A stretch of 64,000 nucleotides of DNA from Rudaea sp. 3F27F6 (GTDB taxonomy: Bacteria > Pseudomonadota > Gammaproteobacteria > Xanthomonadales > Rhodanobacteraceae). This document shows positions 1 to 64,000 of this stretch, piece after piece (within the stretch, counting starts at the first letter, position 1; every line of letters begins with the position of its first letter). The stretch covers positions 124,001 through 188,000 of the forward strand of contig NZ_SCNG01000005.1 of assembly GCF_005503555.1 (NCBI RefSeq). Reading direction: 5' to 3'. Position numbers and translations under genes: made by a program. The notes under the pieces were generated by a model. It searched no databases. It saw nothing but the letters and a program-made list of their open reading frames with translations, and had not been told where the DNA came from.

Positions 1-1580
1 TTGACCGCGTCGAGGGCGAGACTGGCGGCCTTGGCGCGCTGCGCCGGCGGCATCAGTGCGCGTTCCTGGATCTGCGCGAGCTTGATGTAGCCGATCGCGG
101 TTTCGAGCAGCAGCGCACGGTTGTCGCCCGCGTCGGCGCCGAGCCGGCCGAGATACTCGACGCCGGTGTCGAGCAGAGTCTGCTGCGCCTTGCCGGTGCC
201 GGGCACGTCGACGATCTGCAGGAACACGTCGCCGACGAAGCGGTTGGCGAGGTCGCGCACGCCGTTGAAGTGACGTTCGGCGCGCAGCGTTTCCGCGCGC
301 GCGACACGTGCCTGGTGCAGGGCGAACGCGGACAGCGCGAGCAGGCCGGCGACGGCGAGCGAACCGAGGCCGACGCCGAGGCGATGACGCACGAGGAACT
401 TGCGCGCGCGGTAGGCGAGCGCACCATCGCGTGCACGCACGGGCCGGTCGGCAAGATGGCGCCGCACGTCGTCGGCAAACTGTTCGACCGAGGCGTAGCG
501 TTGCGCCGGTTCCTTGCGCAGCGCCATCAGCACGATCATGTCGAGGTCGCCGCGCAGCGCACGGCGCAGGCGTTCGGCGTCGAGCGTCGGCGTCGCCGCA
601 ACGGCGTCGCGGCGGCCCGGCTCGGTGACCGTCGAGCTCGGCCGCGCCGGATCGGTGCTGACGATCTCGCGCACGAGCGCGTGCAACTGCGAATTGTCCG
701 AGCGGTACGGGCTGCGCCCGGCGAGCAGGCGATAAAGCAAGACGCCCAGCGAGTAGACGTCGCTCGCCGTGGTGATCGCCTCGCCCTTGACCTGCTCGGG
801 GCTTGCGTATTCCGGCGTGAACGCATGGATCGTGGTCGGCGCGCCGGCACCGTCGCCGCCGGCGTCGAGCAGGCGCGCGATGCCGAAGTCGAGCAGCTTC
901 ACCGTTCCGTCGAGGTCGACGAGGATATTGCTCGGCTTCAGGTCGCGGTGCACGACCAAGCGCTGGTGGGCGAACTGCACCGCCGCGCAGACATCGCAGA
1001 ACAGCAGCAGGCGGTCGCGCACGCCGAGCGCGCGGCGTGCGCAGTAGCGGTCGATCGGCTCGCCGTCGACGTGATCCATGACCAGATAGGGCAGGCCTTC
1101 TTCGGTCGTGCCGCCGTCGATCAGGCGCGCGATGTTCGGATGTTCGAGACCGGCGAGGATTTGCCGTTCGATGCGGAAGCGCGCGGCGATCTGCTCGCCG
1201 CCAAGGTCCGGACGGATCAGCTTGACCGCGACGATCTTGCGGTACTCGTCGTCGTCGCGCACCGCCTTGAACACGCTGCCCATGCCGCCGCGCGCGATCT
1301 CGCCGACGATGCGGTACGGGCCGAGGCGCCGGCCGATCCAGTTCGGCGCGGGTGTCGCAGCGCTGCCTGCTGCGGATTCGAGCATACGCGTGTCGAGCTG
1401 CGGCGGCTGTTCGAGGAAGCGGTCGCCGCCGTCGGCGCTGGCGATCCACGCCAATGCCTCGCGGTACAGCGACTCGTCGCCGCCGCTGCGTGCATGCGCA
1501 TGTGCCTCGCGCCCGGCGGCGGGCAAGTCGAGACATTCGCCGACGATGTCGGTGAGTTTCTGCCAGCGATCCGAATTCAT
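1..1580 (-). CDS. Serine/threonine protein kinase, membrane-anchored (3' end cut by window edge)
   Basis: Leftward gene starting at the ATG at 1578-1580 and open to the window edge, 526 codons visible. After a leader of about 80 residues a Hanks-type kinase domain follows: glycine-rich loop (GEIARGGMGSV, about residue 94), lysine in VAVKL, catalytic HRDLKPSN (about 208), DFG, and an APE-equivalent ASPEQ. One hydrophobic segment lies near residue 400, followed by a helical region resembling the TPR-type sensor half of bacterial kinases. It probably phosphorylates cytoplasmic proteins in response to an outer signal. An ECF sigma factor of the TIGR02999 type lies 2.7 kb away; such pairs recur in related genomes, so functional coupling is plausible but inferred. 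The C-terminus is not visible. Confidence 0.9.
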   Translation of the reverse strand, partial: MNSDRWQKLTDIVGECLDLPAAGREAHAHARSGGDESLYREALAWIASADGGDRFLEQPPQLDTRMLESAAGSAATPAPNWIGRRLGPYRIVGEIARGGMGSVFKAVRDDDEYRKIVAVKLIRPDLGGEQIAARFRIERQILAGLEHPNIARLIDGGTTEEGLPYLVMDHVDGEPIDRYCARRALGVRDRLLLFCDVCAAVQFAHQRLVVHRDLKPSNILVDLDGTVKLLDFGIARLLDAGGDGAGAPTTIHAFTPEYASPEQVKGEAITTASDVYSLGVLLYRLLAGRSPYRSDNSQLHALVREIVSTDPARPSSTVTEPGRRDAVAATPTLDAERLRRALRGDLDMIVLMALRKEPAQRYASVEQFADDVRRHLADRPVRARDGALAYRARKFLVRHRLGVGLGSLAVAGLLALSAFALHQARVARAETLRAERHFNGVRDLANRFVGDVFLQIVDVPGTGKAQQTLLDTGVEYLGRLGADAGDNRALLLETAIGYIKLAQIQERALMPPAQRAKAASLALDAV

Positions 1581-1608
1581 AACCCCTAAAGCGAAGCGCG
1601 ACCTGAAA

Positions 1609-1654
1609 CGGCTCATCCCGCGGGCGACCCCTCGCCGCGGACCCCGATGAGCCG
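1609..1654. promoter_or_regulatory. Long inverted repeat in the divergent intergenic region
   Basis: CGGCTCATC (1609-1617) is matched by GATGAGCCG (1646-1654), with further GC-rich pairing inside. It lies between the start of the leftward kinase and the rightward gene at 1727. It could be a cruciform, a regulator site or a transcript hairpin; the sequence does not decide. Confidence 0.4.
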
Positions 1655-1726
1655 CTTTTGCCGATTCTACGCTCAATGCAATGCAGGCGGCCTCGTCCGA
1701 GGTCGCAAATCGAAAAGGAAACCGCC

Positions 1727-3064
1727 ATGACCGATTGTTCGCACGTCGTCCCCGCCGCCCGCACCCCGGCGCTGCGTTTCTCCCTGCTCGCGGCCGCCGT
1801 GCTGACTTGCGCCGCGGCGGCAAATGCGGCCGAAGCGCCGAAGCCGGCCGCCGCGCGCGGCCCGATCGCGCAGTACTGGATGGACCTGGCCACCTACAAC
1901 CTCATGGGCATGGACGAGATGCCGCAGATGGACGGCATTGCCGGGCGCATGATGGGCAATATGATGGGCACGCGTGCCGCCCAGGGTCGCGACGGCCGCC
2001 ACGCCAAGGGCGTCGGCAACTTCGGCATGACCAAGTTCAGCGGCATGCCGGGGCGGCACATCGACATCGCCTTGTACACGCAGAACAAGCCCGCGGGCAC
2101 GAGCGCCGCGCAGGAGACGCCGCAGCGTGCCGATCTCGGCGCCGCGCCGCTGCACCTGATCACGCCGCCGCGCGAGAGCGCGACCGGCGGCAGCGACGAA
2201 ATCGAGTACCCCGAGCGTCCGCGCGGCCGCATCCTGTTCTATTGGAGCTGCGGTGCGCAGGTGAAGCCGGGCCAACCGCGCATCATCGATATGGCCAAGT
2301 TCTCGGTCGAGGACTATCGCGGCTTTATGCAGGGCCGCAGCGTGCCCGACCGCGGCGCGCGCGCCGAGCCCGGCTATGCGATCTGGCCGAACGACAAGGA
2401 GAACGCGCGCGTTGCGCGCGGCGCCTCGGTCGCCGGCGAGCACGTCGTCGCCGGCGACGGCGTGCCGGACAACCTGCACTTCACCCTGTCGCGCGACCAG
2501 GATTTCATGCCGAGCCTCAAACTCGATTCGGAGGGCAAACTCAGCGAATCGGTGCATGTGCGCTGGCCGTCGATCGGATCGGCGCGCGCCTATCTGCTCA
2601 CCGCGATCAGCGCGAGCGAAGACAAATCGGGTGCACCCGATCTGGTGTTGTGGAGTTCGTCGGAATTGCCGGATTCCGGCCAGGGCCTGATGAACTATGC
2701 GTCGAACGCGAACGTCGACAAGTGGCTGCGCGAAAAAGTGCTGCTGCCGGCGAGCCAGACCGAGTGCGACATTCCCGTCGGCATCTTCGACAAGCGCGAG
2801 GCGGCGATCCTGCAGGGCATCGCCTACGGCAACGAAGCGAATTTCTCGTATCCGCCGAAGCCGGCGAATGCGCCGCCGTCGTGGTCGCCGGATTGGGTCG
2901 CGCGTGTACGCAACAAATCGGTCGCGATGAACATGCTCGGCGAGAACGCGGCGTCGATGCGCGGGCGCAGCCGTGGCGAAGAAGGCAGCCGCGACGGCGA
3001 AAGTCGCGGCAAGCAGGAAAAGAAAGGCCCGGTCGACGCGCTCAAGGGCATCTTCGGGCATTGA
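1727..3064 (+). CDS. Secreted hypothetical protein with Met-rich segment
   Basis: 445-residue protein. The ATG at 1727 is chosen because AAAAGGAAA lies just upstream and it places a clear signal peptide at the N-terminus (hydrophobic stretch LLAAAVLTCAAAANA, cleavage expected near residue 35). A methionine-rich, glycine-rich stretch follows (about residues 60-80, MGMDEMPQMDG then MMGNMMG). The rest is a mixed globular domain with a segment ILFYWSCGAQV, and the C-terminal tail is strongly charged (Arg/Lys/Glu). I do not recognise a family. Met-rich periplasmic segments sometimes bind copper, but nothing else here supports that. Divergent from the kinase gene. Confidence 0.8.
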   Translation: MTDCSHVVPAARTPALRFSLLAAAVLTCAAAANAAEAPKPAAARGPIAQYWMDLATYNLMGMDEMPQMDGIAGRMMGNMMGTRAAQGRDGRHAKGVGNFGMTKFSGMPGRHIDIALYTQNKPAGTSAAQETPQRADLGAAPLHLITPPRESATGGSDEIEYPERPRGRILFYWSCGAQVKPGQPRIIDMAKFSVEDYRGFMQGRSVPDRGARAEPGYAIWPNDKENARVARGASVAGEHVVAGDGVPDNLHFTLSRDQDFMPSLKLDSEGKLSESVHVRWPSIGSARAYLLTAISASEDKSGAPDLVLWSSSELPDSGQGLMNYASNANVDKWLREKVLLPASQTECDIPVGIFDKREAAILQGIAYGNEANFSYPPKPANAPPSWSPDWVARVRNKSVAMNMLGENAASMRGRSRGEEGSRDGESRGKQEKKGPVDALKGIFGH

Positions 3065-3198
3065 GCGTTTGCCGGCGGCCTGGTCGATGGCCTGTGCAGT
3101 CGGAAATGAGCCGTTTTCCGCCGAACTGCGCTTTGCAGTACGAACAGCCGCGATGTGGTCGTGCGGCATGGCGCGCAAATCACTAGAAGGTTCGAACA

Positions 3199-4224
3199 AT
3201 GAAAGCAATCGCTCTCGCATTCCTCGCACTGCTCGGACAGCTCTCGACCTCGGCAGTTGCCCAGAATCTCATTACCAATGGAAGCTTCGAATCGCCGGTC
3301 GTCTCGCCGACCGGATACACCGAGTTTCCCGTCGGCGACTCCGCGCTCAGCGGATGGACGGTCTTCGGTCCGTCGGGGATGAATGTCGCCATTGTCGGCG
3401 GATCGTTTGCATCTTCCGGAGTCACGTTTCCCGCGCAGGATGGCGTCCAATGGTTGGATCTGAGCGGTACCAACAGCAGTAACACCGAGGGCGTGCAGCA
3501 GTCCGTAACGACAATCGCAGGCCGGCAATACCAACTCTCCTTTTACATCGGCAATACGACTGGCGGCGGGGTATTCGGATCGACCAGTACGGTCGAGGTG
3601 CTCGTAGACGGCGCCGTCGCATTCACCGATACGAACTCGGCGATCAACGCGACTTCGCTAACCTGGCAGCAGTACAACCATACCTTTGTCGCCACCGGAT
3701 CGACGACGACGATCGGATTCCGCAATGCTGACCCCGCCAACGACGACAACAATTCGCTCGACAATGTCGTGCTCACCGAGGTGGCGCCAACTGCGACCGC
3801 GACGACGCTGAGCCCCGCGCCGAATCCTGCGACGGTCAACCAGAGTGTGGTTGCCACAGTGACGGTGAGTGCGGGGGCGCGGCCGGAGGCGTCCGGCGGC
3901 CTCGCACAGGCTGCTGCGGCCGCCGCCGCGATCGGCGGCACGGCAAGCGTCTCCGGAGGCGGCGCGAGTTGCGTGGCGAGCCTGAGCAACGGCGTGGGCA
4001 GTTGCACGCTCGTCTTTGCGACGCCTGGCACTTACACGCTGACCGCGGTTTATGCGGGTGATGCGCAGAACGCGCCGTCGAGCGGCACTGCTAGCCTCGT
4101 CGTCAATGACGTACAGGTCGCTTCGGCGGCCGTCGCGGCGCCGACTGTGTCGAACGCGATGCTTGCCCTGCTCGGCGCGCTGCTCGTGATCGCAGGGTGG
4201 CGCGGAGTGCGCAGAAACCGCTGA
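3199..4224 (+). CDS. Secreted protein, DUF642/choice-of-anchor-like domain, Ig-like domain, C-terminal sorting tail
   Basis: 341 residues. Signal peptide 1-21 (ends AVAQ), then a jelly-roll domain beginning NLITNGSFESP and containing LSGWTVFG and a C-terminal LDNVVLTE, the layout of DUF642 or choice-of-anchor C domains. Residues about 200-300 form a bacterial Ig-like domain (Big_3_5 style: SVVATVTVSAG through YAGDAQNAPSSG). The C-terminus is a hydrophobic helix followed by RRNR, a tripartite tail of the PEP-CTERM/IPTL-CTERM type. It should be exported and processed at the membrane. No exosortase-like gene is in the window. It is convergent with the sigma factor gene, 6 bp apart. Confidence 0.75.
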   Translation: MKAIALAFLALLGQLSTSAVAQNLITNGSFESPVVSPTGYTEFPVGDSALSGWTVFGPSGMNVAIVGGSFASSGVTFPAQDGVQWLDLSGTNSSNTEGVQQSVTTIAGRQYQLSFYIGNTTGGGVFGSTSTVEVLVDGAVAFTDTNSAINATSLTWQQYNHTFVATGSTTTIGFRNADPANDDNNSLDNVVLTEVAPTATATTLSPAPNPATVNQSVVATVTVSAGARPEASGGLAQAAAAAAAIGGTASVSGGGASCVASLSNGVGSCTLVFATPGTYTLTAVYAGDAQNAPSSGTASLVVNDVQVASAAVAAPTVSNAMLALLGALLVIAGWRGVRRNR

Positions 4225-4230
4225 CGTCGC

Positions 4231-4875
4231 TCAGCGTGGTGCGACCTGCGCCGCTTCGAGTTCACGGCGCAGGAAGAGCCGCGCCATGGTCCAGTCGCGC
4301 TTGACCGTGGCTGGCGAGAGGTCGAGTGTCTCGCCGACCTCTTCGATCGACAGGCCGCCGAAGTAGCGCAGATTGACGACTTGCACTTGCCGCTCGGACA
4401 GCCCGGCGAGCTTGTCGAGTGCGGCATCGAGGGCGAGGAAATCCATTTCCATGCGCAGGCCCTCGGCCTCGTCGTCGTCGCGCATCAAGGGCAGGCCGTC
4501 GCCGCGTTCGAGATGGTCGAGGCTGGTCACTGCCACGTCGCCGCCGCGCTTGAGCGCGCGCTGCGCGCGCGCGTGGTCGACGAGCACGTGGCGCATGATC
4601 TGCGCGGCAAGGCGAATGAAATGCGCGCGGTCGTTGAGTTCGAGTTCGCGCCGCTCGGCGAGGCGCAGAAACACTTCGTTGACCAAGGCGGTCGGCTGCA
4701 GGGTGTGATCGGCGCGCTCCTGCTGCAACTGGCGCCGTGCGGCGCGATGCAGTTCGGCGTAGACGCGCGGCATTAGCAGCGCCATCGCGCCGGATTCGCC
4801 CGTCGCATGGCGATGCAGCAGAGTCGTCAGCGCTTCGGTCGAATCGTGTGTTGCGGCGGGAACGGGATCGGTCAT
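4231..4875 (-). CDS. ECF-family RNA polymerase sigma factor (TIGR02999 type)
   Basis: 214 residues. The sigma-2 region contains the family hallmark HTLQPTALVNEVFLRL followed by RAHFIRLAAQIMRHVLVDHAR. The sigma-4 region has the helix-turn-helix YFGGLSIEEVGETLDLSPATVKRDW near the C-terminus. These match the ECF_sigma70/TIGR02999 group, often encoded near TPR-type Ser/Thr kinases; the kinase at 1-1580 is the likely partner (inference). No anti-sigma gene is adjacent. Target promoters are unknown. Confidence 0.9.
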   Translation of the reverse strand: MTDPVPAATHDSTEALTTLLHRHATGESGAMALLMPRVYAELHRAARRQLQQERADHTLQPTALVNEVFLRLAERRELELNDRAHFIRLAAQIMRHVLVDHARAQRALKRGGDVAVTSLDHLERGDGLPLMRDDDEAEGLRMEMDFLALDAALDKLAGLSERQVQVVNLRYFGGLSIEEVGETLDLSPATVKRDWTMARLFLRRELEAAQVAPR

Positions 4876-5028
4876 CGTGGCGCGTTTCGCGGGAAAACGG
4901 GAATGCGGCTGCTATGCGAACCGTGGAGAAGTATATTCGCAGCCGCGCCGGTGCATCTTCTGCGATCGTGCGCGGCGACTCCGCGCGACGACTCACGCGG
5001 CAGGTGAGTCCCGCGTCACGAAACGCCG

Positions 5029-5586
5029 TCAGGCGCCGGGCAGCATGCGCCGCAGTACGCCGTCGCGCAGCACGCAATGATGGTAGATCGCGGCGAGTCC
5101 GTGCAGCACGGCGACGGCGACGATCGTATGGCCGAGGTATTCGTGCAGCGTGTGCAGCAACTGCTTGGCGGCCGCGCCGAAGATCTGCGGTTCGGGAAAC
5201 TCGAACAGCCAGAAGAAGGCCAGCGGCTCCTGCTGGGCGATGCGCCAGCACACGCCGATCGTGGCCTGCGCGATCAACATCAGGTACAGGCCGTTCTGCA
5301 CCGCCGCCGAGGCGAAGCGCTGCGCCGGATTGCCGACCCGCGTCAGGCGGCGGCCATGTGCGAGGCGCCAATAGACGCGCCAGGCGAGCACGGCGATAAA
5401 GAGCAGGCCGAACGACACATGCAGCGCTTGCAGCAGCTTGCGCACGGGCGTGCCGCGCGGCAGCTCGCCCCAGACGATGGCGGAGAAATACAGGAAGACC
5501 ACGAACAGCACGACGAGCCAATGCAGCGCGATCGTGATGCGGTCGTAGCGGGTGGCCAGCTGCTGCGGCGTTGCGGTGCTGCTCAT
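5029..5586 (-). CDS. Cytochrome b561 family membrane protein
   Basis: 185 residues from the ATG at 5584-5586, preceded by GAGGAGAAC. Four predicted membrane helices. The heme-ligand pattern is visible: His in ITIALHW (helix 1), LHVSFG (helix 2), and two late histidines in LHTLHEYLGH and AVLHGLAAIYHH. YodB/CybB-type proteins use such bis-His heme b to oxidise quinol and pass electrons, for example to superoxide. An extended in-frame start exists up to 5658 but lacks a good ribosome site. Confidence 0.88.
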   Translation of the reverse strand: MSSTATPQQLATRYDRITIALHWLVVLFVVFLYFSAIVWGELPRGTPVRKLLQALHVSFGLLFIAVLAWRVYWRLAHGRRLTRVGNPAQRFASAAVQNGLYLMLIAQATIGVCWRIAQQEPLAFFWLFEFPEPQIFGAAAKQLLHTLHEYLGHTIVAVAVLHGLAAIYHHCVLRDGVLRRMLPGA

Positions 5587-5733
5587 CGGCGTTCTCCTCG
5601 ATAGTGGCTCGGCGTCCGAGCCTATCCAGGCGAAGCCACGTTTCGCTGACGGCGGCATGCAGCGGCGGATTTTCGGCCCGATCGCGACCGCGGCGCGCCG
5701 ATGCGCCGCGGCGTGGCCGTGCGATGCGACCCT

Positions 5734-6276
5734 TCAGAACTCGCCGATCGCGTGCGCCTTGGCAAGCAGGGCGCGGCGGAACGATTCGGGCAGCGGCTTG
5801 TGCCAGTTCACGTAGAGATGATCGTGCTCGGTCGGCGTCCAGCCTGCGGCGATCGCGACTTCCTGCGCGCGTGCGTCGCCGGTGTAGCCGAAGAACGCGT
5901 CGCAGCAGTCGGCATAGCGCTCGAACGCGTACTTGAGGACGAGAAACCAGGAACCGCCGGCCGCGTACATCGCCTCGCGCTCGTGCGGTTGCATGCGCTT
6001 GACCGTCTCACCGTTACTGCACGAGCCGCCGGACAGGTAAATGTCGCCGAACGGGCGCATATGCGAATAGCTGAGCAGGTGTTGGGCGCCGTCGCCGTCG
6101 CGGTAGAGGGCGACGATATGGCGCGGGAAATCCGGCACGGGTTGCTTGAACTTGCGCTGGAAAAGTTCGCCGACGAGAAATTCGGCGTCGTCGATCTCGG
6201 TGATCGTCAGGAAGCTGCGCAGCGATTCGGGAATAACGTGTAGAGCGGGACGAAGCATGTATGCGGAGTCGAGCAT
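5734..6276 (-). CDS. Hypothetical protein, possible GNAT-like fold
   Basis: 180 residues using the ATG at 6274-6276 (another ATG at 6258 is possible; neither has a strong ribosome site). Features: EFLVGELFQRKFKQPVPD, HIVALYRDGDG, HLLSYSHMRPFGD, GGSCSNGETVKRM and a late AIAAGWTPTEHDHLYVNWHKPL. The beta-rich centre, then a possible acetyl-CoA-loop-like segment and a C-terminal AxxxGW, suggest an acetyltransferase-like fold. I infer this from pattern only. Lies downstream of the polysaccharide deacetylase gene on the same strand. Confidence 0.65.
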   Translation of the reverse strand: MLDSAYMLRPALHVIPESLRSFLTITEIDDAEFLVGELFQRKFKQPVPDFPRHIVALYRDGDGAQHLLSYSHMRPFGDIYLSGGSCSNGETVKRMQPHEREAMYAAGGSWFLVLKYAFERYADCCDAFFGYTGDARAQEVAIAAGWTPTEHDHLYVNWHKPLPESFRRALLAKAHAIGEF

Positions 6277-6413
6277 TGCGGAAGGCGAAGGGTAGCGGAC
6301 CGCGGCGCAAAATCCCATGCGTACGCCGGCGCATGGCCGAGTCGCATCTATGCCGTTCGTGCCAATCAGTCCGGCGCATCGTGCGATGCACAGACACGGC
6401 GATGGCGGCGCTT

Positions 6414-7235
6414 TCAGCTGCGCGTTTCGCGCAGCAGCCGCTCCAGTTCGGGCGGCTCCTTCCAGTGATGGCCGCAGACATAGCGCGGCAGCAGCCAGCG
6501 ATTGCTGTTCGCTTCGACCGGCTGCGGCTCGCCGGTGAAGGCGGCGCGCAGGCGATGTTCGTGCGCGTACTGCGGCAGGTATTCGCGCACGAGATAGTCG
6601 TTCCATTCGCCGTAAGGGTAGGCGAACAAGGTGCTGCGGTAGGGCGACAGATGCGTATCGAGCCAGTCGGCCGCGGCGCGGATCTCGGCATCGGCATCCG
6701 CATGGCTGTCGATCGATTTGAACGTACCCTTGCGCTGCTCGCGCTGCACCGTCTGCGGCAGGGTCGCGTGGTTGTGGTCCCAACTGTGGTTCTCGATCGC
6801 GACAAGGCCTTCGGCCGCGGCCTGCGGCCACCATTCGTCGCGCCACCAGTCGCGCCCGGCCATGCAGGTGACGTCGAGCACTGCGCGTGCCGCGGGCGAG
6901 ACGATGACGAAACTGGTCGCGTGCGCGCGCATGCCGGTCGCCGCGGCGAAATCGCGCAGGATGCCGGCGAAACCGCGCTGTGTGCCGTAGTGCGGATGTT
7001 CCATGTCGTACCAGTCGAAGTACGAGCCGTCGTCGAAGGTCAGCGCGACCGCGTTGTCGACGCTCGACGCCGGTGTCGCGCCGAGCAGGGCATCGACGAC
7101 TTCCGCCGCGGAGACGATGCGCAGGCCGAGCCGTGCGATCGTGCGCAGATCCTCGGCGAGGGCGACATGATCGTTGGTCGCGTAGTCGTTGCCGGCAATG
7201 TTGTTTGAATGATAGGTGAGAATTGGTACCTTCAT
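6414..7235 (-). CDS. Polysaccharide deacetylase family protein (CE4)
   Basis: 273 residues beginning MKVPILTYHSNN. The NodB/CE4 hallmarks are present: TFDDGS (metal-binding Asp, about residue 67), the His pair of motif 2 in ENHSWDHN (about 148-155), and a late FAYPYGEWN (motif 3-like). Members remove acetyl groups from N-acetylglucosamine polymers or related sugars. No signal peptide is seen, so it is probably cytoplasmic or acts on an inner-face substrate. The following gene (5734-6276) is co-directional. Confidence 0.9.
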   Translation of the reverse strand: MKVPILTYHSNNIAGNDYATNDHVALAEDLRTIARLGLRIVSAAEVVDALLGATPASSVDNAVALTFDDGSYFDWYDMEHPHYGTQRGFAGILRDFAAATGMRAHATSFVIVSPAARAVLDVTCMAGRDWWRDEWWPQAAAEGLVAIENHSWDHNHATLPQTVQREQRKGTFKSIDSHADADAEIRAAADWLDTHLSPYRSTLFAYPYGEWNDYLVREYLPQYAHEHRLRAAFTGEPQPVEANSNRWLLPRYVCGHHWKEPPELERLLRETRS

Positions 7236-7453
7236 GTCTTGCTAAATCTGGCTGGTGACTCGACCAATGGCGGCCCCATAGAATAGCCGCATATCGGTAT
7301 CCCGCGTTCGGGAATCCCTCGGCCGTTCGCGCTGAGCACAGGCTCGCAGAGCCGGAGTCGAAGTGCCGCTTCGACTTCGCTCGCTCCGCGGGCTACGCTC
7401 GGCGCGAATGGCTTGTCCGTCTTCCCTCAATTCATTTTGTATCTGGAGCTTGT

Positions 7454-8626
7454 ATGCCCGCCGTCGCCCTCAACCCCGTCGATCTCTACGACGTCCGCTC
7501 GCTGCTCACCGAAGAAGAGCGCATGGTGCAGGACACCGTCGCGCGCTTCACCGACGAGCGTGTGCTGCCGATCATCGGCGACTGCTTCGACAAGGCGCGG
7601 TTCCCCGTCGAATTGATTCCCGAGATGGCCGAACTCGGCCTGCTCGGTTCGTCGCTGCCGGTCGAGTACGGCTGCGCGGGCATGAACGGTGTCAGCTACG
7701 GCCTGGTCTGCCAGGAACTCGAACGCGGCGATTCGGGCCTGCGCAGTTTCGCCTCGGTGCAGTCCTCACTGTGCATGTACCCGATCTACGCCTATGGCAG
7801 CGAAGAGCAGCGGCGTGAGTGGCTGCCGCAGATGGCGCAGGGCAAGGTCATCGGCTGCTTCGGCCTGACCGAGCCGCACGGCGGCTCCGATCCGGCGAAC
7901 ATGAAGACGCATGCGAAACGCGACGGTTCCGACTGGGTCATCAACGGCGCGAAGATGTGGATCACCAACGGCAACCTCGCGCATATCGCGATCGTCTGGG
8001 CGCAGACCGAAGACGGTATCCAGGGCTTTATCGTGCCGACCAACAGCAAGGGTTTCGCCGCACAGGAAGTGCACAAGAAGATGAGTCTGCGCGCCTCGGT
8101 GACGAGCGGCCTGTTCTTCGACAACGTGCGCGTGCCCGACTCGAACCGCCTGCCGAACGTGAAGGGCCTCAAGGGACCGCTCGGCTGTCTGACCCAGGCG
8201 CGCTACGGCATTACCTGGGGCCCGATCGGCGCGGCGATCGCCTGCTTTGCCGAGACGACCGAGTACGCGAAGAACCGCATGCTGTTCAAGCGCCCGATTG
8301 CGGCGACCCAGGCGGTGCAGATCAAGCTTGCCGACATGGCGCGGCGGATCACGCTCGCGCAATTGCTGTCGCTGCAACTTGGCCGTCTCAAGGACGCCGG
8401 CAATATGCAGCCGACGCAAGTGTCGCTGGCGAAGTGGAACAACTGCCGCATGGCGATCGATATCGCGCGCGAATGCCGCGACATCCTCGGCGGTGCCGGC
8501 ATCACGACCGAGCACAGCCCGATCCGCCACGCGCTCAATCTCGAATCCGTGATCACCTACGAAGGCACCGAGACCGTGCATCAGCTCGTGGTCGGGCGCG
8601 AGGTGACGGGGATCAACGCGTTCTGA
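7454..8626 (+). CDS. gcdH: Glutaryl-CoA dehydrogenase
   Basis: 390 residues, the usual length for the family. Acyl-CoA dehydrogenase signatures: CFGLTEPHGGSDP (flavin/substrate motif, about residues 137-149), WITNGNLAHIAIVWAQ, RYGITWGPIGAA and the C-terminal ITYEGTETVHQLVVGR, which carries the catalytic glutamate in the position found in glutaryl-CoA dehydrogenases. It converts glutaryl-CoA to crotonyl-CoA with FAD and passes electrons to ETF. This is the late step of lysine catabolism; amaB at 28.6-30.1 kb supplies an earlier step. Confidence 0.93.
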   Translation: MPAVALNPVDLYDVRSLLTEEERMVQDTVARFTDERVLPIIGDCFDKARFPVELIPEMAELGLLGSSLPVEYGCAGMNGVSYGLVCQELERGDSGLRSFASVQSSLCMYPIYAYGSEEQRREWLPQMAQGKVIGCFGLTEPHGGSDPANMKTHAKRDGSDWVINGAKMWITNGNLAHIAIVWAQTEDGIQGFIVPTNSKGFAAQEVHKKMSLRASVTSGLFFDNVRVPDSNRLPNVKGLKGPLGCLTQARYGITWGPIGAAIACFAETTEYAKNRMLFKRPIAATQAVQIKLADMARRITLAQLLSLQLGRLKDAGNMQPTQVSLAKWNNCRMAIDIARECRDILGGAGITTEHSPIRHALNLESVITYEGTETVHQLVVGREVTGINAF

Positions 8627-8634
8627 GGACTTCG

Positions 8635-9213
8635 ATGCGCAATCCCGTCTCGATTGCTGTGATCGCGCTGTTGGCGGCGGTAGCGGCGCTGCTCGCTTAT
8701 CAGTTCCTCGTCGGCGAGAGGCGGCAGAAAGAATTGGCCGGCGCGGTCGCTGAGCTGACGCAGGGACAGCAGCAGATGCGCAAGGAGTTGGATCGCGAGG
8801 AGGAACTGCGCAAGGCGGTGAACGACCCCGAAAGCCAGCGAATCCGCGAAGACCTGCAGGCAATTGCGGGCATGCGTGTCGCGATCGTGGAATTTTACCA
8901 GACCAATGGCCGGATGCCGGACAGCCAGGCGGAGACCGGCCTGCCGCCGGCGGAGCAGTATCGCGGCAAGAGCTTGAAATCCGCGAGCCTGCTGCCCGGC
9001 GGCGTGATCGAACTCGTGTTCGATGCCAGCTCCGGCATCGACGGCGGGCATATACGTTTTATCGCCGATACTTCGCATGCCGAAGCGATGGGCATTCAAT
9101 GGCGCTGCGAAACGTCGGACTACGCGCATATCCAGCGGGTCAGTCCGGCGTGCGCATACAAGCCGGCGGCAACGCAAAATGTTTCTGCACCGGCTGCGCC
9201 CGCAAAACCCTGA
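8635..9213 (+). CDS. Membrane-anchored protein with type IV pilin-like C-terminal domain
   Basis: 192 residues, starting 8 bp after gcdH. One N-terminal membrane helix (residues 5-23) is followed by a coiled-coil stretch (REELRKAV region) and a globular domain. That domain resembles the soluble head of type IVa pilins: AIVEFYQTNGRMPDSQAETGL, a beta-sheet portion and a disulfide-capable pair in IQWRCETSD and RVSPACAY. The usual prepilin peptidase site (G-FTLIE) is absent, so it should stay in the inner membrane rather than polymerise. A Pro/Ala-rich tail ends it. Confidence 0.7.
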   Translation: MRNPVSIAVIALLAAVAALLAYQFLVGERRQKELAGAVAELTQGQQQMRKELDREEELRKAVNDPESQRIREDLQAIAGMRVAIVEFYQTNGRMPDSQAETGLPPAEQYRGKSLKSASLLPGGVIELVFDASSGIDGGHIRFIADTSHAEAMGIQWRCETSDYAHIQRVSPACAYKPAATQNVSAPAAPAKP

Positions 9214-9274
9214 TGGTGGATTTTTCGCGGCACTCGCATGTCGTGAAGACGAACCGAGTTGGAGCTAAGTAACG

Positions 9275-9817
9275 ATGAATCTCGCCGATATCCGTCTTGA
9301 AACCGAACGCCTGATCCTGCGCCCGATCCAGCGCGAGGACTTCGACGCCTGGGCCGACTTCATGGGCGATGCCGAATCCGCGCGCTTCTTCGGCGGCGCG
9401 CAGTCGCGCCCGATCGCCTGGCGCGGATTCCTGACCATGGCCGGCGCCTGGACGATCCAGGGTTACTCCATGTTTTCGGTGATCGAGAAAGCGTCCGGCC
9501 GCTGGATCGGCCGCATCGGTCCGTGGGTACCCGAAGGCTGGCCCGGCACCGAAGTCGGCTGGGGCCTCGCGCGCGAGGCGACCGGCAAGGGCTACGCGAC
9601 TGAAGCCGCCGAGGCGAGCATCGACTGGGCGTTCGCGAACCTCGGCTGGTCCGACGTCATCCACTGCATCGATCCGGACAACGTCAATTCGGCCCAGGTG
9701 GCGACGCGGCTCGGCTCGCGCAAGCTGCGCCAGGGTTCGATGCCGCTGCCGTCCGGCGACATGTCCTGCGACATCTGGGGCCAGTCGCGCGAGGCGTGGT
9801 TCGCACGCCGGCGTTGA
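9275..9817 (+). CDS. GNAT family N-acetyltransferase (RimJ/RimL-like)
   Basis: 180 residues. It starts LETERLILRPIQREDFDAW, the standard opening of RimJ/RimL-like acetyltransferases. The acetyl-CoA-binding strand-loop-helix is GWGLAREATGKGYATEAAEASIDWAF (R/Q-x-x-G-x-G/A pattern as ATGKGYATEA). It then has DVIHCIDPDNVNSAQVATRLG, the conserved NxxS motif region. The substrate cannot be told from sequence; protein N-termini or small amines are typical. Not obviously co-transcribed with the upstream gene. Confidence 0.9.
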   Translation: MNLADIRLETERLILRPIQREDFDAWADFMGDAESARFFGGAQSRPIAWRGFLTMAGAWTIQGYSMFSVIEKASGRWIGRIGPWVPEGWPGTEVGWGLAREATGKGYATEAAEASIDWAFANLGWSDVIHCIDPDNVNSAQVATRLGSRKLRQGSMPLPSGDMSCDIWGQSREAWFARRR

Positions 9818-9872
9818 TGCCTTGACCCGCGCGCGGCAAGATGGGCGCAGCGAGTTGAACAAGGATACCGAC

Positions 9873-10475
9873 GTGGTCAGCGTTTACGGCATGAAATCCA
9901 GCGGCAACTGCTACAAGGTGCAGTTGCTGCTCGAACAGTTGCAACGGCCCTACCGCTGGGTCGAAACCGACAGCGCGCATGGCGAGACGCGCACGCCCGA
10001 GTTTCTCGCCAAGAACGCCAACGGCAAGGTGCCGCTGCTCGAACTCGACGACGGCCGCCTGCTGTCCGAGTCGAATGCGATCCTCAATTTCCTCGCCGAC
10101 GGCACGCCGTATCTTCCGGCCGATCCCTGGCTGCGCGCGCAAGTGCTGCAGTGGATGTTCTTCGAGCAGTACAGCCACGAACCTTACATCGCCGTGGCGC
10201 GGTTCATCTGCCTGTGGCTGCCGCCCGACCACGCGCGTCGTGCCGACCTGCCGCGCCTGGCCGAACGCGGCGCGCAGGCGCTCGCGGTGATGGACAAGCA
10301 CCTCGAAGGCCGCGAGTTCTTCGTCGGCGACGAATACTCCATCGCCGACACCGCGCTGTTTGCCTATACCCATTGCGCTGCTGACGGCGGTTTCGATCTG
10401 GCCGCGTATCCGGCGGTCTGCGCCTGGCTTGCGCGCGTGCAGGCGCAGCCGCGCTTCGTGCGCCTGCAAAGCTGA
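9873..10475 (+). CDS. Glutathione S-transferase family protein
   Basis: 200 residues from a GTG at 9873, chosen because AAGGAT lies 6 bases upstream and homologous proteins start just before YGMKSSGNCYKV. Thioredoxin-like N-terminal domain (residues 1-80) with NGKVPLLELDDGRLLSESNAIL, the glutathione-binding cis-Pro and SES motif. The all-helical C-terminal domain (about 90-200) contains VGDEYSIADTALFAYTH with its N-capping Asp. It probably conjugates or reduces electrophiles with glutathione; the substrate is unknown. Confidence 0.9.
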   Translation: MVSVYGMKSSGNCYKVQLLLEQLQRPYRWVETDSAHGETRTPEFLAKNANGKVPLLELDDGRLLSESNAILNFLADGTPYLPADPWLRAQVLQWMFFEQYSHEPYIAVARFICLWLPPDHARRADLPRLAERGAQALAVMDKHLEGREFFVGDEYSIADTALFAYTHCAADGGFDLAAYPAVCAWLARVQAQPRFVRLQS

Positions 10476-10674
10476 GCCGCGCGCAGAGGGCAGGGTGCTG
10501 CGGTCGGCCATATAGAGATCGTCGAATCACATAGCGGGCATGTGCGGCTCCGGCTGGCGAGCAGGTCAACGCATCGTGGAATCCATCGTTTATTGACTGG
10601 CTGCCGCCGGCTCATCTTTCCTGCCTTGAATGCGGGAAGGACGAGACAAGGCATTCGCGCGCAGAATCGGGGAT

Positions 10675-11460
10675 ATGACGATGTCCGGCAATGCAACAGA
10701 ACATCGAAATATAAGGCGAGAGCACTGCCCGCCGGCATGGCTCGCGATCGGCATGGCCATGGCCCTGTCGTTGTCGTTGAATGTCTCTGCGCGTGACGCA
10801 GCGGACGCAGAAGCGCCCGGCCGGCACTTCGATCTCACGGCATACAAACTGCAGACGCCGATCGCCCAAGGCGACAGCGTGCGCGAGATCGTGCAGCCGG
10901 CACTGCGCGATTTCTCCGCATCGTTCTTCTACTTCGACGCCAAGGCCAAGGCGATGGTGTTCGCATGCCCGGACAATGGCGCTTCGACGCGCGGATCGCA
11001 TTTTCCGCGCGCGGAGTTGCGCGACACCCATGAGTGGAAATTCTCCGCTCCGGGCCGGCGCAGCCTCAGCGCGTCGCTGGCCGTCGCCCAGCAGCCGCGC
11101 AGCGGCGACATCATCATCGGGCAGATTCACGGCAACGGAAAAGGCACCGAGGCGCTGAAGATCCGCTGGATCAAGGGCGACGTGGTCGTCGGCATCAAGG
11201 CGCATCCGGACGATCAGGAGCAACGTGTCACCCTGGTGCGCGGTCTCGCGCTCGGCGACCGCATCGATTACCGAGTTGCGCAGGCAGACCATACGGTGAC
11301 GGTCACCGTCAACGGCGTCTCCAGGCCGTTCACCTATGATCGCAGTTGGGACGGCGACACGGTTTATTTCAAGGCCGGCAGCTATCTGCAGGACAACTCC
11401 GCGTCGGGTTCGCTCGGCGTCGTGAAGTTCTTTTCGCTGTCGAGCGCGGCTGATCCGTAG
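10675..11460 (+). CDS. Polysaccharide lyase family 7 (alginate lyase-like), exported
   Basis: 261 residues from the ATG at 10675. An N-terminal hydrophobic stretch (AWLAIGMAMALSLSLNVSA) acts as signal peptide. The three PL7 active-site strands are visible: PRAELRDT (about 111-118), IGQIHGN (about 148-154) and YFKAGSYLQD (about 234). In characterised PL7 enzymes these supply Arg, Gln/His and Tyr for beta-elimination of mannuronate/guluronate polymers. No other alginate genes are close, so the substrate could also be another uronate polymer. Confidence 0.88.
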   Translation: MTMSGNATEHRNIRREHCPPAWLAIGMAMALSLSLNVSARDAADAEAPGRHFDLTAYKLQTPIAQGDSVREIVQPALRDFSASFFYFDAKAKAMVFACPDNGASTRGSHFPRAELRDTHEWKFSAPGRRSLSASLAVAQQPRSGDIIIGQIHGNGKGTEALKIRWIKGDVVVGIKAHPDDQEQRVTLVRGLALGDRIDYRVAQADHTVTVTVNGVSRPFTYDRSWDGDTVYFKAGSYLQDNSASGSLGVVKFFSLSSAADP

Positions 11461-11561
11461 GCCGGGTACGGCCATTGCGATTTCGGAAACGGGGCGAATT
11501 GGTACTGCGCGCTGGGCAGCGGCTGCCATAAAATACGTGCCAATCTCATTGGACTTTGCGC

Positions 11562-13829
<2,268 letters not shown>

Positions 13830-13968
13830 CGGTACTGACGCGCCGACGGCTGCAGGCACGCCGGCGCGTTCGCGCATCGACCTCTCGCGCTAGCGAAGCG
13901 AGGTCGTGCGCACGATGTGACGAATCGCTAAAAAATCTTCGAGGCGGTCGTCGGTGCCGTCCCGGTTC

Positions 13969-13994
13969 GCCTTCGCGTGTAAGCAGGCGAAGGC
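13969..13994. terminator. Possible stem-loop between convergent genes
   Basis: GCCTTCGC (13969-13976) pairs with GCGAAGGC (13987-13994) across a 10-base loop. It lies between the convergent ends of the E1 gene and the large repeat protein. No T-run follows on either strand, so it may be a weak or Rho-assisted terminator. Confidence 0.35.
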
Positions 13995-14051
13995 AAAGTA
14001 CCGAAATCTCGCTCGTTGTCCGCAACCGTCGAGAACGGAATCGCTCCGTCC

Positions 14052-17000
14052 TCAGGCCCGCAGACGGCGTGCGCTCAATCCGGCGAAGCCGAGACCGAGC
14101 AGAGCGAGCAGCCACGGCGACAGCAGCGGTGCAGGCACGACGGGCGCATTGACCGTCACGACGAGCACGGCGCTCGCGCTGCCTTCGTTGTTCCCATCGC
14201 CCGAATACGTTGCACTGAGGCTGTGCGTGCCGGAGCCCAGCGGGCCGACGGTCAAGGCCGCACTGCTCGATAACGCACTCGCCGTCGTCAATGTCGCTGT
14301 GCCGAGAATCGCGGTGCCGTCGTAGAACGTCACCGTTCCGGTCGGCGGATCGCCGAACACCGTAGCAGTCAACGTAATCGGCTGGATCGCGCCCGCGGGA
14401 TTCGGACTGGCACTCAGCGACATCGTCGTCGTGTCCTTGTCGACCGTCTGTGTCAGCATGCCGTTCGAGGGGCGATTGTTCGTGTCGCCCGAGTAACTCG
14501 CCTGGATCGTGTGCGAGCCGACCGACAACGTGCTCGCCGCACAACTCGCCGTGCCGCCGCTGAGCGCTAGGCCGGTGCATCCCGCAAGTGCGCTACCGCC
14601 GTCGCTGAAGTCGATGCTGCCGGTCGGGTTTGTGCCTCCCGCGGCCGGCGTCACCGTTGCGGTGAAGCTCACGCTGTGACTGAAGCGACTCGGGTTCGCT
14701 GAACTGGTCAACGTCGTGCCGGGCTGTGAGGGATTCACGGTCAGACTGCCGCTCGGCGCCGTGCTCGCGCCAAAGCTGCCGTCGCCGTTGTAGTGCGCAG
14801 TCAACGTCTTCGTGCCCGCCGTCGACGGCGTCAGCACACAGCTCGTCGCCGGCAAGCTGATCGTGCAAATGTCGCCGGCTTGTGCACCGCCGTCGCCGAT
14901 CGTGATCGTGCCGATCGGCGTGCCGCTGCCGGGCGAGGTCACGGCAACCTGGGCATTGACCGTAACCGGACTGCCGAGAGTGATCGCACCGGGCGATGTC
15001 ACTGCGGTCGTGGTCGCGGCCTTGGCGACGGACTGGGTCACCGCGCCGCTCGCCGAGCCGGTGAAATTCGTATTCGACGGCGCATAGTTCGCCGTGACCG
15101 AATGACTGCCGACCGCGAGGCTCGCGGTCTGGCACTGCGCTTTGCCGGTGCTGTCGAGTGGCACGGCGTTGCAGCCCGACAGCGCGACACCGCCCTCACT
15201 GAAGCTCACCGTGCCGTTGGGCACCGCGGTGCTTCCAGCGGAAGTATTCGTCGTCGTAGCGGTGAAGGCGACCGACTGACCATAGACACTGCCTGCCGGC
15301 AGCGATTGCATCAACGCGGTTGCGCTCGATGCCGAGGTGATCGTCAAACTGCCGTTCTGATAAGTGGGCGCGTACTTCGCGCTCGTCGCGCCGGTGGGTG
15401 TGATGACGTAGCTCGTGCCGGGCGGCGATGCAGACGTGGCGTTGGTCGTGAACGTCGGCATCGCGGTCAGGCTGTTCGCCGCTGTGTCGCCCGGGATGAA
15501 GCCCGTGTAGCTCGCGCCGAATACGGGATCGGGCGCACCGAACGTGCGGCTCGCATCGTTGGCCTTCACGGTCAGCGCGGCTTTGGCAATGATGGCGTTG
15601 AGCGTTTGCGGATTGCCGGCAAAACCGTTGGCATCGGTGACGACGACGGCGAACGAATACGCTGTGTCGGCGGCCACGGTCGGCGTGCCGTTGAGGCCCC
15701 CGGTTGCGGTCAAGGTCAAACCCGCAGGCAAAGTGCTGCCGGGAGCCAAGGCGAACGAATAGGGCGCGGTGCCGCCGCCGGCCGACAAGCTAGCCGCGTA
15801 CTGCGCGCCGTAGGTGCCGGAGGGCAGGCCCGTCGGCGCAATGGTCAGATTGCCGAAGGTCGCCGTGCAGGTGCGCGACTGGTCCATCGTCGCCGTTGCC
15901 TGGGTCGGCATTCCGGGAACCGCGATGCAACTGCCGCCCCAAACGAGTGCCTGGCCCGCGACAGGTTGCGTGGCCTTCAACGTGACCGTGGAGATATTGT
16001 TCTCACGCGCGAAAACGGCGGCGCATGCCGGGCCGCCGCTCGAAGTGCAACCGTTGATTTCGCCGCTGCTGCCCGACCCACTCGGTTTCGGTGTCGCCGA
16101 TACGCTGCCGGAGCCCGCTACGGTGACGTTGAGATTGAAACTTCCTCCACGCACTTCGACCGCGCCGATGTCGCACTTGCCGTTCTGCGGGCGGGCGACG
16201 CCGCGCTGATCGGTCGCGACGGCGTTGCCGTCCGCGTCGATGCATGCCGCCGAGTCGATCGCGTCGAGCGCGATGCTTCCCACACCGGGAAGCATCGTTG
16301 CCGTCAGGCCGCCATTGTTCTGCAGCGGGCTAAGTTTGAGGTCGGCCGCCGCCGAACCGATGTTGTGAATGTTCTGCACGCCGTTGTCCGGGGCGCTACC
16401 CGCAGAAACGTTGTACGACCCCGACCAAGGCGCGCCGATGTCGGTGTTGGCCTGCAAATTTCCACCGGGGTCCCTGGCGGTATTTCCGACCACGATGGAA
16501 TTGTTGATTTTTACCGTATTGCGGACGAGTCCGAAGATTCCGCCGGCGTAAAGCCGGCCGGTGCCGTCCTGGTTCATCGTGCTCGCTGAATTGTTTCCGC
16601 TGATGGTGACGTTGGTCAGCACGGCGCCCGCACGGTCTCCGAGCCCGATTCCGCCGCCCGCTCCGCTCAAAGAGGTGTTTCCGCTGATGGTGACATTGGT
16701 CGCGACCAATGTCGGCGCGCCGGTTCCGTTGTATTTGGTACCGGGGTCGAGAATGATTCCGCCACCCACTTGGGTCGAGGTATTGCCGCTGATGACGCTG
16801 TTGCTGATATAGGCTTTGTTCGTGGACTGCAGAATGATTCCGCCGCCGTACCCTTTTACGGTGTTGCCGCTGACGGTGCTGTCGGTCATCACGAACACGC
16901 CGCCACCGGCGGCGATCCCGCCGCCGCTGCCCAACTGCCCGGTCGACACGTTGTTGCTGACGATGCTGCGGCGCAGAGTCAATTTGCCGTCGCGGGAATA

Positions 17001-17669
17001 GATTCCGCCGGCATTTCCGCGGGCCGCGTTATTGCTCACCGTGCTGTCGATCAGGGTCAGGTCGGCGAACACGCTGCAGATGCCGCCTGCATTGAGAACC
17101 TGCTCGGTGTAGCAGCTGCCGCTGCCGGCATTGCCGTTGCTGATCGTCAGTTGGTTGAGGATCAAACCGCTCGGAGTCGAACTGGAGCGCGGCGCTTTAT
17201 GCCGGAGAATCCGGAACGCATTGGTATTGTCCGTGCTCGGGCGCGGGCGCTTGATCGTGACGCCGCCGACCCGGCTCGCATCGATGCTCAGGTTGTCGTC
17301 GGTGATGTCGAGTGTGCCGAACGGCGCCGCGGCATCGTCCGCCAGGGTGATCGTGTTCGCCGCCGTGCTCGCCGAGCCGCCGTTGAAGACGCCTGGGCTG
17401 AACGAGATCGTGTCGTTGTTCTTGTCGCCGATCGTGCCCGCCGCGGCGGCGCAATTGCCCGACACGGTCGAATTGTTCATGGTCAGGATCGCCTGCCGCA
17501 GCGTGCAGGTGGCGGGCGCCGAAGGCAGGGTGTCGCCGGGCGAGGTCACTATGATGGTCGCGGCTTCGGCCAAAGTCGGAGCCAGACCGAGCGCCAGCAG
17601 CATGCCGTTGGTCAGTGCGGTGCGCGCAGGTTGTCGGCAAGCGCGACCTTGTCGTTCGAGCGATTTCAT
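14052..17669 (-). CDS. Large secreted protein: beta-helix/choice-of-anchor Q region, MBG and Ig-like repeats, C-terminal sorting tail
   Basis: 1205 residues from the ATG at 17667-17669, preceded by GGGGAC. Signal peptide about 25-45 (NGMLLALGLAPTLAEA). Residues about 50-510 form a parallel beta-helix of the polymorphic-repeat type with many NNSTVSGN/NVTISGN units, ending in a choice-of-anchor Q segment (GSIALDAID, DQRGVARPQNGKCDIGAVE). Then come a putative-Ig region, an MBG-type domain (LTVKANDASRTFGAPDPVF), and four Ig-like Big_3_5 repeats, each with an AxYSGD/AHYNGD strand. It ends in Pro-rich spacer, hydrophobic helix and ARRLRA, a PEP-CTERM/IPTL-like tail. Likely a cell-surface or matrix adhesin. 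Confidence 0.85.
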   Translation of the reverse strand: MKSLERQGRACRQPARTALTNGMLLALGLAPTLAEAATIIVTSPGDTLPSAPATCTLRQAILTMNNSTVSGNCAAAAGTIGDKNNDTISFSPGVFNGGSASTAANTITLADDAAAPFGTLDITDDNLSIDASRVGGVTIKRPRPSTDNTNAFRILRHKAPRSSSTPSGLILNQLTISNGNAGSGSCYTEQVLNAGGICSVFADLTLIDSTVSNNAARGNAGGIYSRDGKLTLRRSIVSNNVSTGQLGSGGGIAAGGGVFVMTDSTVSGNTVKGYGGGIILQSTNKAYISNSVISGNTSTQVGGGIILDPGTKYNGTGAPTLVATNVTISGNTSLSGAGGGIGLGDRAGAVLTNVTISGNNSASTMNQDGTGRLYAGGIFGLVRNTVKINNSIVVGNTARDPGGNLQANTDIGAPWSGSYNVSAGSAPDNGVQNIHNIGSAAADLKLSPLQNNGGLTATMLPGVGSIALDAIDSAACIDADGNAVATDQRGVARPQNGKCDIGAVEVRGGSFNLNVTVAGSGSVSATPKPSGSGSSGEINGCTSSGGPACAAVFARENNISTVTLKATQPVAGQALVWGGSCIAVPGMPTQATATMDQSRTCTATFGNLTIAPTGLPSGTYGAQYAASLSAGGGTAPYSFALAPGSTLPAGLTLTATGGLNGTPTVAADTAYSFAVVVTDANGFAGNPQTLNAIIAKAALTVKANDASRTFGAPDPVFGASYTGFIPGDTAANSLTAMPTFTTNATSASPPGTSYVITPTGATSAKYAPTYQNGSLTITSASSATALMQSLPAGSVYGQSVAFTATTTNTSAGSTAVPNGTVSFSEGGVALSGCNAVPLDSTGKAQCQTASLAVGSHSVTANYAPSNTNFTGSASGAVTQSVAKAATTTAVTSPGAITLGSPVTVNAQVAVTSPGSGTPIGTITIGDGGAQAGDICTISLPATSCVLTPSTAGTKTLTAHYNGDGSFGASTAPSGSLTVNPSQPGTTLTSSANPSRFSHSVSFTATVTPAAGGTNPTGSIDFSDGGSALAGCTGLALSGGTASCAASTLSVGSHTIQASYSGDTNNRPSNGMLTQTVDKDTTTMSLSASPNPAGAIQPITLTATVFGDPPTGTVTFYDGTAILGTATLTTASALSSSAALTVGPLGSGTHSLSATYSGDGNNEGSASAVLVVTVNAPVVPAPLLSPWLLALLGLGFAGLSARRLRA

Positions 17670-17828
17670 CGTGTCCCCGTTCGATGCTCGTAGTTGCAGC
17701 GGCGACCGCAATCGACGTGCTCTTGCGCGTTCCCCTTCGCTACCCCGAAGGCGCACGCGAGCCTTGCGGTCGCCAGCTCTGTGGCGTCGGACTTTCTTGC
17801 AATCCGTATTTGTTGTCCAGGTCAGGCG

Positions 17829-17867
17829 AAAAAAAATCGCGTTCCTATCATCGAGGCGATTTTTTTT
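17829..17867. terminator. Bidirectional intrinsic terminator
   Basis: AAAAAATCGC (ending at 17840) pairs with GCGATTTTTT (from 17856) over a 15-base loop, with T/A runs on both sides. It sits just past the stop of the leftward gene at 17881 and upstream of the leftward gene starting at 17669, so it probably ends the former. Confidence 0.7.
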
Positions 17868-17880
17868 TCGAACAGAGCCG

Positions 17881-18423
17881 TCAGGGGATCGCGACCGCGG
17901 CGCCGCGCGTCAGTTTCGCGCCGCGAAAATAGGCGATGCGCAGATCAAGGCCGTCGCGGCTCTTGCCGATGTAGACATAGCCGCGCTGCTGCGCATTCGG
18001 CCAAATCGGCGAGTCGAGCGCTTTGGCGAATGCGCCGTTCTCGAGTTCGAGGACGATGCCGATGCACGGATAGGCATGCGCCACGGCGTATTCCTCGAGA
18101 AGAAAACTCGCGCGCTTGAGCATGGACATGACGAGAACGGTCGATCGCCAGCGGCGGCCGATCAGGCAGCGGTAGTAGTACATCGGTTCGCCGAGCCGCG
18201 GCAGCACCATCGGCGCGGCCGTGCACACGCCCGCGATTTCTCCTGCGCCGTCGCGTGCATGCAGTATTACTTCGGGCAACCGCCGGCGAGCATCGGCCTC
18301 GGTCGAGAAGGCGTTTTCGGCAAGCCAGAAACGCACGAGCTTTTCCGCGTCGGCGGCAGCCGGTGCGTGCGGCCAATGCTCGACGAATTCGATCGGGGAA
18401 AAGCTTCGCGCCTTCTCTTCCAT
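17881..18423 (-). CDS. Hypothetical protein, possible GNAT-like fold
   Basis: 180 residues from the ATG at 18421-18423; an in-frame TTG at 18490-18492 would add 23 residues (MFYHSSQNELYRRIF...). The shorter form leaves 94 bp for divergent promoters. Visible segments: EKLVRFWLAENAFSTEADARRRLPEVILHARDGAG, GVCTAAPMVLPRLGEPMYYYRCLIG, and GIVLELENGAFAKALDSPIWPNA then RGYVYIGKSRDGLDLRIAYF. The strand-rich centre and a late NAxxRG element resemble acetyltransferase-type proteins. I do not assign a function. Divergent from the TIGR03032 gene. Confidence 0.65.
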   Translation of the reverse strand: MEEKARSFSPIEFVEHWPHAPAAADAEKLVRFWLAENAFSTEADARRRLPEVILHARDGAGEIAGVCTAAPMVLPRLGEPMYYYRCLIGRRWRSTVLVMSMLKRASFLLEEYAVAHAYPCIGIVLELENGAFAKALDSPIWPNAQQRGYVYIGKSRDGLDLRIAYFRGAKLTRGAAVAIP

Positions 18424-18517
18424 GCCTGGTCTCGATTGCAACGCCGCAAAAATTCGGCGATAAAGTTCGTTCTGCGACGAATGATAAAACAACGAAGTGG
18501 CTTACGATCCCTCCGAG

Positions 18518-19600
18518 ATGCCGACGTCGGCTGACGCTCCTGCGGCCGATCTTTCGAGCCAGCATTCGAGCAATTTCCCCGACCTGCTTCGACAAATGGG
18601 CGCCTCGCTGCTGGTCTCCACGTATCAAGCCGGCAAGCTCGTGCTCGTGCGCAGCGACGGAAATATCATCAATACCCATTACCGCAGCTTTCAGCGGCCG
18701 ATGGGCATGGCTCTGTCGAACAAGGGAGCCTTGGCCCTCGGCACGCAGATCGAGATCATCGAATTCCGCAACATGCCGGGCGCCGCGGCGCGCCTGGACC
18801 CGCCGAACAAAAACGATGCGGTATGGATGCCGCGGCGCAGTTACGTCACCGGGGCGATCGACATTCACGAGATGGCATACGGTGGGGACGAGGAACTGTG
18901 GTACGTGAACACGCTGTTCTCGTGCCTGTGTTTGCTGGACCGCGAGTCGAGCTTCGCCCCGGTATGGCGGCCCAAGTTTGTGACGAAGTATTCGGCGGAG
19001 GATCGCTGCCATTTGAACGGCCTGGCGATGCGCGACGGCAAGCCTGCGACGCTGACCGCGCTCGGCATCAGCGACGAAGTCGAAGGTTGGCGCGCCAACA
19101 AGCGCGACGGCGGTGTCGCGATCGACTATGCGACGAAGGAAATCGTCGTGACCGACCTGTCCATGCCGCATTCGCCGCGTTGGCACGACGGTAAGCTGTG
19201 GCTGCTCGAATCGGGTCGCGGCGCCTTGTTGCAGATAGACGCGGCGACGGGAGCGAAGATCGAAGTCGCGCGCCTGCCCGGATTTCTACGCGGGCTCGAT
19301 TTCCACGGGCCTCTCGCCTTTGTCGGCCTGTGTCAGTTGCGCGAGACGAATGCGTTTACCGACATTCCGATCACCGATGAAAACCGCGAGCGCAGTTCCG
19401 GCATCTGGGTGATCGATACGCGCAGCGGTCAGACCGTCGCGATCCTGAAATTTACCGGCGGCGTGCAGGAAATCTTCGCGATCACGATTTTGCGCGGCGC
19501 GACGTATCCCGAGGTCGTCAACGAAAGCGGCGATCTGCTCGCGTCGATTTATGCGGTGCCGGACAGCGTGTTGCACGAGGTCGCGGCTCCGCGGGTCTAG
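18518..19600 (+). CDS. TIGR03032 family protein (DUF4915), predicted beta-propeller
   Basis: 360 residues from the ATG at 18518 (a GTG at 18497 would add 7). Recognisable family segments: LRQMGASLLVSTYQAGKLVLVR, RSFQRPMGMAL, MPRRSYVTGAIDIHEMAYG, YVNTLFSCLCLLD, RCHLNGLAM and PHSPRWHDGKLWLLESGRGALL. The repeated WxxxKLWLLESG-type strands suggest a six- or seven-bladed propeller. Members are often found with TPR or glycan-related genes. The biochemical role is unknown. Confidence 0.85.
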   Translation: MPTSADAPAADLSSQHSSNFPDLLRQMGASLLVSTYQAGKLVLVRSDGNIINTHYRSFQRPMGMALSNKGALALGTQIEIIEFRNMPGAAARLDPPNKNDAVWMPRRSYVTGAIDIHEMAYGGDEELWYVNTLFSCLCLLDRESSFAPVWRPKFVTKYSAEDRCHLNGLAMRDGKPATLTALGISDEVEGWRANKRDGGVAIDYATKEIVVTDLSMPHSPRWHDGKLWLLESGRGALLQIDAATGAKIEVARLPGFLRGLDFHGPLAFVGLCQLRETNAFTDIPITDENRERSSGIWVIDTRSGQTVAILKFTGGVQEIFAITILRGATYPEVVNESGDLLASIYAVPDSVLHEVAAPRV

Positions 19601-19772
19601 TGCGACGGCGCATCTTCGCAATAGGAAATTACGATTAAGCGAGACGAATCCGGACAGGCGTCATCAAGTCGCCGAGCAATCGGCGTCGGGCCGGTCTATC
19701 GGGACGGGGCGGCCAATGTCTTAATGAGCCGTCCGCATCGGCCCGCACGTAGTTTCGGGCTAGAATTGAACG

Positions 19773-20666
19773 ATGAGCGCGCAACTGACCATCCTGTTCG
19801 CCGACGTCAGCGGCAGCACCAAACTGTTCGAGGTTCGCGGCAATATCGAGGCGCGGCGCCTCGTCGCGCGCCTGCTCGGCGCCCTCGGCGAGGTCACGCG
19901 CCAGCACGGCGGCCGCGTCATCAAGAACATCGGCGACGAAATCCTCTGCACCTTCCCGGGACCGATCCAGGGTCTGCTCGCCGCGGTCGACATGCACCAG
20001 TGGGTTTCCGGCGACGACGAGTCGGCGCGCGAGAGCCTGGCGATCCGCGTCGGCCTGCACCACGGTGAAACCCTCATCGAAGACAATGACGTCTACGGCG
20101 ACGCGGTCAACACCGCGGCGCGCATGACCGCATTGGCCAAGCGCGAGCAGATCATCACCACCGCATCGACCGTGCGCCTGCTGACCAATGCCGGCATGCT
20201 GCGCACGCGTTCGATGGGACAGACGCGCGTCGCCGGCAAGCTCCTGCCGATCGATATCGTCGACGTGCTCTGGCAGGAGGACACCTCGAACCTGACCATG
20301 GTGCAGCGCGCGATCTCGGTCGAGAGCGCCGCAGCGCCGCGCGTGCGTCTGCAACTGCGCTACCGCGGCCGCGCGATCGACCTCGACGAACTCGCGCCGC
20401 CGTTCACCCTCGGCCGCGATCTGTCTTCGAGCCTCGTCGTCGAGGCGGAGTGGGTGTCGCGCAACCATGCGCTGATCGAGTACAAGCGCGGCTACTTCGT
20501 CATCTCCGACCGTTCGACGAACGGCTCGTGGGTGCGGTTCGGCGAAGACGACGAACTGCCGTTCCATCGCGACGAGGTGCGCCTGCTGCGCAGCGGAACG
20601 ATCAGCCTCGGCCAGACGATGGCGCTCAATCCGGACCATCTGCTCTACTTCCAGTGCTGCGAGTGA
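19773..20666 (+). CDS. Class III adenylate/guanylate cyclase with C-terminal FHA domain
   Basis: 297 residues. Residues 4-175 form a class III cyclase homology domain: LTILFADVSGSTKLFE (metal-binding Asp), GGRVIKNIGDEILCTF (second metal Asp), and DVYGDAVNTAARM. Residues about 205-290 form an FHA domain: FTLGRD, VSRNHALIEY, and DRSTNGSWVRF, the phosphothreonine-binding loops. The FHA part may read the phosphorylation state of a partner. A Ser/Thr kinase is at the left edge of the window, but a direct link is only a possibility. A TAGAAT -10-like hexamer lies about 10 bp before the start. Confidence 0.9.
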   Translation: MSAQLTILFADVSGSTKLFEVRGNIEARRLVARLLGALGEVTRQHGGRVIKNIGDEILCTFPGPIQGLLAAVDMHQWVSGDDESARESLAIRVGLHHGETLIEDNDVYGDAVNTAARMTALAKREQIITTASTVRLLTNAGMLRTRSMGQTRVAGKLLPIDIVDVLWQEDTSNLTMVQRAISVESAAAPRVRLQLRYRGRAIDLDELAPPFTLGRDLSSSLVVEAEWVSRNHALIEYKRGYFVISDRSTNGSWVRFGEDDELPFHRDEVRLLRSGTISLGQTMALNPDHLLYFQCCE

Positions 20667-20811
20667 AGTTCGGAGTGAGGCGCCGCCTCAGCGCTCCGTA
20701 AGAAATTTTTCCGCCGCGTGTCGATTCCGTAATTTCCGGTTCGTCGAGTAGACAGAAACGGGCAGGCGAGACAGCGTATCGCCGCTCCCGACCGGAACCG
20801 AGGAACAGGCC

Positions 20812-21288
20812 ATGTCTGCAGAATATTCGTTCAAGACCGAGTCCGTGGCGCTGGCGCCGTCGGCGTTGGCCGAACTCGGTAAGCTGGCAACGCTTGCGGT
20901 GCGTGCCGGCGTACTGCTCGCGAGCATTGCGAACAACGTGCTGTCGAATCCGCGCAATGCGGCGATCATCGCCGTACTGATCCTGATCGCGACGCCGGTC
21001 TACTGGTACTGGAAACGGCGCGGTTCAGACCACCAACGGTTCCGGCTCCAGCGCGACGCCGTAGCGTTCGAAGACAGTCTGCCGAATGCGCTGCGCGAGC
21101 GCCCAGATCTGCGCACCGCCCGCGCTGCCGTAGTTGATCAGCACGAGCGCGTGCTGATCGGACACGCCGGCGTCGCCGTCGCGAACGCCCTTGAGCCCGC
21201 AGGCCTCGATCAGCCACGCGGCCGAGAGCTTGGCTTGCCCGTCGGCCGTCGGCCAGACCGGGAGCCTGGCGTGCTCGCGCTTGAGTGA
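20812..21288 (+). CDS. Small membrane protein whose reading frame runs on antisense through the end of murB
   Basis: 158-codon ORF with a good ribosome site (GAGGAAC before ATG 20812). Residues 1-71 look like a real protein: soluble N-terminus, Ala-rich helix, then a membrane segment NAAIIAVLILIATPVYWYW capped by KRRG. From residue about 72 the frame runs opposite to murB for 264 bp and the composition becomes Arg/Leu/Asp-rich, as antisense frames do in this genome. Possible explanations are a lost stop codon or genuine convergent overlap. The tail should be treated as doubtful. Confidence 0.5.
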   Translation: MSAEYSFKTESVALAPSALAELGKLATLAVRAGVLLASIANNVLSNPRNAAIIAVLILIATPVYWYWKRRGSDHQRFRLQRDAVAFEDSLPNALRERPDLRTARAAVVDQHERVLIGHAGVAVANALEPAGLDQPRGRELGLPVGRRPDREPGVLALE

Positions 21289-22092
21289 TTCGGCGAGCGC
21301 GGCCGGCACGATTGGATTCTTGAAGAAACTGCCCGCGTTGCCCGTCGTCGCCGGATCGGGCAATTTGCGCGTGCGCACACGTGAGATCGCGTGCGCGACG
21401 GCGCGCGCATCGGGCACATCGACGCCCATCGCGGCGAGTTCTTCGCGCACGCCGTCGTAGTCGAGGCGCAGTTCGCGCTCGCGCGGCAGGAGAAAATCCA
21501 CGGCGGTGATCAGATAACGGCCGCTCTCGCGCTTGAACAGCGAGTCGCGGTAGCCGAACGCACATGCGGCGCGGTCGAGGTGCACGATCATCCGCGTGCG
21601 ACGATCGAACGCTTGCACGGCATGCACGAACTCGCCGACTTCGACGCCGTAGGCACCGATGTTCTGGATCGGTGCCGCGCCGACGCTGCCGGGGATCAGG
21701 GCGAGGTTTTCCAGGCCCTTCAATCCGTGCGCCAGAGTCCAGTGCACGAAATCGTCCCAGGTTTCGCCCGCGGCCGCGCGCACCAGCGCGGCGTCGCCCG
21801 GTGCACCGGCGACGTGTTGCTCGACGATGTCGAGGCCGCGCGTGCGCAGCGCGAGCACGATGCCGGGCCAGTCGCGCGTGAACAGCACATTGCTGCCGCC
21901 GCCGAGAATCAGCACCTCGCGCCGCTGCGCCGCGGCCGCATCGAGCAGGGCGGGCACGGCATCGAATTCGTGGATGTCGATCAAGGTCGCGGCGCGCGCG
22001 GGCACGCGGAACGTAGCGCGGTCGAGCAGCGACGCGTTGTCGTGGACCGTATAGCCGAAGTTCGTGGGCAGAGAAGCGGGGCTGTCGTTCAT
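21025..22092 (-). CDS. murB: UDP-N-acetylenolpyruvoylglucosamine reductase
   Basis: 355 residues. FAD-binding domain with [20 protein letters not shown], and the substrate-side motif [27 protein letters not shown]. Late features are YRDSLFKRE and NAGSFFKNP, carrying the catalytic Ser, and a [12 protein letters not shown]-terminal helix. Type I MurB layout. It reduces UDP-GlcNAc-enolpyruvate to UDP-MurNAc with NADPH in the cytoplasm. Its ATG overlaps the pyrD stop (ATGA), so the two are translationally coupled. Confidence 0.95.
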
Positions 22093-23123
22093 GCCGTGCT
22101 CTTGCCGCCATGCGCGCGCAGCGCGTCGACGCAATCGCCGATCAGTGCGGGTCCGCGGTAGACCAGGCCCGAATAGAACTGCACGAGGCTGGCGCCCGCG
22201 GCGAACTTCTCCGCGGCATCGCCGCCGCGCGTGATGCCGCCGACGCCGACCAGCGGAATCGCGCCGCCGAGGCGCTGCGCCATGCCGCGCAGTACGGCGG
22301 TCGCCTTCGCCAGCAGCGGCCGGCCCGACAGTCCGCCGGTTTCCTCGGCATGGCGCGCGCCCGCGACTGCGTCGCGCGCGATCGTCGTGTTTGTGCAGAT
22401 CAGGCCGTCGATCTTCGCGGCAAGCAGGACTGCAGCGATACCGTCGAGTTCGGCCGCGGAGAGATCGGGTGCGATCTTGAGCAGCATCGGCTTGCGTGCG
22501 CCGTGCTGTGCGGCGAGCTGTTCCTGGCGCTCGCGCAGGGTGCCGACGAAGCGCTTGAGCGTCTCTTCTTCTTGCAGATCGCGCAGACCCTGCGTGTTCG
22601 GCGAAGAGATGTTGACCGTCACGTAGCTCGCGCGCGCATAGACGCGTTCGAGGCAATGCAGATAGTCGTCGACTGCGTTCTCGTTCGGCGTGTCCTTGTT
22701 CTTGCCGATATTGATGCCGAGCACGCCGCTGAACTTCGCCCGTTCGACGTTGCGCACGAGCGCATCGACGCCGCCGTTGTTGAAGCCGAGGCGGTTGATC
22801 ACGGCTTCGTGTTCGGGCAGGCGGAACATGCGCGGCTTCGGATTGCCGGCCTGCGCGCGCGGCGTGGTCGTGCCGACTTCGACGAAGCCGAAGCCGAGCG
22901 CGGCGAGCGCGTCGACGTAGGCGCCGTTCTTGTCGAGCCCCGCGGCAAGCCCGACCGGATTGACGAAGTCGATGCCGAACACGCGCACCGGCAGCGCCTT
23001 GGGCTTCAATGCGAGCAGTGGGTTGAGACCGGTGCGGTAGGCGGCCTCGATCGAGGTCAGCGCAAGCTCGTGCGCGCGCTCGGCGTCGAGGCAGAACAGG
23101 AAGGGGCGGGCGAGGGCGTACAA
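22089..23123 (-). CDS. pyrD: Dihydroorotate dehydrogenase, quinone-dependent (class 2)
   Basis: 344 residues starting at a TTG (23121-23123) preceded by CAGG. It begins [22 protein letters not shown], the amphipathic N-terminal membrane-association helices of class 2 enzymes. FMN-site motifs: [69 protein letters not shown] (catalytic Ser of class 2), LICTNTT, and IPLVGVGGI. Oxidises dihydroorotate to orotate, passing electrons to quinone. Overlaps murB downstream by 4 bases. Confidence 0.95.
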
Positions 23124-23144
23124 GACTTGCCTGGATCGTTGGGG

Positions 23145-23342
23145 TTATTTGGACGACAGGCGCGTCTGCCGCGCGCTGCGCTTTTCGGCGATTTCGACCA
23201 TCGTCTCGATGCGGATCAGGCGCTTGTCGATCTCGTTGGCGGCGTTGGCGAGCTTGTCGACGTTCTTCGCCAGGCGGTCGAGGTCGTCGCGCATGCGCAG
23301 CACGTCCTTGAGCACTTTCACCGCGTCGAGCAGAGCGCCCAT
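23145..23342 (-). CDS. Small coiled-coil protein paired with an RHH protein
   Basis: 65 residues from the ATG at 23340-23342, which overlaps the stop of the upstream gene (TGATG). The whole chain is heptad-like (LLDAVKVLKDVLRMRDDLDRL, then LANAANEIDKRL). No enzymatic motif. The one-base overlap and small size suggest the two products act together, in the manner of a DNA-binding protein and a helical partner. A toxin-antitoxin function is possible but unsupported by a recognised toxin fold. Confidence 0.65.
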   Translation of the reverse strand: MGALLDAVKVLKDVLRMRDDLDRLAKNVDKLANAANEIDKRLIRIETMVEIAEKRSARQTRLSSK

Positions 23343-23626
23343 CAGTTCGCTTTGGACGGCTTGGCCTGGCGGCCGGCGATACTCGCGAGCGCGCGTTCCA
23401 CCGAGGCGTTGGCCGCGCGCACGCTGCGCCGCATGGCCGGCAGAGCTTCGCGCAGTTCGGCGGTCAGGGCGACGAGTTCCCGCGGATCGTCGATCGTGTT
23501 GATGCCGTAGGCGCGCACGGCCTCGCGCATAAGTTCGCTCATATTCATGCCGCGTTCTTTGGCGAGGTTGCGGTAATGGCGTTTGTCTTCGGGCGAGACG
23601 AGCAGGGTGAGGCGTTGTGTTTTCAT
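23342..23626 (-). CDS. Ribbon-helix-helix DNA-binding protein
   Basis: 94 residues from the ATG at 23624-23626. The N-terminal 45 residues have the RHH pattern: strand MKTQRLTLLVSPEDKRHYRNLAKERGMNMSELMREAVRAY (strand, helix A, turn, helix B). The rest is a helical tail (ALPAMRRSVRAANASVERAL) suited to oligomerisation. Upstream DNA contains short AT-rich inverted repeats (ACACATGATAATGTCATGTGC, about 23678-23698) that could be its operator; this is inferred. Confidence 0.75.
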   Translation of the reverse strand: MKTQRLTLLVSPEDKRHYRNLAKERGMNMSELMREAVRAYGINTIDDPRELVALTAELREALPAMRRSVRAANASVERALASIAGRQAKPSKAN

Positions 23627-23734
23627 GGCGGTATTTCGATCCCGCGATCGGTGCGACCGCGAACATGCAAATCCTAGACACATGATAATGTCATGTGCAT
23701 GTCCATTCAATGTTCCGCCACGGGCCCTGCGCCG

Positions 23735-24025
23735 TCAGTGCATGTGCGCGGCTAACCAGGCGATGCCGCCGAACAAGGCCATCAGTACCCAGGCCACGAA
23801 CCCGAAGACCGCGAGATTCAGGTAGCCCAGGATCAGCCCGACGAGGGCGAGTCCGTCGCCCTGCAGCGCGCCCGGCGGCGCGCGGCGGATTTCGCCGCGT
23901 GCGACGTGGCCGCAGACGATGGCGATGATCGCGCCGAAGAACGGAATGCCTAGCCAGCTCAGAATGCCGAAGATCAGGCTCATGATCGCGCTGACGCTGG
24001 TCGTGCCTTGGATCGGGGTGCTCAT
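23735..24025 (-). CDS. DUF4190 domain small membrane protein
   Basis: 96 residues from the ATG at 24023-24025, preceded by GGAGGGCGAT. Two hydrophobic helices flank a short basic loop: ILSWLGIPFFGAIIAIVCGHVARGEIRR and GLALVGLILGYLNLAVFGFVAWVLMALFGG. The CGHVARGEIRR turn is the DUF4190 hallmark. Function unknown; family members are inner-membrane proteins in many bacteria. Confidence 0.8.
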   Translation of the reverse strand: MSTPIQGTTSVSAIMSLIFGILSWLGIPFFGAIIAIVCGHVARGEIRRAPPGALQGDGLALVGLILGYLNLAVFGFVAWVLMALFGGIAWLAAHMH

Positions 24026-24123
24026 ATCGCCCTCCAGGGTGGTCGTGGCGGAATCATACTGAAGGCGCATTCGCGACGCCTGTCCCGATGGTAATGCGCC
24101 GCGGTCGGACTATGATGGCGGCC

Positions 24124-24351
24124 ATGAGCACGATTCTTCTCGAGTCCACGCTGACCTGCCCCGAGTGCGGACGCAAGCATACGGAGACGATGCCGACCGA
24201 CGCCTGCCAGTGGTTCTACGACTGCACGCACTGCGGCGCCTTGCTGAAACCGAAGGCCGGCGATTGCTGCGTGTTCTGCTCCTACGGCGACCTGCCTTGC
24301 CCACCTATACAGGCCGAAGGCAAAGGCGGCGGTTGTTGCGCGGCGCATTGA
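24124..24351 (+). CDS. GDCCVFCSYGD family Cys-rich protein
   Basis: 75 residues, ten cysteines. Motifs: CPECGRKH, CTHCG, GDCCVFCSYGDLPCPP and a terminal CC. The family is named after the GDCCVFCSYG(D/T) segment and is often next to heavy-metal resistance genes; here the copper regulator and ATPase follow 190 bp downstream on the same strand. It is a plausible metal-binding or metal-buffering protein. Whether it belongs to the copper transcription unit is unclear because a separate promoter precedes the regulator. Confidence 0.8.
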   Translation: MSTILLESTLTCPECGRKHTETMPTDACQWFYDCTHCGALLKPKAGDCCVFCSYGDLPCPPIQAEGKGGGCCAAH

Positions 24352-24487
24352 TTCCGCACGATAGCCGGTAGGAAACGGCGCCCGGAGTTCTTTGCCTTCT
24401 TCGCGTCTTCACGCGGTCGCGTGAGACAGTTTCAGTTTGCGCTTCGAGACGAAACCGGCCGCGGTTCTGGCTGAAATAGCTCGACTC

Positions 24488-24519
24488 TTGACTCTGGACC
24501 GTGATCCAGACTCTAGACT
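24488..24519 (+). promoter_or_regulatory. MerR-type promoter with 20-bp spacer and operator dyad
   Basis: TTGACT at 24488-24493 and TAGACT at 24514-24519 are separated by 20 bp. Inside the spacer sits the dyad TCTGGA-N6-TCCAGA (24493-24510). The over-long spacer holding the dyad is the known arrangement for MerR/CueR activation by DNA twisting. It precedes the regulator and copA. Confidence 0.8.
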
Positions 24520-24540
24520 TTGCGTCCAGGAGGATTTCCC

Positions 24541-24945
24541 ATGTCGAATCTCAGTATCGGCCAATTGGCCCAGCGCACCGGCGTCGCCATCGACACCGTG
24601 CGCTACTACGAACGCAACGGGCTGCTGCAACCCGCCGGACGACTCGCTTCGGGCTATCGCCGCTATGGCGACGCGGAGTTGAAGCGGTTGCGTTTCATCC
24701 GCCGCGCCAAGGCGCTCGGCTTCAGCCTCGAAGACGTGCGCGCGCTGCTGACGCTCAGCGAGGAACGCAACGTCGCCAAGGTCAAACGCGCGGCGCAGGC
24801 CAAGCTCGCCGACATCGAAGCGCGCATCGCCGAACTCGAACGCGTGCGCGGCGGCTTGCGCACGCTGATCGCGGCCTGCCCGGGCCACGGGCGCGCCGAA
24901 GCCTGCCCGATCCTCAACGCACTGACCGACGAGGAGACGCACTGA
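24541..24945 (+). CDS. MerR family copper-responsive regulator (CueR-like)
   Basis: 134 residues, with AGGAGG upstream. Winged helix N-terminus: [25 protein letters not shown] and [32 protein letters not shown]. Long dimerisation helix 80-115. The metal loop [14 protein letters not shown] supplies two cysteines eight residues apart, as in CueR-like Cu(I)/Ag(I) sensors. Its own promoter carries the dyad described at 24488-24519, so it probably autoregulates and drives copA. Its stop overlaps the copA start (TGATG). Confidence 0.88.
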
Positions 24946-27386
24946 TGTCCACGTCGAATCAAGAACATCACAAACACGATCACTCTATGCACGGCCACGA
25001 ACATCGCGCGCACGACCACGCGGGCAAGGAGATGCCGGTGAAGGCGAGTTGCTGCAGTACGTCCAAACCTGCGCATTGCGATTCGCCCGCGCCGATAGAC
25101 ACGTCTGCAGCGGCGATCGATCCGGTCTGTGGAATGACGGTGAAGCCGGGCACGCCGCATCGCGCTGAACATGCGGGGCAGGAGTATCTGTTCTGCTCGG
25201 CCGGCTGCCGCACGAAGTTTCTCGGCAATCCGGCGCACTATCTTGCGCCGAAAAAACCGGCCATAGCCGCGGCGCCAGCCGTTGCGGGCGCGAAATACAC
25301 CTGTCCGATGCATCCGGAAATCGTGCGCGACGCCCCCGGCACCTGCCCGATCTGCGGCATGGCGCTGGAGCCGATGATGCCGAGCCTCGACGACGGCGAG
25401 AATCCCGAGCTGACCGATTTTCGCCGCCGCTTTCTGCTGACCTTGCCGCTGTCGCTCGCGGTGTTTGCGCTGGCGATGTTCGGCCATGCTTTCTCCGATT
25501 TGTCGACGGCCGCACGCACGTGGCTCGAACTCGTGCTGGCCGTGCCCGTCGTGTTCTGGGCCGGCTGGCCGTTTCTCGAACGCTGGGCGCAGTCGATCGC
25601 CAACCGCAGCCCGAACATGTGGACCCTGATCGGCACGGGCGTGCTCGCCGCGTTCGGCTACAGCGTTGTCGCGACCGTGGCGCCGCAGGTCTTCCCGGAT
25701 TCGCTTCGCGAACATGGGCGCATCGGCGTCTACTTCGAGGCGGCCGCCGTGATCGTCTCGCTGACCTTGCTCGGGCAGATTCTCGAATTGCGCGCACGCT
25801 CGAGCACCTCGGCTGCGATCAAGTCTCTGCTCGGGCTCGCGCCGAAAACCGCGCGCCGCCTGCGCGATGACGGCAACGAAGACGACGTGCCGCTCGATGA
25901 AGTGCGCGTCGGCGACCGCCTGCGCGTGCGGCCCGGCGAGAAGGTACCGGTCGATGCGGTCGTGCTCGAAGGACGTTCGAGCGTGGACGAATCGATGCTG
26001 ACCGGAGAACCCATGCCGGTCGAAAAGAACGTTGGCGACAAAGTGATCGGCGCGACACTCAACGGCACCGGCAGCCTCGTGGTTCGCGCGGAAAAGATCG
26101 GCGCGGAAACCGCGCTCGCGCAGATCGTCGGCCTCGTCGCGCAGGCGCAGCGCACGCGCGCGCCGATGCAGAGACTGGCCGACAAGGTCAGCGTCTGGTT
26201 CGTGCTCGGCGTGCTTGCCGTCGCGGTCGCGGCGTTCTTGGTCTGGGGCTTGTTCGGCCCCGAGCCGTCATGGACTTACGCGATCGTCAACGCGGTCGCC
26301 GTGCTGATCATCGCCTGTCCGTGTGCGCTTGGCCTCGCCACGCCGATGACGGTCATGGTCGCGAGCGGACGCGCCGCGCATGCCGGTGTGCTGTTCCGCG
26401 ACGCCGAGGCGATCGAACGCCTGCGCACGATCGATACGCTGATCGTCGACAAGACCGGCACGTTGACCGAGGGTAAGCCGGCGTTCGGCGAGGTCGTTGC
26501 TGCGGCGGGCGCGGAGGCCGACGAAGTGCTGCGTCTTGCGGCCAGCCTAGACCTCGGCAGCGAGCATCCGCTCGCCGCCGCGATCGTTGCCGAAGCGCGG
26601 CGACGCAACTTGCCGCTCGATGCGGCAGCCGACTTCTCGTCGGCGACCGGCAGCGGCGTGCGCGGCCGCATCCGCATGCAGCAGGTGGCGCTCGGCAACG
26701 CGGCGCTGATGAAGGAAGTCGGTGCCGATGTCGGTGCGGTCGGCGCCGATGCCGAACGTCTGCGCAAGCAAGGTGCCAGCGTGGTCTTTCTCGCCGCCGA
26801 CGGCCGTGCGCTCGGCTTGATCGCGGTCAGCGATCCGATCAAGGACTCGACACCCGAGGCCGTCGCCGCGCTGCACGCGGCCGGCCTGCGCATCGTCATG
26901 GCGAGCGGCGACAGCGTGACCACGGCGCAGGCTGTGGCCGCGCGCCTCGGCCTCGACGAAGTGCACGGTGGAATGCGTCCGCAGGACAAGGCCGCGCTCG
27001 TCGCCACGCTCAAGGCGCAGGGCCGCCGCGTGGCGATGGCCGGCGACGGCATCAACGACGCGCCCGCGCTTGCTGCCGCCGACGTCGGCATCGCCATGGG
27101 CACCGGCACGGACGTTGCCATGTCGAGCGCGCAAGTGACCCTGGTCAAGGGCGATTTGCGCGGCGTCGCGCGTGCGATTGCGATCTCGCAGGGCGCGGTC
27201 GCGAATATGCGCCAGAACCTCGGCCTAGCTTTTATCTACAACGCGCTCGGCGTGCCGCTCGCGGCGGGCGTGCTGTATCCGTTCACCGGCCTGCTGCTGA
27301 GTCCGATGGTCGCCGCACTGGCGATGAGCCTGTCGTCGGTCTCGGTAATCGCCAATGCGCTGCGCCTGCGCACGGCGCGGGCGTGA
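24945..27386 (+). CDS. copA: Copper-translocating P1B-type ATPase
   Basis: 813 residues. The His-rich N-terminus ([18 protein letters not shown]) is followed by a YHS domain (DPVCGMTV, about 59-105) and a heavy-metal-binding domain (YTCPMHPEI...[10 protein letters not shown], about 118-144), in place of the usual ferredoxin-like CxxC domains. Membrane part with the transport motif CPC in [12 protein letters not shown] (about 456). Actuator TGEPMPV, phosphorylation DKTGTLTEG (about 501), SEHPLAAAI with the HP motif, and [10 protein letters not shown] hinge (about 702). Exports Cu(I) across the inner membrane using ATP. Translationally coupled to its regulator. Confidence 0.95.
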
Positions 27387-27387
27387 C

Positions 27388-28017
27388 TCAGTCGGCGCCG
27401 CGGCGGCGCAGCAAGGCGTAGGCGAACGACTGCGGCGCGCCCCAGGGCGTCGCGTGGGTTTCGCGCGCTTCGTCGATCAACTCGAAATCCGCGCCGAGCA
27501 GCGCGGCAATGTCGGCGGGATCGCGGCGCGCGACGGTCAGGCCGCTGCATTTCTCCGGGCCGTCGCTGGCGAAGCCGCCGATCACCGCATGGCCGCCTGG
27601 GCGCAGTGCGGCGGCGGCAGATCGCGCATACGCCTGTGCTGCGGATGAGTCGGTGAGAAAGTGCAGCACCGCGCGATCGTGCCAAATGTCGAAACCCGCC
27701 GGCGGCAATTCAGCGTTGGTGATATCGGCGACGCGCCAGTCGATCTGCGCCGCGCGATCTCCGAGCCGCTGCTGTGCGGCACGCAGCGCTTCGGCGGACA
27801 GATCGAGCACGGCAATCCGCGCGACGCCGCGGTCGAGCAGATCGTCGACCAGGGTCGACGCGCCGCCGCCGATATCGATCACGCGGCTCTGCACATTCAG
27901 CCCGGCGCGTTCGAGCAGGCGCAGCGAGACGTCGAGATGCGGACGGAACCAGCTTACTGCTTGCGAGTCCTTGTCGCGGTATACATTTTCCCAGTGGTCT
28001 TGCGCGTTGGTCGTCAT
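27388..28017 (-). CDS. Class I SAM-dependent methyltransferase
   Basis: 209 residues from the ATG at 28015-28017. Starts with DHWENVYRDKDSQAVSWFRPHLDVSL, typical of a small methyltransferase clade. Motif I VIDIGGGASTLVDDLL, post-motif acidic residue in IAVLDLSAEAL, motif II DWRVADIT, and HDRAVLHFLTD. The C-terminal half carries RRDPADIAALLGADFELIDEARETHATPWGAPQSFAYALLRR. Substrate unknown; relatives include thiol or metalloid methyltransferases. Ends one base past copA, convergent with it. Confidence 0.85.
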   Translation of the reverse strand: MTTNAQDHWENVYRDKDSQAVSWFRPHLDVSLRLLERAGLNVQSRVIDIGGGASTLVDDLLDRGVARIAVLDLSAEALRAAQQRLGDRAAQIDWRVADITNAELPPAGFDIWHDRAVLHFLTDSSAAQAYARSAAAALRPGGHAVIGGFASDGPEKCSGLTVARRDPADIAALLGADFELIDEARETHATPWGAPQSFAYALLRRRGAD

Positions 28018-28206
28018 GGGTGTGCGTGGCGGTGATGCAGGTCGGGGAGGTGCGCGTGCGTGCGCGCGAGCTGGGCGTGGATGGCGGAGTGCCAGCGCAA
28101 AACACCAGCGCCGCGACGAGGGCGGCCGCAATGGTGTTGCGGGCGTCCATGCACTAACGATACGCGCAGTTACCCGATAACCACAATCGAGGCAGGCATC
28201 AGCTTT

Positions 28207-28338
28207 CCTTCTCCCATCGGGAGAAGGTGGCGCGGCAGCGCCGGATGAGGGAAGAGCGTGTCATTTCCTCAGTCCGTTGCATCGTGCGAGGTTCTGCCCT
28301 CATCCGCCCTTCGGGCACCTTCTCCCGAGGGGAGAAGG
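28207..28338. repeat. 132-bp inverted pair of two-hairpin repeats (endonuclease-less element)
   Basis: Two copies of one repeat face each other. Each has a 21-bp palindrome (CCTTCTCCC, three bases, GGGAGAAGG), a TG, a second hairpin, then GGATGAGGG. Left copy: palindrome 28207-28227, second hairpin GGCGC-GGCA-GCGCC, motif 28243-28251. Right copy reads on the other strand: palindrome 28318-28338, second hairpin 28306-28316 (GCCC-GAA-GGGC), motif 28297-28305. The palindromes face outward, as in the endonuclease element at 34264-34790. It looks like a MITE-type derivative. Confidence 0.8.
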
Positions 28339-28376
28339 GAAGGCAGAGGCAGCTATCGAGTTCGGGTGCTAGCTTC

Positions 28377-28397
28377 TCTTCTCCCATTAGGAGAAGG
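28377..28397. repeat. Solo copy of the 21-bp palindrome
   Basis: A near copy of the outer palindrome (TCTTCTCCC, three bases, AGGAGAAGG) without second hairpin or GGATGAGGG. It lies 38 bp from the inverted pair and may be a decayed end. Confidence 0.6.
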
Positions 28398-28451
28398 GAA
28401 GAAAAAGCAGTTACGGATCGAGCTTGATGCCCGGCGCAGGAAAGATCTTTT

Positions 28452-28537
28452 GACACGGATCAACGCGGATGAACACGGACAAAGCAAGAAAAATGCTCTA
28501 TCCGTGCCAATCCGCGTTTTTTGTTTTGATCCGTGTC
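28452..28537. repeat. Nested imperfect palindrome (three arm pairs)
   Basis: Outer arms GACACGGATCA (28452-28462) and TGATCCGTGTC (28527-28537), middle arms AACGCGGAT and ATCCGCGTT (28510-28518), inner CACGGA and TCCGTG (28501-28506). Repeats with ATCCGTG/ATCCGCG wording occur between genes in many bacterial genomes. With 28207-28397 it fills the gene-free gap before amaB. No coding potential seen. Confidence 0.6.
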
Positions 28538-28580
28538 AATCCGTGGTAAATGCTTTTCCTAGCACCTCTGCACTGCAACG

Positions 28581-30116
28581 TTACAGATCGAACTTGATAC
28601 CCTGCGCGAGCGGCAGCGCGTCGGAGTAGTTGACCGTGTTGGTCTGACGACGCATGTACGCCTTCCACGCATCCGAGCCCGATTCGCGGCCGCCGCCGGT
28701 TTCCTTCTCGCCGCCGAATGCGCCGCCGATTTCGGCGCCCGAGGTGCCGATGTTGACGTTGGCGATGCCGCAGTCGGAGCCGGCCGCGGACAGATACCTT
28801 TCCGCCGTCTGCATGTCGCGCGTGAAGATCGAGCTCGACAAGCCCTGCGGCACGCCGTTCTGCAGATCGATCGCCTCTTCGAGCGAGTCGAACTGCATCG
28901 CGTAGAGGATCGGAGCGAAGGTTTCGGTCTGCACGACGGCATCCGCGTTCTTCACGCCGCTGACGATGGTCGGCAGGACGAAGTTGCCGGCGCGGTCGCT
29001 CAGCGCAGCACCACCGGTTTCGATCTTGCCGCCTGCGGCCTTGGCCTTCTCGATCGCGCCGAGGAAGCCGTCAACCGCGGCCTTGCTGTTGAGCGGGCCC
29101 ATCAGCGTGGTCGCGAGCGTCGGATCGCCGATCTTCTTCTCGACCTGCTTGTACGCGGCGACGAGTTTGCCGACCACGTCGGCGAAGATCGACTTGTGGA
29201 TGAACACGCGGCGCGTCGTCGTGCAGCGCTGGCCGGCCGTGCCGACCGCGCCGAACACGATCGCCGGGATCGCCAACTTCAGATCGGCGCTCGCGTCGAC
29301 GATGATCGCGTTGTTGCCGCCGAGTTCAAGCAGCGAACGGCCCATGCGCCGTGCCACGCGTTCGCCGACCGTGCGGCCGACCGCGGTCGAGCCGGTGAAG
29401 CTGATCAGCGGGATGCGCTTGTCGTCGACGAAGGTCTGCGCGAGTTCCACGCCGGCGTCGTTGAACAGGAAGAACAGGTCGGGGAAACCGCCGGCCTTGA
29501 GTGCCTCGTTGCAGATCTTCATCGAAGCGATCGCCGAGAGCGGCGTCTTCGGCGACGGCTTCCAGATCGAGATATCGCCGCAGACGGCGGCGATGAACGA
29601 GTTCCACGCCCACACCGCGACCGGGAAGTTGAACGCCGAGATGATGCCGACGAGGCCGAGTGGATGCCATTGCTCGCTCATGCGGTGGCCGGGGCGCTCG
29701 CTGTGCATCGAATTGCCGTAGAGCATGCGCGACTGGCCGACGGCGAAGTCGGCGATGTCGATCATCTCTTGGACTTCACCGTCGCCTTCGGGCTTGATCT
29801 TGCCCATTTCGAGCGCGACGAGCGAACCGAGTGCGTCCTTGTGCTTGCGCAGTGCTTCGCCGCAGAGGCGGATCGCTTCGCCGCGCCTCGGCGCCGGCGT
29901 CGTGCGCCACTCGGCGAACGCGGCCTGGGCGCGCTGCACGATCGTTTCATAGTCGCTCGCCGACGCGGAATGCACGCGGCCGATCACCTCGTGCGTGCTC
30001 GGGTTGACCACTTCGAGCGTGCCGGCGTCGCTGGTCTTCGACCATTCGCCGTTGCCGAGGTAGGTGCCGGAGACGGTGCCGGTCAGGCCGAGCGCCGCGA
30101 GAATCTTGTCGGACAT
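28581..30116 (-). CDS. amaB: L-piperidine-6-carboxylate / alpha-aminoadipate semialdehyde dehydrogenase
   Basis: 511 residues from the ATG at 30114-30116. ALDH superfamily with the family-7 style: [37 protein letters not shown] (NAD-binding), [30 protein letters not shown], catalytic Cys in [16 protein letters not shown], and [34 protein letters not shown] at the end. Oxidises the semialdehyde made from lysine to alpha-aminoadipate with NAD. With gcdH (7454-8626) it marks aerobic lysine catabolism through aminoadipate and glutaryl-CoA. No lysine-specific regulator is adjacent. Confidence 0.92.
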
Positions 30117-30537
30117 AGGTATTCCAGATTGGCTTGAAAAGACCGCCAATTATAAACCGGGAATTGGTACTTCCCGGGGCCGCGGCGTCAGAATCTGGTG
30201 GGGCCAATATCTTCTGCCAAGAAGCCGTGCTTGTTCGACCCCAGGAGAAAGGACCGAAAAGCCTCAGTGACGCAGAACGCGGAGAAGAGCCTCGACATTC
30301 GTGATTCTGTGTCTCCGTATTCTCGATGCTTCCGTCTTTTGCTTTTTTCTTCGCGCGCCGGCAAAGGAACCTGCACGATCGGAGCTTCGCGCCGTCGGCC
30401 AGAGAGGTTTATCGGTGAATTTTCCTTAATGCTGCGACGGAAACGAACGACTATCCGTCCGGTCTTGGCCTGTCGGCATTGAGGCACCGGGGTCGAAGCT
30501 GGAGTGAAGAGAACCGCATTCCCTTTGGAGTATTGCC
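30117..30537. other. Gene-free stretch between amaB and a secreted protein gene
   Basis: Holds no convincing gene. It includes the amaB leader and a segment with CAGTGACGCAGAACGCGGAG and GATTCTGTGTCTCCGTATTC (30267-30326), wording typical of dispersed intergenic repeats. The last 60 bp should hold the promoter of the gene at 30538. Confidence 0.5.
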
Positions 30538-31035
30538 ATGAAATACAGAGTTGCCAGCGTGGTCCGCAAAGCGCTTCTTCTTTCGGCGCTGCCGTTCTGC
30601 CTGATCGCTTCCGCTGCCTCGGCAGGGCCGATGGTGACGTATTCCGCCTATAGCGGAACCTATAGCGGCGTTCACGATTCCGGCGCGATGACGGTTTTTC
30701 TCGGGTCGAACGGTTCCGTCCTATGCAGGTTCAACAGCGGCAGCAGCGACTCTCCGCTGGCCAATCCGTTCGTGATGCCGGGCGTCTCCGCGAACGGCGC
30801 GACGCTCAACAACGGTTTTGCCGGCACGGCATTCAGTTGTGCGAGCCTCGCCGGGTCGGTGAATTTTGCCTATCAGCTTCCTCTGGTCGGCGTCGTCGGC
30901 ACGCAGCCTTTCCCGCCGATCTACGCCGCCGATTCAAAACCCGTGGCTTTCAGCGGCACCTGGTTCAACAGCCGCGGCGATCAGGGTAACTTCCAGGTGT
31001 CCTATTCGCCGAGTGCGGACGGTCAGAGCAACTGA
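30538..31035 (+). CDS. Small secreted hypothetical protein
   Basis: 165 residues with TTGGAG before the ATG. Signal peptide 1-29 (LLLSALPFCLIASAASA, cut before GPMV). The mature part is rich in Ser, Gly, Asn and aromatic residues, with two cysteines (LCRFNSG and FSCASL) that could form a disulfide, and ends NFQVSYSPSADGQSN. No family recognised. Probably periplasmic or extracellular. Confidence 0.75.
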   Translation: MKYRVASVVRKALLLSALPFCLIASAASAGPMVTYSAYSGTYSGVHDSGAMTVFLGSNGSVLCRFNSGSSDSPLANPFVMPGVSANGATLNNGFAGTAFSCASLAGSVNFAYQLPLVGVVGTQPFPPIYAADSKPVAFSGTWFNSRGDQGNFQVSYSPSADGQSN

Positions 31036-31222
31036 TAGTTTGCTTGCGCGCATGAGTGTGCAGATGGGCGCACGTCGTCGCGCCCGTCTGCTCCGAATTC
31101 GGTCCCGCATGTCTGTGGTGAGGGACAGGATCCTTGCTTCTGCGCGAGAGTGAGTGCCTTCCGGCATACGATGGCCGCGAACCGATAGGTTATCCTCCGT
31201 GCCATTCCGGGACGGGGGCTTC

Positions 31223-32728
31223 ATGAAGAAAGCGGCTAACGGTGATCTGATTCTGCTGCTGGCACTGGCGGCGGCGAAGCTCGTCTTTCATATCGCAACC
31301 AACGGCCAGTACGGCTTCCATCGCGACGAACTGCAGTTCCTCAGCGACGCACGCCATCTCGACTGGGGTTATGTCGCTTATCCGCCGCTGACGCCGTTTC
31401 TCGGCCGCATCCAGTGGGAACTGTTCGGTGCCTCGCTGACCGGATTCCGCTTTTTCCCCGCGCTCGCCCAGAGCATCGTCTTCGTCGTGGTCGGCCTGAT
31501 GGCGCGCCGGCTCGGCGGTGGACGGATCGCCATGTTGGTCGCAGCGTTCGCCACTGCTCTCGCGCCGGTGTCGCTGTCGGGCAGCACGCTGTTCATGTAC
31601 GTCACCTTCGACTATCTCTGGTACGTGCTGCTCGCGTACTTCGTCGTCTGCCGCATCGAGTCCGGCGACGCGCGCTGGTGGCTCGCGATCGGCGCGATGG
31701 TCGGGCTCGGCATGATGACCAAGTACACCGCCGCGTTGTTCGCCGTGGGACTGGTCGCCGGCGTCGTGTTCACGCCGCTGCGCGCCGACCTGCGCAGCAA
31801 GTGGCTGTGGTACGGCGTCGGCTTGTCGCTGCTGATCTTCCTGCCGAACCTGATCTGGCAGTTCCGTCACGACTTCGTCACCCTGGACATGCTCCAGCGC
31901 ATCCACGCGCGCGACGTGCGCATCGGCCGTGCCGACGGATTCTGGATCCAGCAGATCAACAACGTCTCGACCAATCTTTTCACTTTGCCGATATGGGTCG
32001 CGGGTTTGGCATATGCGGCCTTTGGCGCGCGCGGGCGCTATCGGATCTTGGTGTGGATGTTCGCCGTGCCGATCGCGCTTTTCGCGCTCGCGCAGGGCCG
32101 TGGTTACTACACAGGGCCGCTGTATCCGATGCTGTTCGCGGCGGGCGCGGTCGCGCTGCAGTGTTGGCTTGCTGGACGCACTCCTCTTGTGCGCCGGGCC
32201 GCGTGGAGCGCCGCCGGCCTGCTGTTGCTGGCCGGCACGGTGGTGGTGCCGGTCGTGCTGCCGCTCGTGCCGGTCGAATCGAGCCATTGGCAGCGCCTCA
32301 ATACCCTCAACGGCGGCGACTTCCGCGAGCAGTTCGGATGGCCGGAACTCGCACGCGAAGTCGCGCGCATTCGTGCCGGCCTGACTGATGAGGAACGCGC
32401 GCAGACCGGCATCTGGGCAAGCAACTACGGCGAAGCAGGGGCGCTCGATTTGTACGGGGCGCAATTCGGTCTGCCACAGGTATGGAGTGCGGCCAATTCG
32501 TTCTGGCTGCGCGGACCGTACGGGCCGACGCCGCAGAACATGATCGTCGTCGGCGCCGATCGCAAGGATCTCGATCAGCCGTGCACGACGGTCGAACTTA
32601 TCGGCCATACCGGCAACGAGGCCAAGGTCGAGAACGAAGAGACGAAGTGGCATCCGAACATTTTTCTCTGCCGCGGCGTGCGCAAGCCGCTCGTGGAGCT
32701 GTGGCCGACATTGGCCGAGTTTATGTAG
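31223..32728 (+). CDS. ArnT-like glycosyltransferase family 39 membrane protein
   Basis: 501 residues from the ATG at 31223. Polytopic: about ten to eleven membrane helices. The first periplasmic loop has FHRDELQFLSDARHLDWGYVAYPPLTPFLGRI, where the acidic pair after HRDE matches the catalytic Asp/Glu loop of GT39/PMT-type enzymes that use lipid-linked sugars. A C-terminal periplasmic domain (about 400-501) follows the last helix. The sugar and acceptor are unknown; lipid A, cell-wall polymer or protein are possible. Confidence 0.85.
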   Translation: MKKAANGDLILLLALAAAKLVFHIATNGQYGFHRDELQFLSDARHLDWGYVAYPPLTPFLGRIQWELFGASLTGFRFFPALAQSIVFVVVGLMARRLGGGRIAMLVAAFATALAPVSLSGSTLFMYVTFDYLWYVLLAYFVVCRIESGDARWWLAIGAMVGLGMMTKYTAALFAVGLVAGVVFTPLRADLRSKWLWYGVGLSLLIFLPNLIWQFRHDFVTLDMLQRIHARDVRIGRADGFWIQQINNVSTNLFTLPIWVAGLAYAAFGARGRYRILVWMFAVPIALFALAQGRGYYTGPLYPMLFAAGAVALQCWLAGRTPLVRRAAWSAAGLLLLAGTVVVPVVLPLVPVESSHWQRLNTLNGGDFREQFGWPELAREVARIRAGLTDEERAQTGIWASNYGEAGALDLYGAQFGLPQVWSAANSFWLRGPYGPTPQNMIVVGADRKDLDQPCTTVELIGHTGNEAKVENEETKWHPNIFLCRGVRKPLVELWPTLAEFM

Positions 32729-32766
32729 CCCTAGGAAAACGCGCCGCGCGCCGCCGTGTCGACGTT

Positions 32767-35076
32767 CTACGCGGAGATGCGGGCCGGCAGTGCATGGCCC
32801 GGCTTCCAGTCCGTTGCGGCGAGCTGATCGAGCAGCGCGACCACATCGGCGCGGCCTTGCTTGTCGTGGATCGGCAGAACGAGCAGGTCGCCGTCGCGCG
32901 CCCATTCGAGCACGATGCGCGCGGCTTCGATTTCCTCGCGGCAGGCGAGGATCGCACTCGCGGCGATGCCATTGCCCAGCAACTCGTCGTGCAACAGCGC
33001 GACGACTTCGCCCGAACTGCGTCCACGCGCGAAGCTGACGAGTTCCTTGAGCACGACAAGATCGGGGTGTCGGCGTGCGGTGACGGCCGCAAGCTCGCGG
33101 ATATCGGCGTCTTCGCGATTGCCGGCCTGGCCGAGCACGACCGCGAGGCGACCGGCGGGAGACAACGCGCGTGCGACGTCGAGCAAACCTTGCAGGCCCT
33201 CGGGATTGTGCGCGTAGTCGACGAGCACGGTCGCGGTGCCGAAAGTCCAGCGCATCAGCCGGCCCGGATTGTCGCTGTTGCTCGCGCCGAACCGTGCGAA
33301 GACCTGCGCGATGAGCGTGTGGTCGAGGCCGAGCGCGTATGCGACGAGGGCGGCACCGGCGAGATTGGCGATGTTGTACTTTGCCGCACCGTTCGCGCTG
33401 AGCGGCATGTCGGTGATGCGGCCGAGCGATTGGTCGATGCCGTCTGTATGCAGGATCAACTCGCCATTGCGCGCGCCGCAGGTCGCACCGCCTTGCTCGC
33501 GGTGAGCGATCAGCAGGGGATGGTCGGCGTTCAACGCAAACCAGACGATATGTTTTGTTTTCCCCCGAATCTCGAACGCCGCATCGTGGCTTCTGCGCAC
33601 GAGCACGGCGTCGTCGGCGTTCAGCACAAGCATGCCGTCTTCGCCTAGCGCGTGCGCGACGACGAGCTTGGCGTCGGCGAGATCGTCGAGCGAGTGCACA
33701 CCGTACTCGCCGAAATGATCCGCACTGATATTGGTGACGATCGCCGCCTGCGCGCATTCGACCGCGAGCCCGCGGCGCAGGATTCCGCCACGCGCAGTTT
33801 CGAGCACAGCGGCATCGACGCGCGTATCGCGCAACGCTGTGCGCGCGCCGGCGGGGCCGGAGTAGTCTCCGCCCGCGATGGTTTCGCCGCCAATGACGAC
33901 GCCGTCAGTGCTGCTCAATGCGGTGCGCCGGCCCGCGCGTTCGCTGATCGCGGCGACAAGGCGCGTTGTCGTCGTCTTGCCGTTCGAGCCGGTGACGAGC
34001 GCGACCGGAATCGCATGCAGCGCATTCCAGTCGATTGAGCGAGGCGAGGGTAGGGCGTCGAGCAGCCACGTGTGCGAGCCTTTGCCTTCGCCAAGCGTCA
34101 GCTCGCTATCGTCGAGCAGAACAGGGAGCGCGCGCTGGTGCGCTTCGTCGAGCAGCGCGACGAGATTGGGGCGTCTCTCTGCCGCCGCAGCGTGCTTCAA
34201 TGTCTGCAGCGCGAGTTCTTCGTCCCAGATCGCTGGGTAGGCAGGTGCGTGGAAATAATCTTCCCTTCTCCCCTCGGGAGAAGGTGCCCCGTCTTTGATA
34301 AAAGACGGGGCGGATGAGGGAGAAGCGCCGCGATGCAGAGCGACGCGGGTGAGTTCTTCGATGCGATTCCAAATATCCGTCAGCACGGTTTCCGTGCTCG
34401 TCATTACCTCGTTGTTCCAGTAGCGCAGAATTTCGATGCCGCGCTCGCCGAGAAACGCCGCGCGTTGCGTATCGTGTTTCAAGCCGGATGGCGCATTGTG
34501 CTGGCTTCCGTCGAGTTCGATCGCGAGGCCCAATTCATGGCAGTAGAAATCGAGAATATAAGGACCGACCGCCTGCTGCCGGCGAAATTTTTGACCGTGC
34601 AATCGCCTATCGCGAACGAAAGACCAGATCAATCGTTCGGGATCGGTCAAGCTTTTGCGAAGCGCGCGGATGAAGGTCAGAGCTTCTTCATCGAACGGGA
34701 GCTTCTCGCCAATGGAATCGGTCGCTGCAGGAGCGGTGGGTTCTTCCCTCATCCGGCGCTGCCGCGCCACCTTCTCCCGAGGGGAGAAGGACAGCAACGC
34801 TCGCTCCAATGCCCATTCATTGACTTCGGTTGCCGTCAGCAACTGATCGATCGGGGCGGCGATCGCAAGCGCGCCGCGGCCATGTTCGATGCGCGCGGCA
34901 ATCGGCGCTGATGGCCAGCCGAGCTCCTCGCGCAGATGTTCGACATTGGCGCGCCAACGCGCGATCGTGTCGTCGTCGAGCGCGATGCCGGGCGACGTTT
35001 CGAGCACGGCGCCGGGCACGGAGAAGTAGAGATTGGCGCCGGTCAGGCGGCGCGAATCCTCGAACGGAAGCGGCAT
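32767..35076 (-). CDS. Mur ligase-type cyanophycin synthetase paralogue carrying an in-frame DUF559 insertion
   Basis: 769 residues. Residues 1-94 (PFEDSRRLTGANLYFSVPGAVLE) and 273-769 belong to the short Mur-ligase homologue found beside cphA. The latter holds P-loop VTGSNGKTTTTRL (about 361), LETARGGILRRGLA, NISADHFGEYGVHSLDDLADAK, NADDAVLV, and DYAHNPEGLQGLLDVARAL. Between them residues about 95-272 come from an inserted element whose repeats are translated as FSPREKVARQRRMREE and APSPEGRRED. They enclose a DUF559 nuclease-like domain (about 124-240). No stop or frameshift results. Whether the synthetase still folds is unknown. It lies 25 bp after cphA and is probably co-transcribed. Confidence 0.85.
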   Translation of the reverse strand: MPLPFEDSRRLTGANLYFSVPGAVLETSPGIALDDDTIARWRANVEHLREELGWPSAPIAARIEHGRGALAIAAPIDQLLTATEVNEWALERALLSFSPREKVARQRRMREEPTAPAATDSIGEKLPFDEEALTFIRALRKSLTDPERLIWSFVRDRRLHGQKFRRQQAVGPYILDFYCHELGLAIELDGSQHNAPSGLKHDTQRAAFLGERGIEILRYWNNEVMTSTETVLTDIWNRIEELTRVALHRGASPSSAPSFIKDGAPSPEGRREDYFHAPAYPAIWDEELALQTLKHAAAAERRPNLVALLDEAHQRALPVLLDDSELTLGEGKGSHTWLLDALPSPRSIDWNALHAIPVALVTGSNGKTTTTRLVAAISERAGRRTALSSTDGVVIGGETIAGGDYSGPAGARTALRDTRVDAAVLETARGGILRRGLAVECAQAAIVTNISADHFGEYGVHSLDDLADAKLVVAHALGEDGMLVLNADDAVLVRRSHDAAFEIRGKTKHIVWFALNADHPLLIAHREQGGATCGARNGELILHTDGIDQSLGRITDMPLSANGAAKYNIANLAGAALVAYALGLDHTLIAQVFARFGASNSDNPGRLMRWTFGTATVLVDYAHNPEGLQGLLDVARALSPAGRLAVVLGQAGNREDADIRELAAVTARRHPDLVVLKELVSFARGRSSGEVVALLHDELLGNGIAASAILACREEIEAARIVLEWARDGDLLVLPIHDKQGRADVVALLDQLAATDWKPGHALPARISA
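34264..34320 (+). repeat. Left end repeat of the DUF559 element
   Basis: Palindrome 34264-34284 (CCTTCTCCC, CTC, GGGAGAAGG), TG, second hairpin 34286-34311 with an 11-bp stem (GCCCCGTCTTT against AAAGACGGGGC, loop GATA), then GGATGAGGG (34312-34320). The stem sequence differs fully from the other copies while pairing is kept. Confidence 0.8.
34746..34790 (-). repeat. Right end repeat of the DUF559 element
   Basis: Read on the minus strand: palindrome 34770-34790, a base pair TG step, second hairpin 34755-34768 (GGCGC-GGCA-GCGCC), GGATGAGGG at 34746-34754. The ATG in that motif is the likely start of the internal ORF. Confidence 0.8.
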
Positions 35077-35101
35077 GGGAGGGATTCGTCGGCGGGCGCG
35101 T

Positions 35102-37894
35102 TCAGTCTTCGTTCTCGCGCGCGAAGCGGATGCCGCGTTCGTCGCGAATCAGACCGTCCATTTCGACCACGGCGCGCTCCTCGACGACGGGCTCGATCGC
35201 CGCGACCGGTTCGACGCGCTTGATCGCAGGCGCGGGCGTGCCTTCGGGATGGAACTTGGTGATCTGCTTCCACGAGCGCGCGAGCGCGTCGGCGAAGACC
35301 AGGAGCAAATCGCCCGGCTGCCCCATCTTGAGCGCCGCGTCGATCGCCTGCTGCTCGTCCGGGATGATGGTGATCGCGGACGCCGGCACGCCTTTCTCCT
35401 GCAGCGCTTTGGCGATAATGCGCGGCACTTCGTCGCCGTCGCGGCCGCGCAGCGTGTCGTCGCGGCGGCATATGTAATGGTCGAACTTGCCGGCGACGAC
35501 GTTGGCGATTTCGCGCAGGTCCTCGTCGCGGCGATCGCCCGGACCGGCGACGACGATAATGCGGCGTCCCGCCACGTCGAGGCGCCCGGCGAGATCAGCC
35601 ATGACGCCGACCGCATGCGCGTTGTGGCCGTAGTCCATGAGCACCTTGAACGGATGCTCGTTGAACACGTTCATGCGCCCGGGCGCCTGGAAGAAGGTCG
35701 TGTCGAACGTGCGCAGGCCCTGGCGGATCGCGTCGAGCTTGATGCCGAGGGCGAAGGCGAGGCTTGCCGCGACCATCGCGTTTTGTACGTTGTGCAGTGC
35801 GCGGCCTTCGAGCGTGGCCGGAATCAGGTGCGTCCACATCAGCGGGATGTGGCTGCCCTTGTCGTAGAGCGTGATCATCGAGCCATTGACGCCGGCTTCG
35901 AGCGCGCAGGCGCGGCCGCCCGCGCGCACATGCTCGCGCACGAGCGCGTGCGACGGATTCATCGTCACGTAGCAGATGACTTTCGCCTCTGTGTAGGCCG
36001 ACATCTTGAGCACGTTCGGATCGTCGGCATTGAGCACGGCGCAGTCCTTGGCGACTTCGATCGGGATGCGCTTCACTTCGGCGAGTTGTTCGAGCGTGTC
36101 GATGCCTTTCAGGCCAAGATGGTCGCTCTGCACGTTGAGCACGGCGGCGACGTTGACCTCGGGCACGCCCATGCCGGCACGCAGCAGACCGCCGCGCGCG
36201 ACTTCGAGCACGGCGATGTCGATGTTCGGATCGGCCAGCACCATGCGCGTCGACACCGGGCCGGTCATGTCGCCTTCGACCGTGCGCTGGCCGTCGATGT
36301 AGACGCCGTCGGTCGTGGTCAGGCCGGGCGTGTAGCCGGCCATCTTGGCGATGTGCGCGAGCATGCGCGAGGTCGTGGTCTTGCCGTTGGTGCCGGTGAT
36401 CGCAGCGACCGGTACGCGCGACGGCGTGCCGGGCGGAAACAGCATGTCGACGACCGGGCCAGCGGCGTCGCGCGGCGTGCCTTCGCTCGGGCTCACGTGC
36501 ATGCGGAAGCCCGGCGCCGCATTGATCTCGCAGATGCCGCCGCCGACGCTTTTGTAGCTTTCAGCAATGTTCGGCGAAAGGAAATCCACACCGCCGACGT
36601 CGAGCCCGATCGCGCGCACGGCGCGCACGGCCATGTCGCGGTTGTCGGGATGGATGATGTCGGTGACGTCGGTCGCGGTGCCGCCCGTGGAAAGATTCGC
36701 GGTCTTGCGCAACGGCACGACCTGATCCTGCTTCGGCACCGAATCCACGGTCAGATCCTGGCCTTCGAGCATAAGGATCGCTTCGCGGTCAAGGTTGATG
36801 CGGGTCAGCACCTTCTCGTGGCCGACGCCGCGGCGCGGATCGGCGTTGACCTCGTCGACCAGTTGCGCGACCGTGCGCTTGCCGTCGCCGACGACGTGGC
36901 CCGGCGTGCGCTTGGTCGCGGCGACGAGTTCGCCGTTGACCACGAGCAGGCGATGGTCGTCGCCGGCGAGATAGGTCTCGACGATGACCGAGTTGGAATG
37001 TTCCTGCGCGGCCTTGAAGCCGGCGATCACGTCTTCGTCCTTGGTGATCGCGATCGTGATGCCGCGGCCGTGGTTGCCGTTGTACGGCTTGGTCACGACC
37101 GGGCCGCCGAGCCGGCGCGCGGCGCGCAGGGCGGCTTCCTCGGTGCGCACGAGTTCCTGCTTCGGCACTGGAAGTCCGAGAGAAGCAAGAATCTTGTTCG
37201 TCTCTTCCTTGTCGCTGGCGAGTTCGACTGCGATATGCGGCGTGCGTCCCGTGACCGTGGCCTGAATGCGCTGCTGGTACTTGCCGTGGCCGAGCTGCAC
37301 GAGCGATTGCTCGTTCATGCGCAGCCACGGAATGCCGCGCTGCTCGGCGGCGCGCACGAGCGATGCGGTCGAAGGTCCGAGCGCGCGGCGCTGTGCGTAG
37401 CGGATGAACTGGTCGCGCGCTTCGGCGAAATTCCAGCCTTCGGGCACGCTGTCCTTCGGCCGCAGGTCTTCCGGCAACAGCGAGGCGAGCAGGCGTAGGG
37501 CGAGATCGCCCGCGGCAATGCCTTCTTCGCGCTGCGCGTATTCGTAGACGACGGTGTACACGCCCGGGCGCGCGTCGCTGATGCTGCGCGTCTTGCCGAA
37601 GGTGACGTCTTCGCCGGCGACGTTCTGCAGTTCGATCGCGACGTGTTCGAGTACGTGGCCGAGCCAGGTGCCTTCGCCTTCGCGCATGCGGCGGATAAAG
37701 CCGCCCGGCTCGCGATACGAGCAACCGTGTTCCTGCAAACCTGGCAGTGCTTCGACGAGTCCATCGATGAATTTTTCGCCGAGCTTGGCCGTCGGCCAGT
37801 TTTCCAGCTCGCCGAGGTCTAGTTCGAGCTTGATGACCGGAAAGTGCGCGTACAGCGAAGGGCCGACGTAGACGGAACGATCGAGTATGCGCAT
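35102..37894 (-). CDS. cphA: Cyanophycin synthetase
   Basis: 930 residues from the ATG at 37892-37894, with GGGGAGG upstream. N-terminal domain with SVYVGPSLYAHFPVIKLELDLGELENWPT and GHVLEHVAIELQ, then an ATP-grasp domain (about 220-480, including VTKPYNGNHGRGITI and GDDHRLLVVNGELVAATKR). A Mur-ligase domain follows from about 495 (AAITGTNGKTTTSRML, VLEVARGGLLRAGMG, NVQSDHLGLKGIDTLEQLAEVKRI) with MDYGHNAHAVGVMADLAGRL near the end. It polymerises Asp backbone with Arg side chains from ATP, without a ribosome. Middle gene of the leftward cph operon. Confidence 0.95.
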   Translation of the reverse strand: MRILDRSVYVGPSLYAHFPVIKLELDLGELENWPTAKLGEKFIDGLVEALPGLQEHGCSYREPGGFIRRMREGEGTWLGHVLEHVAIELQNVAGEDVTFGKTRSISDARPGVYTVVYEYAQREEGIAAGDLALRLLASLLPEDLRPKDSVPEGWNFAEARDQFIRYAQRRALGPSTASLVRAAEQRGIPWLRMNEQSLVQLGHGKYQQRIQATVTGRTPHIAVELASDKEETNKILASLGLPVPKQELVRTEEAALRAARRLGGPVVTKPYNGNHGRGITIAITKDEDVIAGFKAAQEHSNSVIVETYLAGDDHRLLVVNGELVAATKRTPGHVVGDGKRTVAQLVDEVNADPRRGVGHEKVLTRINLDREAILMLEGQDLTVDSVPKQDQVVPLRKTANLSTGGTATDVTDIIHPDNRDMAVRAVRAIGLDVGGVDFLSPNIAESYKSVGGGICEINAAPGFRMHVSPSEGTPRDAAGPVVDMLFPPGTPSRVPVAAITGTNGKTTTSRMLAHIAKMAGYTPGLTTTDGVYIDGQRTVEGDMTGPVSTRMVLADPNIDIAVLEVARGGLLRAGMGVPEVNVAAVLNVQSDHLGLKGIDTLEQLAEVKRIPIEVAKDCAVLNADDPNVLKMSAYTEAKVICYVTMNPSHALVREHVRAGGRACALEAGVNGSMITLYDKGSHIPLMWTHLIPATLEGRALHNVQNAMVAASLAFALGIKLDAIRQGLRTFDTTFFQAPGRMNVFNEHPFKVLMDYGHNAHAVGVMADLAGRLDVAGRRIIVVAGPGDRRDEDLREIANVVAGKFDHYICRRDDTLRGRDGDEVPRIIAKALQEKGVPASAITIIPDEQQAIDAALKMGQPGDLLLVFADALARSWKQITKFHPEGTPAPAIKRVEPVAAIEPVVEERAVVEMDGLIRDERGIRFARENED

Positions 37895-37982
37895 GCAAAC
37901 CTCCCCAGTTTCAGCGTTCATTCCTGCGGAAGCGGGACACGCCCGCCGCCGATGCACCACACGCCGAAACGGCGTGAAACCG

Positions 37983-38705
37983 CTATGCGCCGAGCCCGCC
38001 GGCGATATGGAAAGCGACGTTTGCAAGACCGTGACCGAGGATCGGTACAACGAGGCTGCCGGTCTTGAAACGAAGCCAACCGCCGGGAATGCTGCCTATG
38101 AACGGAAACAACGCGGACATCAGATCGAAGCCGAATTTTCCGTCCGAATAGTTCAAGCCGTGCCAGACGCCGAATACGATGGCTGTAGAGAGAATAACCG
38201 CCCACGGCGTTCCGTCAACCGCCGCCTTGCGCTGCACGAGGCCGAGCAGCAGCGCCGGCACGATGCCCCGATAGACGAGTTCTTCCGATATGCCGGGCAT
38301 GACTGCCTGGAAGGCGAGGGTTTCCGCATCGGGCACTCCGGGCTTGAACAGTAGGCCGAGACAGGTGCCCCAGACGATGAACAGCAGGACTGCAATCGCA
38401 CCGATTTTGAGATGACTCTGCTCGAGCGTCAGCCCCACGGCCTGCGGCGACAGTTTGAACGCGGTAATAGCGAGCAAAGAGAGGACAATGCTGTATATCT
38501 TGCCGGTCCAGTTCCAGTGAGCGCCGAAGAGAACAAGACTGTGCGCGACCGTGGGCAAACCGGTGATGAAGTCGTCGAGAGCGAGATAAGCCGCGGCGAG
38601 CAAAGCGAAGCCGATCAGAATGCGTTTGTCCGCCGCGCGGGCACACAGAAAGACGACGCCCGCGATCAACGCGAACGAAAGCGAAAATATCAGGGCGTTG
38701 GTCAA
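37983..38705 (-). CDS. CPBP family intramembrane protease
   Basis: 240 residues from a TTG (38703-38705) that overlaps the cphB stop, so translation is probably coupled. Six to eight membrane helices. CPBP (Abi/type II CAAX protease) motifs: MPGISEELVYRGIVPALLL (EExxxR), FGVWHGLNY (conserved His) and a late HGLANVAFHIAGG (HxxxN). Such glutamic-type proteases cleave membrane proteins or handle small peptides. Its place between cyanophycinase and cyanophycin synthetase is unusual and suggests a role tied to the polymer or its dipeptides, which is inference. Confidence 0.8.
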   Translation of the reverse strand: MTNALIFSLSFALIAGVVFLCARAADKRILIGFALLAAAYLALDDFITGLPTVAHSLVLFGAHWNWTGKIYSIVLSLLAITAFKLSPQAVGLTLEQSHLKIGAIAVLLFIVWGTCLGLLFKPGVPDAETLAFQAVMPGISEELVYRGIVPALLLGLVQRKAAVDGTPWAVILSTAIVFGVWHGLNYSDGKFGFDLMSALFPFIGSIPGGWLRFKTGSLVVPILGHGLANVAFHIAGGLGA

Positions 38706-39550
38706 TGCGTATGCTTCGGCGACACCAGCGATCCGGCCGAAGCCGTGCGCGTAGCGAGGTTGAAGGTCGCGCCGGCGACGAGGATGTGCACGGTGAGGCC
38801 GAGCAGACAGACCGGCTCGTTCTCGCTGACCTGATCCATCGAAGAAAACTGCATGCCGTTGGCGTCGACTACGGTCACCGCGCCCGAGCCTTCGACTTCG
38901 AGCGTATTGTCGGGACGGATGAACGCGGCGGTGTCTTCGTCCAAACCGATGCCGACAAGGAACGGATTGTAGGCGAGCGCAGCGAGCAGGCGGCCGAGAC
39001 GGTCGCGCTGGCGGAAGTGCTGGTCGATCACGAAGCGGTTGGTCAGACCGAGACCCGGCGCAAGACGCACACTGCCCGCGGTCGGCGAGGCGCCTTCTTT
39101 GCCGAACGCGATCATGTGCTCGGAAAGGATGCTCGCGCCGGCGCTCGTGCCGCCGACATGGACACCGCGCGCGTTGCAGGCGCGGATCGCCTGCGCGATC
39201 GGCGTGCCGCCGAGCAGGGTCGAAATGCGCAGTTGATTGCCGCCGGTGAAGAAGATGCCGCTTGCGTTCTCGATCAGGTCGATGCGGTTGCGCTCCTCGG
39301 CGTCGCGGCGCGTATCGAAGTCGAGCGCGGTGACGCGCGCGGCGCCGAGTTCGGAAAAGATGCCTTCGTAGCGCGTGCCGGTGTCGGCGAGCTGGCTTGC
39401 GGTCGGGATCACGACGATGTCGGCGTCGCGGCCGCCGCAGAGGCCGACGAAACGTTCGAGGATGCGCGCGTCGTGGTGCTTCGCTTCCGCGCCGCCGATC
39501 GGCACGATCCAGCCGCGTTCGGCACCTTCGTTGACCTTGCTTGGACTCAT
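38702..39550 (-). CDS. cphB: Cyanophycinase
   Basis: 282 residues from the ATG at 39548-39550 (weak ribosome site; an upstream start is possible). Peptidase family S51: GWIVPIGGAEAK, ADIVVIPTASQ, FFTGGNQLRI, and the nucleophile elbow VGGTSAGAS with Ser136, followed by GLGLTNRFVIDQHFRQRDRLGRL and VGIGLDEDTAA. It hydrolyses cyanophycin to beta-Asp-Arg dipeptide. First gene of the leftward operon with CPBP, cphA and the Mur ligase paralogue. The dipeptidase that finishes the breakdown is not in the window. Confidence 0.93.
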   Translation of the reverse strand: MSPSKVNEGAERGWIVPIGGAEAKHHDARILERFVGLCGGRDADIVVIPTASQLADTGTRYEGIFSELGAARVTALDFDTRRDAEERNRIDLIENASGIFFTGGNQLRISTLLGGTPIAQAIRACNARGVHVGGTSAGASILSEHMIAFGKEGASPTAGSVRLAPGLGLTNRFVIDQHFRQRDRLGRLLAALAYNPFLVGIGLDEDTAAFIRPDNTLEVEGSGAVTVVDANGMQFSSMDQVSENEPVCLLGLTVHILVAGATFNLATRTASAGSLVSPKHTH

Positions 39551-39722
39551 GAGTACGAGATTGTTGACGATATGGTTGATTACTGAAAAGTACAGCCGGG
39601 GACCGCCTACTCTCGGTTCCTGCAATCGCAGACGAATGCAAAAGCAAATCGAGGAGCGCGTCTGGGCCGCTGCGCTGCAACGCCTGCGTTCGTCCATCAA
39701 CGAGCGCAAACGCAAATCGAAC

Positions 39723-39799
39723 TGGCGGCCCCGACACGATTCGAACGTGCGACCTTCCCCTTAGGAGGGGGACGCTCTATCCAGCTGAGCTACGGGGCC
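39723..39799 (-). tRNA. tRNA-Arg (anticodon CCT)
   Basis: 77 nt on the minus strand. Acceptor arms GGCCCCG and CGGGGCC, D-arm GCTC/GAGC, anticodon stem TCCCC/GGGGA with loop CTCCTAA, T-arm GCACG/CGTGT with TTCGAAT, discriminator G and encoded CCA (39723-39725). Anticodon CCT reads AGG. The prophage starts on its 5' side. Confidence 0.93.
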
Positions 39800-39808
39800 G
39801 TGCTTATA

Positions 39809-39829
39809 AATCAATACGTTACGTTGATT
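39809..39829. repeat. Inverted repeat between tRNA and integrase
   Basis: AATCAA (39809-39814) and TTGATT (39824-39829) flank TACGTTACG. It lies just outside the tRNA 5' end in the probable attachment region and could be an integrase arm or core site. The attachment core itself cannot be defined without the other junction. Confidence 0.35.
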
Positions 39830-39860
39830 CAAGTATACCGCTGTGACCAAACTGTGACTA

Positions 39861-40811
39861 TTACAGATTGATTTTGTCTACCGCGCCCTTCTTCTTCCGT
39901 GGGGCAAGATGGGCGTAGCGCTCGGTAATAGCAGATGACGAATGGCCCGCAAGTACTTGAACTGCGCGCAATGGTACACCGGCCATGACCATGTGCGAAC
40001 AGAATGTGTGTCTTAGGATATGCAGATTGCCGCCCACGTTCGCCAGGGCGGCCACGCGGGCGAATTTGTGGGTTAGGGTGTCCGCCGCGTAGGGCGAAAG
40101 CGATTCGCGCCCCAAACCCTTCAGAGCGATCTTGGCTGAAGCATTCAATGGCACTTCTCGCCAGCGGCCGGACTTAGTGCGTTTCTCGTCGGTCGATTCG
40201 ATGTGGATCGATCTGCCACGAACATCCGAGCGCACCGCCTTGGCAAATTCGCCCCGCCGAATGCCGGTGTTTGCCATGAATCTCCAGATCTGCGCAGTAG
40301 CCTTGTCGGCCTTGTAAATCTTCGCCAATTGCGCCTTGGTATAGAACTCGACGGCCTTGTCCGCAGTGCCTCGCGGTGCCTCTATGTACTGCGCTGGACT
40401 CTTCTCGATAATTTCCAGCTTGACGGCGCGCTTTAACGCAGCCTTGAGAATGCGAATCTCCTTGCCGACCGTCTCTGGCTTAACCTGCTTCAACCTGGAG
40501 AGTCGGAACTTGTCGATCTCACGAGGAGGCAAGGAAGCAATGTGATATCGGCCAAGCGCCGCCCTTGCGTGCTTCAACTCGCTCTGGCGGCGTTTCGGGC
40601 TAGTACTTGCCTCGCAGTACTCATCAATCCAGTCTGCAAGAGTAGGGGATGGTCCTACTGGTTGGATGCCAAGGGTAAGCTGGGCCTCTTTCTCGCGTTT
40701 GATTTTCTCAGCCGCACTGGCCTCAATCTTTCCGAGAGATCGCCGAAAGCGTTCCCCATTTTCACGCCAGTTGAGATACCACTGACCTTCGCGTTGGTAG
40801 AGGGTTGCCAT
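39861..40811 (-). CDS. int: Tyrosine recombinase, phage integrase
   Basis: 316 residues. N-terminal arm-binding and core-binding domains (DEYCEASTSPKRRQSELKHARAAL), then the catalytic domain with Arg in NTGIRRGEFAKAV, HILRHTFCSHM (HxxR), GHSSSAITERYAHLAP (His and nucleophile Tyr). The R-H-R-H-Y set is complete. It lies next to tRNA-Arg, which is the probable attachment site, and defines the left end of the prophage. The excisionase-like gene overlaps its start by 157 bp. Confidence 0.93.
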   Translation of the reverse strand: MATLYQREGQWYLNWRENGERFRRSLGKIEASAAEKIKREKEAQLTLGIQPVGPSPTLADWIDEYCEASTSPKRRQSELKHARAALGRYHIASLPPREIDKFRLSRLKQVKPETVGKEIRILKAALKRAVKLEIIEKSPAQYIEAPRGTADKAVEFYTKAQLAKIYKADKATAQIWRFMANTGIRRGEFAKAVRSDVRGRSIHIESTDEKRTKSGRWREVPLNASAKIALKGLGRESLSPYAADTLTHKFARVAALANVGGNLHILRHTFCSHMVMAGVPLRAVQVLAGHSSSAITERYAHLAPRKKKGAVDKINL

Positions 40812-40990
40812 TCTGGGGATGCTGCTATGGATTCATCTAGCAAAGCGCGGGAGTATAGTTTTTTTCCTAAGAAGCGGCGTGCAGGCAACCTGGCCTTCGC
40901 GAACTGAGTTAGGCACACACCGCAATAGTGCGCTGCCTCTGCCTCAGTCAGCCAATCTTTCCCGCGTAGGTCGAAGTTCTTTTCGGTCAC
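40655..40990 (-). CDS. Excisionase-like / HTH_17 DNA-binding protein
   Basis: 111 residues from a GTG at 40988-40990 with GGGGGATAT upstream. N-terminal winged-helix-like segment: WLTEAEAAHYCGVCLTQFAKARLPARRFLGKKLYSRALLDESIA, as in excisionase and MerR-type small DNA-binding proteins. The C-terminal half is unusual and overlaps int in another frame. Its start overlaps the stop of the upstream small gene (GTGA). Function as excisionase is inferred from position and fold. Confidence 0.7.
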   Translation of the reverse strand: MTEKNFDLRGKDWLTEAEAAHYCGVCLTQFAKARLPARRFLGKKLYSRALLDESIAASPEWQPSTNAKVSGISTGVKMGNAFGDLSERLRPVRLRKSNARKRPSLPLASNQ

Positions 40991-41106
40991 ATATCCCCCG
41001 TAACCCAAGCCACCGCCCGCGCAGACCAGTAGCAAACCGCGCCAACGGTTCCGACAACGAAAATGGGGAAGGCGGCGGTGAACGCGAGTGCCGCGAAGAG
41101 TGTCAT
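40987..41106 (-). CDS. Small membrane protein (39 aa)
   Basis: Starts at the ATG at 41104-41106, which overlaps the preceding stop (ATGA), and stops in the next gene's GTG (GTGA). One hydrophobic helix: LFAALAFTAAFPIFVVGTVGAVCYW. The chained overlaps support it as a real part of the leftward phage operon. Function unknown. Confidence 0.65.
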   Translation of the reverse strand: MTLFAALAFTAAFPIFVVGTVGAVCYWSARAVAWVTGDM

Positions 41107-41408
41107 GCTCGCTCCTTTACGGCAGAAATTGCCGCATTCAGCTTCGCGTGCGCTTGCTCGAACTTCGGGACGCTCGGCTCCATCAGCACGATGCAACCGT
41201 CTTTTCTGTCCCAAATATGGGAATAGAACGCGCTTAGCTCCTCAGCCGCTTCGATTAGTTGCCGCACTCGCGCGTCAGTTGGGTGGCGATACAGCGGCTC
41301 CGGACGGTCTCCAAACGACAGCCTGGGTTCGTTCTGGGTAAACGAAATTCGGCCATTCGCGCGAACGGTTACCCAAAGAGCCGGCTTCTCGGTTTTCTGA
41401 TCTGTCAT
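41103..41408 (-). CDS. Phage hypothetical protein
   Basis: 101 residues from the ATG at 41406-41408, overlapping its neighbours by ATGA on both sides. Segments WVTVRANGRISFTQNEPRLSFGDR and VRQLIEAAEELSAFYSHIWD. No motif recognised; part of the leftward early operon. Confidence 0.7.
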   Translation of the reverse strand: MTDQKTEKPALWVTVRANGRISFTQNEPRLSFGDRPEPLYRHPTDARVRQLIEAAEELSAFYSHIWDRKDGCIVLMEPSVPKFEQAHAKLNAAISAVKERA

Positions 41409-41593
41409 GCTCGAGCCTCCACCTTCATCACCTTGCATCCGCCTTCTTCGGCGACTTTGGTCATGTCCGCAGTTCCACGACCGCCAGGGCATGTAAATTC
41501 AGCCTTGTGTTGCGGTTCGCTACCATCCCTTAGAATTTCGTGAGAGGATGCAAACCAGAGAATTAAATTCGAGAGAGCAGCTATGGAGTACAT
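41405..41593 (-). CDS. Small phage protein, uncertain start
   Basis: 62-codon frame whose stop overlaps the next start by ATGA. The later part (HKAEFTCPGGRGTADMTKVAEEGGCKVMKVEA) has two cysteines. The only ATG in frame near the 5' end is 41591-41593, which overlaps the divergent gene at 41583 by 11 bp, so the true start is uncertain. Confidence 0.45.
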   Translation of the reverse strand: MYSIAALSNLILWFASSHEILRDGSEPQHKAEFTCPGGRGTADMTKVAEEGGCKVMKVEARA

Positions 41594-41840
41594 ACCTTGG
41601 GTTGTGATGGCCTCTGGTTTAATTCTTTTGTTCTTCTACAGCGTCTTTCATAGAAGTTATTTGCAAAGTGCGCTGAATTCCTCTCTAACCGTTGACTTAG
41701 TGATGCGGGTGATTCTTTCGTTGGTGGTTGTCGGAGCGGCTCTTACGGTGGTGCTCTCTTCAAAGTACGAAGTAGGCACGGAGCGATGGGCTTTCGGAGT
41801 CATCGGCACCGTTCTAGGCTATTGGTTTCGAGGAAAGTAG
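41583..41840 (+). CDS. Small three-helix membrane protein, opposite to the phage operon
   Basis: 85 residues. Hydrophobic segments VVMASGLILLFFYSVF, LVMRVILSLVVVGAALTVVL and WAFGVIGTVLGYWF. Encoded against the direction of its neighbours, and the DNA is more AT-rich than they are. It is probably an independently expressed accessory gene. Function unknown. Confidence 0.6.
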   Translation: MEYIPWVVMASGLILLFFYSVFHRSYLQSALNSSLTVDLVMRVILSLVVVGAALTVVLSSKYEVGTERWAFGVIGTVLGYWFRGK

Positions 41841-41878
41841 ACTCATTTCAGGCAGTTGGTTGCTCGTCTTTGTTCGGG

Positions 41879-42826
41879 TCAGGCGAGTGGCTTGCCAGCC
41901 TCATCCATTCGGCTTGCGATCTTCTTCATTAGGCCGCCAACCAATTCAAAGATGTGTTTCGCTTCGTCTTCCGTGTACTTCTGATCCAGGTGCATAGTCG
42001 CGTTGCGGTAAGGGTTCTGCATGGCGACAAGACCAGCATGGATGGATTCGAAGAAGTGTCCGTCTCCAGAGAAACGATCGCCAGAATTGGGCCAGCGGCT
42101 ATTTATCTGCTTCTGAACTCCCTCCAACATAATCCGCCAGTTCCGCGCCTGTCCGGTTGTAGGATCGGGGATTCCGAGGCAGCGCGAAATGGCACGAATG
42201 CCAGCTTCCAAACAGCGCAGCGAATGAAATGCACTTGCCGTGCTTCGCCCAAGGGCGAGGCAGTTTGACGCTTCTTCCATGTCGTAGATCAACGACGGAA
42301 ACTTGTTCTGTAGATCGGTACCAAAAGGTGGTTCCTCAGGTTCAAAATACCTACTCTTATCGCGCTCAATAACGAACAGTCTGACAAGTGACAACTCGCG
42401 CGTCAGGGTCGCATCAATGACATTCAAAGATTCTCCTAGGTCGGAGAATTTCATTCCTGGATTTGATGTCTCAAGCGTCTTGACAAGATCGACGGCAGCC
42501 ATCGCCGTAATCTCGGCACCCATTTCCATAACGTTGGTATGAAATCGGCGAACGCTACTAGCAATTTTCTTAGCTGTGGAATCATCAATTCTTGAGTCAG
42601 CTTGTTTCTGTGCTATGGAAACTACACCCCAGGTCTGCATGAGCGCGGACGAAGCAGCATAGAACGCGACCCCATTGATCTTAAGCATGTCGAGCAAGCT
42701 CCGCGTTTGGCTGGAGTCTCTCATGCTACTTCCGTTGAGTGTGGGAAACATCCTCTGTTGGATGAATTTGCTGACGATGTCAATCGCGGACGAAAAGTCA
42801 GCGTTCCTTCGTAGCTCAGCTATCAT
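41879..42826 (-). CDS. Uncharacterised protein with a C-terminal HEPN-like Rx4H motif
   Basis: 315 residues from the ATG at 42824-42826, which overlaps the upstream stop (ATGA). Largely helical. A segment ASNCLALGRSTASAFHSLRCLEAGIRAISRCLGI is followed near residue 274 by YRNATMHLDQKYTEDEAKHIFELVGGLMKKIA. The R-N-A-T-M-H hexapeptide between two helices is the Rx4-6H signature of HEPN proteins, many of which are RNases in toxin or abortive-infection systems. Nuclease activity is inferred. Lies in the left operon away from core recombination genes. Confidence 0.65.
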   Translation of the reverse strand: MIAELRRNADFSSAIDIVSKFIQQRMFPTLNGSSMRDSSQTRSLLDMLKINGVAFYAASSALMQTWGVVSIAQKQADSRIDDSTAKKIASSVRRFHTNVMEMGAEITAMAAVDLVKTLETSNPGMKFSDLGESLNVIDATLTRELSLVRLFVIERDKSRYFEPEEPPFGTDLQNKFPSLIYDMEEASNCLALGRSTASAFHSLRCLEAGIRAISRCLGIPDPTTGQARNWRIMLEGVQKQINSRWPNSGDRFSGDGHFFESIHAGLVAMQNPYRNATMHLDQKYTEDEAKHIFELVGGLMKKIASRMDEAGKPLA

Positions 42827-43290
42827 CCTGTCGCGCTCGACGTCTTCATCTGCGGGAACAGCCCAGGCGAACGCATCTCCATGCGCAAGCCATTGGCTGC
42901 CTCCTGCGATTTGTCTGTGGCGATGGGTGGGGCGGGGAGAGGGCCGAACCATTTGAAGTCGGGATCCAGGTCAGCCACATCAAACCAGGCCCCGTAGTCG
43001 CTGCTCGTATTGCTCTGATGCAGATTGCAGATGAGGCCGTCTTTCGACTCCACTACTTGAACGAGCGCCGGCTCGTTGGCATCAGACCAAATCACGTAGC
43101 CGCGTATGTAGTAAGCACCTTCCATTGTTGGCTTCGCCTTCGTCCAAGATCGTGCGCGGTCGAGGTCGGCGAGGACCTTCCTTGCAGCGATGTACTGAGG
43201 AAGCGAACGGCAGCCTTCATCGGTGTCGTAGAGATCGGCTAGATCGCGTAGCGCGCCTCTCGCACGGTCAAGCAGGGTGGGGGTTGTCAT
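42823..43290 (-). CDS. Phage hypothetical protein
   Basis: 155 residues from the ATG at 43288-43290. Helical start (LLDRARGALRDLADLYDTDEGCRSLPQYIAARKVLADLD) then a beta-rich part YYIRGYVIWSDANEPALVQVVE and YGAWFDVADLDPDFKWFGPL. Overlaps the upstream gene by 23 bp and the HEPN-like gene by 4 bp. No family recognised. Confidence 0.65.
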   Translation of the reverse strand: MTTPTLLDRARGALRDLADLYDTDEGCRSLPQYIAARKVLADLDRARSWTKAKPTMEGAYYIRGYVIWSDANEPALVQVVESKDGLICNLHQSNTSSDYGAWFDVADLDPDFKWFGPLPAPPIATDKSQEAANGLRMEMRSPGLFPQMKTSSATG

Positions 43291-43462
43291 GCAAATCTTC
43301 CTTTGCAATCTCTGCGGCAAAGTGGTCGGCGAGCAACTTCGTGAAGTCGTAGTCTGCAAACTTCACATCAAGCGCTTTAATCAGCTTCAATGCCGCTTCC
43401 TCGTCGTGGGGAAATCCTTCGACAATGGCTTCGACATCAACTTCGATCGACAAACTGATCAT
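43268..43462 (-). CDS. Small phage protein
   Basis: 64 residues with AAAGGAATACC before the ATG at 43460-43462. Begins ISLSIEVDVEAIVEGFPHDEEAALKLIKALDVKFADYDFTKLLADHFAAEIAKED. Acidic, alpha/beta pattern. No family recognised. Confidence 0.6.
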   Translation of the reverse strand: MISLSIEVDVEAIVEGFPHDEEAALKLIKALDVKFADYDFTKLLADHFAAEIAKEDLHDNPHPA

Positions 43463-43584
43463 CGGTATTCCTTTCCGCCGAGCCGATGAACTGGCCCGGC
43501 GATTGTTGAGATTTGGTGGCAGCGCCGAGCGCTTACGCTCTTGTCGCGGAACCTATGCGAATAGGTCTTTCGCTGCCGTAGTCG

Positions 43585-44007
43585 TTACCAGTACGCGCGT
43601 TTCTTGATGCGAGCGAAGGGGATATCGTCGTCGTCAAAAGCAGCGCCTTCGCCGTTGCTCGCGTCGGCTTGTTTCGGATTGCCTGTCGAGCGTTGAGAGT
43701 TATTGGCGGATGCGTCGCGCTTGCTGCTGAGCAGCTTCACGTCGGAAACTCGGAGCGTCTTGTACGTCTTGCCCTCGTGCTCTCGCTCGCCGATCTCGCC
43801 AGCGACACCGATGTTGTCGCCCTTCTTGATGTATTCCGCGAGCTTCTCGTAACGCTCGCCCCAGGCGTTGCAGTCGAACCATAGGGTTTGCTTGCTATCG
43901 CCATAGCCGCTATCGAAAGCGACCGAGAAGCCGGTTACGGGTTTTCCGCCACTCGTGTGACGCGTCACAGCGTCTTTGCCAACGCGGCCGATGTAGTAGG
44001 GGATCAT
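43585..44007 (-). CDS. ssb: Single-stranded DNA-binding protein
   Basis: 140 residues. OB-fold: YIGRVGKDAVTRHTSGGKPVTGFSVAF, TLWFDCNAWGERYEKLAEYIKKGDNIGVAGEIGEREHEGKTYKTLRVSDVKLL. A low-complexity linker follows, then DDDDIPFARIKKRAYW. The acidic DDIPF tip used to bind partner proteins is present but not at the C-terminus; nine basic/aromatic residues follow it. Start overlaps the recT stop (ATGA), so SSB and RecT are made together. Confidence 0.88.
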   Translation of the reverse strand: MIPYYIGRVGKDAVTRHTSGGKPVTGFSVAFDSGYGDSKQTLWFDCNAWGERYEKLAEYIKKGDNIGVAGEIGEREHEGKTYKTLRVSDVKLLSSKRDASANNSQRSTGNPKQADASNGEGAAFDDDDIPFARIKKRAYW

Positions 44008-44960
44008 GCAGCCTCCTTGGTCGCCATCTTCGGCAATTCTGTTTTGAGGTATTTGCGTTCGTCGATGGTGAACAGACCGCCCTTCGTTGGCGCCCTCCAA
44101 AGCACTTGCTGTTCATGTTGAGGCAGCTCATACCAAGCCTCGGCGATGGCGTAGCCATCTGGTGATTCGGTGGCGAGAGCCGTTTTGATGAAAGCGAATG
44201 TTCGCCAGTTGCGACCAACCGCAGCTTCGTGCTGCAACTGGTTCATTGCATCGCGCTCTTCTTCGCTCGCAAGGTCATAGCCGCCTTCGGATTCGTTGGC
44301 GACGTCGATGGCCTGCGCCAGCTTGTCGGTCGTATACGGCCAAGTCTTTGAGGCGCGTTTGATGACGGCCTTCTTTGCCATTTGGTCCGGCCATTCAACC
44401 CAAGGCCCGGATTTCTTCTTCGTGTACGCGCTAGATTTCTCGCGGATCTTCTCGATCTCGGCCCAAGCCATACACTCGGTGAGAATGTCGCCTTCTTTTG
44501 TCTTGGCAATCGCATAAGCGCCGACAATTGGGCGTTCCGAAGCGTCTGCCTTGAAGGGGTCCGTTTGATGGGTTGGCGCAGCCGCGGGACCGTTGTAGAC
44601 AAACGTGTCACCTTCTCGCACAACATCAGCCCTGGCCCAAAGAATTGAGCCAGAATCGGTCGCGATCTTGATCAAGCCCTTGTAGCTGATATCCAGAACG
44701 ATCGCGCCATCCCTAGGAACAAGATACGCGTAGCCGTTCGCAGGATTGAGTGTAAGCCCGGTGGAAGCAACGTTGATCATCGCCAACTGCACAGACTGCT
44801 TGTTGCGATTTGCAGTGCTGAGTGCGAAGTCGTTCTTCATCAATGCTTGCATGGCAAAGATGCTTTCACGATCGTAGTTGATCAGATTTCCGCCGATCTT
44901 CTCGAATCGCTGCTTGCTGTTTTGAATGCCTTCCTGATACGGCTGAATATCGCTGCTCAT
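44004..44960 (-). CDS. recT: RecT family single-strand annealing recombinase
   Basis: 318 residues with GAGGAGTAG before the ATG at 44958-44960. Family segments: GGNLINYDRESIFAMQALMKND, VQLAMINVASTGLTLNPANGYAYLVPRDGAIVLDISYKGLIKIA, SILWARADVVREGD, CMAWAEIEKIREKSSAYTKKKSGPWVEWPDQMAKKAVIKRASKTWP. It anneals homologous strands during phage recombination. A partner exonuclease (RecE/Exo type) is not recognisable next to it. Confidence 0.93.
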   Translation of the reverse strand: MSSDIQPYQEGIQNSKQRFEKIGGNLINYDRESIFAMQALMKNDFALSTANRNKQSVQLAMINVASTGLTLNPANGYAYLVPRDGAIVLDISYKGLIKIATDSGSILWARADVVREGDTFVYNGPAAAPTHQTDPFKADASERPIVGAYAIAKTKEGDILTECMAWAEIEKIREKSSAYTKKKSGPWVEWPDQMAKKAVIKRASKTWPYTTDKLAQAIDVANESEGGYDLASEEERDAMNQLQHEAAVGRNWRTFAFIKTALATESPDGYAIAEAWYELPQHEQQVLWRAPTKGGLFTIDERKYLKTELPKMATKEAA

Positions 44961-45019
44961 CTTCTACTCCTCAAAGAAAGAAAGCGCCGCCAAGCCCTGT
45001 AGAGTGCGGCGCTCGGAAA

Positions 45020-45253
45020 TCAGGCGGCGCCCTTTGGTTGTTCCTTCGCCCAAGCGATGACTCCGCGCGCTTGAAGCTCGCGATCGCCTTTGGATTCGCT
45101 GTCGTGTCGCTTCGCTCGATCGATCGCTTGTGAATACACCGCAGCAGACATTCCCGTATTGCGCAGCGCCTGTGCTACACGTTCGCGGACAGTCGCTGTT
45201 GGCGCGCCGTACCGCTCGTTGCGGAATGCGCAGAAGTCGAGGACGGCGCTCAT
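45020..45253 (-). CDS. Small phage protein
   Basis: 77 residues, ATG at 45251-45253 overlapping the upstream stop (ATGA). Segments VLDFCAFRNERYGAPTATVRERVAQALRNTGMSAAVYSQAIDRAKRH, which looks helical. No family recognised. Confidence 0.6.
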   Translation of the reverse strand: MSAVLDFCAFRNERYGAPTATVRERVAQALRNTGMSAAVYSQAIDRAKRHDSESKGDRELQARGVIAWAKEQPKGAA

Positions 45254-45366
45254 GGGTGCCACCCGAAAGCGACAGCGATCAGGCCGACGACAGCGGCAAC
45301 GCCAGCGACATGCAAAGCGGCCTGCACGATCGGCATGTCGAGTAACTCGGTGCGAGGGCGTTTCAC
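45250..45366 (-). CDS. Very small membrane protein (38 aa)
   Basis: GTG at 45364-45366 with GGGGGCGCGAA upstream; the stop overlaps the next ATG. Reads VKRPRTELLDMPIVQAALHV then a membrane helix AGVAAVVGLIAVAFGWHP. The coupling and ribosome site support it although it is short. Confidence 0.55.
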   Translation of the reverse strand: MKRPRTELLDMPIVQAALHVAGVAAVVGLIAVAFGWHP

Positions 45367-45446
45367 TTCGCGCCCCCGAGCACCTTTGCGCCCCCAAGCA
45401 AATTGTGTTCAACTGATTTGAGATCGAATTGAAGGGGATGCGAACT

Positions 45447-46049
45447 ATGAATTTGCTGTCGGCTGACTGTCCTCGCTGTTTGGCAAAGAACGCCACATTG
45501 GAGATCATTCATCGAACGCCCGAGCGACCGAAGTTGTTGGAGCTTTTTGAGCTTCTGTGCATCTGCCGAGTTTGCTTTCGAGGTGTCATTGCGGTGTGCA
45601 ATCACGTCATGGAGGAAAACACCATGCGCGAGGAATTCCTTTATACGGAGCCGAAAGTCATGGACATCGACGTTCCGGCCCATATCCCCCCAGAGGTCGA
45701 GCGGACGCTCAAGAAGGGGTATGAAGCTCTGCGCGCACGAGACTGGGAAACAGCCGCGATGCTCGTCGGAAAATCGATTGACGTGGCGACCAAGTTTTTT
45801 GCCCCGGACTTGGCAACGCTGACTCTGTTCGCCCGAATAGAGCGACTCACGAGCGATGGACGACTTACAAGGGAACTCGGTGCGTGGGCGCACCATGTTA
45901 GGTTGCTGCGCAATGACGCCATGCACGATCCCTTGGATACGTCCGAAAAAGATGCGCGCGATATTTCGCACTTCACCGAGTTGACCCTGAACTACCTGTT
46001 TACGCTTCCCGGAATGCTCGTGGAATTCCAGGGCACGACGTCGCCGTAG
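45447..46049 (+). CDS. DUF4145 domain (HEPN-like) protein with N-terminal zinc ribbon
   Basis: 200 residues from the ATG at 45447 (GAAGGGG upstream). Zinc ribbon: CPRC near residue 8 and CRVC near 40. The helical C-terminal domain matches DUF4145: LKKGYEALRARDWETAAMLVGKSIDVATKFF and GAWAHHVRLLRNDAMHDPLDTSEKDARDISHFTELTLNYLFTLP. R-N-D-A-M-H is the HEPN Rx4H motif. It is encoded opposite to the surrounding leftward operon, like an inserted accessory gene. DUF4145 also occurs in defence contexts; its role here is unknown. Confidence 0.75.
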   Translation: MNLLSADCPRCLAKNATLEIIHRTPERPKLLELFELLCICRVCFRGVIAVCNHVMEENTMREEFLYTEPKVMDIDVPAHIPPEVERTLKKGYEALRARDWETAAMLVGKSIDVATKFFAPDLATLTLFARIERLTSDGRLTRELGAWAHHVRLLRNDAMHDPLDTSEKDARDISHFTELTLNYLFTLPGMLVEFQGTTSP

Positions 46050-46096
46050 ATGTAGCCGTTCATCGTTTGCTTGGCTGGTCACGCTGCGATGCTCCT

Positions 46097-46402
46097 CTAG
46101 TCGTGTTTGCCCGCAGCGGCGTTGTAGCGCTGCGTTTCGATTCGGTCGTCAAACTCGGATTCGCATGCTTCGCGAGCGGCTGACTGGATCAGCGTTGCGA
46201 ACTTGCGGTAGTCGCATTCGGTGAGTGCGGCGATCAGCTTGTCCCGCTCGCTCATCCCCACTTCTTCGAGCAGCGATAGGCGCTCTCCGTGGTCGGACCA
46301 GAACTTCTCTTCGAGCGCATCGATCGCCGTCGCGCGGGCGTCGGACCTGTTCAAGTCCCACTCGTAGCGGTTGGTGTCGGCGGTGACTGGATCGAGAGTC
46401 AT
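46097..46402 (-). CDS. Phage hypothetical protein
   Basis: 101 residues from the ATG at 46400-46402. Helical, acidic: RATAIDALEEKFWSDHGERLSLLEEVGMSERDKLIAALTECDYRKFATLIQSAAREACESEF. Third gene of the leftward operon after P_L. No family recognised. Confidence 0.65.
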   Translation of the reverse strand: MTLDPVTADTNRYEWDLNRSDARATAIDALEEKFWSDHGERLSLLEEVGMSERDKLIAALTECDYRKFATLIQSAAREACESEFDDRIETQRYNAAAGKHD

Positions 46403-46413
46403 GCCGGCTTGTC

Positions 46414-46596
46414 CTATTTCGGATGGACAAGGGCGACCTGCGCCGTTGATTCGGAGCGCAGAGTTCTCTTGAATGCCATCCCACGCACGATGCGGAACGG
46501 AAGGTCTGAGCGATCCAGATTGGTGTCCGCAAGCGCGTGCTCGTACCGGCGAATGCGTTCGGCGTTCCGGTAGTTGTCGTAGGTGAGGACGCTCAT
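46414..46596 (-). CDS. Small phage protein
   Basis: 60 residues, start overlapping the upstream stop (ATGA). Reads MSVLTYDNYRNAERIRRYEH then FRIVRGMAFKRTLRSESTAQVAL. No family recognised. Its tight coupling to the first gene supports expression. Confidence 0.6.
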   Translation of the reverse strand: MSVLTYDNYRNAERIRRYEHALADTNLDRSDLPFRIVRGMAFKRTLRSESTAQVALVHPK

Positions 46597-46778
46597 GGTG
46601 CGGCCTCGGCCTGCGAACTGGTGAGCGCGCTGCGTAGCTTCGCCCGTAGCTCTTCGGCTTCGTCAAACGACAGTGAGACGTAGACGTCGCGGTCGTTAGT
46701 GCGGATCGCAATGCAATCCTGTTCGCGCGCGACATCGAAATTCGCCGGGCGATGAACGCGGGTCTGACTGAGGTACAT
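46593..46778 (-). CDS. First gene of the leftward early operon
   Basis: 61 residues from the ATG at 46776-46778, with GGAGAATCC upstream. Reads YLSQTRVHRPANFDVAREQD and VSLSFDEAEELRAKLRSAL. It begins about 35 bp after the predicted P_L start point. Position equals that of the N-like antiterminator slot in lambda, but no Arg-rich N motif is seen. Confidence 0.65.
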   Translation of the reverse strand: MYLSQTRVHRPANFDVAREQDCIAIRTNDRDVYVSLSFDEAEELRAKLRSALTSSQAEAAP

Positions 46779-46816
46779 CGGATTCTCCACTGCCGGCTGA
46801 GTTCGGCGTGGGAAGA

Positions 46817-46858
46817 ACAATACTAGCCAAGCTATTTGTTGTCAATAGCTGTGCTAGT
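46817..46858 (-). promoter_or_regulatory. Predicted leftward promoter P_L with operators O_L1 and O_L2
   Basis: Read on the minus strand: -35 TTGACA (46840-46845), 17-bp spacer, -10 TATTGT (46817-46822). O_L1 (46822-46836, ACTAGC-CAA-GCTATT) fills the spacer; O_L2 (46844-46858, AATAGC-TGT-GCTAGT) covers the upstream side of the -35. Operator centres are 22 bp apart. It should be blocked by the CI-like protein. Confidence 0.8.
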
Positions 46859-46862
46859 ATTT

Positions 46863-47480
46863 CGTGACTTTCTATCGAGCGCGGCACCAAACGCCGCCCT
46901 ACATGAATTGCGGGTATGAAAAAGCCGCCATGCGGCGGCTTCGGGGATTTGTGCTCCGGGACGGAGGTGGCGCGTCCCGGAGCGGACTTACATTCGACTC
47001 AATAGGTCAAGGGCGATTGCCACCATCCACCACGGTATTTCGATCTAGATAGACCTACTCTTTGCCTATTGAATATGGAGCTTGAAAGGTTGAAGCATGA
47101 TTGCACCTTCTGTGTCGATTTACCGGCCAATCGCCGGCATAGTGAGGATAGCAATCAAGGTGGCATGGAAGAAACTGAGAAGGGCAGGATGACCTAGAAG
47201 TCGCCTCGCGAAGGCATAGCTTGAACTATGCTTTCGACTTCCCGAGCTTCGCCATGGCTTTGAGTTTCAAGTTTTCCATACGGATACCTCAAAGTTGGAC
47301 TCGGCCATTTGTGAAGCGGCTGACCGTGGCACCGCAGCCCTGCCATCGCGGTAACGGTGGCGGGGTTTTGGCATTGCAGGTGAAGGTGGGGAGTGCAATC
47401 CTTTTTTTTCCGACAAACTCGTCTTGAACGGTGGCTTTAGTAGGAGCATCATTTCCACAGGGCCAATAGGGGGCACTGCA
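46863..47480. other. Mostly non-coding stretch with two overlapping very small ORFs
   Basis: Contains the terminator and no convincing long gene. Two small frames overlap on the plus strand: 47075-47197 (40 residues, MELERLKHDCTFCVDL, then a charged tail) and 47097-47192 (31 residues, MIAPSVSIYRPIAGIV then RIAIKVAWKKLRRAG). The second has AAAGG seven bases upstream and encodes a cationic amphipathic peptide. Neither is certain. Confidence 0.35.
46919..46939 (-). terminator. Intrinsic terminator for leftward transcripts
   Basis: GCCGCC and GGCGGC (46924-46939) form a stem with a four-base loop; on the minus strand five T follow (46919-46923). It would stop leftward transcripts coming from the accessory region before P_L. 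Confidence 0.75.
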
Positions 47481-48008
47481 ATGGAACTTGGCAAAACTCC
47501 GGGCGGTATAAGTCTCGTCAAATTCATTCGACAAGTTAAGCGGGAGCTTCTGGCGGCAGAGGACAACACCAAGCCATACATGGAGCTTCAGGAGATCAAG
47601 CTCGAAACGCATTTCGAGCTAGTGATCAAAAGCGAAGCCGAGGTTGATTTCTACGTCATCGATGCGAAGCTCGCCGGCGACGCCAAGCAACTCCACAAGG
47701 TGGAACTGAAGTTCAAGCCGCTCCCAAAGGCGCCACCACCAGGACCTCCGGGGCCGAGCGGGAAGAAACATCAGGAATCAGAACAGCCGATCTCTCAGAC
47801 TGAGAAAGAGACTTTCGTGCGGGTTCTGACCGCCTTTGTTGCGGCGATGGGTCTGCCAAAGCAAGAAGGACCTGTCGGTCACGGCCCAACGTTCCGTCCA
47901 GAAGTGGATGTTTCAGGTGACGGTGATATATCCGACGTCATAGAGAAAATCGAAGATATGGGGATACAGGCCCAAGCCGAGGAGAAGTATCAGGCGGGTG
48001 CCGGCTAG
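47481..48008 (+). CDS. Trypsin-co-occurring domain 2 (trypco2)-like protein
   Basis: 175 residues from the ATG at 47481. Residues 1-83 match the trypco2 pattern: GISLVKFIRQVKRELLAAE, a strand LQEIKLETHFELVIKSEAEVDFYVIDAKL and VELKFKPLPK. A Pro-rich linker (APPPGPPGPSGKK) and an acidic helical tail follow. Trypco2 was described as a domain joined to or next to proteases and NTPases in bacterial conflict systems. Here no protease is adjacent; a TIR gene and two membrane-protein genes are. The assignment rests on pattern recall. Confidence 0.6.
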   Translation: MELGKTPGGISLVKFIRQVKRELLAAEDNTKPYMELQEIKLETHFELVIKSEAEVDFYVIDAKLAGDAKQLHKVELKFKPLPKAPPPGPPGPSGKKHQESEQPISQTEKETFVRVLTAFVAAMGLPKQEGPVGHGPTFRPEVDVSGDGDISDVIEKIEDMGIQAQAEEKYQAGAG

Positions 48009-48092
48009 TTGGTAGGTGGTGCCAATCCAGTCAAGGAGATCTCGCCAGGTAAGCGCTCACGGGCTTCGTCCCGAGCCTCCCAGTGCGAGTGA

Positions 48093-48776
48093 TTATGCTT
48101 TGTCGGATTTCGAGTTCTTGGATTCTTTCGAGCCAAGCATTATGCGCAATTGGTGCTCTAGAGCAGATCGAGCAACCGGAAACTTTTCCTGAAAGTAACT
48201 CCAAGCGTCATTCGAGGCACGCTCTTTAACCTCGAGGGCAGCGGCTGGAAGATCTTCGCTTCGATAGTGCATGTAGGTTCTAACTTTCGTTATTTTGTCC
48301 CCCATGCTATTCACAAGTTCTTCTATTTGAGTGCAGACTCTTTCTGGAAGAAAGATACGGTTCTTTTCAAAAAAATCGACGAAGGTAATCAGGGATGTAA
48401 TGGCATTTTCATGCGCCTGTCCTTGTCTTGCTTCATCAGTTCCTTGGGACGCTGAAACAAATGTCGTCGCCGCGGTATTGGCTTCGACGAGCAAGGTATA
48501 TATCTGCACTACTACATCCGCTTGCTTGTCATGGAGCTTGGAGAATCGAACCTGGTGTTCGGTGGCGGCGATGCTTAGTTGAGATCGAAGGCGCTCAATT
48601 TCGACGTCTGCCTGAGCCTTTAGCTGAGCCTTGTGCGTTTCCAGCTTCTGATCGTACTCTGCCTTGATAGCATTCTTTAGTCGCTCGCTAATCCACGACT
48701 TGAATAGCCAGACAAGCAGCCCGGCAACTAAGGCGCTACTGGCAATAGAGCTAACGAGGGTCGGAATTAAATCCAT
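48093..48776 (-). CDS. Membrane-anchored coiled-coil protein
   Basis: 227 residues. N-terminal membrane helix (LVSSIASSALVAGLLVWLF), then a long coiled coil (SERLKNAIKAEYDQKLETHKAQLKAQADVEIERLRSQL) and a helical domain (KQADVVVQIYTLLVEAN and FVDFFEKNRIFLPERVCTQIEELVN). Such one-helix, coiled-coil proteins are widespread as orphan genes in prophages and islands; function unknown. It lies downstream of the TIR pair on the same strand. Confidence 0.7.
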   Translation of the reverse strand: MDLIPTLVSSIASSALVAGLLVWLFKSWISERLKNAIKAEYDQKLETHKAQLKAQADVEIERLRSQLSIAATEHQVRFSKLHDKQADVVVQIYTLLVEANTAATTFVSASQGTDEARQGQAHENAITSLITFVDFFEKNRIFLPERVCTQIEELVNSMGDKITKVRTYMHYRSEDLPAAALEVKERASNDAWSYFQEKFPVARSALEHQLRIMLGSKESKNSKSDKA

Positions 48777-48822
48777 CGATCATTCATATTTGCCGATCAC
48801 TGAGCCTCGACGGTCTAGGATC

Positions 48823-49179
48823 TCACTTCTTCAACGCAATCAGAATCATGACCACCATCGACAGTACGTTTATTAGGAAGTTGATGAGCACGGAGATGAC
48901 CTTGGGTAGCTTCAGGTCATCGACCTTCGAGCTGGCATGGGCGTAGTTCAGAACGAGTAGGGCGAGTCCGATTCCCCCAATGGTCCACCCAAATGCGTCA
49001 TTCAGAGGCGCCGGGGCTTTAAAGAACTCTGGATGTTCGCGGAGATAGTCGCCACCCGCAATGAGTGATCCGCTAATACCAATGTTCCGAATGTAATCGA
49101 AGACGTACTTAATCGCATCGCTTCGAAGGATGTCGTGATTCGTCCAGCCGCGAGATTCCTGGTCAGGACTATTTTTCAT
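48823..49179 (-). CDS. Small membrane protein paired with a TIR gene
   Basis: 118 residues. Two membrane segments: FGWTIGGIGLALLVLNYAHA and KVISVLINFLINVLSMVVMILIAL, with a soluble N-terminal region (GWTNHDILRSDAIKYVFDYIRN). It follows the TIR gene by 32 bp on the same strand and is probably co-transcribed. It could be a membrane partner or effector, which is inferred only from pairing. Confidence 0.7.
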   Translation of the reverse strand: MKNSPDQESRGWTNHDILRSDAIKYVFDYIRNIGISGSLIAGGDYLREHPEFFKAPAPLNDAFGWTIGGIGLALLVLNYAHASSKVDDLKLPKVISVLINFLINVLSMVVMILIALKK

Positions 49180-49211
49180 CTTGGCAAAGTGTAAGTCGCA
49201 CGGCTCTCAAC

Positions 49212-49853
49212 CTAGCTCACGCCTGAGTCAGCCCATCTGCAGGACTGACAGTGTTGCTCCCAATAGCTGTCACCGTACCCCAGATATTGTCCACTTGTTG
49301 TGATTGGCGAGAGGCACCACGGGCATACTTGAATACGATGTCCGTTGAATGTCACCGAGATTGATTGCTTACGCAGGATGTTCGGTGGAGGCCCAAGTGC
49401 CTTAATAAAGCCAACGAGTAGATCGTCATCACTTACGTTGCTTTGAATGCTTACCTTGTCCGCGAGATATGGCGAGTACCCCACCATCTCTCGATAAGTG
49501 ATCTCGTGCCAAATGGGCAGAATGCGTTTTTCGCCCGTTGCAATGGATATTGCATTGAGGGAATCCAGTTCGTATTGCGGCCAGTTTTTCTTGAAGAAAC
49601 TGTGGCTTAGAACCACGGCGCCAAAGCGACTCTTTATTAGCCCGGCATCGATGGATCTGCGCAGAGAGTCGCCAAGCGAAAGGGAAAACTCGTCGTACCA
49701 GACTTGGTAACCGTATCCGACAAGTAGGGTGACTAGGCGCCGGACAATGGATTCCTTGTCTTCCGAGGCATGAGAGATGAATACGTCAAACTCGTACTTT
49801 GTTTGGTCGGGCGCGTCTTGGGCCACACGTATCCCCTGATACTGAGGTCGCAA
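49212..49853 (-). CDS. TIR domain protein with C-terminal zinc ribbon
   Basis: 213 residues. TIR domain: FDVFISHASEDKESIVRRLVTLL (residues 22-44), VWYDEFSLSLGDSLRRSIDAGL (51-72), GAVVLSHSFFKKNWPQYELDSL (78-99) with Glu95 in the position of the catalytic glutamate of NAD-cleaving TIR domains, and LPIWHEI. A C-terminal ribbon has CPWC (177-180) and CxxC (202-205). Bacterial TIR proteins often cleave NAD in anti-phage defence. It sits in the immunity region like lambda's rex genes, so defence against other phages is a fair inference. Confidence 0.8.
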   Translation of the reverse strand: MRPQYQGIRVAQDAPDQTKYEFDVFISHASEDKESIVRRLVTLLVGYGYQVWYDEFSLSLGDSLRRSIDAGLIKSRFGAVVLSHSFFKKNWPQYELDSLNAISIATGEKRILPIWHEITYREMVGYSPYLADKVSIQSNVSDDDLLVGFIKALGPPPNILRKQSISVTFNGHRIQVCPWCLSPITTSGQYLGYGDSYWEQHCQSCRWADSGVS

Positions 49854-49979
49854 TTTTCAGCGGCATTCCGTCTCTACAACTTCTTTATCGCGAACCTGGT
49901 CGAAGCTACTTCCCCGCATTCGGCTCGGGGCTCTCGGCTGATGTTGGATCGTGCATAGCTCCTCCAAGACGTTCTTTCC

Positions 49980-50240
49980 CTAAGTGCGCACCACTGGAGC
50001 CAATCGAAGTGGCTCCTCCATCATCTCGGAATTGCTAAACACATTATCGGCGTCAATCTCACTTCCATTCGCCGCTAACAAGAGCCTGGCGCGCAAATCA
50101 GTTGCATCACGGTCGATGATAAATGATCCTGACCCGTCTTCGTGGGAGATCGCCAGTCCATATTTTGCGTAGATGGCAAGGATATCGCGGACAAATGCTT
50201 GCGACTTTGCGCGATCGAGGCGCTTAAACGGCTCATCCAT
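49980..50240 (-). CDS. Small hypothetical protein
   Basis: 86 residues with GAGGAAACC before the ATG at 50238-50240. Segments RDILAIYAKYGLAISHEDGSGSFIIDRDATDLRARLLLA and FSNSEMMEEPLRLAPVVRT. No family recognised. It lies between the repressor gene and the TIR gene and is read leftward. Confidence 0.6.
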   Translation of the reverse strand: MDEPFKRLDRAKSQAFVRDILAIYAKYGLAISHEDGSGSFIIDRDATDLRARLLLAANGSEIDADNVFSNSEMMEEPLRLAPVVRT

Positions 50241-50504
50241 CCAGGTTTCCTCTTACATTCATTGCCGCCGCCGATATCCCAAGTAACTTCGCCGCCATAG
50301 CTTCCAGGCATGACTAGAACTTTACCCCGGCATTGGGATAGAAACTTTGGAAGCTCAATGAGGTAACGGCAATTCCACGAATGCCTGTTGCGAGCTCCGC
50401 TATAACTAATTGATTATATAGAATCTCACGCTGTGCGAGATTGTTTTGATTTCATGTCCCTCACCAGGGGGAAACCATGAAATTTGATCCATTCGATCCA
50501 AAGT

Positions 50505-51041
50505 TCAGGGCTTGGTGCGCCGAGCAGGACCGGCGCGCCGCCGCACTCTGTCTTCCGCTGCCTCGATACTCTGAATTGTGCGAGCGCTACCTAAGAGCCT
50601 GCCAAGAAGAGCATGGTGCGGCGAGAAATGGCGCTCGCTACAAATCGCCTCCAGGTCAGCGGCGAATGCCTCTGCTGAGCCTGGTACCTGGCGCAAGAGA
50701 GCGACCGCAAGACTCTCAACCGCGATGTGAACCGCAGTCACGTTGTCATCTGCGCGTCGTTCGGGAGTGAAAATCGCGATGGCGTCCTCGGTCCTGTTCG
50801 GCCTGAGCTCACGATAGGCGGAACTGATCTTGGCTGGATCATCAATTCCCAGTGCGGCTGCGAGCGCTGGGGCGCGTTTTGCGGAAACCGGCTCTTTTCC
50901 TTCCATCCATTGCCAGATGGATCCCTGAGTCACGCCGACTTCGACTCCGATGGCCTCCTGAGACTTCGTAGACCGCTCAACTGCGGCCTTGATAGTCGCG
51001 GCCATCGCGCGTTCTTCATCGCTGAGAGTTCGTTTACCCAT
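50505..51041 (-). CDS. CI-like phage repressor lacking a peptidase domain
   Basis: 178 residues from the ATG at 51039-51041. Helix-turn-helix in residues about 20-75: SQEAIGVEVGVTQGSIWQWMEGKEPVSAKRAPALAAALGI, then a mainly helical region (VTAVHIAVESLAVALL, AEAFAADLEAIC). No S24/LexA peptidase motif (no Ser-Lys dyad region) is seen, so RecA-stimulated self-cleavage is not expected. The gene is leftward, starts right beside operator O_R3 and faces the Cro-like gene, the lambda arrangement. Confidence 0.8.
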   Translation of the reverse strand: MGKRTLSDEERAMAATIKAAVERSTKSQEAIGVEVGVTQGSIWQWMEGKEPVSAKRAPALAAALGIDDPAKISSAYRELRPNRTEDAIAIFTPERRADDNVTAVHIAVESLAVALLRQVPGSAEAFAADLEAICSERHFSPHHALLGRLLGSARTIQSIEAAEDRVRRRAGPARRTKP

Positions 51042-51042
51042 A

Positions 51043-51119
51043 ACTAGCTAGGCTACTAACTGCGGCTTCTATCCGCCACGAGCTAAGCTATTTACAAATA
51101 CTAGCCAAGCTAGTATGGT
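51043..51119 (+). promoter_or_regulatory. Operator region O_R1-O_R3 and predicted promoter P_R
   Basis: O_R1 ACTAGC-CAA-GCTAGT (51100-51114) is a perfect dyad within a longer 19-bp one. O_R2 is ACGAGC-TAA-GCTATT (51078-51092) and O_R3 ACTAGC-TAG-GCTACT (51043-51057). P_R: -35 TTTACA (51091-51096), 17 bp, -10 TATGGT (51114-51119). O_R1 lies in the spacer and O_R2 over the -35, exactly as at P_L. O_R3 covers the region just before the repressor ATG. Confidence 0.8.
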
Positions 51120-51125
51120 GCGAGA

Positions 51126-51356
51126 ATGAAGCTCGCCGACTACATATCCGATTCCGAACAACGCAATCAACTTGCTGATGCGGTTGGAACAAGCGCCCAG
51201 TACCTATGGCAGCTTTCAATTGCATGGCGTGGCAAGCGCGCCAGCAAGGTTATGGCGCAGGCAATCGAGCGCGAGACCAACGGCGCAGTAACACGCTCTG
51301 ATCTGCGCCCCGACATCTGGCCCGAGCTTTCGGCGCCGAAGAAGAAGGCCGCGTGA
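51126..51356 (+). CDS. Cro-like repressor (YdaS/Cro family)
   Basis: 76 residues. Starts KLADYISDSEQRNQLADAVGTSAQYLWQLSIAWRGKRASKVMAQAIERETNGAVTRSDLRPDIWPEL, the familiar Cro/YdaS sequence with helix-turn-helix and the C-terminal GxVTRxxLRPDxWPxL tail. The ATG is 7 bases after the -10 of P_R, so the transcript should begin at or beside the start codon and lack a ribosome site. It is expected to bind the same operators as the CI-like protein. Confidence 0.9.
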   Translation: MKLADYISDSEQRNQLADAVGTSAQYLWQLSIAWRGKRASKVMAQAIERETNGAVTRSDLRPDIWPELSAPKKKAA

Positions 51357-51439
51357 GATGGGCATCCGTGTACGCCTCTGTAGGGCACTTCGATTCCGGC
51401 TCGGAATCGAGCATATGCCGAGCCAGCCGGCTCTGGCGG

Positions 51440-51742
51440 TCAGTTCATTGGCTTCAAACCGATCAGCGACGGAAGAACATGCTGATGGAATTGGTCGGGG
51501 AGAAGCTCCTTGAGCGAATTCTCGAAGCTTGTGACGCTCTCGTCTGGCATCCCCTGTAGAACATATTCCACGTCCTTCCGTGCGAGGCCGTCTATCAGGT
51601 ATCGGGTGAAATCGGGGTTGTGCTGTGCTGCGTATGCGAGCGCTCGAATGACGATCGCCTCGGCTCTCGATTTCGCTGCCAGCGTGGCTATTTGCTTGGC
51701 GATTTGCTCGGAAGTCGCGGCGAGTTCCATTAAGACGTCCAT
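51440..51742 (-). CDS. Hypothetical protein opposite to the early rightward operon
   Basis: 100 residues with CGGAGC before the ATG at 51740-51742. Helical: LAATSEQIAKQIATLAAKSRAEAIVIRALAYAAQHNPDFTRYLIDGL. Encoded against cro and cII. No family recognised. Overlaps no other likely gene. Confidence 0.6.
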   Translation of the reverse strand: MDVLMELAATSEQIAKQIATLAAKSRAEAIVIRALAYAAQHNPDFTRYLIDGLARKDVEYVLQGMPDESVTSFENSLKELLPDQFHQHVLPSLIGLKPMN

Positions 51743-51953
51743 TTTTGCTCCGGTGGCGGGTGAGTGGCGAGAAAAGTCGGAATCCTATCACCGTAGCACC
51801 GTAATTCTTTCCCGCGCCACGCGTCTGCACATCCTCGCAACCAACCTCCTTTCGGTCACGGTGGAATTTGCGCGCGGCGTTTTTCTTCAACTCGTCCATT
51901 GCCGCCACGGTAGCTGGGGCAGAGACTGACTTCTACGTGCATTCGGAGATCCT

Positions 51954-52409
51954 ATGAACGTCGGCGATGCTGCCTACAAGACTGTGCACGATTATCCGGG
52001 CGGAAGCGTTGCGCTGGCGCCGCGGATGGCGATGTCTGATGCAGTCTTGCGAAACAAGGTCAACCCGAACTGCTCGTCGCATCACCTGACGTTGGCAGAG
52101 GCGGATTCGATGATGACCCTAACCAATGATCTACAGATCTTGCGGTCACTCGCGGCAAATCACGGTTGCGCAATAGTGCCGCTCGAACCTGTGCAGACAG
52201 ATTCATTGCTGAATCTCTCCCTCGAAGAGAACGCCGCGAATGGGCGATTGATGGAGACCATCCATTCCGCAGTTGCCGATGGCGTGATCACGCAGAACGA
52301 GCTTCGCCATATCTGTGCTGCGGGCAACCAAGTGCAGTCCGTCCTGATCGCTCTTATCGCGCGACTGACGGCGAGCGCCAAAGCTCCAGCGCTGCGGCCT
52401 GTCGCATAA
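51954..52409 (+). CDS. CII family phage regulatory protein
   Basis: 151 residues with CGGAGATCC before the ATG. Starts MNVGDAAYKTVHDYPGGSVALAPRMAMSDAVLRNKVNP, the hallmark of the phage CP76/CII-type activator family (PF06892). A C-terminal helical half follows (AVADGVITQNELRHICAAGNQVQSVLIALIARL). It probably helps choose lysogeny by activating early promoters. First gene after cro in the rightward operon. Confidence 0.88.
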   Translation: MNVGDAAYKTVHDYPGGSVALAPRMAMSDAVLRNKVNPNCSSHHLTLAEADSMMTLTNDLQILRSLAANHGCAIVPLEPVQTDSLLNLSLEENAANGRLMETIHSAVADGVITQNELRHICAAGNQVQSVLIALIARLTASAKAPALRPVA

Positions 52410-52495
52410 CCCCAGAAACCGTCGACGTAATTGGGGACTTTCGACCCCTGGAAAACGCGAAAACCACACTATCGTTGCCGAAACGGAGGGCGAAG

Positions 52496-52801
52496 ATGGC
52501 AAGAGACAATTTAGCGAAGAAGGTCGTCAACAGCATTGCGCTGGAGGCGTACTCGCTCAAGAAGTCGAGCCGACAGGTGCTGGAGAAGTCGGACAGGCTC
52601 CGGGCATACATGCAGCTCGGGGGCAAGCAGCTACCCAATCATATCCGTCTGTACCCGCAAGATTGGCTGGACATCGATCGCGTTGTGCGGGACCAATCGG
52701 AGGGTAAACGTACCGCGCGTGACGTGACATGGGGGTGCGTTCCGCTAGCACGCTCAGACGAGCCAGAGGAAGCCTTTGCTCTGAAGGCCGAAGCCGCATG
52801 A
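52496..52801 (+). CDS. Phage hypothetical protein
   Basis: 101 residues with GGAGGGCGAAG before the ATG at 52496. Reads NLAKKVVNSIALEAYSLKKSSRQVLEKSDRLRAYMQLG, then HIRLYPQDWLDIDRVVRDQSEGKRTARDVTWGCVPLA. Basic N-terminal half, acidic tail. No family recognised. The stop overlaps the next ATG by ATGA. Confidence 0.7.
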   Translation: MARDNLAKKVVNSIALEAYSLKKSSRQVLEKSDRLRAYMQLGGKQLPNHIRLYPQDWLDIDRVVRDQSEGKRTARDVTWGCVPLARSDEPEEAFALKAEAA

Positions 52802-52977
52802 ACGTACACGATCAGCGGCTCTTGGAAATTCTCGTGCAGCGAAATCGCGAAGCTGCACGCCTCCTTGATTCCATCGATTCGCCTGAGGCGAGAGCTTGCG
52901 CACGTCAGCTTGAGCGTGCGCTGGACGACCTTGTGATTCGGAACGAAGCGATGCCATTCCTCAGGGCGAGCATATGA
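52798..52977 (+). CDS. Small phage protein
   Basis: 59 residues, ATGA-coupled to both neighbours. Helical: LLEILVQRNREAARLLDSI and ARACARQLERALDDLVIRNEAM. No family recognised. Confidence 0.65.
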   Translation: MNVHDQRLLEILVQRNREAARLLDSIDSPEARACARQLERALDDLVIRNEAMPFLRASI

Positions 52978-53189
52978 GAGAAGCCATCATCGCGTTTCGC
53001 CAGCGACTGAACGATTGGCGCCACGAGCGCCGAATCCAAAAGCTGTACGTAGCGTTCACGAACATCTATTACCACCAGTTCTCGCTGCCCCAAAAGTTGG
53101 CTGCATGGGATGCGTACTGCGTTGCCGTTAGTCAGCGCTCGCCAAAACAGATCGAGCGTATGGAGCGCGCGAAGGGGCTAAGGGCCTAA
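52974..53189 (+). CDS. Small phage protein
   Basis: 71 residues, starting in the preceding stop. Reads AIIAFRQRLNDWRHERRIQKLYVAFTNIYYHQ, then PQKLAAWDAYCVAVSQRSPKQIERME. Basic and aromatic. No family recognised. Confidence 0.65.
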   Translation: MREAIIAFRQRLNDWRHERRIQKLYVAFTNIYYHQFSLPQKLAAWDAYCVAVSQRSPKQIERMERAKGLRA

Positions 53190-53193
53190 TCGA

Positions 53194-54051
53194 ATGAGTT
53201 CCGACGCGCGCATTGCTACTTCGCTTCCATCTCACCCTAAGACCAAGAAGCTCCGAAAGAGACTTGGCGGAGAGGGCTGTTGGGCGTTGATCTGTCTATT
53301 CCTCTTCGTGGCCGAAAATCGACCGAGCGGTGATCTCTCCGGCATGACAGTGGAGGATATCGAGCTTGCGGCGAATTGGGGCGGCGACGATGGCGCGCTC
53401 GTCGCCGCATTACTCGATGTTCGCTTTCTCGACGGCGCAGATGGGCACTATTCGGTCCATGATTGGTCAGAACACAATCCCTGGGCTGCAGGCTCTACAG
53501 ATCGCAGCGAGTCATCGAAATGGGCTGCGCTTTGCAAGCGCTATGGCCGCGATGGCGCTGCGGAACGCATGCCGGAGTATGCGACCCGCATGCGACCCGC
53601 ACCCGAACCGCATGCGCCACGCACAAATCCGCAATGCGATCCGGATGCCCCGCTTCCGTCTCCGTCTCCGTCTCCGATTCCAAAAGAAGGGGAAAGCGCG
53701 GCTGACGCCGCCCCTCCGACTGCAAAACCCGCAAGCAAAGTGGCGTTTCGTGTCTGGCTGCGCTCGCTGCCAGAGGGCTCAATGGCGATTCCTGAGGATC
53801 ACGCCGTCTTCGCCTACGCGGAGCGAGTGGGAATTCCTGCGGAGTTCCTGAAACTGGCATGGGATTGGTTTCAACGACGGTATTCGCAAAGCGAGAAAAA
53901 ATACTCTGCGAGAGGCTGGCCAAAAATTTTCCAGGACTCGGTAGAGGGCAATTGGGCGAAGGCTTGGTGGGTGGATCCGGGCGGTGAGTACAAGCTCACC
54001 ACAGTAGGACTGCAACTGCAGCGCGCAATGGCGCCGGATGCCGCAGCATGA
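53194..54051 (+). CDS. Phage replication protein (initiator/primosome-like)
   Basis: 285 residues directly before the DnaB-like helicase and overlapping it by ATGA. The N-terminal part (RIATSLPSHPKTKKLRKRLGGEGCWALICLFLFVAENRPSGDL, then YSVHDWSEHNPWAAGS) matches phage replisome-organiser proteins that begin with a winged-helix. A Pro/Ser-rich linker (PLPSPSPSPIPKEGES) follows, then a helical C-terminal domain (FLKLAWDWFQRRYSQSEKKYSARGWPKIFQDSVEGNWAKAWW) of the helicase-loading type. Its job is probably origin binding and helicase loading; the origin may lie inside this gene, as in lambda O. Confidence 0.8.
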   Translation: MSSDARIATSLPSHPKTKKLRKRLGGEGCWALICLFLFVAENRPSGDLSGMTVEDIELAANWGGDDGALVAALLDVRFLDGADGHYSVHDWSEHNPWAAGSTDRSESSKWAALCKRYGRDGAAERMPEYATRMRPAPEPHAPRTNPQCDPDAPLPSPSPSPIPKEGESAADAAPPTAKPASKVAFRVWLRSLPEGSMAIPEDHAVFAYAERVGIPAEFLKLAWDWFQRRYSQSEKKYSARGWPKIFQDSVEGNWAKAWWVDPGGEYKLTTVGLQLQRAMAPDAAA

Positions 54052-55415
54052 AGCCTCGCGAAAACAACTTTGCCATAGCGGAGCAGAACGTTCTTGGCGG
54101 CTGCATGCTTGACGCCAAGGCGTTCTGGTCAATCGCGGACGTAGTGACGGAGCGCGACTTTTCCAGTCGCCGACATTCGGTCATTTTCGGCGCGATAAGC
54201 GAACTTGTTCGAGAGGGTAGCTCCGCAGACTCAATCACCCTTGCCGAATGGTTCGAGTCGCACAAGATTTCCGATCTTGTGGGTGGTGTGAGCTATGTCA
54301 TTGATCTGGCAAACACTACGGCGAGCACAGCAAACATTCGGGCATGGGCGGAGATCGTCCGGGACCACGCGATCGGCCGTCGCGTTCGAGAGGCGGGCAC
54401 AAAGATCGCCTCACTAACTGGTCCGGACTCGCTTGCAGAGGCTCAGGCAGTCCTCGGCTCGGTTGTCGGTGGGTCAGCGGCGCCGACCAAGGACGCGAAG
54501 GCCGCTATGCGCGGTGTGTTGCGGGTGATGCAAGCGCAGACCGACCGTGATTCCGATCTGCTCGGCGTGTCCACCGGCTTCCCGATGCTCGATGAAATGA
54601 CCGCGGGATTCCAGGTGGGTGAGCTGGTCTTGGTGGCAGGGCGCCCCAGTATGGGAAAGAGCCTGCTGGCGATGCAGTTCGCGCATACGGCAGCGGCAGC
54701 GGGCGTTCCTGCACACGTCGTCACCTTAGAAATGCAGACCGCGGCTTGCGTCACTCGCATGATCTCGGCGCGTTCGGAGGTGCCCTTTGACATCGTGCGG
54801 GACGCAAAAAAAATTGAAGATCACCACTGGCCTCGAATTGTATCGGCAGGCGACGACATAGGCGCTTTACCCCTGTACTTCGACGATGACGTCTACGACT
54901 TGGCTAGCGCATTAGCGCGAATTCGTCAGGCAAACATGCAGCACGGGACTAGGCTCGTCGTGTTGGACTACGTGCAGCACATGCGGCTGCCCGAAGCCCA
55001 AACGATGGCCCTCGCGGTGCAAGAGGTAACGCGAGAACTGAAGGCGACGGCCAAAGCGCTCGGAATAACGATCGTCCTTGTCTCGCAGCTCAACCGCTCG
55101 CTTGAGCAGCGCGCGGACAAACGTCCGATGATGAGTGACCTGCGCGAGTCGGGCGCGATTGAACAGGACGCCGACGTGATCCTGTTCATCTACCGCGATG
55201 AGTACTACAACACCGAATCGCCCCATGCTGGCTTCGCCGAAGCACTGATCAGGAAGCAGCGCAACGGTCGAACGGGAATGGTCCCGTTGCGCACTCGCTT
55301 CGATATCCAGCGCTTTGACGCAGCGCCGGGTGGATTGCCACAAATCGCTCCAAGCGCTCCTGCGCGCCGATATCGCGGATTCGGTGGCAACTCAGGAAGA
55401 GCGATCAATGATTGA
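54048..55415 (+). CDS. DnaB-type replicative helicase
   Basis: 455 residues. N-terminal DnaB domain (ENNFAIAEQNVLGGCMLDAKAFWSIADVVTERDF), then a RecA-like domain with Walker A AGRPSMGKS (about 197-205), THVVTLEMQ-like strand (VVTLEMQTAACVTRM), Walker B LVVLDYVQHMRL, and VSQLNRSLEQRADKRPMMSDLRESGAIEQDADVILFIYRDEYYN. Replicative ring helicase acting with the preceding gene product. The C-terminal tail is short and Gly/Arg-rich. Confidence 0.95.
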   Translation: MKPRENNFAIAEQNVLGGCMLDAKAFWSIADVVTERDFSSRRHSVIFGAISELVREGSSADSITLAEWFESHKISDLVGGVSYVIDLANTTASTANIRAWAEIVRDHAIGRRVREAGTKIASLTGPDSLAEAQAVLGSVVGGSAAPTKDAKAAMRGVLRVMQAQTDRDSDLLGVSTGFPMLDEMTAGFQVGELVLVAGRPSMGKSLLAMQFAHTAAAAGVPAHVVTLEMQTAACVTRMISARSEVPFDIVRDAKKIEDHHWPRIVSAGDDIGALPLYFDDDVYDLASALARIRQANMQHGTRLVVLDYVQHMRLPEAQTMALAVQEVTRELKATAKALGITIVLVSQLNRSLEQRADKRPMMSDLRESGAIEQDADVILFIYRDEYYNTESPHAGFAEALIRKQRNGRTGMVPLRTRFDIQRFDAAPGGLPQIAPSAPARRYRGFGGNSGRAIND

Positions 55416-55581
55416 CTCTCTACGCGAACTGGCTGAGCACCAGATGCGAAAGAACATCGCGACTCGAGCCGAGAATCGGGCGTGGGTAAAAGAGCATATT
55501 CCAGAACTTGCGCTGCTGTTCGATGGCCTTGCGGAAGCCTGCATGGAGCCCCGTATGGTGGTTTTGGAAAGATTCGCATGA
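55408..55581 (+). CDS. Small phage protein
   Basis: 57 residues, beginning 8 bases inside the helicase gene and overlapping the next gene by ATGA. Reads SLRELAEHQMRKNIATRAENRAWVKEHIPELALLFDGL. Helical. No family recognised. Confidence 0.6.
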   Translation: MIDSLRELAEHQMRKNIATRAENRAWVKEHIPELALLFDGLAEACMEPRMVVLERFA

Positions 55582-55967
55582 TTCGAATCACCATCCCTGA
55601 GGCACTACCCGGGCAGAACGTTCTACTCCGCATGCACTGGGGAAAGCGCACTCGTCTCCGCAAGCGGGTGGCATGGCTCGTCAAAGCTGCGTTGTTGGAG
55701 CACGGCAGTGGATATCAGGTTGGCGCGCCACCCATTCAGCGCTGCCGCATCACGATCACGCGCCGTTGTCGGCGACGGCTCGATGACGACAACGCGGCGA
55801 GTAGTGCCAAAGCGGTGCTTGACGTTCTGCAGCCGCTATCAAAAACGCATCCTGACGGCCTGGGCGTCATTCAGGAGGACTCGCGGTGCTGCATCGTGGC
55901 GCCGCTTGAGGTACGTCAGGAGCCCGGTAAGGGAGAAACCTTGGTGGAGATCGAGGAATTGCCGTGA
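55578..55967 (+). CDS. RusA-like Holliday junction resolvase
   Basis: 129 residues. The RusA pattern is visible: RITIPEALPGQNVLLRMHWGKR at the start, RCRITITRRCRRRLDDDNAASSAKAVLDVL (the DDDN acidic cluster), and LGVIQEDSRCCIV. RusA proteins are small dimeric nucleases that cut four-way DNA junctions. Coupled by ATGA/GTGA overlaps to its neighbours. Confidence 0.8.
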   Translation: MIRITIPEALPGQNVLLRMHWGKRTRLRKRVAWLVKAALLEHGSGYQVGAPPIQRCRITITRRCRRRLDDDNAASSAKAVLDVLQPLSKTHPDGLGVIQEDSRCCIVAPLEVRQEPGKGETLVEIEELP

Positions 55968-56362
55968 CAGCTGAGCGCACCGATTGGCAGGAAACCGGGC
56001 GTGATCGTATGACTCGCGATCAGCAGAAATTGCTCAACGCGGCCTGTGGCGATTTGGCCGAGGCAATTCGATTTTGGCACGGTGCCCGATTTGACAAAGA
56101 TGACTTCCGGCATCTGATCGCAGCGTGCGTGTTGGGTGAGCGAATTGTCCCTGGAGTTAACACGGGCCACGGTAATCCCGGTCTGATCCGCATGTCCCGT
56201 AGCAGTTTGGAATTCACGAGATCGCAGGCGACCGAGGCCATCAGGATGGCATTCGACATTGGAGATAACCCGGGGGATCAAGGACTATCGAGTAAGCCGG
56301 TACGGTGGGGAGCAACCGTATGCCTTGCCCGTTTCGTGGCGGATGAGCGTGACGCTGCGTGA
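55964..56362 (+). CDS. NinB-like recombination protein
   Basis: 132 residues from a GTG overlapping the RusA-like stop. Segments: DLAEAIRFWHGARFDKDDFRHLIAACVLGERIVPGVN, GLIRMSRSSLEFTRSQATEAIRMAFDIGDNPGDQGLSSKPVRWGATVCLA. The layout and position resemble NinB/Orf-type recombination mediators, but the match is loose. The stop is shared with the next GTG. Confidence 0.5.
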   Translation: MTAERTDWQETGRDRMTRDQQKLLNAACGDLAEAIRFWHGARFDKDDFRHLIAACVLGERIVPGVNTGHGNPGLIRMSRSSLEFTRSQATEAIRMAFDIGDNPGDQGLSSKPVRWGATVCLARFVADERDAA

Positions 56363-56703
56363 GATCGAAGAATAGCCGACCGCTGACCGACGACGAGGCC
56401 GAGTGGCTTGCGGATGTGAAGAGCGTCGCCTGCGCTTTTTGCGACGCACCACCGCCGGTAGAGGCCCACCATCCGAAGCAAGGGCTCCATTTCGGCACGG
56501 TGGCGGCCTGCCATCAATGCCACGAAGCGAGAGTTTGGCGTATCGGCAGAATGACGGAACAGGAAGCAGCGAACGAAACGACGCGACGTGTGGTGCGGCT
56601 CCGGGCCGGGAAACCGGCATCGGTAGCACTGATGTCAACAGACCAGAAAGCGAGATCGAACCGCTTGTCGTCGGACAAGATTATTCCAAGGGGTGCGGCG
56701 TGA
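56359..56703 (+). CDS. Ref-like/HNH recombination nuclease
   Basis: 114 residues from a GTG in the preceding stop. Zinc-binding, HNH-type core: CAFCDAPPPVEAHHPKQGLHFGTVAACHQCHEARVWRIGRMTEQEAANETTRR. This matches the phage Ref (recombination enhancement function) nuclease family, which uses such a Cys/His arrangement. Expected to cut DNA during phage recombination. Confidence 0.75.
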   Translation: MRSKNSRPLTDDEAEWLADVKSVACAFCDAPPPVEAHHPKQGLHFGTVAACHQCHEARVWRIGRMTEQEAANETTRRVVRLRAGKPASVALMSTDQKARSNRLSSDKIIPRGAA

Positions 56704-56807
56704 TATCGCGTCACTACGTGAAAGCATACAAATTCGATGGCGAAGAGCTGGATGCGTTGGACGCGCCCGGCTGCTGGATCGAACTGAGCCTGTTGGATAC
56801 GCAATGA
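56700..56807 (+). CDS. Very small phage protein (35 aa)
   Basis: GTG at 56700 overlapping the preceding stop (GTGA). Reads VISRHYVKAYKFDGEELDAL then DAPGCWIELSLLDTQ. The chain of overlaps through this operon supports translation. Function unknown. Confidence 0.5.
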   Translation: MISRHYVKAYKFDGEELDALDAPGCWIELSLLDTQ

Positions 56808-56833
56808 TGATGGTGGCTCGCCAGTGGCACCAA

Positions 56834-57223
56834 CTACTTGCTCGCTTCGGTCTTCACATGGGCGCACGCCGTGGACTGCGAGTGAGCGAAGTCAATTATG
56901 TTTGCAGTGAAGTGCATGATGAAGACAACCAAAGAGAAAGCACAGCCCATGATGATGCACCAGGTGGTCGGAGCCCAGGTCGCAGCGCGGGAGTTTCGCA
57001 TTTCAGCATATACGGCCTCGGCAAAAAGCCAGAATACGATCATGCCGATCACGAACGAGATCCAGTAAAGCGTCCAGAACATGCGATCGGTAGAGGCTTC
57101 ATTGAAGATGTGGCCCTTCCCGTACAGAACGTATCCGGCTATGTACAGGAACGAGATACAGAGACCGAGATTCTTGATCAGGTCGACAAATTCCTTCGCA
57201 ATTCTGCGCCAGAACTCTCGCAT
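56834..57223 (-). CDS. Four-helix membrane protein, antisense to the late operon
   Basis: 129 residues with GGGGAAATCGT before the ATG at 57221-57223. Hydrophobic segments: LGLCISFLYIAGYVLY, MFWTLYWISFVIGMIVFWLFAEAVY, TWCIIMGCAFSLVVFIMHFTANII. It sits in a gap of the rightward operon on the opposite strand, suggesting an independently expressed accessory gene. Membrane proteins in this setting sometimes block superinfection, but that is not shown. Confidence 0.65.
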   Translation of the reverse strand: MREFWRRIAKEFVDLIKNLGLCISFLYIAGYVLYGKGHIFNEASTDRMFWTLYWISFVIGMIVFWLFAEAVYAEMRNSRAATWAPTTWCIIMGCAFSLVVFIMHFTANIIDFAHSQSTACAHVKTEASK

Positions 57224-57351
57224 ACGATTTCCCCGTCGTTGTCGTCGCGCACAAGGTGCGCGTTGGCAATCTCACGGATCGCGACGAAGGCTGAAGGTTC
57301 CATTGAATGCCGAGCGCACAGCGCGGCGCCGTTAGCACTTAGAGGTGAAGT

Positions 57352-57588
57352 GTGACGGTCTACACCAAACCGGAGCGCTTCGTGGAGCGCGGCCAGCGCA
57401 GGCGCATCGTTGCAGAGATAAATCAGCGTGGCGGTTGTGCCTGCTGCCTGAACCGCGACAAGTCGGCGGATGCGTGGGGTAGGTCGTTCTGCACCGGCAA
57501 GTCGCGCTGCTTTCCACTTTGTCTGCATACGCCTGGAATCAGATTTGAGCTGGACGAAACTACGTTGGGAGAATCGAGTGATCAATGA
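57352..57588 (+). CDS. Cys-rich small phage protein
   Basis: 78 residues from a GTG with GAGGTGAAG upstream. Reads TVYTKPERFVERGQRRRIVAEINQRGGCACCLNRDKSADAWGRSFCTGKSRCFPLC, probably a zinc-binding fold with five to six cysteines. Overlaps the next gene by 11 bp. Family not recognised. Confidence 0.6.
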   Translation: MTVYTKPERFVERGQRRRIVAEINQRGGCACCLNRDKSADAWGRSFCTGKSRCFPLCLHTPGIRFELDETTLGESSDQ

Positions 57589-58006
57589 AGCGCAGTTAGA
57601 TGTCCGGCTGGAACAGTGGGCGAAGGAGTACGGGCAGGGCGGCGACATGCCGCAGACTCGGACCCGGAACTGCCTACAGTCCCTGATCGACCATAGGGGT
57701 TTCGTGCCATCTGCGCGCGGCTATTCCGGCACGCCGATCGGCACCGCGGCCGATGAGGTCGAGCAGGCGATCTGCACGCTCGCTCAGATGCGCGGCACGC
57801 CGGGCACAGTCAGTCTTCCGTTCCGGGCTGCCATGTGCTTGCGCGCCTACTATCTGTCGCCTAAGCATTGGCCCGAGAATGAACGGCTGCGCACATTGGC
57901 CAAGGTCGGCATTCCTATGAGCCGGCAGACGTACTATCGGGCGGTGCAGTACGGACGAGCCTTCCTGCTCGGTGCGCTCGTCACCGTGAGGGCGGAGTCT
58001 GCGTGA
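57578..58006 (+). CDS. Probable late antiterminator (Q-like)
   Basis: 142 residues from a GTG with GGGAGAATCGA upstream. Central part: LPFRAAMCLRAYYLSPKHWPENERLRTLAKVGIPMSRQTYYRAVQYGRAFLLGAL. A helix-turn-helix of the form VGIPMSRQTYYR near the C-terminus and its position between recombination genes and the lysis/terminase block fit a late-gene activator of the antitermination Q type. The family match is by layout rather than by clear motif, so this is inferred. Confidence 0.55.
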   Translation: MINEAQLDVRLEQWAKEYGQGGDMPQTRTRNCLQSLIDHRGFVPSARGYSGTPIGTAADEVEQAICTLAQMRGTPGTVSLPFRAAMCLRAYYLSPKHWPENERLRTLAKVGIPMSRQTYYRAVQYGRAFLLGALVTVRAESA

Positions 58007-58099
58007 ATACATAGCCAAGATGCCCGGGGTGAGGCGTATGATGTATAAGCGAACATCAATTCCCATCTATTGATGGTCCGGCGCCCCTCTGGAGATTTT

Positions 58100-58399
58100 A
58101 TGAAATTGGAACAGGAACAAGAATGCCCTCTTTGCAGCAGCCCAGCGAGCTTCTACTGGGTTGATTACAGCAATAGAAAGTTCTTTAAATGCCCAAAATG
58201 TACCTATTATCAAATATCTAAGGCAGCGGAAAAACGCATTATTGATTCACCGCAACAATGGCGTGACGAATATTCAAAGCACGCCTCTTCTGCGCCCGAA
58301 GGGTTTCGTCTCGTAATTATCGTACCAAGCATTCCGCCTGGCGCTGGTACACAAGTTGCTCTATCAGGCGACTATGTGGCAATCGATGATCTTCCTTAG
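58100..58399 (+). CDS. Zinc-ribbon protein, AT-rich accessory gene
   Basis: 99 residues with CTGGAG before the ATG at 58100. Two CxxC knuckles: CPLC (near 11) and CPKC (near 34), spaced by FYWVDYSNRKFFK, followed by QISKAAEKRIIDSPQQWRDEYSKHAS. Codon use is clearly more AT-rich than the surroundings (AAA, ATT, TTA), suggesting recent acquisition. Function unknown. Confidence 0.65.
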   Translation: MKLEQEQECPLCSSPASFYWVDYSNRKFFKCPKCTYYQISKAAEKRIIDSPQQWRDEYSKHASSAPEGFRLVIIVPSIPPGAGTQVALSGDYVAIDDLP

Positions 58400-58505
58400 C
58401 CATCCGCTCAAGCTGAGCGCTGTGATTGGTTGCGGTATGCTGATGTTTCCAGGGACAGCCGCCGTTTAGTTCGAACTTTTTGGCACAAAAAAGGGGACTC
58501 TTCAA

Positions 58506-59057
58506 GTGAACTTCACCTATGTTGATAATTCAAATGTGTATGCTGAGGGCTGCCGAGCATCAGCTGTGGCAAAGAAAATGCCCGGTGCGGAATCGTACAT
58601 TGAGGCCATGAGGAACAATGTGGTTGATCGTTCGTGGAACGTTGATTATGGGCATCTTCATGAGTTTGCATGTGGTGACAAGGCGGAAATTGGCTGCGCG
58701 AAGCTATGGGGTTCTCCGCCGCCCAGTGACTCCTTCTGGAAGATGGTTGAAAGAAAGGGTTTTGAAGTAAAGACTTACGACAAAAATTTCGCCGGGAAGG
58801 AAAAGAAAGTGGATGTTGCGATTGCGCATCAAATTACGAAAGATGCCTATACCGGCAAGATCAAGAAAGGCACGGACGAAATCACGCTGGTTGCAGGAGA
58901 TAAAGACTTCTGCCCGGTCGTAGAAGACCTCGTAGAAAATGGCTTTACTGTGCACGTCGTTTTCTGGGACAACGCAGCGCCAGAGCTGAGGGCCGCGTGT
59001 AGTAAGTTCACAAGCCTCAATCCGTTCTTGAGCTATGTCGGCAACGCGAGTGCTTAA
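58506..59057 (+). CDS. NYN (PIN-like) domain protein
   Basis: 183 residues from a GTG at 58506. NYN/LabA-type features: FTYVDNSNVYAEG (first Asp), KKVDVAIAHQITKDAYTG (second Asp), ITLVAGDKDFCPVVEDLVENGFTVHVVFWDNAAPELRAACSKF (third/fourth acidic residues). This acidic set coordinates metal in RNases of the NYN superfamily. Probably an RNase. Like its neighbour it is AT-rich for this genome and looks like an accessory insertion. Confidence 0.75.
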   Translation: MNFTYVDNSNVYAEGCRASAVAKKMPGAESYIEAMRNNVVDRSWNVDYGHLHEFACGDKAEIGCAKLWGSPPPSDSFWKMVERKGFEVKTYDKNFAGKEKKVDVAIAHQITKDAYTGKIKKGTDEITLVAGDKDFCPVVEDLVENGFTVHVVFWDNAAPELRAACSKFTSLNPFLSYVGNASA

Positions 59058-59084
59058 CTATTCGTACAAGCGGACAGGAATTGT

Positions 59085-59324
59085 ATGGAGGTCACGGTAG
59101 ATCAAAGCGTTGTCGATCAGGTTGGCACGTCGCATCGAACAATGGATGTCAACAGCGATGCAACTGGCGCGCAAACGGTACTTGCCGAAGCTGATGCCTA
59201 TGAAAATGCTTGCGTAGCTACACGATCGGAAATAGTGTACGAGGATGGGCATAGTGACGGTTCTCGACCGCGACTCGAATGGGGAAATGCTCCGCGGCCA
59301 TTTCGTCTATCTCGGTTTCGCTGA
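59085..59324 (+). CDS. Possible small protein
   Basis: 79-codon frame (MEVTVDQSVVDQVGTSHRTM then acidic and Ala/Asp-rich) whose end overlaps the GIY-YIG gene by 80 bp. A weak ribosome site (ACAGGAATT) precedes the ATG. No family recognised; it may be chance. Confidence 0.3.
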   Translation: MEVTVDQSVVDQVGTSHRTMDVNSDATGAQTVLAEADAYENACVATRSEIVYEDGHSDGSRPRLEWGNAPRPFRLSRFR

Positions 59325-59700
59325 GGAGTCAGGTGGCGCGATTCACGTGAAGGTCGGGCGATCATCTGACCCATACCGACGGTTTTTGGCGCTATCGCAT
59401 GCAAGCCCGATCGAGATCAAGCTGTTTCGGTGCGTGCGCCTCCCGTATCTCGAAAGCTCGAAGATCGCGGAGAAACTGATACATCGCGGCTTGGCGGAAT
59501 TCCGTTCGAACGGTGAATGGTATCGGTTCGATGCAAGAATTCCTGAGCACAAGCAAACTCTGCATCGCGTCTGCAGGGGCGTTCTGGATAAAGTCGCCTC
59601 GAGCGGATGGCATTGGGATACAGTGCACATGAAGGCGTTGCGCGCTTTGGCTCGACAAAACCAGGCGATTGGACGCCAGATCAGTTTGAAGGCTGCATAG
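59245..59700 (+). CDS. GIY-YIG-like nuclease domain protein
   Basis: 151 residues. N-terminal half: HFVYLGFAEESGGAIHVKVGRSSDPYRRFLAL, with the strand-helix pattern and a VKVGRS...R step of the T5orf172/GIY-YIG type, then SSKIAEKLIHRGLAEFRSNGEWYRF, with Glu in the usual metal-ligand region. The GIY and YIG strands are degenerate (FVYLG and VKVG), so activity is uncertain. A strong terminator follows. Confidence 0.6.
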   Translation: MGIVTVLDRDSNGEMLRGHFVYLGFAEESGGAIHVKVGRSSDPYRRFLALSHASPIEIKLFRCVRLPYLESSKIAEKLIHRGLAEFRSNGEWYRFDARIPEHKQTLHRVCRGVLDKVASSGWHWDTVHMKALRALARQNQAIGRQISLKAA

Positions 59701-59724
59701 CAGTCGTGACAAATGAAGTTTCAA

Positions 59725-59747
59725 GCCCGGGCCAGTCCCGGGCTTTT
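59725..59747 (+). terminator. Intrinsic terminator after the GIY-YIG-like gene
   Basis: GCCCGGG (59725-59731) and CCCGGGC (59737-59743) around CCAGT, then TTTT and after GCG another TTTT. It separates the early/accessory block from the lysis block, whose transcription probably needs antitermination to pass it. Confidence 0.85.
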
Positions 59748-60003
59748 GCGTTTTCAAGCCCCGTAAAAAACCGAACGAATCCGGCGCTCCCCGGACATCG
59801 GCTGACTGGCTAAGCCGGTCGCGGGGCCACCTTTTCTGCGGCAGTTAGAGCAAGAAGCCGTTCCCGTCGTGAGACGCCACCGGTTCGCCTATTCGGATCT
59901 TCATCGCTACCCATTCACTGCCGCAGGACCTTTTTGGGAGATTCCCATGTGCCGATTCTTCGGCCGCTTGTTCCGTTCACCGTTTTCAATTCTGGAGACC
60001 ATC

Positions 60004-60363
60004 ATGTCAAAGCTCGACAACGTTGAAACCATTGTTTCTCAGCTTTCCACCGATCTTGGCGAACTCACTACGGCCGTATCTGGCATCGGAACGGATGTCC
60101 AGGCCGCGCTCGACAAGCTGTCGACTTTGAATGCCAGCGTCGTCACCGATGCGGATCTGGCGACTCTCGCGAATCAACTTGGCGCGATCGATCAGGGCGT
60201 GAAGTCGGCTACTGCCGGCCTGAACGCTTCAAAGATTGCAATCGACACCGCTCTGAATCCCACACCGGCACCTTCGCTGGCCGAACCGCCTGCGCCGGAA
60301 TCGCACGAAGACGCGGCCGCTGTCGGTGCTGCGGGTGGCTCCGAGGCCAAGCCGGAAGGCTAA
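60004..60363 (+). CDS. Phage hypothetical protein with coiled-coil
   Basis: 119 residues from the ATG at 60004 with GGAG seven bases upstream (another ATG lies at 59947). Reads SKLDNVETIVSQLSTDLGELTTAVSGIGTDVQAALDKLSTLNASV, heptad-rich, then a Pro/Ala/Glu tail. Similar short coiled-coil proteins precede lysis or tail genes in many phages. No function assigned. Confidence 0.65.
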   Translation: MSKLDNVETIVSQLSTDLGELTTAVSGIGTDVQAALDKLSTLNASVVTDADLATLANQLGAIDQGVKSATAGLNASKIAIDTALNPTPAPSLAEPPAPESHEDAAAVGAAGGSEAKPEG

Positions 60364-60366
60364 GCT

Positions 60367-60861
60367 GTGCTCAATCTTCCTGTCACGCCAGCGGATTGTC
60401 TGGCGCAGGCAATTGTGCCTGCGCTGGACTTGCTGCCGGGAAAAATGGATTCGCAAGAAGCGCGCGTCCAACTACTGGCAACAGCGTGGCAGGAGACAAA
60501 GCTACGGACGAGGCATCAATACGGCAATGGACCTGCGCGCGGCCTCACGCAGTACGAGCGAGGTGGCTTGCAGTGTGTTCTCAGTAATCCGCTGACGCAC
60601 GTCCTCGCACTCCAGCTTTGCGAAGCACGGGGCGTTGCTCCAACTGCGTTCGACGTTTGGAACGCGCTCGAATTCGATGATGTTCTCGGCTTCGGAATGT
60701 GCCGATTGACCTGCTGGGCCGATTCAAAGCCGCTGCCGGCGCTCGGCGATGCAAACGCTGCTTGGGCGTTCTATCTAAGCGCTCAGAATCCGGGCGTCCC
60801 GCGACCAAAAGACTGGCCTGACAGCTACCGCATCGCACTTGAGGCCGTAGAACATGGGTGA
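60367..60861 (+). CDS. Lysozyme-like phage endolysin
   Basis: 164 residues starting at GTG 60367. The catalytic-site-like stretch is LLATAWQETKLRTRHQYGNGPARGLTQYERGG, with Glu in WQET as the likely acid and GPARGLTQYE typical of lysozyme/transglycosylase-fold endolysins. No signal peptide or membrane segment, so it needs a holin. Followed by two membrane proteins and a spanin pair. The substrate is peptidoglycan by context. Confidence 0.65.
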   Translation: MLNLPVTPADCLAQAIVPALDLLPGKMDSQEARVQLLATAWQETKLRTRHQYGNGPARGLTQYERGGLQCVLSNPLTHVLALQLCEARGVAPTAFDVWNALEFDDVLGFGMCRLTCWADSKPLPALGDANAAWAFYLSAQNPGVPRPKDWPDSYRIALEAVEHG

Positions 60862-61192
60862 GCCTGTATCGAGCACGCTGGGGATCAAGCTGGGAACTGC
60901 GGTATTCGGCTTTGCTGGCGGCATTGTCTCCCTGGCGTTTGTGAAGGACTTATCGCGCACTCAAGCAATTCTCGCGGTGTTTGTGGGACTAATCACGGCG
61001 ATTGCCATTACGCCGATGATTGCAGAATGGACCGGTTTGAAATCAGCCGGTGTCGAGAACGGCGTCGCTTTTGTCATCGGGCTGTGCGCGATGTCGGCTC
61101 TGCCGGCAGCAAAGAACGCAGTGAGGAACCGCATCGGTAACCTCGGCGGAACTGCATCCCAACCCAATCAGGGGGACGGAGGTGCGCAATGA
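60854..61192 (+). CDS. Holin-like membrane protein
   Basis: 112 residues, overlapping the endolysin gene end by 8 bp. Hydrophobic segments: GTAVFGFAGGIVSLAFV, ILAVFVGLITAIAITPMIAEW, VAFVIGLCAMSALPAA, giving three helices (class I holin-like). Short charged C-terminus. Its place next to the endolysin supports a holin role. Confidence 0.7.
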   Translation: MGEPVSSTLGIKLGTAVFGFAGGIVSLAFVKDLSRTQAILAVFVGLITAIAITPMIAEWTGLKSAGVENGVAFVIGLCAMSALPAAKNAVRNRIGNLGGTASQPNQGDGGAQ

Positions 61193-61494
61193 TCCACATC
61201 TCGATGCTCGATCTCGTCGATGTCATCGCTTTGATTTCGATCACTCTGTTGATCGGTGATGAACTTCGCGTCATGGACGGTCGTCGACAACCATTGCTCG
61301 CGATAGCGTTTGCGATGGTGGCAATAGGTTCGTTTGTAGGTATTTGGTTCGACATTGGACCAGGTGAGCCGAAATGGTGGGACGTCATTATCGATGTCGG
61401 TCTTGCTGTGTACTTGGTGCTGCTGCGCCGACTTGATACGGCGAGACAGCTTCGCCGTCTTCACTTACAGCGCAACACGAGGTCACTGCACTGA
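61189..61494 (+). CDS. Membrane protein of the lysis cassette
   Basis: 101 residues, ATGA-coupled to the previous gene. Three hydrophobic segments: LVDVIALISITLLIGDEL, LLAIAFAMVAIGSFVGIWFDI, WWDVIIDVGLAVYLVLLRRL. A second holin-like or antiholin protein is likely by position. Confidence 0.6.
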   Translation: MIHISMLDLVDVIALISITLLIGDELRVMDGRRQPLLAIAFAMVAIGSFVGIWFDIGPGEPKWWDVIIDVGLAVYLVLLRRLDTARQLRRLHLQRNTRSLH

Positions 61495-61829
61495 TGCTTG
61501 AGAAGATCGCTGCACTGTCCGCGTGGGCAGGAGAACTGCCGCTCAAGATCTGGCTGCTCGCTGCGGCAGCACTGTTCGTAGTGCTCTCGCTGGTCACGTT
61601 TGCATGGCACGAGCGCGAGCTCGGCGAGCAGAAGTGCGAGGCGCGCGTGAATGCCGCGACCACCGCAACGGAAGCGCAGGTCAGGCAGGAAACACTGGCA
61701 CTCGCTCCATACCTCGACAAATTCAACGCGCTAGACGAAGCGCTCAAAAACAATGCGCCTCCAATCCAGACTGACTTTACTTGCGCTACTGCTGATCCTG
61801 CCGTCGTGCTCCGCGCTAACGCGCGCTAA
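61494..61829 (+). CDS. i-spanin (Rz-like)
   Basis: 111 residues. One N-terminal membrane helix (LKIWLLAAAALFVVLSLVTFAW) and a periplasmic coiled-coil-like tail (HERELGEQKCEARVNAATTATEAQVRQETL). Its 3' part contains the nested o-spanin gene in another frame, the classic Rz/Rz1 arrangement. It spans the periplasm to fuse inner and outer membranes at lysis. Confidence 0.82.
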   Translation: MLEKIAALSAWAGELPLKIWLLAAAALFVVLSLVTFAWHERELGEQKCEARVNAATTATEAQVRQETLALAPYLDKFNALDEALKNNAPPIQTDFTCATADPAVVLRANAR

Positions 61830-62028
61830 GCCCGTCGAGTTCCGTTGCCCGCAGCAGTGTCGCGACAAATGCCCAGACGCGCAGGAGTGGAACGGCCGTA
61901 AGGATGACGACTATCTCGTCTGGCTACAGCAGACGCACATCAAGCAAGGTGAAGCCTGTGACGCACGGCGACAACTATGCGCACGATGTCTGGATGCGTT
62001 AGAGCGAGCAGGAGTGATCAAGCAGTGA
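61753..62028 (+). CDS. o-spanin lipoprotein (Rz1-like), nested in Rz
   Basis: 91 residues, starting 77 bp inside the Rz gene in another frame. Signal peptide with lipobox LLLILPSCSA (lipidated Cys near residue 19), then RCPQQCRDKCPDAQEWNGRKDDDYLVWLQQ, Cys-rich. Rz1 lipoproteins sit in the outer membrane and meet Rz. Longer than lambda Rz1. Confidence 0.8.
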   Translation: MRLQSRLTLLALLLILPSCSALTRAKPVEFRCPQQCRDKCPDAQEWNGRKDDDYLVWLQQTHIKQGEACDARRQLCARCLDALERAGVIKQ

Positions 62029-62178
62029 GCGGTTCGCATTTCGGTCACGCCATTCAGGTTGTTGAGGTTGTTCAGTTTTCGGACGGGTCCTTTCCGCCAA
62101 CCGGAACCCCAGCGGGAACGCAGAGCCGCAATTTGTGTGAATAGACGGTTCGAATTCGTTTCCCTTTCTTAACAATTC

Positions 62179-62709
62179 ATGCCAATCGTCAATCGCCGTG
62201 AGTTCGCTGAGCTCGTGGGCTACAGCCCGCGTCAGGTCGCGGACTACCTTGATCGCGGCATGCCATGCGAGCGCAGCGGAAAGAAAGGGGAGGCCGTCGA
62301 GATCGATACGGCGAAAGCGATTCGCTGGATGATCGAGAACGTCCGCTTCGGCAGGCCCGTCTCGGATGATCGCGAGCGCTTGGCCGCAGCGCAGGCCGAT
62401 AAGGCCGAATTCGAAAACGCCGTTCGTCGTGGCGAGTTCGTCTCGATCTCGATGCACGGCGAATTGTTGCGAAGGCTGGCTGGTGAGGTTGCAGGGCAGA
62501 TGGCGGGGTTCCCCGGCCGCGTTGCGCCAACCGTCGCGAACATGAAGGACCCCGCGCTCGTACGCGCAAAGCTCATCGATGAATGCAATGACGTCCGCGA
62601 CGCTGTCGCCGGAGTTCTCGGGATCATCGCCGCGCAGTTCGATGGCGCTGGCGATCGAGTACCGGGCAGCTCAGGCGATAGCGAAAGCGCCGCCGAAGAC
62701 AACACCTGA
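62179..62709 (+). CDS. Terminase small subunit (Nu1-like)
   Basis: 176 residues. Winged-helix start PIVNRREFAELVGYSPRQVADYLDRGMPCERSGKKGEAVEIDTAKAIRWMIE, as in lambda Nu1. Then a helical region (ERLAAAQADKAEFENAVRRGEFVSISMHGELLRRLAGEVAGQMAGFPGRVA). It binds cos/pac DNA. It overlaps the large-subunit start by 68 bp. Confidence 0.88.
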   Translation: MPIVNRREFAELVGYSPRQVADYLDRGMPCERSGKKGEAVEIDTAKAIRWMIENVRFGRPVSDDRERLAAAQADKAEFENAVRRGEFVSISMHGELLRRLAGEVAGQMAGFPGRVAPTVANMKDPALVRAKLIDECNDVRDAVAGVLGIIAAQFDGAGDRVPGSSGDSESAAEDNT

Positions 62710-64000
62710 TACGTGGGCTGATGCGAACCGGCGCCTACCTAAGGGAAGCGCTGAGCCCGGCAAGTGGAAGTCATCGAAGACCCCGTGGACGATCGCGATC
62801 TGTCGGGCAGCGGTGAACCCGCGTGCTCGTCGCGTCGTGTTCTGTGAAGGATCGCAGGTCGCCAAGACCGAGACGATGTTCAACATCGCTGGGCACAAGC
62901 TCGATACCGATCCGGCGCCGATGTTGTTCGTCGGTCCAACGAAGTCGAACGTGAGCACGGTAATTGAACCGAGGTTCTCGGAGATGCTGCGGCAAAGCGC
63001 TTCGCTGGATGCGAAGACGTTGAAGGGTAGGAAAGCAAAAACACTCGCGAAGCAGATTGCTGGTGTGTTGTTTCGCTTTGCGTGGGCAGGTTCGCCAACT
63101 GAATTGGCCTCGCAACCGGCGCATACAGTGCTCCTGGACGAGATCGATCGCATGAAGGCGATTCCGGGCGAAGGCGATGTCGTGTCGATTTCGGAAGCTC
63201 GAACGGCAACGTTCATTGATGGGCGCCTTGTCATCGGATCGAGTCCGACCGAAGGCACCGTCGACATCGAGCGCCATCCTGTCACGGGAATCGATCACTG
63301 GAAGGTCGCGCCGGGCGATGCGATTGCTTCGGCGATCTGGTCGCTATGGCAGGAAGGGACGCGGTTCGAGTGGGCGATTCCATGTCCACACTGTCATCGC
63401 TTCTTCGTGCCGCGGTTCCAATTGCTTCGCTGGCCGGAAGGAAGCACTCCAAGACGCGCGCTACTTGAGGCGCGACTGACATGCCAGCGGTGCGGCGCGG
63501 AGATTGAGGACGCCGACAAGTTCGCAATGAATGCGGGCGGTACGTTCCTAGCCTGGGGGCAGGATGTCGTCGGCTACGATCCGGCGCAGGCTGGACGTCC
63601 TTGGCATCGGCAGCTTGGCTTCGGCGATGAAAACGGCGAAGTGACCGGCGAAGTCGAGGAATCGGACATCCAGAGTTTCTGGGTATCCGGTCTCTGCTCG
63701 CCGTGGGTCTCGTTCGGACAGCGAGCTGCGGCTTGGCTGCGCGCGGTGCGTAGTGGCGATCAGGATCGTGTTCGCGCCGTACTCAATACCGGATTCGGCG
63801 AGCTCTACGCGCTGCGTGGCGACGCGCCGGCTTGGGAGGACGTGAGGTTAGGCTGCTCGATCGAATATGCCTATGGCCGTGTACCGCAGGATGCGCAGCT
63901 TCTTTTCTGCACGATCGACGTCCAAAAGAATCGCCTCGTTTATGTCGTGCGAGCTTGGGGACCGTCGTTCGAATCGTGGCTCGTTGAGAAGGGTGAGATC
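62642..64000 (+). CDS. Terminase large subunit, GpA type (3' end cut by window edge)
   Basis: 453 codons visible with no stop before the edge. ATG at 62642, inside the small-subunit gene. Reads TPDTWADANRRLPKGSAEPGKWKSSKTPW, a Walker A-like CEGSQVAKTET (the GpA-type loop), Walker B HTVLLDEIDRM, then a zinc knuckle CPHC/CQRC. LLFCTIDVQKNRLVYVVRAWG starts the nuclease domain. Lambda-type terminases cut at cos, so this phage is probably cos-type; that is inferred from the family. Confidence 0.92.
   Translation, partial: MALAIEYRAAQAIAKAPPKTTPDTWADANRRLPKGSAEPGKWKSSKTPWTIAICRAAVNPRARRVVFCEGSQVAKTETMFNIAGHKLDTDPAPMLFVGPTKSNVSTVIEPRFSEMLRQSASLDAKTLKGRKAKTLAKQIAGVLFRFAWAGSPTELASQPAHTVLLDEIDRMKAIPGEGDVVSISEARTATFIDGRLVIGSSPTEGTVDIERHPVTGIDHWKVAPGDAIASAIWSLWQEGTRFEWAIPCPHCHRFFVPRFQLLRWPEGSTPRRALLEARLTCQRCGAEIEDADKFAMNAGGTFLAWGQDVVGYDPAQAGRPWHRQLGFGDENGEVTGEVEESDIQSFWVSGLCSPWVSFGQRAAAWLRAVRSGDQDRVRAVLNTGFGELYALRGDAPAWEDVRLGCSIEYAYGRVPQDAQLLFCTIDVQKNRLVYVVRAWGPSFESWLVEKGEI

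Follow-up and report, generated by a model that had tools for sequence, protein, structure and literature searches.

The window analysed here is a 64,000-nucleotide stretch of the Rudaea sp. 3F27F6 genome. On its minus strand lies the host gene, a cyanophycin-synthetase-like Mur ligase of 769 aa with its insert (32767-35076), and a second, longer reading frame of the cyanophycin-synthetase-like kind is found upstream of it (35102-38050, minus strand). Cyanophycin synthetase was the top NCBIfam match of the host gene, but under that model's cut-off. The insert is an in-frame DUF559 element of 527 bp on the same strand (34264-34790; protein residues about 95-272). Its Vsr-like DUF559 nuclease domain (34360-34677, minus strand; residues 134-239, Pfam E 5.3e-31) retains the conserved columns, whose role we take to be catalytic, and is followed by Mur_ligase_M and Mur_ligase_C. 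The domain order is N-terminal part, DUF559, Mur ligase middle and Mur ligase C-terminal. The original prediction had described an in-frame DUF559 insert with inverted repeat ends, a complete-looking nuclease domain and no transposase. All of this was borne out. The frame runs unbroken through the insert in the window's list of open reading frames and in translation, the inverted repeat (34264-34291 and 34763-34790) is 28 nt long and 93% complementary, and the Pfam match bears out the domain. Pfam matches within the insert are to DUF559-type families only, with no transposase.

Each end of the insert is a composite unit. End unit 1 (34264-34320, plus strand) is made of a palindrome (34264-34284), a second hairpin (34286-34311) and the tail GGATGAGGG (34312-34320). 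End unit 2 is inverted (34746-34790, minus strand), with the tail at 34746-34754, the second hairpin at 34755-34768 and the palindrome at 34770-34790. In both units the palindrome has 9-bp stems and the tail is directed inward. The palindrome loop has 3 bases and was missed by a pattern with a 4-base loop. The second hairpins of the two units differ in sequence and keep the structure. Hairpin folding of the two units gave z values of -8.1 and -3.9, and none of 200 shuffles folded equally well. Repeat ends with no DUF559 between them, which the original prediction had proposed to look for, occur in the window itself, as a MITE/REPIN-like inverted pair of the same unit kind (28207-28338, no strand assigned; palindromes 28207-28227 and 28318-28338). 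A further, imperfect palindrome, read by eye from the sequence, adjoins this pair (28373-28401, no strand assigned). Also in the window, 24501-27386 was read as a heavy-metal P-type ATPase, whose called reading frame has a long N-terminal extension.

The predicted structure of the DUF559 domain (pLDDT 83) has as its closest solved fold 3hrl, a putative endonuclease-like Neisseria protein. The second-closest is the catalytic domain of the homing endonuclease I-Bth0305I (PDB 3r3p, E 4.6e-5), and Vsr comes after it (E 0.015), in keeping with the earlier statement that DUF559 resembles Vsr nucleases. When the full-length protein was modelled with AlphaFold, the host came out confidently, the block means over the nuclease were about 48-74, and the linkers at residues 96-125 and 249-277 were predicted to be disordered.

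The insert in relatives of the host gene

Homologues of the host gene were collected at 24 loci, five from the same genus, 17 aligned from other genera, and two (G057 and G119) left unaligned for want of a match to the N-terminal motif. DUF559 at this position in every homologue, the outcome that the original prediction had named as counting against it, was not observed. The 17 homologues aligned from other genera all show a short linker only, with neither insert nor palindrome. Within the genus, G004 carries the insert at the same site as the window, and in G001, G003 and G005 the nuclease is missing, with a palindrome remnant left exactly there, degenerate in G005. The uninterrupted relatives that had been anticipated reveal the insertion point, but the three nuclease-less alleles of the same genus depart from that expectation in keeping the remnant. 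Judged by these alignments, the 527-bp element is an insertion into the Mur ligase gene. No target-site duplication was seen at the window site, where the same-genus alleles keep palindrome remnants. A DUF559 element was also found in the same linker of the same cphA-like gene in a Lysobacter MAG (L228), and its nuclease groups with the window nuclease on the DUF559 tree (support 100/81). The cphA-like protein of G119 (L091) has no insert at the window site and, further on, an in-frame tandem repeat array without a nuclease.

Between the window genome (G000) and G004, the NG86 dN/dS was 0.185 for the insert and 0.353 and 0.297 for the host parts; YN00 gave a value for the host C part only, 0.179. 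Constraint on the insert is thus similar to that on the host and not clearly stronger. A chance open frame as the origin of the insert was rejected, as this constraint and the same-genus relatives count against it. The dS of the nuclease core was 2.47 (bootstrap 1.2 to saturated) against 0.64 (0.55-0.76) for the host, and the third-position divergence of the core was reached by none of 461 host stretches of equal length. Since the core dS exceeds that of the host, the inserts of G000 and G004 may have arrived separately. The GC3 of the insert is lower (0.65-0.69 vs 0.79), so the excess of dS may be partly compositional, which weakens the argument. Insert identity was 63.0% for G000-G004, 59.9% for G004-Lysobacter and 53.4% for G000-Lysobacter; the corresponding host identities were 73.4%, 55.5% and 56.5%. 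Of these pairs, the first two point to separate arrivals at a single site, but G000-Lysobacter does not.

The end repeats and DUF559 genes in other genomes

A close variant of the end unit (at most 3 mismatches) occurs 22 times in the window genome. Its reversed control has no match. The insert ends are members of a genome-wide REP-like repeat, an addition to the earlier account. Holder et al. (2015) described the BoxC/PIT/G/C-rich intrastrand triplex motif (TM), with 23 copies in E. coli K-12 by their Table 1, a plan in which CCCTCTCCC, a loop and GGGAGAGGG precede a GGGTGAGGG block, inverted pairs in some cases, and repeats in more than 260 genomes (PMC4666352). By their own account, the authors never saw mobility functions near the E. 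coli TM sites (PMC4666352). The repeats have been recognized in E. coli since the 1990s, with no source known for them. Compared with the entries of that Table 1, the insert ends have the same unit plan and a close sequence. The pyrimidine block, the complementary purine block and the third purine-rich block are all present in the window unit, which differs from the tabulated units in an extra second hairpin, a computed fold, before the third block. Whereas BoxC/PIT/TM are known from that description as orphan repeats, in the insert a nuclease gene lies between units of this type. No link of DUF559 or Vsr to these repeats was found in the titles and abstract openings listed from the open-licence literature.

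E. coli K-12 itself has a DUF559 gene, ycjD (L366 1908-2261; Pfam E 1.3e-49). It ends 168 bp from motif no. 9 of the published TM list (PMC4666352), a full TM unit on its 3' side. A half unit at the 3' end of the gene was read as decayed, and no TM unit was seen on the other side. E. coli is missing from the matching control genomes listed by the family search, although this E value comes from the identical Pfam model. No target-site duplication was found at the three E. coli intergenic sites compared, where the alleles are not clean.

DUF559 genes elsewhere were examined through the best inverted match between their 350-bp flanks. The family set held 140 loci (12 of the genus, 28 of the 30 best listed after removal of two duplicates, and 100 more, with the weakest and partial matches left out), one of which was dropped for a short flank. 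Among the 139 listed loci that were tested, 114 scored above the highest of 134 far-flank controls and 121 above the controls' 95th percentile; 25 did not exceed the highest control score. In a second control, with flanks paired across loci, a score of 50 was reached by 44 of 414 pairs against 89 of the 139 real pairs, and the cross-locus pairs that reach it indicate that the loci share the repeat. The median element with inverted ends of this kind spans 463 bp, and the median arm 44 nt. The second set was drawn from named genomes as the best 80 of 570 relatives of a query headed by the window domain; four lay too near contig ends, and the 76 loci used include L227, which is the G004 locus counted again. 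Here 46/76 loci scored at least 38 against 1/189 controls, and the 30 under 38 include some Acinetobacter. Within the best 80 of 570, the taxa comprise Proteobacteria, Chloroflexi, Verrucomicrobia, Nitrospirae, Melainabacteria and others, and many of the ends read CCCTCTCCC..GGGAGAGGG..GGGTGAGGG. From both sets, DUF559 loci generally sit within inverted pairs, and the repeat ends that the original prediction expected beside other DUF559 genes were found at most of the loci listed.

Grouped by site, two of them without one flank, the 139 listed family loci fall into 44 sites, the largest with 37. Sites are often common to many species, so that a good part of the copies seem old and stable. An exact homing site was not found, and several sites recur in many species as if inherited. 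One site is common to DUF559 elements of several genera (L031, L035, L147, L155, L161, L166, L167, L184, L210 and L218) and adjoins genes read as epmA/genX-like (Pfam tRNA-synt_2 at L155 and L161) and ligA-like.

The number of repeats in a genome follows the nuclease. In the family survey of 147 genomes the median palindrome count was 37.5 in the 92 genomes that have DUF559 and 0 in the 55 that lack it, and at least five palindromes were present in 81/92 and 13/55, respectively. The Spearman coefficient was 0.72, a value reached by none of 2000 label shuffles within genera, and kinship was handled by this shuffle alone. In the phylum survey of 299 genomes (three shared with the family survey), at least five palindromes were found in 71/90 genomes with DUF559 and 12/209 without, with a Spearman coefficient of 0.765; 19 of the 90 have fewer than five palindromes of this class and 12 of those have none. 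A genome was taken to have DUF559 at E below 1e-8, and those with weak matches only (six in the family survey, 26 in the phylum survey) were counted as without. Each DUF559 gene contributes about two units itself. Y1_Tnp, the family that holds the RAYTs, is not related to the palindrome count (rho 0.04, 147 genomes), and Y1 transposases were therefore ruled out as the factor setting repeat number. At one DUF559 site in genus g13, the match is single and full-length in 16 of 20 genomes and split in four. The four split alleles proved to be decayed DUF559 copies rather than empty sites. Among the genomes with a decayed allele G121 has 10 palindromes, but G131 has 67; the nine g13 genomes with DUF559 in the family survey have 18-148.

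Copies within other reading frames

The element lies inside a longer reading frame at 22 of 196 loci on the DUF559 tree. The tree was built from few alignment columns with the 139 family loci and 57 of the 80 named loci, and it is biased to repeat-bearing loci because those 57 were picked mostly for their repeats. By Pfam and NCBIfam the hosts are cphA-like (3), MmeI-type (3), HsdM (3), Eco57I-like methylase (2) and MetG (2), with one each of HsdS, type ISP, ValS, PriA, HrpA, MetH, BioA, IspE and an M14 peptidase. Ten of the 22 are restriction-modification genes. Host sequence was recognized on both sides of the insert at 16 of the 22 loci, from Pfam, PDB or homologue alignment, and these cover MetG, ValS, PriA, HrpA, MetH, BioA, HsdM, MmeI and others. 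At the remaining six (L024, L229, L231, L232, L258 and L299) the family match is one-sided. When the missing half was queried again, L229, L232, L258 and L299 gave no match and L024 weak unrelated matches only; the frame of L231 runs off the contig. Loci whose frame continues on one side only were left out of the in-frame hosts. L155 and L161 were also rejected as in-frame hosts, their DUF559 being at the epmA-like shared site with an upstream frame that looks like chance.

By the profiles and structures the junctions are tidy. At L240 the N6_Mtase profile is matched from 2 to 276 before the insert and from 275 to 311 after it, and at L208 Type_ISP_C from 1 to 185 and from 182 to 342. The BioA insert falls between residues 268 and 270 of 3dod, that of MetG between residues 562 and 575 of 6wq6, and that of ValS between 590 and 603 of 1gax. 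In L240, L208 and BioA the element parts the host domains without loss. Pfam scans of the host proteins gave no intein Hint splicing domain. Three hosts come from non-MAG records, namely MetH of Stagnimonas aquatica and HsdM of Mariprofundus erugo and of Methylomonas, and the insertion site of the two HsdM genes is the same by eye. The in-frame state changes 11 times on the tree, against 21.2 in shuffles (0/500 equally low). Of the 22 in-frame loci, 19 fall together in a modestly supported group (91/78) of 42 rows, and the other three are in a Melainabacteria group. Two smaller observations belong here. The MmeI-like gene of L024 apparently has, from about 113, a repeat pair with no nuclease upstream of its DUF559 element and within the same open frame. 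In L206 (1393-3186) a DUF559 element is immediately upstream of, and in frame with, a homogentisate dioxygenase, a possible N-terminal extension.

A proposed nuclease partner of the repeats

Then, how would such an element be kept and spread? We consider it probable that the insert is a transposase-free mobile element driven by its nuclease, of which the short repeat pairs are the non-autonomous offspring; the mobilisation is what we infer. The element would consist of two inverted BoxC/PIT/TM-like units that enclose the gene of a Vsr-like DUF559 nuclease, and the nuclease would act in trans to maintain and spread the repeats, as their cause and not as a companion. It would most likely nick or cut DNA at or near a target that it chooses, and repair would then copy in the whole element or a short internally deleted pair, in the fashion of homing endonuclease genes. 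The short pairs would be to DUF559 what REPINs are to RAYT transposases. The FYC-motif subfamily is the one most often seen inside genes, probably because copies in which ends and nuclease make up a single stop-free frame can survive in tolerant loops of conserved proteins as translated extra domains.

Nuclease-driven spread with no transposase, as proposed originally, fits the tracking of repeats with DUF559 and not with Y1, the predicted homing-endonuclease-like fold and the linker shared with Lysobacter. Several observations stand against it. The palindrome remnants would also fit a simple loss of an ancestral element, and between the window genome and Lysobacter the insert is not more alike (53.4% identity) than the host (56.5%). 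There are also exceptions to the association of DUF559 and palindromes (12/209 and 19/90) and loci without strong inverted ends (25/139 and 30/76). We lean slightly towards a wider proposal, in which the autonomous partners hitherto missing for the BoxC/PIT/TM repeats are DUF559 genes enclosed by inverted TM units. These genes would form a bacteria-wide, transposase-free mobile class, driven by a Vsr-like nuclease, that seeds genomes with short pairs and also enters conserved genes by in-frame homing, as a translated extra domain.

The same nuclease could be a cellular enzyme of repair or processing that repeat-rich genomes need, in Vsr-like mismatch repair or in trimming hairpins or triplexes, with the repeats spreading otherwise and the gene lying passively between two of them. 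The Vsr-like predicted fold agrees with such a role, as do the many sites common to several genera, which are expected of a useful gene. Caulobacter VsrA, the DUF559 protein for which published genetics were found, is reported to be responsible for a DNA damage response when a methylase is absent, and its authors read it as a mismatch-repair enzyme (PMC12907096). These genetics support nuclease activity but favour the repair explanation. However, a repair role alone leaves unexplained why 114 of 139 listed DUF559 genes lie inside an inverted pair and why copies occur in unrelated host genes of different phyla. Spread by other means is also at odds with the Y1 transposases, which do not track the repeats (rho 0.04), and with the report that no mobility functions were ever found near E. 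coli TM sites (PMC4666352). We judge this explanation unlikely.

Repeat copies could also serve as landing pads, the cassette moving only by homologous recombination between them with the nuclease as cargo. Palindrome remnants at the nuclease-less sites of the genus, the many repeat copies within the same genomes, and the lack of a target-site duplication, both at the window site and in the E. coli alleles compared, would all be expected. But recombination between arms so short (median 44 nt) and diverged should be inefficient, and in both surveys the repeats track the nuclease in number, which makes cargo status quite improbable. That the host enzymes acquired a nuclease domain for their own use, most plausibly in the restriction-modification hosts, would account for the 10 of 22 in-frame hosts of that kind and for the constraint on the window insert. 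MetG, ValS, BioA and MetH have no evident need of a nuclease, however, and the translated ends are members of a repeat family. The domain is absent from all 17 aligned cphA-like homologues of other genera, and the linkers of the window protein are predicted to be disordered. A functional fusion is accordingly very hard to credit.

A mobile element driven by its nuclease, if this preferred reading holds, shares features with several known systems. As in REPIN-RAYT, described by Bertels and Rainey (2011, PMC3116915) and Park et al. (2021, PMC8049555), there are inverted doublets of palindromic units in many copies per genome, a dedicated gene and often vertical inheritance. The REPIN partner is an HUH/Y1 tyrosine transposase, whereas the partner here would be a Vsr-like nuclease, and REPIN units carry a GTAG (or CGTC) tag (PMC3733652) that the window unit, ending in GGATGAGGG, does not have. 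The likeness to I-Bth0305I, a homing endonuclease of Vsr-like fold, lies in the predicted fold of the catalytic domain and in the occupancy of the same site in related hosts. Unlike I-Bth0305I-type homing genes, the DUF559 element is bounded by inverted repeats, with no intein domain seen, and unlike homing endonuclease genes the insert stays in the protein as far as can be read from the sequence. Inverted ends and short internally deleted forms are shared with insertion sequences and MITEs, but the DUF559 element has no transposase and no target-site duplication was found at the sites compared. Rickettsia palindromic elements are short selfish repeats that lie in frame, and the persistence of a palindromic repeat in frame inside genes is common to both; the Rickettsia elements are not known to carry a nuclease gene.

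If true, the proposal may explain how a very widespread orphan bacterial repeat family is kept and spread. It names a candidate enzyme for the TM/BoxC/PIT repeats, one of which, ycjD, is in E. coli K-12, and it offers a likely role for DUF559, a Pfam family named as of unknown function. The in-frame copies also show mobile DNA persisting within genes such as metG, valS and priA, apparently through translation.

As a separate observation, a TM pair is present between alx and sstT in E. coli K-12, and two strains have other DNA there (L375 340-900, L376 340-980).
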